IMG/VR virus record: IMGVR_UViG_3300044492_000005
Coordinates: 1-32,902 of that record
Length of the DNA stretch: 32,902 nt
Direction: 5' to 3' (one strand)
DNA from: a virus
A program made the translations under genes and the position numbers. How positions within the stretch are numbered: position 1 is the stretch's first letter; the number at the start of each line of letters is the position of its first letter. The notes under the pieces were generated by a model. That model saw nothing but the letters and a program-made list of their open reading frames with translations, did not search any database and was not told the DNA's origin. This document shows positions 1-32,902 of this stretch, piece by piece.

Positions 1-2
1 CT

Positions 3-620
3 GTGTGGATGCGTGATGTGAATGATCCATGTTCGGATGTTGGCATCGAGATACCGTTCGATCTTGTGGTAGACATCGGTGGTCTGCCTATCATACCGAA
101 AACACACATGGAGTTCCGCTTAACGGGTCGGATCGATGGCATCCATTACAACACGAACAACGAGTTGTGTTGTCACGATAATAAAACCGCAAGCAGACTT
201 GGTGATGCATGGGCACAATCATTCTTATTGAGTCATCAGATTACAGGATACTGCGTAGCTGCCTCAACATTTATACAGAAGCCGGTGCACAGTGCTGAGA
301 TACTTGGTCTGGCTATCCCTTTACCTAGGACTTATGATTATGGTGGTTATGTTAGAGAAGTTGTTCGTCGTCACGACTATCACTACGCACGTTGGTTATC
401 CTGGTTAGTCCATACTATTCAACTTGCTCGCCGCTACATGCTTAACCCTTATGATGCGCCTAAATACACACACTCCTGTAATAGATACTTTCGTCCATGC
501 CCAATGATCCCCTTCTGCGATGCTGACGACGAAGAACAACACAAGATCGTAGATGAAATGACCCACGAGGAATGGAGCCCCTTAGATAAACCAATACTTG
601 ATGGCATTGGTAATGAATGA
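3..620 (+). CDS. Cas4/RecB-like PD-(D/E)XK nuclease (5' end outside window)
   Basis: Likely a DNA exonuclease of the PD-(D/E)XK superfamily acting in phage replication or recombination. The reading frame is open to the left edge, so the first codon shown (GTG at 3) is probably internal and the gene is partial. The visible core has GRIDGI followed about 15 residues later by HDNKTAS, which supplies the D...xK of the active site, and then a QITGY helix of the kind found in RecB-family nucleases. Near the C-terminus the cysteines in HSCNRYFRPCPMIPFC resemble the Cas4/AddB iron-sulfur cluster ligands. The fourth ligand would lie in the missing N-terminus or in the ELCCH segment. The gene overlaps the following HNH gene by ATGA. 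The family assignment is inferred from motifs; the class is fairly secure, the exact family less so. Confidence 0.72.
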   Translation: MWMRDVNDPCSDVGIEIPFDLVVDIGGLPIIPKTHMEFRLTGRIDGIHYNTNNELCCHDNKTASRLGDAWAQSFLLSHQITGYCVAASTFIQKPVHSAEILGLAIPLPRTYDYGGYVREVVRRHDYHYARWLSWLVHTIQLARRYMLNPYDAPKYTHSCNRYFRPCPMIPFCDADDEEQHKIVDEMTHEEWSPLDKPILDGIGNE

Positions 621-1099
621 TGGGAGAACCATTCAGTAAGGCAAGGAGACTGGCTCTGGCAGCAGAGCGTAACATCATTGTGGATGCACAAGACCAATGG
701 TTGTTGGAAGAATTTACATGGACGATCAATGACGATGGCTATCCACATACGCGACTCAGTGTGGACATTGATCGACGACGGCCTCGTGTGTTCTTGCATC
801 ACATGATCATTGGTTATCCAATATGGGAAGGAGATGAGATCGATCACATCAACAGATGTGTTACGAACAACAGCCGCGACAATCTACGCTACGTGAATAA
901 GTCACAGTCCATGGTGAATAGATCATGGCAGGTTGGTGAAACAGGAGAACGGAATATAACACTGCGTAACACTGGCATGTATAAGGTCACGGTGTGGCGA
1001 GACAAGGGATGGATATATCTTGGACAGTTTCATACTCTTGCTGAAGCTATCACCGCGCGGGACAAATATCTACAGGTGGTATCAACCGACACCATCTGA
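617..1099 (+). CDS. HNH endonuclease with AP2-like C-terminus, homing type
   Basis: A 160-residue free-standing endonuclease of the HNH/AP2 group common in phages. The HNH core runs from about residue 58 to 100: H61/H62 on the first strand, D76-H77 in EIDHINR, and the asparagines in NNSRDNLR that complete the beta-beta-alpha metal fold. The last 50 residues (YKVTVWRDKGWIYLGQF followed by a helix with repeated alanines) resemble the small AP2 DNA-binding domain that often follows such cores. ATG 617 overlaps the stop of the nuclease gene (ATGA); a second ATG at 620 is equally possible. Such genes usually spread as selfish elements and need not serve replication. The enzyme class is well supported by motifs; its target is unknown. 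Confidence 0.85.
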   Translation: MMGEPFSKARRLALAAERNIIVDAQDQWLLEEFTWTINDDGYPHTRLSVDIDRRRPRVFLHHMIIGYPIWEGDEIDHINRCVTNNSRDNLRYVNKSQSMVNRSWQVGETGERNITLRNTGMYKVTVWRDKGWIYLGQFHTLAEAITARDKYLQVVSTDTI

Positions 1100-1101
1100 C
1101 C

Positions 1102-1116
1102 ACCACATGTTGTGGT
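1102..1116 (+). other. small intergenic hairpin after HNH gene
   Basis: A six-base perfect inverted repeat, ACCACA and TGTGGT, with a three-base loop, three bases after the HNH stop codon. No T-run follows, so it is a weak terminator at best and may instead be an mRNA processing or 3'-end stabilising structure. It occupies most of the only gap between the HNH gene and the next start. Confidence 0.35.
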
Positions 1117-1144
1117 ATTGACAAGCACAAAACAGGAGACCAAC

Positions 1145-1303
1145 ATGGACGAGATTCAAATTAAGAGAGCATTGCTTAGCCTTACCAAACTGGTTGAGAT
1201 AATCGAGGATAACGATACACGTGAGGCATTGATCGTTGTCTGTGCCGTGCTGATCGAGCATAACAAATCTATACAGGAGTTGGTTGATGCAGGAGATTGC
1301 TGA
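1145..1303 (+). CDS. small hypothetical protein, 52 residues
   Basis: I do not recognise this protein. The start at ATG 1145 is chosen because AGGAG lies seven bases upstream (in ACAGGAGACCAACATG). Extending to the GTG at 1112 would remove that site. The 52-residue product is mostly helical by appearance, with alternating hydrophobic and charged residues (LLSLTKLVEIIED, IVVCAVLIEHNKSIQEL) and no membrane-length segment. Its stop overlaps the ATG of the next gene (TGATG), and the ribosome site of that gene lies inside this one, so the two are probably translated together. It may be a partner of the RecA-like ATPase that follows, but that rests on position alone. Confidence 0.65.
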   Translation: MDEIQIKRALLSLTKLVEIIEDNDTREALIVVCAVLIEHNKSIQELVDAGDC

Positions 1304-2151
1304 TGGATGAAGAGTCACCACTGATTGCAGCAGGTGGATTTGTTATCTCATCTCCATCTGTGCAGGATATGCAACTCAACATGTTGATCTGGGGCAACAG
1401 TGGTAGTGGCAAAACCACGCTTGCTGCTACTGCACCTGGACGCAAGCTGTTCATCCTGTTCGATCCAGGTGGTGATCTATCACTAGCTAGTCGTGATGAT
1501 ATCAGCACGCTGAATGTAACAGGTGCGGCACCTGCTATCATCATGGCACAGCTACGTGCTGTTGATCCGTTTGGATTGGGTAAGATACTAGAGGCACGAC
1601 CTGATATCGAAACTGTCGTTGTTGATAGTATGACTGTGCTGGCACATGTTGCACTAGCTGAAGCTGTTACAAGAGCAGGAGGAACCAGCACGTTTGAGCA
1701 ACCGGGACAGAATGGCTGGGCCTTTCGTAACCAATCGTTGCTGCGTGTCACGGTTGCACTCATGCGTATGTGTGCACAACACAAACGTCATCTGATCCTC
1801 ATCACACATGAGGGACCAGAGACACAACTGCCTAATGGTGTAGTTAGTTCAGTGAAGATGGCGTTGTCTAACAGCGTAGCCAACCAAGTTGGTTTGCGCT
1901 TCAACGAGATATGGCATCTCGAAGACATCGGCACTGAGCGTAGGATAGCCGTGCGAACTTGTAGGTTCTGGACACCAATGAAGACACGCATGTTTGTGTC
2001 TACTCATCCAGAGTTCGTATGGCATTATGATGCTGATACTGGTGAAGGCGAAGGTATAGCCGACTGGTATAGAGCATGGCAGGCAGGAGGCGGTAAGAAG
2101 TTACCATTACCTGTTCGTGTAACCACTAACAAGGGAGTAGTAAAAAAGTAG
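1303..2151 (+). CDS. RecA-like ATPase, phage AAA_24/Sak4 type
   Basis: A 282-residue P-loop ATPase of the phage group annotated as AAA_24 or Sak4-like, which acts in annealing or recombination with an SSB. Walker A is GNSGSGKTT at residues 31-39. A FILFDPGG strand follows, and Walker B is in ETVVVDSMT at about 105. HLILITHEGPET matches the sensor strand typical of these RecA folds. I start at ATG 1303 because CAGGAG sits seven bases upstream; the TTG at 1297 lies too close to it. The gene is flanked by a small helical ORF and a putative ssDNA-binding protein, as in many phage single-strand-annealing modules. The ATPase fold is clear; the Sak4 role is an inference from fold and neighbours. Confidence 0.82.
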   Translation: MDEESPLIAAGGFVISSPSVQDMQLNMLIWGNSGSGKTTLAATAPGRKLFILFDPGGDLSLASRDDISTLNVTGAAPAIIMAQLRAVDPFGLGKILEARPDIETVVVDSMTVLAHVALAEAVTRAGGTSTFEQPGQNGWAFRNQSLLRVTVALMRMCAQHKRHLILITHEGPETQLPNGVVSSVKMALSNSVANQVGLRFNEIWHLEDIGTERRIAVRTCRFWTPMKTRMFVSTHPEFVWHYDADTGEGEGIADWYRAWQAGGGKKLPLPVRVTTNKGVVKK

Positions 2152-2173
2152 GCTGCCGTTTGCACAGCAGCCT
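2142..2173 (-). terminator. hairpin with T-run on minus strand (antisense terminator candidate)
   Basis: AGGCTGC at 2150-2156 pairs perfectly with GCAGCCT at 2167-2173 around a ten-base loop. On the plus strand no T-run follows the stem, but the run of six A's just before it (2142-2147) reads as ACTTTTTTAC after the stem on the minus strand, the layout of a rho-independent terminator. The A-run also encodes the final lysines of the ATPase gene, so coding constraint could have produced it. It may end minus-strand transcripts or act only as a 3' hairpin of the sense mRNA. Confidence 0.45.
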
Positions 2174-2257
2174 AATAGTTGCACAAGTGTGAACAAGACA
2201 AACCAACCGAACATGACTCGCATGAGGCGTGTTTGATCTCTCATATGTAGTACATCT

Positions 2258-2281
2258 GCCCAAGGAGGGCAAGCCCAAATG
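2258..2281 (+). promoter_or_regulatory. ribosome site folded in competing hairpins upstream of SSB-like gene
   Basis: The strong site AAGGAGGG before ATG 2279 lies inside a GCCC-AAGGA-GGGC inverted repeat (2258-2270). The same GGG can also pair with CCC at 2274-2276, just before the start codon. Either fold would hide part of the ribosome site. This would suit translational control of a single-strand-binding protein, as is known for T4 gp32, but the stems are only three to four pairs long. The rest of the 2174-2257 leader shows no convincing sigma-70 promoter. Confidence 0.35.
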
Positions 2282-2692
2282 TCTGAAAGCATTCTGTCAT
2301 TCAGCGATGACATCACCAATGCACCGCCGCCACCATTGCTTCCCGTAGGTCCGTATCCCGCTGAGATTATCGGTGCGATTAAGAAGCAGGGTAATGCTGG
2401 TGAGTATGCACAGATTGTATTCCGTATCAATGCGGAGTCCTATCCTGCCGACTTCACTGATGGTGATCCCGATGGTGTCGTTGTTTACTACAACTTCCTG
2501 CGCACGGAGGACACACCGCAGAACAAGCACCGCTGGCGTGTGTTCTTGGAGAAGGTTGGCGGTCCGCTTGGTCGCACCGTTGATCTCAACTCGCTCATTG
2601 GATTGACCGCGATGGTCGACCTGACACATCAGCCACCGAACCAGTTCCGTGACGAACCGAGTGTGCAGATTTCACGTATCCTCGCACCGTAA
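2279..2692 (+). CDS. putative ssDNA-binding protein
   Basis: A 137-residue soluble protein that I assign only tentatively as a single-strand-binding protein. It carries alternating beta-strand-like segments (YPAEIIGAI, YAQIVFRI, GVVVYYNF, LIGLTAMVDL, PSVQISRI), as expected for an OB-like fold, and a short Pro-rich stretch near the N-terminus. The arrangement of a PYPAEI strand, an N-K-H-R-W-R helix and a final beta strand recalls small phage proteins of the DUF669 type that accompany Sak4-like annealing ATPases. The start at ATG 2279 has an excellent AAGGAGGG ten bases upstream. A 127-base gap with hairpins separates it from the ATPase gene. No acidic C-terminal tail of the gp2.5 kind is seen, so the assignment rests on position and strand pattern. 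Confidence 0.55.
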   Translation: MSESILSFSDDITNAPPPPLLPVGPYPAEIIGAIKKQGNAGEYAQIVFRINAESYPADFTDGDPDGVVVYYNFLRTEDTPQNKHRWRVFLEKVGGPLGRTVDLNSLIGLTAMVDLTHQPPNQFRDEPSVQISRILAP

Positions 2693-2702
2693 TCGTATGA
2701 AT

Positions 2703-2736
2703 ATGCAGCCACATGGCTTGTGTTGTGTGGCTGCAT
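2703..2736 (+). other. 11-bp intergenic hairpin after SSB-like gene
   Basis: A perfect eleven-base inverted repeat (ATGCAGCCACA and TGTGGCTGCAT) with a twelve-base loop, ten bases past the stop codon. The stem is strong, but neither strand has a T-run after it, so a rho-independent terminator is not supported. An RNase processing site or 3'-end stabiliser is likelier. The stem shares the core GCAGCC/GGCTGC with the hairpin at 2150-2173. Confidence 0.5.
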
Positions 2737-2777
2737 GTCATATACTTATCACGTTACCAAACCAACAGGAGAGTATC

Positions 2778-3047
2778 ATGTCTGAGACAACCGAAGCCCC
2801 TGCCAAGCGTAAGCGCAAGCGGTCTGCGAGCGTGGCTAAGCCCGCGTTCTTTGTCATCCAGGTGTTGGATGAGAATGGTGAGCCGACGCAGTTCGACAAG
2901 TCACGTATCCGTCTTGTGAAGGTGGAGCGTAATGCTGAGGCCATCATGGAGATCATGGATAACGAGGACTATCCACACGCATTCTACTTGCGTGGCATCG
3001 TTCCCGTGTCACGTCCTGGCACGCCGATGAAGGCTGCTGCTGAGTAA
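2778..3047 (+). CDS. small basic hypothetical protein, 89 residues
   Basis: I do not recognise a family. ATG 2778 is preceded by AGGAGA at five bases. The N-terminus is highly basic (KRKRKR at residues 10-15) and probably disordered. It is followed by a compact beta-rich part with FFVIQVLDENGEPT and IRLVKVERNAEAIMEIMD, and a Gly/Pro-containing end. The basic tail suggests nucleic acid contact, which would fit its place between the ssDNA-binding protein and the helicase, but no DNA-binding motif can be named. It is flanked by hairpins on both sides, so it may be expressed as a separate transcript segment. Confidence 0.68.
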   Translation: MSETTEAPAKRKRKRSASVAKPAFFVIQVLDENGEPTQFDKSRIRLVKVERNAEAIMEIMDNEDYPHAFYLRGIVPVSRPGTPMKAAAE

Positions 3048-3054
3048 AGAATAA

Positions 3055-3091
3055 GCGCATCGCTACCATGTAGCGGTGCGCCTTCTTCTCC
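3055..3091. terminator. 12-bp intergenic hairpin, possible bidirectional terminator
   Basis: GCGCATCGCTAC (3055-3066) pairs with GTAGCGGTGCGC (3070-3081), with one T-G wobble and a very short loop. On the plus strand it is followed by CTTCTTCTCC, and on the minus strand by TTATTCTTTACT, so a pyrimidine-rich tail exists on both sides. The tails are interrupted, so efficiency would be modest. It lies between the 89-residue gene and the helicase gene. Confidence 0.45.
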
Positions 3092-3119
3092 AAGGTTTGG
3101 TATACAAGGAATGCACAAG

Positions 3120-4427
3120 ATGGACGCAACCAATGCAGTCGTGTTCGACGACATGCAGCAGAAGGCTATCGATGTTTGCTGTGATATAACTAAGCGCATC
3201 GTCGCTGTAACAGGCAGAGCGGGAACTGGTAAGACACTGATCATCCGTGAGGTATCGGATCGATTGAGTGAGATGGGCTACAGTGTGCAGACCAGTGCAC
3301 CTACAGGCAAAGCCGCTAAGCGTATCCGCGAGATCACTGGTCTCGATGCCATGACCAACCACCGTATGCTCGGCTTCGGTATGCCAGTAGACCTGGAGGT
3401 GGATGACGAGAAGACGGGTGAACGCAAGACTGTGCAAGTCAGCACTGGTCCGAAGTTCGACCGCGCTAAGCCATTACCATACGACACCATCCTCTGTGAT
3501 GAGTATGCCATGGTGAACCAGGACATCCATCGCTCACTGATCAATGCATTGAAGAGCGGTGCACGGCTGTGTGTATTCGGTGACGTGAACCAGTTGAAGC
3601 CGATTGAAGAAGACAAACGGTTGAACGATCAACCATCTGCATTCATGGCTGCACTGGATAAGTTTGGTGGCATTGTGTTGAATACAAACCACCGACAGGA
3701 TGAAGGCAGTGGCATTGCGAACAATGGTGCACTGATCCTACAGGGTAGGATGCCACGCGCAGCTAGTGACTTCGCACTGAAGCAAACCGACAATCCCGTG
3801 CGTGCCATACAGGAGTTTGTCGAGGCATCACTGAATGACGACCATGACTATAGCGACAACGAACACCAGATCATCACGTGTATGAACAAGAGTTGGATAG
3901 GCACACAGAAGTTGAACATCGTGCTGCAGTCCATGTTCTGGGATCGTGCACGTCCGTTCATTGAGTTGCCACGCTATCGTGTAGGCAACGTAGCACAGCC
4001 ACCTATCCGTGTGCAGGTAGGCAGCAAGGTGGTGTATACCGCTAACACATATGACATGGGTGATGGTTTCAGCTATGCCTTCAATGGTGAAGTAGGCAAG
4101 GTGATCAACATCAACTACGAGGAAGGCAGTATCGAGATCGACTTCGGTGATCGTAGCGTGGTCGTGCCACCGATCATCGTGCAGGTATATGCGGATGGTC
4201 GTGCTGTTGAACAGGACCCACGTCGTAACATCGACCATGCCTATGTGTTGACGACACACAAGTGTCAGGGCAGTGAGTATAAGCATGTTGCCTATGTGAT
4301 TAACAAGGCCACGATCTGGGGACAATCACGTAGGAATTTCTACACGGCTGTGACACGCGCACGTGAGTACTGCACTGTGTTCACTGACATGATGAGTCTG
4401 TCGAAGTCAACTAAGTTTGTGGGATAA
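3120..4427 (+). CDS. RecD/Dda-type SF1B DNA helicase
   Basis: A 435-residue ATP-dependent 5'-3' type helicase of superfamily 1B, probably unwinding DNA at the phage fork or during recombination. Motifs appear in order: Walker A GRAGTGKT at residues 32-39, SAPTGKAAKR (motif Ia), CDEYAMV (motif II, DEXX type), GDVNQLKP (motif III), NHRQDEGS (motif IV region), THKCQGSEY (motif V) and YTAVTRARE (motif VI). Length is like phage Dda (about 440) and far shorter than bacterial RecD2. A beta-rich stretch between motifs IV and V (VGSKVVYTANTYD, GEVGKVI) matches the SH3-like insert of this group. I prefer ATG 3120, because AAGGA lies nine bases before it but touches the alternative ATG 3111. Confidence 0.9.
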   Translation: MDATNAVVFDDMQQKAIDVCCDITKRIVAVTGRAGTGKTLIIREVSDRLSEMGYSVQTSAPTGKAAKRIREITGLDAMTNHRMLGFGMPVDLEVDDEKTGERKTVQVSTGPKFDRAKPLPYDTILCDEYAMVNQDIHRSLINALKSGARLCVFGDVNQLKPIEEDKRLNDQPSAFMAALDKFGGIVLNTNHRQDEGSGIANNGALILQGRMPRAASDFALKQTDNPVRAIQEFVEASLNDDHDYSDNEHQIITCMNKSWIGTQKLNIVLQSMFWDRARPFIELPRYRVGNVAQPPIRVQVGSKVVYTANTYDMGDGFSYAFNGEVGKVININYEEGSIEIDFGDRSVVVPPIIVQVYADGRAVEQDPRRNIDHAYVLTTHKCQGSEYKHVAYVINKATIWGQSRRNFYTAVTRAREYCTVFTDMMSLSKSTKFVG

Positions 4428-4431
4428 ACCA

Positions 4432-4731
4432 ATGAAGAACAGTGAACTGCTAAGCACAAGTCGTAAGTTATCTGGTGTTGAAGGACAACGACAATTCATC
4501 TTGCGTATGCAGAATGTGAAGATGCCGTGTCCTAACTGTGCTCACCAATTGAATGTGTATGAGGCACATGGCGTAGATGTGGATGATTACAAACCAGAGG
4601 CAGTGCTGGAAAGTAATCCTCATTGCACCAAATGTGGGCGTGCTTTGCGGTATACAGTTCCGTTCATTGCTGTAGGTAATTCATGGCACTGGTCACTAGT
4701 TCCAATCAAGGTCGAAGACAATGATGCTTGA
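4432..4731 (+). CDS. zinc-ribbon protein, 99 residues
   Basis: A small protein with one clear four-cysteine zinc site: CPNC at residues 33-36 and CTKC at 65-68, separated by an acidic loop of about 28 residues. The N-terminal 30 residues are helical and basic, and the C-terminus ends in a strand-rich tail containing W-H-W. Such ribbons are common in phage replication clusters and may bind DNA or the polymerase, but no specific family is recognised. ATG 4432 follows the helicase stop by four bases. The end overlaps the polymerase gene by 11 bases, suggesting coupled translation with it. Confidence 0.75.
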   Translation: MKNSELLSTSRKLSGVEGQRQFILRMQNVKMPCPNCAHQLNVYEAHGVDVDDYKPEAVLESNPHCTKCGRALRYTVPFIAVGNSWHWSLVPIKVEDNDA

Positions 4732-7222
4732 ACCATTCAAGTCCATAGCTGAAGCCAACACAGAACTGCGTGCGCTATGCCTTGGTGCTGGATTCGATTT
4801 CGATTGCGGATGCGGTGGCAAACTTAGCAGCGAGATCGCTATCGTGGCTGAGGCACCCGGTGATCGTGAAGTGCAGCAGCGTATGCCACTCATTGGTGGT
4901 AGCGGTAAGTATCTGTGGGACATACTGCGCAAGAACAAGCTGGGCCGCAATGATGTATACATCACCAATGTGATCAAGCGTAAGCTGGTCAGCAGTGCCA
5001 TCGGCCATGAACTTGCGCCGCGCAAAGAGAAGCAAACCATTCCCAAACAGGAGCGCACGATATGGCAACATATACTACAGGAGGAACTAAGTCGTCTACC
5101 GAACTTGAAATATGTGGTTGCACTTGGCAACTATGCACTGGAGGCTCTGGTCGGGGTTACTGGTATAACCGACAAACGAGGCAGCGTGTTCCCTTTAGTA
5201 ATCTCAGGCCGGGTTATACAGGTAGTGTGCACCTTCAATCCTGCACATGTTATGCGAGAACCCCGGATGGAAGTGGTGTTCCGCATGGACCTGGGTAAGC
5301 TGCAACGTCTCCGCGAAGGCACGTTCCATGTCCCACGTATCGAGTGTCTTATCAATCCCACATTCAGCGAAGCCATGGATACACTGCGGTGGTTGGGTTG
5401 CCAGACCACGCCCATTGCATACGACATTGAGACAATGGCTAGCGAGACTGCATGTGTTGGCTTTGCAGCTACCAATACAGAAGGAGTGTGCATTAATTTC
5501 CGCTCTCAAGGAGAGAATCATTACGCGCCGCATGAAGAACGTGAACTTCGTCTTGCCATACAAGGCTTGCTTGGTGATCCCTCGCGTAAGTTCATCACGC
5601 AGAATGGTCACTACGACGCGACATGGCTCTGGTTCAAGGATCGTATCCGCGTGGACCACCATTGGTTCGACACGATGTTGGCACATCATTTCCTCTATCC
5701 CGGCTTACCGCACGATCTGGGCTTCATCACGGCTCAGTATACAGACCATCCCCATTACAAGGACGAAGGCAAGTTGTGGAAAGAAGAAGGTGATATTGAC
5801 GCCTTCTGGGAATACAATGTCAAGGACTGTTGTATCACACGTATAGCTGCTGAGAAGATGGAGCAGGAGTTGTTGGCTAGTGGCCAGCATGAGCAGTTCC
5901 ACAACCATGTGATGCGTCTGCAACCTGAACTCGTAGAGATGACGATCAATGGAGTGCAAGTAGATGAGCGACTCAAATCCGAACTCAGTGAACGACTTGA
6001 GCGAGGACTCGTTAAAGCAAATGAACTATGCCAAAGCAAGGCACGTGAGGCACTTGGCGATGGCAGCTATGAGTTTAATCCACGAAGTCATCAACAGCTT
6101 GCTAAGCTCTTCTTTAACGACCTTGGCTTGGTCGGACGAGGAACAAGTACAGATAAAGAAAATCGAGATCGTATTAAGAAACATCCAAGAACAAGGCCAG
6201 ATGCTCGCAGCCTTATCGAGGCCATTGATGACTACCTATCCCAATCCAAATTCGTCTCTACCTACATCAACGCAACAGCCGACGACGACGGTAGATGGCG
6301 ATGTGCCTACAAGCAAACAGGAGTAGCCTCTGCACCTGGGCGGTTGAGCAGCAGCCAGACATCTTGGGGTAGTGGACTGAACATGCAGAACATACCAGAA
6401 CAAGCCAAGAACATGTTTGTCGCACCGGCTGGTTGGGAGTTCAGCTACTATGACATGTCTCAGATCGAGGCACGGATTGTGGCTGCACTGGCACACATAC
6501 CTAAGTGGTTAGAGCAATTCGAGAATGCACGCTTGCATCCTGGAACATATGATGCGCATTGTGCGTTAGCGTCAGAGATGTTCAAGGTGCCCTATGAGCA
6601 AGTTCCGCACGACGACCGAGACGGAGGGGGTCTACCTACCATTCGCTTTATCGCAAAGCGATGCAGGCACGGGCTTAACTACCGCATGGCAGCAGACAAA
6701 CTCGCCACCGTCACTGGCCTCGCACCTGTCGAAGCTGAACAAGCGTATCGGTTATACCACATGGCAACCCCACAAATCCAACTGTGGTGGGATGACCTGG
6801 TTGAACTCGTGCGCAGGGACCGTGCTATTACAACTGCCGCAGGACGACGATGGCTCCTTATGGAGCGATGGGACGATGCCGCTCTAGAGTCGATCGTAGC
6901 ATTCGAACCACAAAGCCTGAATGGAGATCATACGTCAGGCGTAATCTACAAATGTCACCAAGACCCTGAGTGGCCTCCATCCGCGCGTATCTTAATCAAT
7001 GTGCACGATGCCAACATAGCCATCAATCGCCATGAGGACGGACCAGCGGTGCGCGCGATCATGCGCAAGTATGCTGAGCAGCCATTGTATATCAATTCAG
7101 TTCAGAATAGACTCCGTGGGATTGACGCCCCCACGGAACTGATCGTGCCAGCAGAAATGGGAGTGTCCGTCCCTGATGAACAAGGTGTTCATCGTTGGTC
7201 CACGATCAGGAAAATAAAATGA
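4721..7222 (+). CDS. Family A DNA polymerase with N-terminal UDG-like domain
   Basis: An 833-residue replicative polymerase fusion. Residues 1-200 resemble family 4 uracil-DNA glycosylase (AEAPGDRE at 43-50, [20 protein letters not shown] at 170-179). Then follows a 3'-5' exonuclease with all three motifs: YDIE at 234-237, NGHYD at 295-299 and YNVKD at 365-369. The polymerase has motif A DMSQIEAR (D578, E583), motif B from R642 through K646 to Y654, and motif C VHDAN (D763). Two residues are unusual: H650 sits at the E. coli Phe762-equivalent position, and Ala764 replaces the usual Glu after the motif C Asp. The glycosylase part has Asn173 where family 4 enzymes usually have His, and lacks the mid-domain Fe-S cysteines. 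ATG 4721 and 4724 are both possible starts. Confidence 0.93.
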
Positions 7223-7683
7223 TAAGGATACCATTAACACAGGACAAGTTTGCAACCATTGATGATGAGGACTACCACCTAGTTGCTCCTTATTCATGGT
7301 ATGCACACAAGATACACGATGTTTGGTATGCGCACAGCGGACGATGGAAGCAGCCAAATCTTGTAATGCATCGTGTGATTTTACAGGCACCACCGGAGAT
7401 GAAGATAGACCATGCGAATGGTGATGGTCTGTACAATGTGCGCAGTAATCTACGACTAGCAACATATTCCCAGAATAATATCCATGCATTCAAACCACAG
7501 ACCGAGTATGGTTCTGGCTATCGTGGTGTTACTGACATGCGTGGTAGATGGCAAGCACGTATAAGTGTAGACAAGGTAAGGAAGAACCTTGGCTTATTCG
7601 ATACAGCAGAGGAAGCTGCACGTGCTTATGATGCAGCAGCAAGAGAATGCCATGGGGAATTTGCACTGCTAAACTTTCCGTGA
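7219..7683 (+). CDS. HNH endonuclease with AP2 domain, homing type
   Basis: A 154-residue HNH-AP2 endonuclease. The HNH core shows H51 in LVMHRVIL, D64-H65 in KIDHANGDG and N77 in NVRSNLR, the classic arrangement. Residues 100-154 form an AP2 domain ([15 protein letters not shown], then [18 protein letters not shown]), a DNA-binding module often attached to phage homing enzymes. The start at ATG 7219 is shared with the polymerase stop (ATGA), with CAGGAA upstream; the TTG start at 7195 is unnecessary. The stop overlaps the GTG of the next gene. It therefore sits exactly in the joint between polymerase and helicase genes, a typical place for a free-standing homing endonuclease. It differs clearly from the HNH gene at 617. 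Confidence 0.92.
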
Positions 7684-8930
7684 ATCCATACTACGACCAA
7701 GTTCCTGCGAATAGTTATATAGCGCATTACTTGCGCTATATGGCTACGCAAGAAACTGCACACGCCTATGATTTCTGGTGCGCGCTATGGTCAATCGCAT
7801 GTGCGTGCGGGCGGAACACAGTCGTCGCACGCCCGCGAGCGCCTGTTTACTTGAACATGTATCTTATACTCGTAGGCGATAGCGGTAAGCCGCGCAAGAC
7901 CACGAGTGTCAACACCGCGCTCAGCTTGGTGCGTGATCTGTATGATGGTGACAATGCCATTGGCTTTGTTGACTCGCGCGTGACGCCTGAACACCTTGAT
8001 CTCATAATCCATGAGCGTTCTAAGGAACATGGTGCAGGCAAGGTGATCATCGGTGTGCCTGAGTTGGCTGTGTTCATGGGTAGTGAGACATACACCGCTG
8101 GTATGCCGCCTACGCTCACGGATTTGTATGATTGTCCTGATCACAGACAAGGCGGCACCATATCGCGTGGCTTATCTGAGCAACGCAACGTGTGGATATC
8201 CATGCTCAGTGCCAGCACACCGATATGGTTACTGAAGACTGTCAATCCGCGTGTGATCGAAGGTGGCTTCTCATCACGCTGCATGTTCGTGGTGAACAAC
8301 GATCCAAAGCAGAGCATACCATGGCCTGATGAACAGGAGAATGGCAATGAGCGCGCGTTGCTTCTGGACGGCTTACACGATATTCTTGCTCGTAGTCGCG
8401 AACATCATAATATTCGTATTGTAGATACAGCACTGAGTAAATTCCGCACGTGGTATGAAGAACGCGAACGTAGTGCTGATCCATACAAGCAGTCGTTTGA
8501 GGCACGCGAGGACGCACATGTGTTGCGCATAGCCGCACTGCTGTGCATCAACGATGGTAGCTGGCTAATCCATCCGCATCACATTGCGTTTGCAATCAAG
8601 CTGATTGCTAGTGTGAAGATGGCTAGCGGTGCCATGTTCGAGCATGGTGTTATGCGCACCAAGTATGCAGCAGCATACGACGTGATACGCACCGCGCTTA
8701 TCGAAGCAGGCATGGACCCTGTGCCTAAGCATGTGCTGACACGCAAGTGTAGATACTGGCTACACGTGAGTGAGTTTCAGATACTCACTGAGGTGATGCA
8801 TGAGTGCCATGCATTGCAACGGTTCCTGTCGCATGAAGGTATGCGCGGACGACCGGCTGAATACTTCAGGGGCACCGACAGACTGTTGCAAAATGGTGTA
8901 GCTGAGCAAGTCCTGAATAGATTTACTTAA
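7680..8930 (+). CDS. DUF3987-like ATPase, probable replicative helicase
   Basis: A 416-residue P-loop protein resembling the DUF3987 group of phage primase-helicase-like ATPases. The nucleotide-binding loop is the variant [11 protein letters not shown] at residues 65-75, with Arg where the second Gly of Walker A usually stands; the group tolerates such RKT or RKS forms. [12 protein letters not shown] supplies a Walker B-like acidic strand, and a conserved-looking SRCMFVVN strand carries a possible arginine finger. I choose GTG 7680 because it overlaps the HNH stop (GTGA), like other joints here. ATG 7647 is an alternative that would add 11 residues read from the HNH gene in another frame. No primase zinc or TOPRIM motif is seen, so a priming activity is not supported. 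Confidence 0.72.
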
Positions 8931-8961
8931 TCAGCATCCATGAATTGCTCAGGACCTTTTT
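8902..8961 (+). terminator. end-of-arm terminator with two competing stems
   Basis: TTGCTCAG (8945-8952) pairs perfectly with CTGAGCAA (8902-8909). The overlapping TCAGGAC (8949-8955) pairs with GTCCTGA (8910-8916). Either stem is followed by CTTTTTG, giving five T's at 8957-8961. The loops are long (about 35 and 32 bases), so the hairpin is less compact than a textbook terminator. Its arms lie inside the ends of the two convergent genes. The plus-strand replication arm must end here, since everything beyond is on the other strand. Confidence 0.5.
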
Positions 8962-11900
8962 GCCAATCGATCTTCATACCGACATGGATGTTCCTGTTCA
9001 GTGCCTTGCTCATGGTATAGTTCGTATCCTGAATGATGTCCTGAATATAGCGATACTTATCTGCTAGATCACGTGTTGCATTATTCATCCATGCACGTCG
9101 TTCCTCAACTCCCATACCATGTGTAGCCACAGATGCCATCTGTTTGCGCATTGCGGATATAGCAGTTTGCTGTGGTGCTATTCTACGATTAGCTGCCTCT
9201 ATCGTAGACCACATGAACTTCATGGTTGGATCAGTAGGTATCTTCGGATCACCTTGTGTGTATGTAGGCAACGAGACACGACCGCGACCAGTCGTGCCTT
9301 CCGCTGCTGGCTCAGTTCGTGATCCCTTAATACCTTTCATCCAACGCAGATCACGCTCTGTCTGCTCCACGATAGGAGGCATGAGTGACATGCGCATTTG
9401 GTGATCCATCAGTGGTGATAGGATACGGTTGCGATCACCAGCACGCTGCACCCAATCATGTCCTACCTGACCTATTGTATCCGACCAGTTACCGAACTGA
9501 TGCAGGTATGGACCAATTGCATTGACATGCTCCATCATGGCTGTGCCTGCTAGACCAAACACTGCACCCATGACCTTGGTCCAGTCCTTACCATCAACAC
9601 CTTCTAGTAGTGTGTCAGGTGTTTGGTTAGGCAACGTGAGTGTGCCCGGTCCTGGTCCGCTAGAGAATGTGCCACGGAACGACTCCCACATACTGTCGCC
9701 TTGCATCATCTTATAGGGATCGAACTGTCCTATCAGTGGTGCGTTCAGGAATGGCGACACTTGGCTACCTGCACCATACTTCAACTGGTTTACCATCGAT
9801 GTGCTTACATGACCACCGAGGAAATCGAGTAGCATCTTGTGCACACTCTGGAACGTGAGTGGATCGTGGTTCATTGCCACGACATTAACTGCATTCGCAA
9901 CCAGACTTTCGATAAGCGTTGCGGGAAGTTGAAATTCCTGTGCAAGTGGTATCATCCATGGCTTACCGTTGGGCAGATAGATTATGATGTTGCCTGAGTG
10001 CTCCTGTGTGCTGAGTTCATCCTGGTAATTCTTGAATGTCTCAGGACTTTGCATTGCGGATAGCAAACTGATCAGCTTGAGTGAACCCAATCCAGTTGCC
10101 ATTGCCATGGCTGAGTTCAGTGGTCGTTCACCAACACTACGCAATGCACGTGCACCACCTTGCAACGAGATGTTTGTGAATGGCAACCTGTCTGTTACCG
10201 CCTTCAGGATCTTACTTTCACCTGATGTGGATGGATTACCAGTCAGTGCACGTGTCTCATATGACAACCGCTCAGGCTGTGATGCTAAGCTATCACGGTT
10301 CAGTCGATAGAATGCATCATGTCCTGCGTCACTAATATGTGATAGCGCATCAACCACTGCGGTATGCAGACGAATAGCAGCAGGCTTGACTCCCATCCAT
10401 GCACCGCCGCTATGGAATAGCTGAGGCACATGTTGTGCTGCTGCAATGCTGGCACGCTTGCTTGCTTCTAGGCCAAGCGGACGCAGTTCCGACTTCGGAC
10501 CATAGCCTCCACCACCGACACCAGCCTTAGCCTGTATCTCATACGTTACCGAGTCACGATAGAACTTATCGAGTGCCTTCTGCATGTTATCAACTGCAAG
10601 ATCACCACGTGCTGAGCGCAACATGCTGTTGACAGGATTCGATGCATTGCGGTCGAGCATGTTTGCCAGATTATGCACACGTCGGTCTGCTACACCACGA
10701 CCATATGCATATGCTGCTGTTGCTGGGTTGGTGAACATGTCCAGGCCACGTGCAACACCACTATCCCAACGTCCGCCTGTCGCAGTGCGCACCGCTTTGT
10801 GAATAATGCCTGCGTTCATACCCTTCGGTGTGTTGATGCTCATCGCTGGTATGGTATAGCCAAGATTGCGTGCAGCAGCAAAGCTACCGGATGCCAATGA
10901 GCCAATGCCTGTGGTGAAGTTCTGGTATATCCTGCGCGGTATGGTTGTTGCCTCAGCCACAATGTGTTGTCGCTTCAGGCTATCACCTGTGAACATGTTT
11001 GCAACGTCTGCATTATTGAACTTGATCCACCTTGTTCCATTATCGGTATGGATAGCCATCTTCGACTCACGTGGACTACCACCGCTATAGTATACCGGCT
11101 TGTCAGGTGGTGCCGTTGTAGGCTCAATCAGCTTAGCCATCTGTGGATAGCGTGTCTGTGCTTCCATGATGTTGTCGTATAGCTGTTTGTTGAACCTGCG
11201 TTGTTCAAACTCATGGTGTATGCCCTCAATGGCCTGCGATTGTGCATCCCATGGTTTGCTGTTCATCTGTTCTACACCAGCAAACAGTGTGCGATCACGC
11301 TGACTGAGCGGTGCCATGACTTTGCCTGTAGCATCCGTCTCAGATATGTGATGTGGATGTGCTTCATTCAGCCTATGCAATTCTTCTGTAGGCAACACGC
11401 CCATACCATGGCCGATCTCGCGCATTCCTTTCTCAATGGCCCAATGACTCTCAGCTAAACGCCTGAGTTCCATATCATTCATCATGGCATCGACTTTGGT
11501 CTGCAAGCCTGCGTCATCTACATGCTTGAAGTCATGCCTTATATCTTCTATCGTTGGTGTAGTGCCTGGATTGCCTTGTCGGAACGATGCACGGTTGTTC
11601 GTGCGATTGTCCTGTTCATTCGCTGCACCGAGACCTTCCATCAACGTGGTCTGCCGTGCATCATCCAGCTTTGCTATAGCACGATACTGCCTGTCAGGTG
11701 ATGGCACCTGTATTCCTGTATCGGGATGGTATCCTGTATCCAGGAACGCATCGAATCGTGTGCGATTGTATCCATCATCATGCAGCAAACCATATTGGTG
11801 TGCTAATGCCTGTGCATTCGTAGGCGTAGCGACATTGCGTATGATCTCCTGATCACGTGCAGTCTTATCCAGCACTGCATTGTTTGCACGGTTCAGGCCA

Positions 11901-13051
11901 GTGCGTGCTGCATTCGCCATGGGTATTGGTGCAGGTATTGCCTGCTCACCACCCTGTGATATGGCACCTTGGCCCTTAGCAATTTGCGCATTCTGGTAAT
12001 CCGTTACACGTGCTGCATATGCTGGATCGTTTATGCGTGCTGCACGTTGTGCTTCTGTAATACCTGCGTTGCGTTCACGCAAACCACGACCAGCACGTAT
12101 TGCAATGCCTGTGCCTAGTATCGCAGCAAGTGCACCACCGACACCCATAGTGCCGACACCCTGGCCTTGTTGCATAGGCACTTCCGTTGGTTGTTCACTA
12201 CCAAGGAAATCAGCAAAGCTGCCCGGCTGTTGTTTGGGTGCGAGTGTATCTGCAAACGATGTTGGTTGTTGTTGTTTCTGCTCTGCTGCATACACATCAG
12301 CGAATGATGGCGTAACAGGAGGACGTGTGTCGGATGCAACTCGTGGTGTTGCTTCAGCTACCTGCGTCGGTGGTGGTGCAGGCGTTGGTTCATTGCGTGA
12401 TTGTGCATCAAGCCTTAACTGTTCGGCTGCATCAACCACATTCGACTGTGGCATCGGTATGCCAGTAGCTTTAGCTTCTGCCTTTAGCTGATTGTATTCA
12501 TCAAGTGATGCACCGCCTTCATTCACCGCAGTGAGCGGCACTGCCAAACGCACTGCTGCTGCAAGTGAATGTGGAGACAATCCCATACCCAGCATGGAAC
12601 CAAGTGAGTCAGCGAATTGACCTTCTGCATCATCACCTGGAACTTTTAGTAATCCACCCGTGCCATACTCGATGCCATGTTGTATTTCCTTCTGTGTGTC
12701 TGCGCCATGTTCACCCAGCTTGCGTAGGGTTTCCATGCCTGGAAGTTTCCAGTCAGTGTTATTACCTGTTATGGTATTGCGCACAACACCTGCTGCATCT
12801 ATGACACCAGCAAGTGCGCCTGCTCCTGTCTCAGCTGCGCCTGCACCCGGCACGTAGTTGAGTAGATTTGGTCCGCCTGTTAATTCAGTAAGTCGAGGAT
12901 CAGGTGCAAGCAATGTGATTGGCATGGATGCCGCTGCGTTGCCTACAGCCGCTAGGCCAGGAAGCATATGCTTAGCAGTAGCAAGACGCTGTTGATCATC
13001 AACAGGATTGCCTGAGTATTCTTCTAGTCCAAGGCCGAAGTATGGGTTCAA
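8927..13051 (-). CDS. giant internal virion / DNA ejection protein, polyvalent type
   Basis: A 1374-residue protein, the largest in the window and the last of the late strand. Position and size match the big ejected internal proteins of podoviruses (compare T7 gp16). Residues 215-285 are Pro/Gln-rich and contain three SFAD motifs. Around 300-320 lies a Gly/Ala-rich hydrophobic stretch (GVGGALAAILGTGIAIRAG) that could enter a membrane. Around 950-980 the segment LPFTNISLQGGARAL resembles LPD38-type domains of phage polyvalent proteins. No lysozyme or transglycosylase motif was identified. The start is TTG 13051: it overlaps the previous stop as TTGA, AGGAAGG lies six bases upstream, and the next ATG is 28 codons later. 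Function is inferred from context. Confidence 0.8.
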   Translation of the reverse strand: MNPYFGLGLEEYSGNPVDDQQRLATAKHMLPGLAAVGNAAASMPITLLAPDPRLTELTGGPNLLNYVPGAGAAETGAGALAGVIDAAGVVRNTITGNNTDWKLPGMETLRKLGEHGADTQKEIQHGIEYGTGGLLKVPGDDAEGQFADSLGSMLGMGLSPHSLAAAVRLAVPLTAVNEGGASLDEYNQLKAEAKATGIPMPQSNVVDAAEQLRLDAQSRNEPTPAPPPTQVAEATPRVASDTRPPVTPSFADVYAAEQKQQQPTSFADTLAPKQQPGSFADFLGSEQPTEVPMQQGQGVGTMGVGGALAAILGTGIAIRAGRGLRERNAGITEAQRAARINDPAYAARVTDYQNAQIAKGQGAISQGGEQAIPAPIPMANAARTGLNRANNAVLDKTARDQEIIRNVATPTNAQALAHQYGLLHDDGYNRTRFDAFLDTGYHPDTGIQVPSPDRQYRAIAKLDDARQTTLMEGLGAANEQDNRTNNRASFRQGNPGTTPTIEDIRHDFKHVDDAGLQTKVDAMMNDMELRRLAESHWAIEKGMREIGHGMGVLPTEELHRLNEAHPHHISETDATGKVMAPLSQRDRTLFAGVEQMNSKPWDAQSQAIEGIHHEFEQRRFNKQLYDNIMEAQTRYPQMAKLIEPTTAPPDKPVYYSGGSPRESKMAIHTDNGTRWIKFNNADVANMFTGDSLKRQHIVAEATTIPRRIYQNFTTGIGSLASGSFAAARNLGYTIPAMSINTPKGMNAGIIHKAVRTATGGRWDSGVARGLDMFTNPATAAYAYGRGVADRRVHNLANMLDRNASNPVNSMLRSARGDLAVDNMQKALDKFYRDSVTYEIQAKAGVGGGGYGPKSELRPLGLEASKRASIAAAQHVPQLFHSGGAWMGVKPAAIRLHTAVVDALSHISDAGHDAFYRLNRDSLASQPERLSYETRALTGNPSTSGESKILKAVTDRLPFTNISLQGGARALRSVGERPLNSAMAMATGLGSLKLISLLSAMQSPETFKNYQDELSTQEHSGNIIIYLPNGKPWMIPLAQEFQLPATLIESLVANAVNVVAMNHDPLTFQSVHKMLLDFLGGHVSTSMVNQLKYGAGSQVSPFLNAPLIGQFDPYKMMQGDSMWESFRGTFSSGPGPGTLTLPNQTPDTLLEGVDGKDWTKVMGAVFGLAGTAMMEHVNAIGPYLHQFGNWSDTIGQVGHDWVQRAGDRNRILSPLMDHQMRMSLMPPIVEQTERDLRWMKGIKGSRTEPAAEGTTGRGRVSLPTYTQGDPKIPTDPTMKFMWSTIEAANRRIAPQQTAISAMRKQMASVATHGMGVEERRAWMNNATRDLADKYRYIQDIIQDTNYTMSKALNRNIHVGMKIDWQKGPEQFMDAD

Positions 13052-14040
13052 TGCCTACCTTCCTTACCCTGTATATAGGGCCTGCCGTCTGGTCCCTGCT
13101 GCACGTTGAGTTTACCACCGACCTTACCTGCTACAGCATCCCTGTATGCATCAGGATTTGATATACGCAATTTATTTTCCACATAGCTTTCTGCTGCTGC
13201 ACGAATATTAGCACCGTTCTGTGGTGCTGGAGTAGATGCAACACGTGGTTGTGGTGCTGGTGTCAGCGGTGTGCTGCGTGGTGCAACACTCGATGATGCT
13301 CCTGGTCCTGTGCCATCACCACTTGGTAATGCGCGTGGTGCAGCAGGCTGAGCAATACCACGTGCGACAAGTCCAGGAATTGCAGTATTCAGATTTCCCT
13401 TCTTGAGTGTGACAGTCGCAGGCAGACTACCCGTCTCTGGTGATGTAGTCATCTGCACCGAGACATTAGGCTCAGAAGCAGCAGCCGCTCCACTAGCATG
13501 TCGTGCATTCGATCCTGCTTCCTTCAACTGTGCGATCTGCATCTGCAACGGAACACCAGCAGTATCAAACAATCCACCAGACATGCCACGCAAGCGATCT
13601 AAGTTGGGAACAAATCCTGCTTGCACACCATGGTATGCTGCACTACCTGCTTCATTAGCAGTCTTTGCATCACGTGAATTGGCTAGACTTGTTTCGATTA
13701 TGCCTTGTTGTGTCGGACCAAAATCAGTACCAAGTGCATCAGGTGCCTGAGACCTCAGTAGTGTTAGACCACCCGGCGTCTTCAGTGCCTCCTGACCAGA
13801 CTTCAGGTATTGCTCCTGCAATTGCTGAGCAAGTTGCTGCTTAGCAAACTGGTGCTGCTGATTAGCTGCATACTGATAATTACCAGCGTCAGTCAGCCGC
13901 TGCATCTGGTATTCATCAAGCATGTTTGCTGCATTAGCAGGATTGTTACCAACTGCTAGTGGTGCAAGCACACTCTCAATCGGATACGGATCAACCGCAT
14001 TGGGTTGATATGATCCATATTGTGTGGATGATGCAGGCAT
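13048..14040 (-). CDS. putative internal virion protein, 330 residues
   Basis: A low-complexity protein, probably a virion or ejection component. The N-terminal third is Gln-rich and helical (QHQFAKQQLAQQLQEQYL, likely a coiled coil around residues 55-80). The middle has no recognised fold, and residues 230-285 are a Pro/Ala/Ser-rich linker (TPAPQPRVASTPAPQ). The end is charged and Gly-rich. ATG 14040 has AGAGGA eight bases upstream. Its stop overlaps the TTG start of the giant protein, so both are probably made in a fixed ratio. It lies with three similar proteins after the tail fibre, the usual place for podovirus internal-core genes. No homology is claimed. Confidence 0.75.
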   Translation of the reverse strand: MPASSTQYGSYQPNAVDPYPIESVLAPLAVGNNPANAANMLDEYQMQRLTDAGNYQYAANQQHQFAKQQLAQQLQEQYLKSGQEALKTPGGLTLLRSQAPDALGTDFGPTQQGIIETSLANSRDAKTANEAGSAAYHGVQAGFVPNLDRLRGMSGGLFDTAGVPLQMQIAQLKEAGSNARHASGAAAASEPNVSVQMTTSPETGSLPATVTLKKGNLNTAIPGLVARGIAQPAAPRALPSGDGTGPGASSSVAPRSTPLTPAPQPRVASTPAPQNGANIRAAAESYVENKLRISNPDAYRDAVAGKVGGKLNVQQGPDGRPYIQGKEGRH

Positions 14041-14052
14041 TATCTTTGTCCT

Positions 14053-15111
14053 CTAGGCATTACCGAACCAATCTAAATCCGTGGTTGGTGTTGGCGTTGT
14101 GGCACCATTACCTTTACCAAATACACCAGTGTATGCTGTTTGCAAGCTGTCCAGTGTATTCCTGTTATTCAACAACGAACCGATCTCTTTACCTGCGGAC
14201 GTAACTGGATTGGATGGTGTATACAGGCTCTTCTGCAATGCACCATATGCATCCTGCACACTCTTGCTTCCTGTATTCACACCACCAGCACCATATGCAG
14301 GAGCAATACCACCCTGCTGTGCTCGTGCTGCAACGAGGTTGGATAGTGCATCCCTGTTCCCGGATTGTTGTATCTGTGGATACTGGAACTGTGGTGTAGC
14401 CAGCATCACGTTGTTGGTTGCACTACCTTCTAGCGATGTCCTACGTCCCTGGTTGATAGCATCAACACCAGTCAGTCCTTTGATTTGGCTATCCACCAGA
14501 CTATCACGTAGCGAGTCGTATTCCTGCTTGCCTAACGCAGCTAACCCACTACCTGCTGATGTGCCTGTGCGCTGTGACTGTCGTAGGAAGTCGGCGTTCA
14601 ATGGATCGAATGTAGATCGTGCCGCATCAGTCGCACGTTGTTGCAACAAACCAACCAATGCCGATGCTGGCATATCACGTTGCGTTTGCAGATTGCGTAT
14701 AGCGGTATCCGCTCCTGGTCGTGCCAGATTAGCACGCTTGACGGCTTCAGCATTCGCATCCTGTGCTTGTCGCAGGTCGGTTGTGTTGCGCGATATGTTA
14801 GCAAGATCGCTTGCATCCTGCACAGCTTTAGGCTGAGCACCCAGGCTACTGACCCACTGATTTGTGGCTGGGTCGTAGCGCATGGTTGATCCATACTCAT
14901 CCGTGCTACCAGCTATGGAACGCTGGTTGATGAGCGTGGATAACGCACGCTGATACATATCGTTGTTGCGTGCATCCTGTAGCTGATTAGCGGCATACTG
15001 GTTGCCTGTCTGTGCCTGCGTATCACGACGGCCCATTGTGCCAGCAATAGTGCTGCCTGCCTGAACAGCAGTCCCAAGGATTGTGGCAATAGCAGCGGCT
15101 GTTGCGACCAT
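14053..15111 (-). CDS. putative internal virion protein with hydrophobic N-terminus, 352 residues
   Basis: Probably a minor virion or ejection protein. The first 25 residues (ATAAAIATILGTAVQAGSTI) are hydrophobic and Ala/Gly-rich and could insert in a membrane, as in P22 gp7/gp20-type and T7 gp14-type ejection proteins. The rest is Gln/Asn/Ala/Arg-rich and mostly helical in appearance (DASDLANISRNTTDLRQAQD and the region after it), with no enzymatic motif. The C-terminus is Thr/Pro-rich, ending DLDWFGNA. ATG 15111 follows the acetyltransferase stop by one base; upstream GAAGG is ten bases away. A family name cannot be given. Confidence 0.75.
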   Translation of the reverse strand: MVATAAAIATILGTAVQAGSTIAGTMGRRDTQAQTGNQYAANQLQDARNNDMYQRALSTLINQRSIAGSTDEYGSTMRYDPATNQWVSSLGAQPKAVQDASDLANISRNTTDLRQAQDANAEAVKRANLARPGADTAIRNLQTQRDMPASALVGLLQQRATDAARSTFDPLNADFLRQSQRTGTSAGSGLAALGKQEYDSLRDSLVDSQIKGLTGVDAINQGRRTSLEGSATNNVMLATPQFQYPQIQQSGNRDALSNLVAARAQQGGIAPAYGAGGVNTGSKSVQDAYGALQKSLYTPSNPVTSAGKEIGSLLNNRNTLDSLQTAYTGVFGKGNGATTPTPTTDLDWFGNA

Positions 15112-15112
15112 G

Positions 15113-15559
15113 TTATATAGCCTTCATGTATTGCATCTCGGTCAACGTGTAACCGTGTTTGGGGAATATCGGTTCTACATTGTAGAGCGTGCGGTATCCA
15201 TGGATGATCATCTTCACGTCATACATCTTGAGTAGCGGCTCAGCAGCTTTCAGCAGCTTGTGTGCTATACCCTTACCACGATGCTCCAGTTTCACCGCGA
15301 GTGTGCCACATGATGCGAATATCGTGGTCTTATGGAACGGATGCGGATTGATGAAGTATGTGACGAAGCCATTCAGCTTATCGTGATCACGATACGTGAC
15401 AACCACGAACTTATCTTGTGCCTCTAGCTTAGCCATCTGATCCCAGTCCATGCTCAGTGGTGGCATGAACTCATGTGCTACAGTCTTCTCGTAGTATTCA
15501 ACCACGATTGCATTCAGCAAGTGTGAACACTTCTTGAGTGGTTCAACTTGTATACTCAA
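15113..15559 (-). CDS. GNAT-family acetyltransferase 1
   Basis: A 148-residue GNAT-fold N-acetyltransferase. The acetyl-CoA pyrophosphate-binding motif A appears as LEHRGKGIAHKLLKAAEPLL (R-G-K-G-I-A, near residues 92-111), preceded by the beta-4 strand GTLAVKL. FVVVTYRDHDKLNGFVTYFI matches the beta-2/beta-3 hairpin. The end KHGYTLTEMQYMK matches beta-7. Start choice is TTG 15559, overlapping the upstream stop as TTGA, with an AGGTG-like site close by; the first ATG would remove 31 residues, including the first helix. It sits inside the virion operon between two putative ejection-protein genes. The substrate is unknown and could be a virion protein or a host protein. Confidence 0.8.
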   Translation of the reverse strand: MSIQVEPLKKCSHLLNAIVVEYYEKTVAHEFMPPLSMDWDQMAKLEAQDKFVVVTYRDHDKLNGFVTYFINPHPFHKTTIFASCGTLAVKLEHRGKGIAHKLLKAAEPLLKMYDVKMIIHGYRTLYNVEPIFPKHGYTLTEMQYMKAI

Positions 15560-16662
15560 AACGCACCTGTGCTACCCAAACCACGCTTCTTGAGCGGGTC
15601 TTGATCAGCGAGTGCAGCAGCCGTCAGTGGTGCAACACCAAGTGGATTAGCTGCATTCGGATTAGTCGCACCCTGCACTGCTCCACCAGCATTGATCAGT
15701 TCACCGAGGTTAGCGAATTGTGTTCCACCAACCGCACTACGCAATGCACCACCGAAGTTCGACACGTCGGTATTCACCAAGTTCTGTGCACCTGAGCGAT
15801 ACGTGTTTGGATCGAACATGGATGACAATGATAGTGCATTCGCATCCTTACGCGCATTGCCGATATAGTCATCGATCTCGCTACGATCCCTACCGATAAT
15901 GGTCTTGCCCAGATCACCAATGGTGGATGCCGCTGCACTGCGCTTCTCACCCAGCTTACCGAGTGCGGCATTGTAGCCTACATCCGTAAGTGTTCCACGC
16001 TTCTGTGCGTTCTTCAACTGCTCGCTGAGTGGATTGAATTGTTCATTCAACAGCGTATCCGCATAGCTTCCTGTTAGCGTATCAGGGATAGCGGTCTGCG
16101 AATACGTGGGATTGAATATGGTATTCAGTTGATCGCTTGCACTTGTGCGTTTGGTTCCTGTGAGGTCATTGATAATCGATGCACCGAGATCACTACCGAA
16201 TGCAGCGCTGGGATTTGGATCAAGGTCCTTGATCGTGCTCATCTTGCGGTTGAGCATAGGCTTGATCTGTGTCTCCAGGTATGGAGTCGGATCGATACCC
16301 TTAGCTGTGAACTGCTGCATCGTGTCAGCTAGTGCATTGTCATAAGCTGTCTGCTTACTCGTGTTGAACTTACCGAGTGCAGCAGCTTCATCGTCTGCTT
16401 TCTTCTTCGCAGCAGCATCACTTGCTGCTTTTGCTTCTGTCTCTCGCTTTGCAATGCCCTCATTCAATTGGTCCTGTGCAGACACACCCTGTGGTGTGCC
16501 ATACATATCCACCGCTTGCGTATACGCTCTACCCGTTACTGGATCAGTCAGCACAATGGGTGATGGCGGTGTGTAGTTAGGTGCACCACCACCTCCACCT
16601 TTGCCTCCACCACGCATACCAGCAAAGCTAAGCCGGTCGATCTGACCACCGGGAGTGAACAT
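15556..16662 (-). CDS. putative internal virion protein, 368 residues
   Basis: A probable structural protein without recognised domain. The N-terminus has a Gly/Lys run (GGGKGGGGGAPNYTPP, residues 17-32), then a strongly charged helix of coiled-coil type (residues 70-105, repeated Ala, Lys, Glu and Asp). The remainder is helical with many Gly, Asn and Ala residues, ending KKRGLGSTGAF. ATG 16662 has GAGGA six bases upstream, inside the end of the preceding acetyltransferase gene; the stop overlaps the next start as TTGA. Together with the 352-, 330- and 1374-residue products it forms the set of likely internal core or ejection proteins. Confidence 0.75.
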   Translation of the reverse strand: MFTPGGQIDRLSFAGMRGGGKGGGGGAPNYTPPSPIVLTDPVTGRAYTQAVDMYGTPQGVSAQDQLNEGIAKRETEAKAASDAAAKKKADDEAAALGKFNTSKQTAYDNALADTMQQFTAKGIDPTPYLETQIKPMLNRKMSTIKDLDPNPSAAFGSDLGASIINDLTGTKRTSASDQLNTIFNPTYSQTAIPDTLTGSYADTLLNEQFNPLSEQLKNAQKRGTLTDVGYNAALGKLGEKRSAAASTIGDLGKTIIGRDRSEIDDYIGNARKDANALSLSSMFDPNTYRSGAQNLVNTDVSNFGGALRSAVGGTQFANLGELINAGGAVQGATNPNAANPLGVAPLTAAALADQDPLKKRGLGSTGAF

Positions 16663-16663
16663 C

Positions 16664-17128
16664 CTATGTCCTCACATACTTGTATATGGACCCAAACCGT
16701 GTGAAGCCCATATGCCTATACAACGCATCCACCCCAATGGTGTTGATACCAGCCACGTCACCGCTCTGCACCAACACAGTCTTGTGCGTATCGATACACC
16801 AATCCACGAAGCCCTTCATCAATCGCATACCGATAGCGGCTCTGCTGTGTGTGCCTTCACGCACATACCATGCATCCTCGATTCCCATCAAGTCGGGACT
16901 GAAGTAGAACGGAACCACCTTGCCACATACCGCACCAACATATTGTTCATCCACTACCGCTAGGCGAAAGTAATAGTCCTTCTGCGATATCGTGTAGAGC
17001 ATCATGGCTTTGCAATGTCCCCAGTTGAATGCTGGGCCATGTGTGCCATAATATCCTAGACCGTGTAACTCATGTGCAAGTCCAACCGCATAGCCGACAT
17101 TCTCTTCAGTTAGCGGGACGATCTGCAT
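16664..17128 (-). CDS. GNAT-family acetyltransferase 2
   Basis: A 154-residue GNAT-like protein, only distantly similar to the one at 15113. Visible features are LAVVDEQYVGAVCGKVVPFY (beta-2/3 hairpin), IEDAWYVREGTHSRAAIGMRLMK, in which GTHSRAAIG stands at the acetyl-CoA loop, and YRHMGFTRFGSIYKY, the characteristic late beta-strand region. ATG 17128 is preferred to TTG 17137. No strong ribosome site precedes either, and translation may depend on coupling with the overlapping 58-residue gene. Phage GNATs near tail genes are common and mostly uncharacterised; the target cannot be read from sequence. Confidence 0.78.
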   Translation of the reverse strand: MQIVPLTEENVGYAVGLAHELHGLGYYGTHGPAFNWGHCKAMMLYTISQKDYYFRLAVVDEQYVGAVCGKVVPFYFSPDLMGIEDAWYVREGTHSRAAIGMRLMKGFVDWCIDTHKTVLVQSGDVAGINTIGVDALYRHMGFTRFGSIYKYVRT

Positions 17129-17282
17129 CAACTGCAACCATGCATTGTGTCACAATGGCTTGTATCGCACCGACGACTTGATCGTATGGTGCCTTGTTGA
17201 GAATGGTCAGTACATTCTGCCATTCAGCAGCACTCATGGTTACGCTCAGCGGTGTGTTTGGATCAATCGGTTGCGGTTTCAT
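17106..17282 (-). CDS. small tail-cluster protein, 58 residues
   Basis: This short gene is supported by its junctions. ATG 17282 overlaps the stop of the S74 fibre gene as ATGA, and the end overlaps the acetyltransferase gene by 23 bases. The 58-residue product begins MKPQPIDPNTPLSVTMSA and then has two amphipathic helices (AEWQNVLTILNKAPYDQVV and AIQAIVTQCMVAV). The layout of a short beta strand, then EW-x-x-V-L, then a helix ending in V-x-x-I-x-x-I recalls small unnamed proteins found beside tail-fibre genes in other phages, but I cannot name a family. It could be a fibre-assembly factor, judged on position only. Confidence 0.72.
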   Translation of the reverse strand: MKPQPIDPNTPLSVTMSAAEWQNVLTILNKAPYDQVVGAIQAIVTQCMVAVDADRPAN

Positions 17283-19015
17283 TTGTTCTCCAATGCATCG
17301 AGACGCGATGCGATTTCCTTCATACCATTGACCAGCGCAGCAATGATCGGCTCAGTGCTAACACCGAGTGTTGGCTCATCACTGTCCATACCACCGCTGC
17401 CATCAGGCAACTCAATGCCCAAGCGCGTTATGGCTTCTGGAATAACCAGTTGCACGTTCTGTGCTGAGAAGCCAACACCATGCTTGTTGTTCGCAACACG
17501 TGTGAACGTGATCGGATTGATCTGCTTGATCACATCCAGGCCATAGCGAAGTGGTGCAATGTCTTGCTTCAGTCGCTCGTCGGACACGATAGGGAATGAT
17601 GTTCCACCGACTGCACCCAGGTTGTTGAAACACAAATCATCCGATGGACGCATGACCCAGAATGGCACACCGTTTGCCACCCATTGCATTGTGCCTGTAG
17701 GCGTTGCCCAATCCCAATACCAATTGGGTGACATCTGCATGATACGACCAGAGCCACCACTACCAAACTGTGCTGCGCTAGCACCACCAGCAAGAACAAG
17801 GCCACCAGCAGTGATGTTGCCAAGCATTGCAAGGCTACCACCAGGATCAATTGCTAGGAGTGTAGTATTACTAGCATTCTGATAGTTCAGTATTCCTGTT
17901 CCCCAAGCCAAACGGAACCTGTAGCTATCTAGGAACTGCACCTCACTTATTGTTGAGTTGTCACTATACAACCGTGCACGATCACCTGCTCCCCAGAATA
18001 CTGCTCCGCCACGTGCATACACGTTGCCTGTTTGTGCAACAACAGAACCATTTGTAGCCATACCTGCTGCAAAGAAGCCAGCACCAGACGGATTTACCGA
18101 GAATAGTTGTGTGCCTGCACCATTGAGATACTCAAGTGCACCTGTTGATCGTGTATAACGTAGGTTCCATCCACCACCATCCCATTGCAGGATTGTGTGT
18201 GTAGCGTTGCTGGCAAAGTATGCACCGCTATTACTTAGACTGAAACTCGATGGTGTCGTTACTGAACCATTCACGGTCAGATTACCAGCTATGGTTCCGC
18301 CACTGAGCGGTAAATAATTACCAGCAAGGAACGTCTGCGATGCAAGTGGTGATACACCAACACCATCTACCATCGCGGTAACTGCGGAACCATTCCAGCC
18401 AAACGCCATACCACGGCGTTCTAGCGCAGTCATATTGTTATACGTAATGCCATGCGATACGATCAGTGGACCAGTCAACGTGCCACCAGTAGTAGGCAGA
18501 AATCCCGTAGCACCAACACGTGCATCCACATACTGCTTCGTAGCAGGATGCAACACAGCAGTTGGATCAGCATTCAGCGTAATGAAGCCAGTCATTGTGC
18601 CACCAGCAAGTGGCAACTTATTAGCAGCAGCAGCACCAGCAGCTTGAGCATCAGCAGCCGCTTGTGCAGCAGTAGTTGCACTGGCAGCAGCCTGTGCCGC
18701 ATACGACTGTGCACTCTGTGTTGTCTGTGTCCAACGTGCTGGGAACGAAACACGTTCATTCGAGAACAGTATCGGTGATGCACTACTCGTGTGTGATTGC
18801 AAGCATTCCCATATGCTGCTATCCACCGAGTCAATCACTGATTGACCAAACACGTATGCGGTTGAGTTCTTCCACACACCAACCAGATTGGGTATGGCTG
18901 TGAACATACCAACGGTGGCATCCAGGATTTGCCAGTTGCCATTAACTTCTGTATCCCATGGGATTTGGTCAAAGTCGGGAACATACATACGCAAGTTGTG
19001 CGTGAGTGTTGTCAT
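17279..19015 (-). CDS. tail fibre with S74 intramolecular chaperone
   Basis: A 578-residue trimeric fibre candidate. The N-terminus (NLRMYVPDFDQIPWDTEVNG) is a virion-anchor-like region, followed by an Ala-rich helix near 110-135. Then come repeated GGTMTG-type units (LPLAGGTMTGFI, GGTLTGPLIVS, YLPLSGGTIAGNL), the collagen-like adaptor repeats of many phage fibres, and a beta-rich shaft with several G-x-L-x-x-x-N repeats. From about residue 478 comes the peptidase S74 chaperone: SDERLKQDI contains the catalytic Ser and Lys pattern for self-cleavage, and the domain ends in the helix ALVNGMKEIASRLDALENK. Base composition matches the native late genes, unlike the spike bodies. It binds host surfaces; the receptor is unknown. 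Confidence 0.9.
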   Translation of the reverse strand: MTTLTHNLRMYVPDFDQIPWDTEVNGNWQILDATVGMFTAIPNLVGVWKNSTAYVFGQSVIDSVDSSIWECLQSHTSSASPILFSNERVSFPARWTQTTQSAQSYAAQAAASATTAAQAAADAQAAGAAAANKLPLAGGTMTGFITLNADPTAVLHPATKQYVDARVGATGFLPTTGGTLTGPLIVSHGITYNNMTALERRGMAFGWNGSAVTAMVDGVGVSPLASQTFLAGNYLPLSGGTIAGNLTVNGSVTTPSSFSLSNSGAYFASNATHTILQWDGGGWNLRYTRSTGALEYLNGAGTQLFSVNPSGAGFFAAGMATNGSVVAQTGNVYARGGAVFWGAGDRARLYSDNSTISEVQFLDSYRFRLAWGTGILNYQNASNTTLLAIDPGGSLAMLGNITAGGLVLAGGASAAQFGSGGSGRIMQMSPNWYWDWATPTGTMQWVANGVPFWVMRPSDDLCFNNLGAVGGTSFPIVSDERLKQDIAPLRYGLDVIKQINPITFTRVANNKHGVGFSAQNVQLVIPEAITRLGIELPDGSGGMDSDEPTLGVSTEPIIAALVNGMKEIASRLDALENK

Positions 19016-20700
19016 CTGCGTATACCACCATGTATGTATGCGATTGATACGCTGATGAATTTCAGCCTATGACGCGTAGTGCCGAAGAATCGCAGCTTGA
19101 GCAGCTTGAACTTCGTAGTCCATGCGAACAGACGCTCGTCTGATGTCTGCCTACCACCACCATATGGCGAATCACCATACGGCACGTTACCATATCCGGC
19201 TGTGTCACCAGCAGTGAACTTCATGGATAGCATCGGTGCACGTGCACCATGGTAGTTGACTATGTTATCGACGTATGCCTCAACCGTGAACTGCCCTGTG
19301 CCTTGTGTATCGGTTGCGATATAACGCGACACCTTAATATCCATGCGATGTTTGAAATCAGCCCATGGCAATTCCCAATCGAATGTGATCGGCACACCCT
19401 TGCCATCAGCAACCGCGTTATCACCTTGGAAATCCAACGCTAGATCAGGATTGCCGAAGTCATATGCATACAGCTTGTGTCCACCTGCGAATATAACATT
19501 CTGCAATGATGTGCGACATGCAGCTTGCCACTTCCATCCACGCAATCGTGCCCATGCTTGCACCTTCAGGCTTGGTATGTTCATGTAGCTGAAACATACC
19601 GTCTCCACCACGACACCACCCTCAAATCGTGGCACGAATAGCATATAGCGGAAGTTGCGCAGATCGTAGACTGCAAACACATACTTGCTAATGTCCGCAC
19701 GACTTAGCGGCTGGATGAGTTCAGTGGTTAGCGGTTCGATAAGATGGCTTGCGCGTATAGGACGCAGAGTGTTGAACTGGTTGATCCGTGAGATCGAATT
19801 GACACCGACGTTATCTGCATAGAACGTGTCATCGCCTACACTCACCAATGAGCGATGCGTTAGGCAACCAAACTCTTCAATGAAGCCATCATCTGTCGGT
19901 GCGTGCACAGCCGGTGTGCCGGTATACACTCCCAAGTTTACAGGCAACACACCACGCTCAAACGTGACCATTAGCTTATCGCGATATGCGACCATACCAG
20001 TGATAATCGCTGAGCCAAGAGATACACGAGGACCAAGATCAACGACAACAGCATCGTTCGGAGCGGGGTCGCCAAAGTGTGTGCCACTCGTGCCCTTAGC
20101 CGAGATGTAGATGGAACTTGGTTCACTTGGAACACCTGCGATTATAGTGTATTGCGAATGTGCAATCACATACTTGCCTACAGGCGTATTCACGTTCGAT
20201 ACCGTGGCAAGATCAACCAGGAACTCGACTTCCATATAGCGTGGATTGGTTGGATCACCGCTAATGATTATCGGTTTGTCACGACCATTGACGATAATCA
20301 GATCACTATTGAATATGGTGAAGTTCACTTCAACACTGCCAGCAGGCCACAAGTTTGCGCCTGCTTTCTGCAATGGCGTAAATGTGCCATCGCCTTTCGA
20401 CCTGACAATGGCACCGCTAAACTGCACACTAATCACGTAGTCATTGAAGTAATAGCAGTTGACGATATCACTCGTATCCGGTAGCGTAACGATAAGCTGT
20501 GTGCCTGGACGCACACTCTGTGATCCATCAATGGCACGCTCAATGTTATCCAACACCTTTGCATACTTAGGTGCCATGTTGAGATCAGTATCGGTGACGT
20601 TCAGTCCACCCTCGAATGAACGCACCGTGCTAATCTGCAAGTTGCTCTGCGGTTGTTCACCACGTGGATTTAGATTAGCGGATGTCTTCTTGAGATACAT
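19012..20700 (-). CDS. tail hub / DNA-stabilisation-like tail protein
   Basis: A 562-residue beta-rich protein, probably a podovirus tail component of the P22 gp10 (packaged DNA stabilisation) or T7 gp12-like type. Near the N-terminus FEGGLNVTDTDLNMAPKYAK followed by R-P-G-T matches the opening of such proteins, in which the first contacts with the adaptor ring are made. Many short strands follow with repeated aromatic and Gly residues (VISVQFSGAIVRS, YVIAHSQYTIIAGVPSEPSS, FRYMLFVPRFEGG), in keeping with a propeller-like hub. The gene starts 12 bases after tailspike 1 and overlaps the S74 fibre start by ATGA. The role is inferred from family resemblance and place between spike and fibre. Confidence 0.7.
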   Translation of the reverse strand: MYLKKTSANLNPRGEQPQSNLQISTVRSFEGGLNVTDTDLNMAPKYAKVLDNIERAIDGSQSVRPGTQLIVTLPDTSDIVNCYYFNDYVISVQFSGAIVRSKGDGTFTPLQKAGANLWPAGSVEVNFTIFNSDLIIVNGRDKPIIISGDPTNPRYMEVEFLVDLATVSNVNTPVGKYVIAHSQYTIIAGVPSEPSSIYISAKGTSGTHFGDPAPNDAVVVDLGPRVSLGSAIITGMVAYRDKLMVTFERGVLPVNLGVYTGTPAVHAPTDDGFIEEFGCLTHRSLVSVGDDTFYADNVGVNSISRINQFNTLRPIRASHLIEPLTTELIQPLSRADISKYVFAVYDLRNFRYMLFVPRFEGGVVVETVCFSYMNIPSLKVQAWARLRGWKWQAACRTSLQNVIFAGGHKLYAYDFGNPDLALDFQGDNAVADGKGVPITFDWELPWADFKHRMDIKVSRYIATDTQGTGQFTVEAYVDNIVNYHGARAPMLSMKFTAGDTAGYGNVPYGDSPYGGGRQTSDERLFAWTTKFKLLKLRFFGTTRHRLKFISVSIAYIHGGIRR

Positions 20701-20712
20701 GTTATATACCGA

Positions 20713-22386
20713 TCATGGTGCAATCAATCCATATGAAACCAATGCTGCATGGATAGCGGCTGCGGTAACAGCGACACCTGTTGGTTTCGCTATTGGCGCG
20801 GTATTGTTGAAGCCGACAGAAGTCGTGAAGCTGGTTGGGATCTGAAAGTATTGTATCGGCGTGGCACTGTGGGCGTTATAGATACCCCACACCGGGAGTG
20901 AGGCCCCGCTGGCGTCCGTCGAGTAGAAGCCGAAATGATTATCGGAGCCACAAATAAACTGCATAGGCGAACCAGACGCATCGTTAATTGACAGAGGGAC
21001 GTTGTTGCCTATCGTCAGTGGCCCGTTCGGCCCTCTGATCATGTTGCCGGTGCCGCCGCTGTTGGCGATAACAACCGGCGCGCTGTTCCCTTGCATATTA
21101 TCAAGCACCGCGTCGAATGTGCTGGCACCGAGGGATATGTGCGTCGTCTGATTGGCGAACGTGTTCTCCGATATGGTATTGCCGCCTTCATTAAACCCCG
21201 CGCGCGTCATCGAGATACCGATAGTGCCGTTCAGGATCGAGTTCTGGCTGATGTAGGTCGCCTGGGCGTTGGTGAACGCGACGTTCACCGCGCCCGCGCC
21301 GGTCAGGTAACAGTGCGCGAACTGGCCAATGTTCACGCAATCCAGTGCCAGTGACGATTGCGCGGCGTTGATCATGCAGCCCAGCATGACAGGTTGAAGC
21401 AACTTAACCGCCGCCGCTCCCGTGGGCGCGAATGATGCCATGTCCCAGCCATTCGTGACGGTCAGTATTTGACAGGAGACGCAAGTTATGCCTTCGCAAT
21501 AATCCGTCTGACGAAAACCGGAAGCCGCCGTGCTGACATGGACATTGCGGAATGCACCGTAGATCAGCCGTCCGAACGATACCCCCGCCGTGCCAGTGAT
21601 CGGCTGGCCCGTGCCACTGTCCGGCACGCCGAGGAAGTGGACATTTTCCAGCACCACATTCCAGAAGTTATGAACGCCTCCCGTTCCGCTAATCGATGAA
21701 GGCAGGAAATCAATGCCCTTGGTGAACGTCCGCGCGAATGGTGCTGCCGCCGATGCCACGTTGGCACTGATCGTTATGTTACGACCGACGAAAGACGGGA
21801 ACGCCTGCGAACCTGTTGGCCCGACACTGACACGGATCGCCGCCGCCGTTGGGCCTGTCGGATTGTTGGCGACAAACCGAATATCCGAGACTTCAAACGT
21901 CTTCTGATACGTCGGTGTCGGATCACTGAACAGAAACGCGGGTCCGCTCATCTGGCAGACAACCGACGAGCACCATCCGTTCGTCGTGACGCCTTCGATC
22001 TTACACGATTTGGTTATCGTGATCGTCTGATTGAGACTGACACCCTGGACATTCCGAGTGCCGATACGCAGCACGCCGCCATTCTCAGGCAATGCCGCCA
22101 CTGCCGTCAGCACGGTAGCGGTGTCGATGTTTGCGTCCCCGGTTCCGATCGCTCCGTAGTCCTGAACATGGATGACGTCTGCCGCCCGGTCCTGTGCAGA
22201 ACGTGATGTATTACCACCTGTTGCAGTATAATTAAGCGGACCAGACATAGTGCCGCCGCTTAACGGCAAGTATGGACCACCACTACTCAATACACTAGTC
22301 CACTTCACACCATCCCAACGCCATGTCACACCAGCACCATTGAATAAATCACCAGTCGTTGGACTATTTGGGAAATCCAATGGCAT
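20713..22386 (-). CDS. tailspike 1, right-handed beta-helix (pectate-lyase-like)
   Basis: A 557-residue tailspike, probably binding or cleaving host surface polysaccharide. Residues 1-20 (DFPNSPTTGDLFNGAGVTWRWDG) are a phage fibre anchor. YLPLSGGTMSGPLNYT is the adaptor repeat, followed by SAQDRAADVIHVQDYGAIG, the usual entry of a pectate-lyase beta-helix. The body has many helix-rung patterns (NVVLENVHF, NMIRGPNGPLTIGN). The last 35 residues (NNTAPIAKPTGVAVTAAAIH and YGLIAP) are a common phage fibre end that may aid trimerisation. ATG 22386 has GGAG nine bases upstream. Codon use changes from native to GC-rich near residue 64 and back near residue 512. Catalytic residues cannot be named with confidence. 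Confidence 0.85.
   Translation of the reverse strand: MPLDFPNSPTTGDLFNGAGVTWRWDGVKWTSVLSSGGPYLPLSGGTMSGPLNYTATGGNTSRSAQDRAADVIHVQDYGAIGTGDANIDTATVLTAVAALPENGGVLRIGTRNVQGVSLNQTITITKSCKIEGVTTNGWCSSVVCQMSGPAFLFSDPTPTYQKTFEVSDIRFVANNPTGPTAAAIRVSVGPTGSQAFPSFVGRNITISANVASAAAPFARTFTKGIDFLPSSISGTGGVHNFWNVVLENVHFLGVPDSGTGQPITGTAGVSFGRLIYGAFRNVHVSTAASGFRQTDYCEGITCVSCQILTVTNGWDMASFAPTGAAAVKLLQPVMLGCMINAAQSSLALDCVNIGQFAHCYLTGAGAVNVAFTNAQATYISQNSILNGTIGISMTRAGFNEGGNTISENTFANQTTHISLGASTFDAVLDNMQGNSAPVVIANSGGTGNMIRGPNGPLTIGNNVPLSINDASGSPMQFICGSDNHFGFYSTDASGASLPVWGIYNAHSATPIQYFQIPTSFTTSVGFNNTAPIAKPTGVAVTAAAIHAALVSYGLIAP
20850..22195 (-). other. GC-rich foreign-looking body of tailspike 1
   Basis: Within this stretch codons shift strongly to G/C third positions (frequent GCC, GGC, CGC and runs of GCCGCC on either strand), while the flanking parts of the same gene use A/T-rich codons such as GCA, CCA and ACA like the rest of the phage. 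The change at each end takes only a few codons. Boundaries are judged by eye, to about 30 bases. The pattern fits acquisition of the receptor-binding body from another genome into a native anchor and native C-terminal cap. Confidence 0.7.
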
Positions 22387-22388
22387 TG

Positions 22389-22523
22389 TTATGACTCCGC
22401 TTCGTAAGTCTGGGCGTCGAGGGTGATGCTGATGCGGTCTGTTGGCTGCATTGCGATTTCTTCCAATGTCATGGCCTGATGTTCAGGACCAAAATGGATT
22501 AAACGCCTGGGACCGCGATCCAT
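22389..22523 (-). CDS. small ORF between the two tailspikes, 44 residues
   Basis: A 44-residue ORF starting at ATG 22523. GGGGAGG lies six bases upstream, the strongest ribosome site in this area. It overlaps the last 25 bases of tailspike 2 and ends two bases before tailspike 1 starts, with the ribosome site of tailspike 1 inside it. The product is polar (LIHFGPEHQ, MTLEEIAMQPTDRISITLD) with no membrane segment. I recognise no family. It shares the GC-rich codon style of the tailspike 2 body and was probably acquired with it. A helper for spike folding is possible; translation coupling only is also possible. Confidence 0.55.
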   Translation of the reverse strand: MDRGPRRLIHFGPEHQAMTLEEIAMQPTDRISITLDAQTYEAES

Positions 22524-24285
22524 GTTCCGCCTCCCCGGCTGACATAGAGGATCGAACCCGTACCGCCGCTGACATTGGAGTAAAGCGAGCCAATCGGTTT
22601 CGTCCCGGATGGTGCGCCATTGCCAGCGGTCCATGTTGGTGCGCCACCAAATGTCCCGGCCTGAATAAAACTACCAGCCACGCCTCCGGTAATATTCAAA
22701 CCATTACCGCCAAGCACTCCCGCCTGCACGCCCCCCACAAGCCAGCTAAAGTTACCGCCGCCGCCTTCGACAAACGTCATGGTATTCCCGGCGGACGCAC
22801 TGATACCAGCAACGGAGCCGTCATCAAACGCGAGGCCGCGTGTCAGGTCAGTTGGGCTGGAACCGAGGCCAAGACAGATCAGACCTTGCGTCAGCCTGAC
22901 ACCGCCCTCGTCCATCCATGCCCGTCTGGTTGTGTTTATATACCAGTTAAACGCCCCGCCGCCGCCCTGGACAAAGTTCATAACATTACTAGGTGTTTGG
23001 GTAATCCCAGCGAAGCCGCCAGCCAGATCAATGCCGTCCGTGGTCGTGGTCGCGGCGGACGCGAGATGGCTGAACGACAACCCTTTATCGAGACGAACCT
23101 GTCCGATCTGAACCACTGAACTGTTACTGTTCATGGTATTGGGTGAAAAGTAGTTACCGGCAACAACAGGCGTGAAGCTACCGGTGTCCAGATTACTGAC
23201 AGTCGCGCCTATGACGGCGTTGCCGGAAATAACCGCCGCGTTGGTCTCAATCCGTATGACCGCGATATTGCCCACTACCGTCGCCGGGTTCACGATCATG
23301 TTACCGGTAATCGACAGGTTGGCCGGGTTGGCGCTGTTCATCGCGTATGCCGCGATGGCACCACCACCACCCAACGGTGTGTCGAAAACATTATCAGCGA
23401 TGACAGCGTTCCTGACATCGCCACGAACCATCAGGATGACGTTGTGTAGTGTATTGCCCTGAATAACCACGTCGGCGACGGTGCCTGAGTGCAACGGCTC
23501 GATCTGCATCGGGATCGCGGCGGCACCCGTGCTGATGAAAGTATTGTTCGCCAGCACGAAACCCCTGGCCGTGTAAGCCGTTCCGCCCGCCGTGCTATCG
23601 GGGTTCCAGTTGACTACCTGAGCCGATGCCGCGCTGCTCGCGTAGCAATTCACCACGCGCCCGTAAGACGCGCCCCACCAGTGATCATAAGCACAATTGT
23701 TGAACTCGTAAGCGGAACAGCCATCCACCAACGTGTTGTAACAGCCGACGAACGCGGTGGCGTTGTTATGCGTCACGCGGCATTGAAACACGCAGTGCCT
23801 AACAATGACGTTACGAACAAACGCCATCTCCACCTGATGCCCGCCGCCGGGAAGCGCGCCGATGGTTCCATAGTCGAACGTCATGTCCTCGATAGTGATG
23901 TCGTGATCCGTGATAACAGTCGCGGCATGGTTCTTATTGATCAGGAAACTACCTAGCCCCTGCCATCCACCGGGCGTGTTAACAGCCAGCATGATCGACG
24001 CCGGTCCCTCACCGCGCACGATGGTGTTCGACGGGATCAACGTGGACTGACTGACAGCGTATGTTCCGACAGGGAAATATAATACATCACCGTTAAGTGT
24101 CGCCGCCGCCGCCTGAATAGCGGCGGTGTCATCAGTGACACCATCGCCAATCGCACCGAAGTCCTTGACATTGACGACTTCCGCCGCGCGATCCTGCGCC
24201 GAACGCGGCGTGTTGCCGCCGCTCGCGGTGTAGTTGATCGGGCCGGTCATCGTCCCGCCCGTCAGCGGCAGGAAACTCCCCTCCA
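22390..24285 (-). other. GC-rich foreign-looking body of tailspike 2 plus 44-residue ORF
   Basis: From about 24285 down to the end of the 44-residue ORF, codon use is strongly G/C-ending, in contrast to the A/T-leaning first 110 codons of tailspike 2 and to the start of tailspike 1. The upstream switch falls just before the FLPLTGGTMTG linker, so here the linker itself is of foreign style. In tailspike 1 the equivalent linker is native. Borders are by eye. A unit made of the spike body and the small ORF seems to have been imported together. Confidence 0.7.
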
Positions 24286-24619
24286 ACTGTGCAGCATCTA
24301 TACTATTCGCACTTACCCATTGCGTAGACGTGCCATCATTATACTGAATAAATAACTGACCACTATTCGTATCCCACCATAGCGGACCTAGTGTATTACC
24401 AGGAGGTGCACTGCCTATGTATGCACCAGTCGGCACGCCCATACTTGTAAAGCGATCCACATACTGTTTAGTGGCTGCATCGAATGCAGCAACAGGATCA
24501 GCAGCTAAACGCAACATACCCTGCATGGTATCACCAGCACGTGATACACGCTCAGCGAATGCACTATTCAGCTTATCAGCCTTTAGCGGATTCTCACCAC
24601 GGAAGAATGTCGTGCTCAT
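22499..24619 (-). CDS. tailspike 2, right-handed beta-helix (pectate-lyase-like)
   Basis: A 706-residue tailspike with a different body from tailspike 1. Residues 1-60 (FFRGENPLKADKLNSAFAER, then AATKQYVD) are the virion anchor shared in style with the S74 fibre. Residues 112-125 hold the FLPLTGGTMTGPI adaptor. SAQDRAAEVVNVKDFGAIGDGVTDDTAAI is the standard pectate-lyase entry, with the GDGVTDDT calcium-like turn. A long parallel beta-helix follows (MTFDYGTIG, NTLHNVILM, ITGNMIVNPATVVGNIAV). The C-terminus (APSGTKPIGSLYSN, ILYVSRGGGTW) is a type I associate with spikes of alphaproteobacterial phages and prophages, an impression I cannot test here. ATG 24619 overlaps the preceding stop by ATGA. 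Enzymatic specificity is unknown. Confidence 0.86.
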   Translation of the reverse strand: MSTTFFRGENPLKADKLNSAFAERVSRAGDTMQGMLRLAADPVAAFDAATKQYVDRFTSMGVPTGAYIGSAPPGNTLGPLWWDTNSGQLFIQYNDGTSTQWVSANSIDAAQLEGSFLPLTGGTMTGPINYTASGGNTPRSAQDRAAEVVNVKDFGAIGDGVTDDTAAIQAAAATLNGDVLYFPVGTYAVSQSTLIPSNTIVRGEGPASIMLAVNTPGGWQGLGSFLINKNHAATVITDHDITIEDMTFDYGTIGALPGGGHQVEMAFVRNVIVRHCVFQCRVTHNNATAFVGCYNTLVDGCSAYEFNNCAYDHWWGASYGRVVNCYASSAASAQVVNWNPDSTAGGTAYTARGFVLANNTFISTGAAAIPMQIEPLHSGTVADVVIQGNTLHNVILMVRGDVRNAVIADNVFDTPLGGGGAIAAYAMNSANPANLSITGNMIVNPATVVGNIAVIRIETNAAVISGNAVIGATVSNLDTGSFTPVVAGNYFSPNTMNSNSSVVQIGQVRLDKGLSFSHLASAATTTTDGIDLAGGFAGITQTPSNVMNFVQGGGGAFNWYINTTRRAWMDEGGVRLTQGLICLGLGSSPTDLTRGLAFDDGSVAGISASAGNTMTFVEGGGGNFSWLVGGVQAGVLGGNGLNITGGVAGSFIQAGTFGGAPTWTAGNGAPSGTKPIGSLYSNVSGGTGSILYVSRGGGTWIAVPGV

Positions 24620-25323
24620 GCCAATGGGTCCTGATCCAACACGAAGTAACTACTATCGATTCCACTCATCAAGTCCTCGGTTGGATAACGCGGATCAAGT
24701 TCTATCGGATGTTGTGCGAATGCAGCCTTAATCATGCGCCTGCGGTTCTGTGCAAGCACCTGATACTTGTTCACCTGTGCAGGTATCGTCCCATCATCAA
24801 CCGCATACATCCATGCCGCGTCATACAGCAGCAGCAGTTGATCAATGTATACCTTATCGGTCAACGAGATCGGCAGCTTAGGACGCTGACGTGCCCACAC
24901 AACGACATCACCGCTACTGTTCGGTGGATAGACCTTGAACGGTCGTGCAGGCGATGAGTAATCAGGCGCGATATACCACAATCCCATGCCACTGCTAAGT
25001 GATCGCGGATTAATACTCTGTGGCAACTCACGCAGCTTGCGATTACTGGTGCCAGGATATACCGCAGCTATATCGTGGTATTCGGTAATGGTAGAGAGCG
25101 GCCCTACAAGGTCCAGCGTCAAGCTACCAGTTGCACCGTCTAACGGAATGGGTCCGATGTAGCACATATAATCGGGCCACCACATTTCCTCAATCTCAAG
25201 CAGCAATGCATTCTGTATAAACTGCTGAATACGACCAGCACTATAAATCTGCGTTGCAATACCAGGAACCTGAGACAACTCGGTAATGCACGCATTCACA
25301 ATATCGCTAACCACTGCGGGCAT
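24616..25323 (-). CDS. head-tail adaptor / tail tubular A-like protein
   Basis: A 235-residue protein in the place of a podovirus adaptor (T7 gp11 or P22 gp4-like). The N-terminus VVSDIVNACITELSQ, with IQQFIQNALLLEIEEMWW, is helical, as expected for the ring that docks beneath the portal. The middle is beta-rich (ATGSLTLDLVGPLSTI, PFKVYPPNSSGDVVVWARQR), and the C-terminal part returns to helices (LLLLYDAAWMYAVDD, NRRRMIKAAFAQ). ATG 25323 has AGGAG seven bases upstream. It is the first gene after the only sizeable gap of the late strand and starts the tail module. The assignment depends on architecture and order, not on diagnostic residues. Confidence 0.65.
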   Translation of the reverse strand: MPAVVSDIVNACITELSQVPGIATQIYSAGRIQQFIQNALLLEIEEMWWPDYMCYIGPIPLDGATGSLTLDLVGPLSTITEYHDIAAVYPGTSNRKLRELPQSINPRSLSSGMGLWYIAPDYSSPARPFKVYPPNSSGDVVVWARQRPKLPISLTDKVYIDQLLLLYDAAWMYAVDDGTIPAQVNKYQVLAQNRRRMIKAAFAQHPIELDPRYPTEDLMSGIDSSYFVLDQDPLA

Positions 25324-25342
25324 TACATTCTCCTAGATGAGC

Positions 25343-25382
25343 GGCGACGCATGGACGGTTGGGGAACAAACCATGCGCCGCC
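25343..25382 (-). other. 12-bp hairpin between head and tail modules
   Basis: On the minus strand GGCGGCGCATGG pairs with CCATGCGTCGCC with a single G-T wobble and a 16-base loop, so the stem is complete as RNA on the transcribed strand but has an A-C mismatch on the other. No T-run follows (the next bases are GCTCATC, then the ribosome site of the adaptor gene). It lies in the 75-base gap between the 223-residue head gene and the adaptor gene and may be an RNA processing or stabilising element that sets head and tail gene dosage. Confidence 0.55.
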
Positions 25383-25398
25383 TGCCATCCAACAAGTG

Positions 25399-26070
25399 CT
25401 ATGCAGCAGCTTGTTGAATACCGTGCAAACCACCATGATTAGCGGTGTTCACATCATTCAGCATGTTGCAAGCAACACTAATAATGTTCACACCATTCAT
25501 CGCCGTGGTGGTCGTATACAATCCACGCGGATCAGTCGTGGTCGTGGTAGCGGGATCAACCACGCTCGGTGCTTGCAGTGTGCCAGCAGCAACAAGTGCA
25601 CCATTCCCAATCTCATACACTGCGCGAATAGTCTTGTATGGCAAACCCAGCTTAACACCAGTGCCGATGCTCAGCGTAGTCGCAGCAGCGGTATACGCCA
25701 CGTTGCTAAAGTATTTGAACGCCTTATTCCCAATAACAGGCACAGCGCCATTCAGCGTAATGGCTTCACTAATCGGCTGACCGAGATAGTCCCAGCCATT
25801 CACAGTAATCACGGTAGCATTCGCAGCACCCGCAACCACCTGAATGCAACGACCATATGCTTCAGGAATAACGGCAGCACTAAGATCAGCCGAAGTGCCT
25901 GTCGCAATACTTGCAGCATTCAACACGCTGGTTGCATTCGCGGCAAGCGGTGCACCGAAGTTCACCCTGGTTTCACCATTATAGTTCACATCCGCGCTAT
26001 ACTGCATCGCAGGCACATACATGTTGATGCGACGCGGGAAGTTAGTAGCATTAGCCATCAAGTTAGGCAT
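25399..26070 (-). CDS. putative head decoration or head-fibre protein, 223 residues
   Basis: An abundant-style structural protein that I cannot assign to a family. It is rich in Ala, Thr, Asn and Val, with many short strands (TVITVNGWDYLGQPISEAITL, VAYTAAATTLSIGTG) and nearly no charged clusters, as seen in capsid decoration or head-completion proteins. A Thr run (PATTTTTDPRG, YTTTTAM) lies near residue 180. ATG 26070 has AAGGA seven bases upstream; a second ATG at 26058 is possible. It follows the capsid and small head genes and is the last gene before the hairpin that separates the head and tail modules. Confidence 0.65.
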   Translation of the reverse strand: MPNLMANATNFPRRINMYVPAMQYSADVNYNGETRVNFGAPLAANATSVLNAASIATGTSADLSAAVIPEAYGRCIQVVAGAANATVITVNGWDYLGQPISEAITLNGAVPVIGNKAFKYFSNVAYTAAATTLSIGTGVKLGLPYKTIRAVYEIGNGALVAAGTLQAPSVVDPATTTTTDPRGLYTTTTAMNGVNIISVACNMLNDVNTANHGGLHGIQQAAA

Positions 26071-26476
26071 CGAGATTTCCTTCCATGATCTCAGTCAATC
26101 CACCAGTGCCACCAGCACGTGGACGATTGAACTGCTTACGTTCCACGATCTCCTTCGGTGTCAGCACCATGTTGTCTGGCACCTCTTCACCACTATTCAT
26201 ATCAACCAACCGTGGTTGACCATGCACACCGATACGCGCCAACTGCTCAGTATCATCAGCAGCCACGAACAGGCTATGACCTTGTGGGAAGTAGATCATA
26301 TAACCGTCATCAAACTCTTCCTTCTTAGGAACAAGTTTGCGCGTGATTACTTCCTTATTCTGCAGCGGTCCAACCTTACGAATGTCCTCTTCGACATGCA
26401 TGACCATGCGCCAGAATTTACCAGCAATCTTCTCGACTTGGAACGACGGCTTAAAATCCAAGTTGGATTGGGGCAT
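26063..26476 (-). CDS. small head/neck protein, 137 residues, unknown
   Basis: No family recognised. The product is charged and soluble with Val/Ile-rich strands (FWRMVMHVEEDIRKV, DDGYMIYFPQGHSLFV) and a Gly-containing basic tail (RPRAGGTGGLTEI). ATG 26476 overlaps the stop of the preceding gene as TAATG, with AAGGA nine bases upstream inside that gene. The end overlaps the start of the 223-residue gene. Place in the operon, just after the capsid gene, suggests a head-closure or minor head protein, but nothing in the sequence proves it. Confidence 0.65.
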   Translation of the reverse strand: MPQSNLDFKPSFQVEKIAGKFWRMVMHVEEDIRKVGPLQNKEVITRKLVPKKEEFDDGYMIYFPQGHSLFVAADDTEQLARIGVHGQPRLVDMNSGEEVPDNMVLTPKEIVERKQFNRPRAGGTGGLTEIMEGNLDA

Positions 26477-26862
26477 TATTTCTTGTCCTTCTTATCATCC
26501 GACTTAGCATCGGTTGGCTTCTCACGTGGTTCACCTGGACGCGGTGTTGACTCAGGCAACTTATCAGGCGCACGTGTAACACCACCTTCTGGCGGCGGTT
26601 GTTCTACTTCTGGTTCAGGCGCAACGATCACATTCACATCGCTGGCATAGCTTGTTGCATTTGGATAAGCATTCAACACCTGTTGATGCTCTACGCTACC
26701 AGCAACAATCTCAGTCTGCCCAGGCTGCGTTTCGTCATAGCCTTCTAGCTGTGGTTCAGCTTCGATCAACGCTTTGTCTTGGCCTTCTACAGCTTCACGC
26801 TGACGTGCCTTAGCATCAGCAATCGCCTTGTCTCTGGCTTCATTCCGTTTCGGATCAGGCAT
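26476..26862 (-). CDS. small disordered head-region protein, 128 residues, unknown
   Basis: A highly charged, low-complexity protein. It begins with an alpha-helical run of alternating acidic and basic residues (RNEARDKAIADAKARQREAV), continues with an acidic middle and a Pro/Glu-rich section (PEPEVEQPPPEGG), and ends in lysines and aspartates (DDKKDKK). It is probably intrinsically disordered. ATG 26862 has AGGAG seven bases upstream. It follows the capsid gene by ten bases. A minor head protein or a DNA-binding internal head component is possible; no function is claimed. Confidence 0.65.
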   Translation of the reverse strand: MPDPKRNEARDKAIADAKARQREAVEGQDKALIEAEPQLEGYDETQPGQTEIVAGSVEHQQVLNAYPNATSYASDVNVIVAPEPEVEQPPPEGGVTRAPDKLPESTPRPGEPREKPTDAKSDDKKDKK

Positions 26863-26872
26863 CTTCTGTCTC

Positions 26873-27841
26873 CTAGTTGGTCAACACGGCATGTGTGCGG
26901 AATGCACGCCACAGGCACCACTGACCCTGCCACACCACACGACTGCCTACTGCATCCACGTTCCATGGTGCGATAAGTTCCTTGATCTTCATGTTCACAC
27001 CACGCAGCATGTGCAAACGCAGATACTTATCGTTGATGAAGTATGCATAGTTCACGGGGCAATCCTCATCATACATGATCGGTGCACCGTTATGCATCAC
27101 GCCTTCAAACCCAAGGTCGAACATGCGCTTACCAGCTTTGCCTTCGCTAAGCGGAATGGTCAGCTTATCGCGCACAGCTTGCCTATACATGCGGTAGATA
27201 TTACGACCAGCGAGAATGATGCTCGGCTTATCACCCTTCAGTGTAAGGTCCATGAGAATGTCGTCGAACACTTCTTCAATATTCGTGCTGTCCAGACCTC
27301 CACCAAATACGTAAGCACTAGTGCGCCATTGAGGCTGAGTAGCACGATTAATACCACCCAGAGTGCCGGTAGTTGGGTTCGTGGGAATAAGGCTTCCCAA
27401 GCCGAGAGGATCAGTGCCGCCACCGACAGCATACAGATATTGGCTAAACTTATCCTTGATAGACTCCTCCAGGACATTCATCTTCTCCTTCATCAGTTTG
27501 AAGATGGCTGCAGCTCCGTTGTTTTCGTCTTGCTCCTGATCGGAGATGATGACTGATCCGGCAACGCGCGAGTATCCATACTCAACCGTGTCGAACTCAT
27601 CGGTTTGGTTGACGGGAAGTGGAGTATAGTAGCTATACGACGTGATGTTCGGGTTGCGGCCGACGACGAGCGGATTGGTAATATTGTAACCACCATCCTC
27701 ATACTCCACGCGGTCGTTAGCAAACACCCATGCCATCAACGCATTCGACTTGATCGAAGCCATTACCAGCTTGCGTCGTGACTTCGTTAGTGTGCTGTGC
27801 AGAACATCTGCTACAGCGGGGATAATCGTTCCAACAGGCAT
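26873..27841 (-). CDS. major capsid protein (HK97-fold candidate)
   Basis: A 322-residue protein in the standard slot after scaffold. An N-terminal arm helix (VADVLHSTLTKSRRKLVMASI) is followed by a strand region resembling the E-loop area (YNITNPLVVGRNPNITSYSYY), the long spine-like helix NGAAAIFKLMKEKMNVLEESIKDKF, and a P-domain/A-domain part with IEEVFDDILMDLTLKGDKPSIILAG and YFINDKYLRLHML. This order matches HK97-fold capsid proteins of podoviruses. ATG 27841 has GAGG seven bases upstream. No protease gene is visible in the head module, consistent with separate scaffold-directed assembly. Identity is strongly supported by context and fold pattern, though no single residue is diagnostic. 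Confidence 0.82.
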   Translation of the reverse strand: MPVGTIIPAVADVLHSTLTKSRRKLVMASIKSNALMAWVFANDRVEYEDGGYNITNPLVVGRNPNITSYSYYTPLPVNQTDEFDTVEYGYSRVAGSVIISDQEQDENNGAAAIFKLMKEKMNVLEESIKDKFSQYLYAVGGGTDPLGLGSLIPTNPTTGTLGGINRATQPQWRTSAYVFGGGLDSTNIEEVFDDILMDLTLKGDKPSIILAGRNIYRMYRQAVRDKLTIPLSEGKAGKRMFDLGFEGVMHNGAPIMYDEDCPVNYAYFINDKYLRLHMLRGVNMKIKELIAPWNVDAVGSRVVWQGQWCLWRAFRTHAVLTN

Positions 27842-27852
27842 AGCCTACCTCA

Positions 27853-28893
27853 TCAGTTTAAGTTGACACCATGTTCTTGCATCGACTGCCTGATGATATC
27901 AGACCAGGATGCATTCTCGTTATGCTGCGTAACCGCGCCGTTACCTACGGGTGCGGTTGGTTGTTGCACACTACGACCACCTGGTAGTGGACGTGTTGGT
28001 GCCAGTTGCTGCGTCTGCTGAGGTGTAGGCTGCTGCCGTTGTGCAGCTATTTGCTGCTTCAACGGTTGTGTCCAATCGAGTTGGTTCTCGTGTGCCCACC
28101 TAATCATCTTGGTATAGGCACTGGAGAGGGACAATCCAGGCTGAGCCTGAAGCATTTCGGACAGAACGTCAAGGTTCTGATGTGCCTCATCATTCTCACC
28201 GAGGAAGGTATCGAGATCGACCTGTGCACGTTGTTGCGCCTCTTGTTGCGCACGTGCCTGTTCGCGTTGTTCAGTCAACGGCTGCATCTTACTATCGATC
28301 ATGCGCTGAATAGCATTCATGTCGATACCGGGACTAACACCTTGTTCCAGGAACGGGATCGGATAGCCCTTGCTCTTCACTTCCGCGACCAGCGATTCCA
28401 GCGTCTTCACTGGATCACGCATAAACTCAGCCATAATCTGAACGGCAACCACCTGATCCTGTGGCGACACATTCAGTCGTTGCGCTTCTTGCGTTACCTG
28501 ATTAACGCTACCAAGTCGTTGCGTTGCTTGCTGCAATTGCTGCTTCAGTTGGTTGTTCTCACGTGCATGGCGTTGACCTTCTTCATACACGCGACGCTCA
28601 ATACCACCTTTGGCTACAACTCTTCCACTGATTGGATCAACAAGATCGCGCGTGTTTGGTTGTTCAGCATTCGGAACCTCAACCAAACCATCATGCCTGC
28701 GACGAACTGGCGTTGTCGGCTGTGGTTGTGCACCATCCGGGGCAGCACTCGTCTGCGCACCAGTGGGAGATGCACTTGTCTGCGCACCACTATCACTACC
28801 ACCGCTATCAGGCGCACTACCACTATCCGTCTCCACGTCATCATGGATGTCGGGTATACCGCTAAGGATTGTGTCTTCTGTCGATCCGCTCAT
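27853..28893 (-). CDS. scaffolding protein
   Basis: A 346-residue acidic and Gln-rich protein of typical scaffold character. The N-terminal 70 residues are Ser/Asp/Pro/Ala-rich and disordered, with two GAQTSA repeats. A long coiled-coil part occupies about 95-150 (HARENNQLKQQLQQATQRL) and another about 200-240 (QREQARAQQEAQQRAQ). The C-terminus is Pro/Gln-rich and ends in a small helical tail (WSDIIRQSMQEHGVNLN) of the type that binds coat protein. ATG 28893 overlaps the portal stop (ATGA) and has GGGGA seven bases upstream. It directs capsid assembly and is later lost from the head; this role follows from position and composition. Confidence 0.8.
   Translation of the reverse strand: MSGSTEDTILSGIPDIHDDVETDSGSAPDSGGSDSGAQTSASPTGAQTSAAPDGAQPQPTTPVRRRHDGLVEVPNAEQPNTRDLVDPISGRVVAKGGIERRVYEEGQRHARENNQLKQQLQQATQRLGSVNQVTQEAQRLNVSPQDQVVAVQIMAEFMRDPVKTLESLVAEVKSKGYPIPFLEQGVSPGIDMNAIQRMIDSKMQPLTEQREQARAQQEAQQRAQVDLDTFLGENDEAHQNLDVLSEMLQAQPGLSLSSAYTKMIRWAHENQLDWTQPLKQQIAAQRQQPTPQQTQQLAPTRPLPGGRSVQQPTAPVGNGAVTQHNENASWSDIIRQSMQEHGVNLN
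28745..28789 (-). repeat. 27-bp in-frame repeat in scaffold gene
   Basis: An 18-base unit occurs at 28745-28762 and 28772-28789 with one mismatch and a period of 27 bases (nine codons). It encodes GAQTSA twice in the disordered N-terminal region of the scaffold. Probably a slippage product with little functional load. Confidence 0.75.
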
Positions 28894-31157
28894 GCTGCTG
28901 TCCCCTGTTGTGTGCTGCCTTGTGCTTGCAGCATTTGCCTAAATATCTCGGCTGGTGGAATGCCCTGTTGCAGTGCATTACCAATAGCTTGTAGAACAGG
29001 CGGTGGTAGCTGTTGCAACGCTTGCACGACCTGCGCAGCTACTTGCATACCACCACCTGCCTGCGGTGCACCCTGACTAGGCATAGCACCATCTGGCGGT
29101 GGTGCACTACCATTACCAACAGGAGGTTGTTGCCCTGGTGCTCCACCTTGTTGAGACTGAGCCATCATCTGCACTTCAGCAGTTATGCTATCCCAGTCTT
29201 CTTTCGTAATAACGAACTCATCGAATGCCTCGCTCATCATCTTCAACGAGACCTTCAGTGCACTGGCAGGAGCAGCACGCACATACTGCGCCATAACCTG
29301 TCCAATTTGCACAGCCTGCTGCTTCTTCTGCTGGCTGGTCAACTTCTGTGTGCTACCACCTACCACTTGCACACTAAACGCACTGTAATCGCGTAGATTA
29401 TCCAGTGGACGCCAGAACTCCGCAACATCCAGGCCGGTCAACTCCAACACCGTTTGCGCGTCCATGAACTTCAGGCACAATTGCGCCAACTTCCAACCAA
29501 CATCACCAAGTGCATCCTCAATCGCATCCAGACGCATGTCCATGCGCATGTTGCCTTGCGTGCTATAGTAATCGATGGCCTTATTCGTCGTGTTCGTCTT
29601 AAATTCACCACCGCGTTCCACTTCATTCGTGGCCGCGATGCGATCCACGCTCATATACAAGTCCTTCTTATCGAATAGCGGTGCAAACGCAGTGCTTGGC
29701 GGCGGTATGCTGAAGATCGCGTCGGTGCCCTTCATTCCTTCAGGCAACTTGATCGGTGTCGCGGTTGCATCCGGTCCCTTCAATATCTTGTCTGCAATCT
29801 CCTGCGTAATTCCGGTCTCGGGATTATAAAAGATATTGCGTCTGGCCCATAACAGCGCACGTCGCTTCTCATCGTTGATCTCGTTGATCTGATCTTGCTG
29901 ATCCAGGTAGTAGCTGACTTCACCTTTCGCATACATAGCGACAGGATTCTCATGGAACCACAACTTGGTTAGAGGAAAGAAGCCCTGCAATCCATACGGG
30001 TCATCCCATACCCATATCGGCCACTTCCAGTCGTTATCAGCATACATCTCCAGTCGGCGTGTGACCTTATCCCACACATACCAAATCTTGGTCATACATG
30101 CTTTATCAAACTGATCAGCGGTATCGAAACCATATGCGCTATACGCATTATCTTTCTTCGAGAACAGCGAGAACTCCTTATCGTCTCCATCTCCACCACC
30201 GCCAGTTAGCACATGCGTCGGCTCGAATATCGATCTTACCTCGTCCTTATCATCATCCTTCTCACCATATATCGCATTGATATACTCACTCGGCAGCATA
30301 TCCTCGACCATCATCCAGTTGGCATCACCACCAGCGGGATCACTGCTATTCGGATCAACCAATACTTGGTGAGGCAAACGGATACGCACATACGGACCAC
30401 TTGGCTGCAAGAACTCGATCTTCTCTTCTAACGCAGTAAGCGCAGCCTCAACTTCCCTAATCTCCTTGTCATCCTTCGCAGCAGCAAGCTTATCCGATAA
30501 CTGCTGCAAATCCATGGCAGCTTGTTCACTGCTCTTATCCTTCTGCGTATATCCAACTTCAAACCATGCATTGTTCGTCAGCAATGCAATGATCACATTG
30601 CGTTTCGCTTTCGGCTTAATGTTCACACCTGGAATGTTCTTCATTCGGAACAGTGCATTGATCAACTTCTCAATCGCACGTGCGAATGCATCACCACGCT
30701 CATCCTTGGTCGGATCAACATCCGGTCGCGCTGTTACCTCAACGACAGGATTCTTCGCATACAACTCAGGGATTTGCGCATTCACATTCGAGAACACGAT
30801 GTTCTCGGTTGACGAGAAGCGTTCATTCAATCGACGTGCTACGTGACGATTACCGCTGACATTAGCATCAGTACCATCGCGATGGTCGGATTGATCATGG
30901 TTATAATAACGAATAGCTTCATCCCATGCATCGATCAGATCCTTCATGCCCTTCTGACTTGCATCTCTACGACTGCGCCATATACCACCACGCTTACTGC
31001 TCACAGGTATGCGCGAGTCAGGCATTGCCTTATACACAGCAGGTGGTTCTGCTTCAGCAGGTAGACCAACATCTGCTTGAACAAGTGATTGCTCTAGCGG
31101 ATCAGCAGCCGTATCGAGTTCAAGTTGTGGATCGTCTTGTTCGAAACTACCGCTCAT
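28890..31157 (-). CDS. portal protein
   Basis: A 755-residue protein in the portal slot, forming the DNA entry ring at one capsid vertex. Length matches podovirus portals (P22 gp1 is about 725). Features of the family include an N-terminal helical region with WDEAIRYYNHDQSD, NVNAQIPELYAKNP with a following PVVEVTARP strand, a clip/wing part with charged helices (DKLAAAKDDKEIREVEAAL) and a stem region near YYLDQQDQINEINDEKRRAL. The last 130 residues are Gln/Gly/Pro-rich (GGAPGQQPPVGNGS, LQQLPPPVLQAIGNALQQG) and resemble the disordered or barrel tail of long portals. ATG 31157 lies two bases after the preceding stop with only a weak ribosome site, suggesting coupling. Confidence 0.88.
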   Translation of the reverse strand: MSGSFEQDDPQLELDTAADPLEQSLVQADVGLPAEAEPPAVYKAMPDSRIPVSSKRGGIWRSRRDASQKGMKDLIDAWDEAIRYYNHDQSDHRDGTDANVSGNRHVARRLNERFSSTENIVFSNVNAQIPELYAKNPVVEVTARPDVDPTKDERGDAFARAIEKLINALFRMKNIPGVNIKPKAKRNVIIALLTNNAWFEVGYTQKDKSSEQAAMDLQQLSDKLAAAKDDKEIREVEAALTALEEKIEFLQPSGPYVRIRLPHQVLVDPNSSDPAGGDANWMMVEDMLPSEYINAIYGEKDDDKDEVRSIFEPTHVLTGGGGDGDDKEFSLFSKKDNAYSAYGFDTADQFDKACMTKIWYVWDKVTRRLEMYADNDWKWPIWVWDDPYGLQGFFPLTKLWFHENPVAMYAKGEVSYYLDQQDQINEINDEKRRALLWARRNIFYNPETGITQEIADKILKGPDATATPIKLPEGMKGTDAIFSIPPPSTAFAPLFDKKDLYMSVDRIAATNEVERGGEFKTNTTNKAIDYYSTQGNMRMDMRLDAIEDALGDVGWKLAQLCLKFMDAQTVLELTGLDVAEFWRPLDNLRDYSAFSVQVVGGSTQKLTSQQKKQQAVQIGQVMAQYVRAAPASALKVSLKMMSEAFDEFVITKEDWDSITAEVQMMAQSQQGGAPGQQPPVGNGSAPPPDGAMPSQGAPQAGGGMQVAAQVVQALQQLPPPVLQAIGNALQQGIPPAEIFRQMLQAQGSTQQGTAA

Positions 31158-31159
31158 CT

Positions 31160-31450
31160 TCAGCGTTCCCTAAATGGATTAGCGTGTCTTAGTGTTTTCG
31201 TAAAGTCATCAGTCATGGCCTGCAATATTTCATCAACCACGGTATTGTTACGACGATCATCTACCATCGCAGACGGACGCAGAAACCTACCGATACGTGC
31301 CATGTCCTCACCTTCTGTTCTCACTTGTGGCATAGGAGCATATGGCAAACCACTTGCTGGATCAGGTTGTGGGTTAAGCTGGTTTTGCTTCTCTGCCTCA
31401 GCCATCGCAGCAGCGATCTCATCCGTGAAGTTGGATACGGGACCAGCCAT
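31160..31450 (-). CDS. small hypothetical protein before portal, 96 residues
   Basis: No family recognised. The protein has an N-terminal helix (NFTDEIAAAMAEAEKQNQ), a Pro-rich middle (NPQPDPASGLPYAPMPQ) and a charged C-terminal helix (DEILQAMTDDFTKTLRHA). ATG 31450 has AAGG nine bases upstream. It is placed between the membrane miniprotein and the portal and is followed by the portal start after two bases. A packaging or portal-assembly accessory is possible on position only. Confidence 0.68.
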   Translation of the reverse strand: MAGPVSNFTDEIAAAMAEAEKQNQLNPQPDPASGLPYAPMPQVRTEGEDMARIGRFLRPSAMVDDRRNNTVVDEILQAMTDDFTKTLRHANPFRER

Positions 31451-31453
31451 CGA

Positions 31454-31618
31454 TTAGAACCTTCCCAATCCACCAAACAGCAATGCAATTACCAAAACCA
31501 AAAACACCAAACCGATAATGCTAATACCACTATTACCATAATATCCGCTATGGTATCCATAATATCCACCACCACCGAACAACAGCAGAATCAGCAGGAT
31601 GATAATGATCAGGTTCAC
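31454..31618 (-). CDS. two-helix membrane miniprotein, DUF3309-like, 54 residues
   Basis: A 54-residue ORF with clear membrane character. A first hydrophobic helix spans residues 3-14 (LIIIILLILLLF), a Gly/Tyr-rich turn follows (GGGGYYGYHSGYYGNSG), a second hydrophobic helix spans 34-48, and the end is GLGRF. This two-helix pattern with a Gly/Tyr loop resembles DUF3309-type proteins of proteobacteria and their phages. GTG 31618 overlaps the terminase stop as GTGA, with GAGG five bases upstream, so translation is probably coupled. The loop contains a DNA direct repeat (CCATAATATCC at 31536 and 31557, period 21). It could be a holin-like or superinfection-related protein, but evidence for either role is absent. 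Confidence 0.75.
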   Translation of the reverse strand: MNLIIIILLILLLFGGGGYYGYHSGYYGNSGISIIGLVFLVLVIALLFGGLGRF

Positions 31619-32902
31619 TTGTGCCTCGCTTTCGGTCCACTCCGTTGAGCACGCTCAATCTCATGCCACGCCATCCATGCGGGAACCTGATCTGGTTTAC
31701 CAGTATACCGCGCCAACCGTGGACGCTTACTCATCGCATACTTCCACATGTCCATAGCATGATCATTACGATCAACCGGCTTATCGGTTGTCTCATCACT
31801 ACCATCACGTTGAAAGTAATACTCCGTAATCTCATCAATGAACCACTGACAGTTATCCGACACGTAGAAATGCGGTGCCATATGGAAACCATTGATTGGA
31901 TTCTCATGCATCGCCAATGGCGTGAGGTATTGCCAGTTCTTCGCGATACCAGCATTGATGTCGCTGTTACCGCGTTGCATCTTGATGCCTTCTTCCAAGA
32001 ACATGTTCGCAACTGTCTCACCAACAGTGCGTGCATTACCAGTCTTGCGCCTGAACACATCAGGATCAGCAAACACTGGCTCTAATTCATCATCATCGAT
32101 ACGATACTCAGCGCGTATCGACGCAATCAGTTTAGCTGCACCAGCAACAGGCAACTCGGCTACACGAAATCCATCCAGCAGGATGATGTTGCTGTCATCA
32201 TCAGCGAAGAACAATCCATAGCAACTATGCCTGGACAAGCCATGGTCATAGCCTTCTATGAACGTCGGCTGATAGCCCATCATGCGCATCTGCTTCAAAT
32301 ACAAGCGTGCATCTTCATGCTTGAACGTATGCACAGTCTCATCGAATTGCGGATATATCAGTCCGCTCAATGCACCCCACTTACCATACACAAATCGATC
32401 ACGCATCGACCCCGTGTAGGTGGATAACATTCCGCGAATGTAGTCTTCACCTACATTCTCCACGTTCTCATACGTGCTGCCCTCAAACAACTCGATCAGT
32501 GGTATCGGTTTGCCATCCACCAACAGCGGCTCACCATTATCACCGACTTCACAAAGCAGCTTGGGATTTACAACACCACGTTCAGTAAAATCATGCAGCG
32601 GTTTTACAATCTCACGATAACACCAATTCCGTGTAGGATTTAGCGTAGCCATGAACCAACGTGGACCAACACGCGGCATATTCGGGTCATCACCCATATA
32701 CTCAGTGTTGCCACGTAACCGTCCCATCAAATCCATGAAGTCCTTATGACTAAACTCAGGGTCCTCTAGCTGATCAACCACAATCCAATCGTAGGTGGCT
32801 GAAAGTAAGTTCGATTTGGAGTCCTCGGTCTGTTTCCCTTGCTGTGCAACATACCTGAAGTTCACTGTTGAGCCATTCTTCAACAGCAACGTGTTTTCGT
32901 CC
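31615..32902 (-). CDS. terminase large subunit (5' end outside window)
   Basis: The ATP-driven DNA packaging motor and genome nuclease. The frame runs open to the right edge, so the N-terminal Walker A part is missing. Visible are the Walker B strand YDWIVVDQLEDPEF with acidic residues, the coupling-type segment RWFMATLNPTRNWCYREI, and the RNase H-like nuclease: EGYDHGLSRHSCYGLFF (first catalytic Asp), VFADPDVFRRK (second) and RNDHAMDMWKYA (third). The TTG at 32889 is not the true start because sense codons continue upstream of it. The gene ends with GTGA overlap to the membrane miniprotein. Motif order makes the call secure. Confidence 0.93.
   Translation of the reverse strand, partial: DENTLLLKNGSTVNFRYVAQQGKQTEDSKSNLLSATYDWIVVDQLEDPEFSHKDFMDLMGRLRGNTEYMGDDPNMPRVGPRWFMATLNPTRNWCYREIVKPLHDFTERGVVNPKLLCEVGDNGEPLLVDGKPIPLIELFEGSTYENVENVGEDYIRGMLSTYTGSMRDRFVYGKWGALSGLIYPQFDETVHTFKHEDARLYLKQMRMMGYQPTFIEGYDHGLSRHSCYGLFFADDDSNIILLDGFRVAELPVAGAAKLIASIRAEYRIDDDELEPVFADPDVFRRKTGNARTVGETVANMFLEEGIKMQRGNSDINAGIAKNWQYLTPLAMHENPINGFHMAPHFYVSDNCQWFIDEITEYYFQRDGSDETTDKPVDRNDHAMDMWKYAMSKRPRLARYTGKPDQVPAWMAWHEIERAQRSGPKARHK

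Follow-up and report, generated by a model that had tools for sequence, protein, structure and literature searches.

The polymerase gene of this phage begins with a domain resembling uracil-DNA glycosylases (UDGs), which raises the question of whether this domain still excises uracil and, if it does not, what a replicative polymerase keeps it for.

Layout and setting of the fusion polymerase

The window, by which we mean the whole stretch of DNA analysed, is a virus record of IMG/VR, 32,902 bases long. Its minus strand holds the genes for the phage head, tail and packaging, and on its plus strand a replication module encodes a Sak4-like annealing protein, a RecD/Dda-like helicase, the polymerase, an HNH-AP2 endonuclease and a DUF3987 primase-like protein. 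The polymerase gene is organized as follows:

4721..7222, plus strand: UDG-like / 3'-5' exonuclease / family A DNA polymerase, 833 aa in a single unbroken frame (phrog_17 DNA polymerase, 1.6e-88)
4820..5320, plus strand: family 4 UDG-like domain, residues 34-200 (Pfam UDG, 2.8e-16; PDB 1l9g, E 3.8e-14 with the clade profile)
5405..5872, plus strand: 3'-5' exonuclease, residues 229-384 (Pfam; Asp235, Glu237, Asp299, Tyr365 and Asp369 conserved)
6008..7060, plus strand: polymerase thumb, palm and fingers, residues 430-780 (Asp578, Arg642, Lys646, Tyr654 and Asp763 conserved)

Pfam searches matched UDG at residues 34-183 (E 2.8e-16), the 3'-5' exonuclease at 229-384 and DNA_pol_A at 430-715, in that order in a single chain, and the exonuclease DxE, N..D and YxxxD residues as well as polymerase motifs A, B and C of family A enzymes are all present. 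A preliminary description of this DNA had read the first 200 or so residues as a family 4 UDG-like domain fused to a complete exonuclease-polymerase, and the Pfam and profile matches together with the intact catalytic residues bear this out, the UDG fold lying at residues 34-200. Searched with a profile of its clade, the domain matched solved family 4 UDGs in the PDB at E 4e-14, and its hhalign probability against canonical UDGs was 99.5%. Although its score against the NCBIfam family 4 model (TIGR00758 UDG_fam4) is 72.9 bits, under the curated cut-off of 125.3, this match is real homology.

The same domain order is found in the phage UDG-exonuclease-PolA fusions of SPO1-like and other Herelleviridae phages and of Lupandier jumbo phages such as PaBG (gp205), which belong to phrog_17, and the PDB even lists family 4 homologues under the title 'Phage SPO1 DNA polymerase-related protein'. 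The architecture itself is thus already known in phages. In the literature searched on the fusion, on inactive UDG domains and on T5 polymerase, the PaBG genome paper was the only discussion of the architecture found; it describes the UDG domain as if active and does not discuss loss of activity (PMC7412058), and an Enterococcus phage genome paper names such a fusion protein and nothing more. Systematic loss of canonical residues, or a frozen altered pocket, was not described in this literature, which lacks most subscription journals.

A full-length AlphaFold2 model built from 96 diverse rows reached a pLDDT of 92.0 and a pTM of 0.88 and is confident except at residues 92-103; an earlier model from 19 close relatives (pLDDT 51.6) was discarded. 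Residues 205-831 superpose on Pol I fragments and Klenow-like polymerases with Z of about 32-35 (VIA-align), and since the VIA-align matches listed are polymerases only, the UDG assignment rests on the sequence and profile matches. The whole model gave TMq values of 0.67-0.74 against several phage polymerases (BFVD, best 0.74) and of 0.52-0.57 against the listed cellular polymerases without a UDG domain. Because the phage values exceed the cellular ones, the comparison of models fits a placement of the UDG domain shared among phage polymerases.

The HNH-AP2 endonuclease gene (7195-7683, plus strand) overlaps the 3' end of the polymerase gene. It occupies the same place in two relatives (L024, 7475-7960; L017, 2058-2543), lies directly upstream of the polymerase gene in L014, L015 and L028, and gave no match in L008, L012, L018 or L020, a variable position such as a free-standing homing endonuclease would show. 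Between the helicase and polymerase genes sits a 104-aa ORF (4417-4731, plus strand) with zinc-ribbon-like Cys pairs, for which tblastn found no homologue in 28 relatives. This ORF looks like an insertion, because in L007, whose polymerase is 99% identical, the helicase match stops about 9 bases ahead of the polymerase start. A second HNH endonuclease gene (617-1099, plus strand) is 98% identical in L007 and L024, most relatives being without a close match. On the minus strand, two acetyltransferase-like genes (15113-15559 and 16664-17137), both phrog_1249, lie amid the virion genes on either side of a 368-aa protein that matches no PHROG, and the window's largest protein (1374 aa, 8927-13051), likewise without a PHROG match, is encoded where the virion gene block ends.

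Residue status of the UDG-like domain

Polymerases of the same clade are encoded at 28 IMG/VR loci, and up to 26 rows of the alignment, window included, cover the UDG domain at 63-98% identity. The residues and segments that bear on activity are:

4778..4813, plus strand: Cys20, Cys29 and Cys31; of these, Cys29 alone is invariant, and all three lie off the Fe-S ligand columns
4847..4870, plus strand: motif 1, AEAPGDRE, residues 43-50; Glu44 and Glu50 kept, Ala in place of Gly43
4889..4891, plus strand: Leu57, where the uracil-stacking Phe (UdgX F65) is expected; clade-invariant (role from PMC10776899)
4964..4993, plus strand: motif 3, residues 82-91; Asn83 and Lys86 kept, one Fe-S Cys replaced by Arg87
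4994..5029, plus strand: low-confidence loop, residues 92-103; the Fe-S loop in family 4 UDGs and the KRRIH loop in UdgX
5063..5065, plus strand: Trp115, at the position of the second mid-domain Fe-S Cys (alignment)
5177..5185, plus strand: Arg153-Gly154-Ser155, conserved strand/loop of the UDG fold (alignment)
5237..5257, plus strand: motif 2, NPAHVMR, residues 173-179; Asn173 in place of the catalytic His, Arg179 kept (roles from PMC10359453, PMC10776899)

Residue roles were taken from published work on UdgX, including its mutagenesis (PMC10359453, PMC10776899); E52, F65, N91, K94, H178 and R184 of UdgX correspond to Glu44, Leu57, Asn83, Lys86, Asn173 and Arg179 of the window's polymerase. 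The sequence strings on which the preliminary description was built were all found where it had placed them, including the retained AEAPGDRE at residues 43-50. Compared with the family 4 pattern GE[AG]PG, AEAPG in motif 1 retains the Glu, Pro and Gly and has Ala for the first Gly. In motif 3, both Lys86 and Asn83, the residue of uracil recognition whose UdgX counterpart N91 makes a bidentate contact to uracil, are invariant, and Arg179 in motif 2 corresponds to R184, a DNA-backbone contact in UdgX (PMC10359453, PMC10776899).

Motif 2 itself reads NPAHVMR and not HPS or HPA, as had been pointed out before; all clade members covering the motif have NPA, with Asn173 invariant. A further change, beyond those named in the preliminary description, is Leu57, which occupies a column that is Phe in 80 of 80 bacterial family 4 UDGs. 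For the UdgX mutants H178A and F65A no activity could be detected (PMC10776899), so that, besides the cluster ligands, the domain lacks two residues on which uracil excision depends in the nearest enzyme studied. The bacterial reference UDGs were fetched with a pattern containing HP and R, so that their 100% His at motif 2 is built in and was left unused as evidence, and their Phe, Asn, Glu and Cys frequencies are independent of this pattern.

The mid-domain Fe-S cysteines, which the preliminary description had reported as lacking near VIKRKL, are indeed absent: TNVIKRKL spans residues 82-89, and the two positions, Cys in 94% and 99% of the bacterial family 4 UDGs (n=80), are Arg87 and Trp115. 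None of the four Fe-S ligands is kept, and the N-terminus has no conserved CxxC. Cys20, Cys29 and Cys31 are all present, as had been noted, but Cys20 and Cys31 vary within the clade and the invariant Cys29 falls outside the ligand columns, so that the three were rejected as a surviving part of the cluster. Aligning phage homologues with the same fusion, which the preliminary description had proposed as a check, revealed that the residue losses are common to the clade, and gave no sign that other cysteines take over, Cys29 lying off the ligand positions. Nor does the alignment support a replacement role for His176, which is clade-invariant and lies three residues past the lost His position. Glu44, Leu57, Asn83, Lys86, Arg87, Asn173, His176 and Arg179 are invariant wherever they are covered in the clade. 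The losses are no sequencing accident, because they are common to every relative found (up to 26 IMG/VR sequences).

With the family 4 UDGa enzymes (T. maritima, 1l9g/1vk2; T. thermophilus, 1ui0), the domain shares the fold, the motif 1 Glu, the motif 3 Asn and Lys and the motif 2 Pro and Arg; unlike them, it is fused to a polymerase and lacks the Fe-S ligands, the motif 2 His and the stacking Phe. UdgX of M. smegmatis, a close structural relative of family 4 that excises uracil and crosslinks itself, resembles the window's domain in a longer loop past motif 3, but the window's domain lacks GEQPG, the His of KRRIH and the Fe-S ligands. A UdgX-like crosslinking domain was rejected accordingly, residues 43-47 reading AEAPG and not GEQPG and the clade having neither KRRIH nor a conserved His past motif 3. 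AEAPG also differs from GINPG, the motif 1 of family 2 (Mug/TDG). The clade's domain is unusually basic, with a net charge of +8.2 (sd 1.7); bacterial family 4 UDGs have +3.9 (sd 3.0) and the sister group described below has +4.7, a contrast in which the single clade is a single data point.

Loss of canonical residues in other phage fusions

In other phages the fusion is found at every stage of this loss. Fusions with the full canonical set, including all four Fe-S cysteines and the His, were found in vir526, ctfzr933 and StAshley, whereas the window's clade has its own fixed set of Leu57, Arg87 and Asn173. Herelleviridae loci such as L127 retain the cysteines and the His, and the recognition Asn is gone. 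PDB entry 9qhs, 'Putative DNA-directed DNA polymerase I' (1142 aa), matches at its N-terminus the canonical fused UDG of ctfzr933 (E 3e-9) and is probably, judging from sequence, a solved UDG-polymerase fusion; its chain is longer than the window's and its match to the window's UDG domain is weak (E 0.37).

A large sister group, made up of Microcystis phage Mel-JY34 and IMG/VR relatives, has lost the cluster ligands. At the motif 2 position it has His in 59 of 84 rows and S, P, A, T, N or Q in the others. On a tree built from the exonuclease-polymerase part, this His changes at least 12 times over all rows and at least 11 times within the sister group, and the window's clade forms a single branch with full support, which counts as one evolutionary event. 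Because of the repeated changes in the sister group, the loss of canonical residues is recurrent in phages and not peculiar to the window's phage, and any suggestion that it is unusual is not supported. Asn83 is lost in 10 of 19 sister-group rows without the His and in 1 of 34 rows with it; all informative independent pairs in the group show the same direction of co-loss, too few for significance. The catalytic residues of both the exonuclease and the polymerase hardly vary across 72 fusion polymerases, the 34 without the His among them.

Some loci carry the UDG domain and the polymerase in separate frames, parted by a gap or by small ORFs (L033 of Caulobacter phage Kuura, 550-1659 and 2272-3954; L119, 2995-3693 and 3932-5663; L113); they are either split versions of the fusion or interruptions by introns or sequencing. 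Two fusion polymerases are about 1130-1180 aa long, compared with the usual 800-850 (L126, 2893-6420; L273, 2995-6372), and the extra length may be an intein or another insertion.

In profile comparison, T5-like polymerases also aligned through their N-terminal region with the window's polymerase at residues 126-204 (E 4.7e-5), as well as with two other UDG alignments; all three scores lay above those of every one of 100 column shuffles and far above those of reversed sequences. A UDG profile found this region in nine T5-like loci at E 2e-5 to 4e-4, whereas a Pfam search found no UDG in it. In the T5-like polymerases (L044-L085) the probable remnant lies at residues about 55-131. T5 has SPAQ at the position of the window's NPAH, and motifs 1 and 3 are unrecognisable. 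These profile matches suggest that the N-terminus of T5 polymerase is probably a further-decayed UDG domain. We take the aligned part to be the N-terminal region unique to T5 polymerase, the role of which is unsettled. Published work places the processivity of this enzyme mainly at its C-terminus, and we claim no N-terminal processivity.

Selection on the pocket and its possible role

We compared pN/pS between 55 motif columns and the other 112 columns of the UDG domain. With pS near saturation (about 0.7), so that only relative pN/pS values are meaningful, the window's clade gave 0.110 for the pocket motifs and 0.340 for the rest of the domain, next to 0.077 for the exonuclease and 0.091 for the polymerase catalytic motifs. 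The motif columns had been picked partly with the clade alignment in view, and the sister group, handled identically, served as the control: on the same columns, its members without the His gave 0.437 for the motifs and 0.425 for the rest, and those with the His were intermediate (0.295 and 0.392). Invariant columns in the window's clade numbered 46 of 55 in the motifs and 32 of 112 elsewhere (Fisher p 1e-11; the columns are not independent, and their choice was partly guided by the alignment).

The pocket is not simply decaying, since it is under purifying selection no weaker than that on the catalytic motifs, as expected of a reader or clamp, and for the same reason we infer that it is likely still in use. 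In the sister-group members lacking the His, the pocket is relaxed although the domain stays; since the pocket is frozen in the window's clade, the changed pocket there seems to have a job. A fold kept only as a packing surface for the exonuclease and polymerase, with an idle pocket, would probably describe those sister-group members, whose pocket evolves much like the rest of the domain, and the T5-like polymerases, in which only the C-terminal half is recognisable; for the window's clade it is improbable, given the lower pN/pS of its pocket and the excess of invariant motif columns.

Taken together, the sequence comparisons make it likely that the UDG domain performs no canonical uracil excision, and a pocket that is functional in some way appears just as likely. 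The best explanation overall, to which we assign a probability of roughly 0.5, is that the domain now contacts DNA without excising and serves the polymerase as a binding module, either a tether or a base reader. Under this explanation, a family 4 UDG domain in the first 200 residues, fused to a phage family A replicative polymerase, would have given up canonical uracil excision. The stacking Phe, the motif 2 His and the cluster ligands are gone from it; its presumed DNA-facing elements (Glu44, Asn83, Lys86, Arg153-Gly154, Pro174 and Arg179) are held as strictly as catalytic motifs, and a new fixed pocket set (Leu57, Arg87, Asn173 and His176) equally so. The pocket would grip the strand, and possibly a flipped base, beside the exonuclease and polymerase, and this grip would hold the polymerase to its template or cause pausing.

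Counted in support of this explanation are the clade-wide loss of canonical residues, the UdgX mutants H178A and F65A, the intact exonuclease and polymerase residues, the selection on the pocket, the basic charge, the confident model, the whole-model TMq and the precedent of poxvirus D4; counted against it are the retention of Glu44, Asn83 and Lys86, which may point to residual or altered catalysis, and the catalytic-site-like conservation of the pocket, which also fits an enzyme. The vaccinia virus UDG D4 is a polymerase processivity factor (PMC10253040), and the title of De Silva and Moss 2003, as cited there, speaks of an essential role of D4 independent of glycosylase activity. D4, acting with A20 and the polymerase E9, is likewise a UDG fold serving a viral replicative polymerase, but it is a family 1 enzyme, still catalytic, and a separate subunit of a family B polymerase, which makes it an analogy and not a homologue of the fusion. 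By this analogy, the basic charge and pocket constraint are consistent with a D4-like processivity role.

Archaeal family B polymerases pause ahead of uracil, using another fold. A specific reader, whose pocket would bind flipped uracil or a phage-modified base uncut so that the polymerase pauses before copying it, would account for the constraint equal to that of catalytic sites and for invariant Asn83 and Lys86 where His and Phe are not kept. We consider it unlikely in this narrow form, since the uracil-stacking Phe is Leu in every clade member, Asn83 often goes once the His is gone in the sister group, and 15 records searched gave no sign of a uracil- or base-modification lifestyle: Pfam searches of these records, drawn from both groups, found no dUTPase, dCMP deaminase or second UDG, a weak result with several of them fragments.

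The main alternative to a DNA-contact role is a glycosylase with another substrate, in which Asn173 would act in a Mug/TDG-like role and Glu44 or Glu50 would activate water to remove a non-uracil or mispaired base. Motif 2 of E. coli Mug reads NPSGLS. Family 2 UDGs lack the motif 2 His (MPSSSAR, PMC10359453), UDG specificity varies widely between families (PMC10776899), and the window's domain retains Glu44, Glu50, Asn83 and Lys86 in a pocket frozen like an active site. Against these points stand a motif 1 of family 4 and not family 2 type, the abolition of UdgX activity by either H178A or F65A, and the downstream repair that an abasic site inside a replicating polymerase would need, for which no gene was identified among the window's annotated genes, only part of them scanned for one; an altered glycosylase is also rather unlikely.

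The non-excising, DNA-contacting role remains our preferred reading. The preliminary description had offered a uracil reader, a stalling sensor or a processivity clamp instead of an active glycosylase; the domain does fail the sequence tests for an active Fe-S family 4 enzyme, and its pocket is under selection like catalytic motifs, but the sequence does not choose among the three. A broader proposal, which we put forward as possible but doubtful, is that in this phage clade the built-in UDG became a reader of bases or of the strand that does not cut, its rebuilt pocket (Leu57, Arg87, Asn173 and His176) being constrained like an active site, and that the UDG domains of many phage family A polymerases, that of T5 among them, represent successive steps in the loss of their chemistry.

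The known fusion had been presented as a polymerase with an added repair enzyme, but here the domain clearly outlives its canonical residues. Annotators should also be wary of equating a 'UDG domain' in a phage polymerase with uracil repair. The link to T5 brings in a well-studied laboratory enzyme. The contrast between the sister group, in which the His was lost again and again and the pocket is relaxed, and the window's clade, in which a changed pocket is frozen, makes it possible to test directly what a UDG fold that does not excise contributes to a replicative polymerase, an issue until now linked with poxvirus D4.
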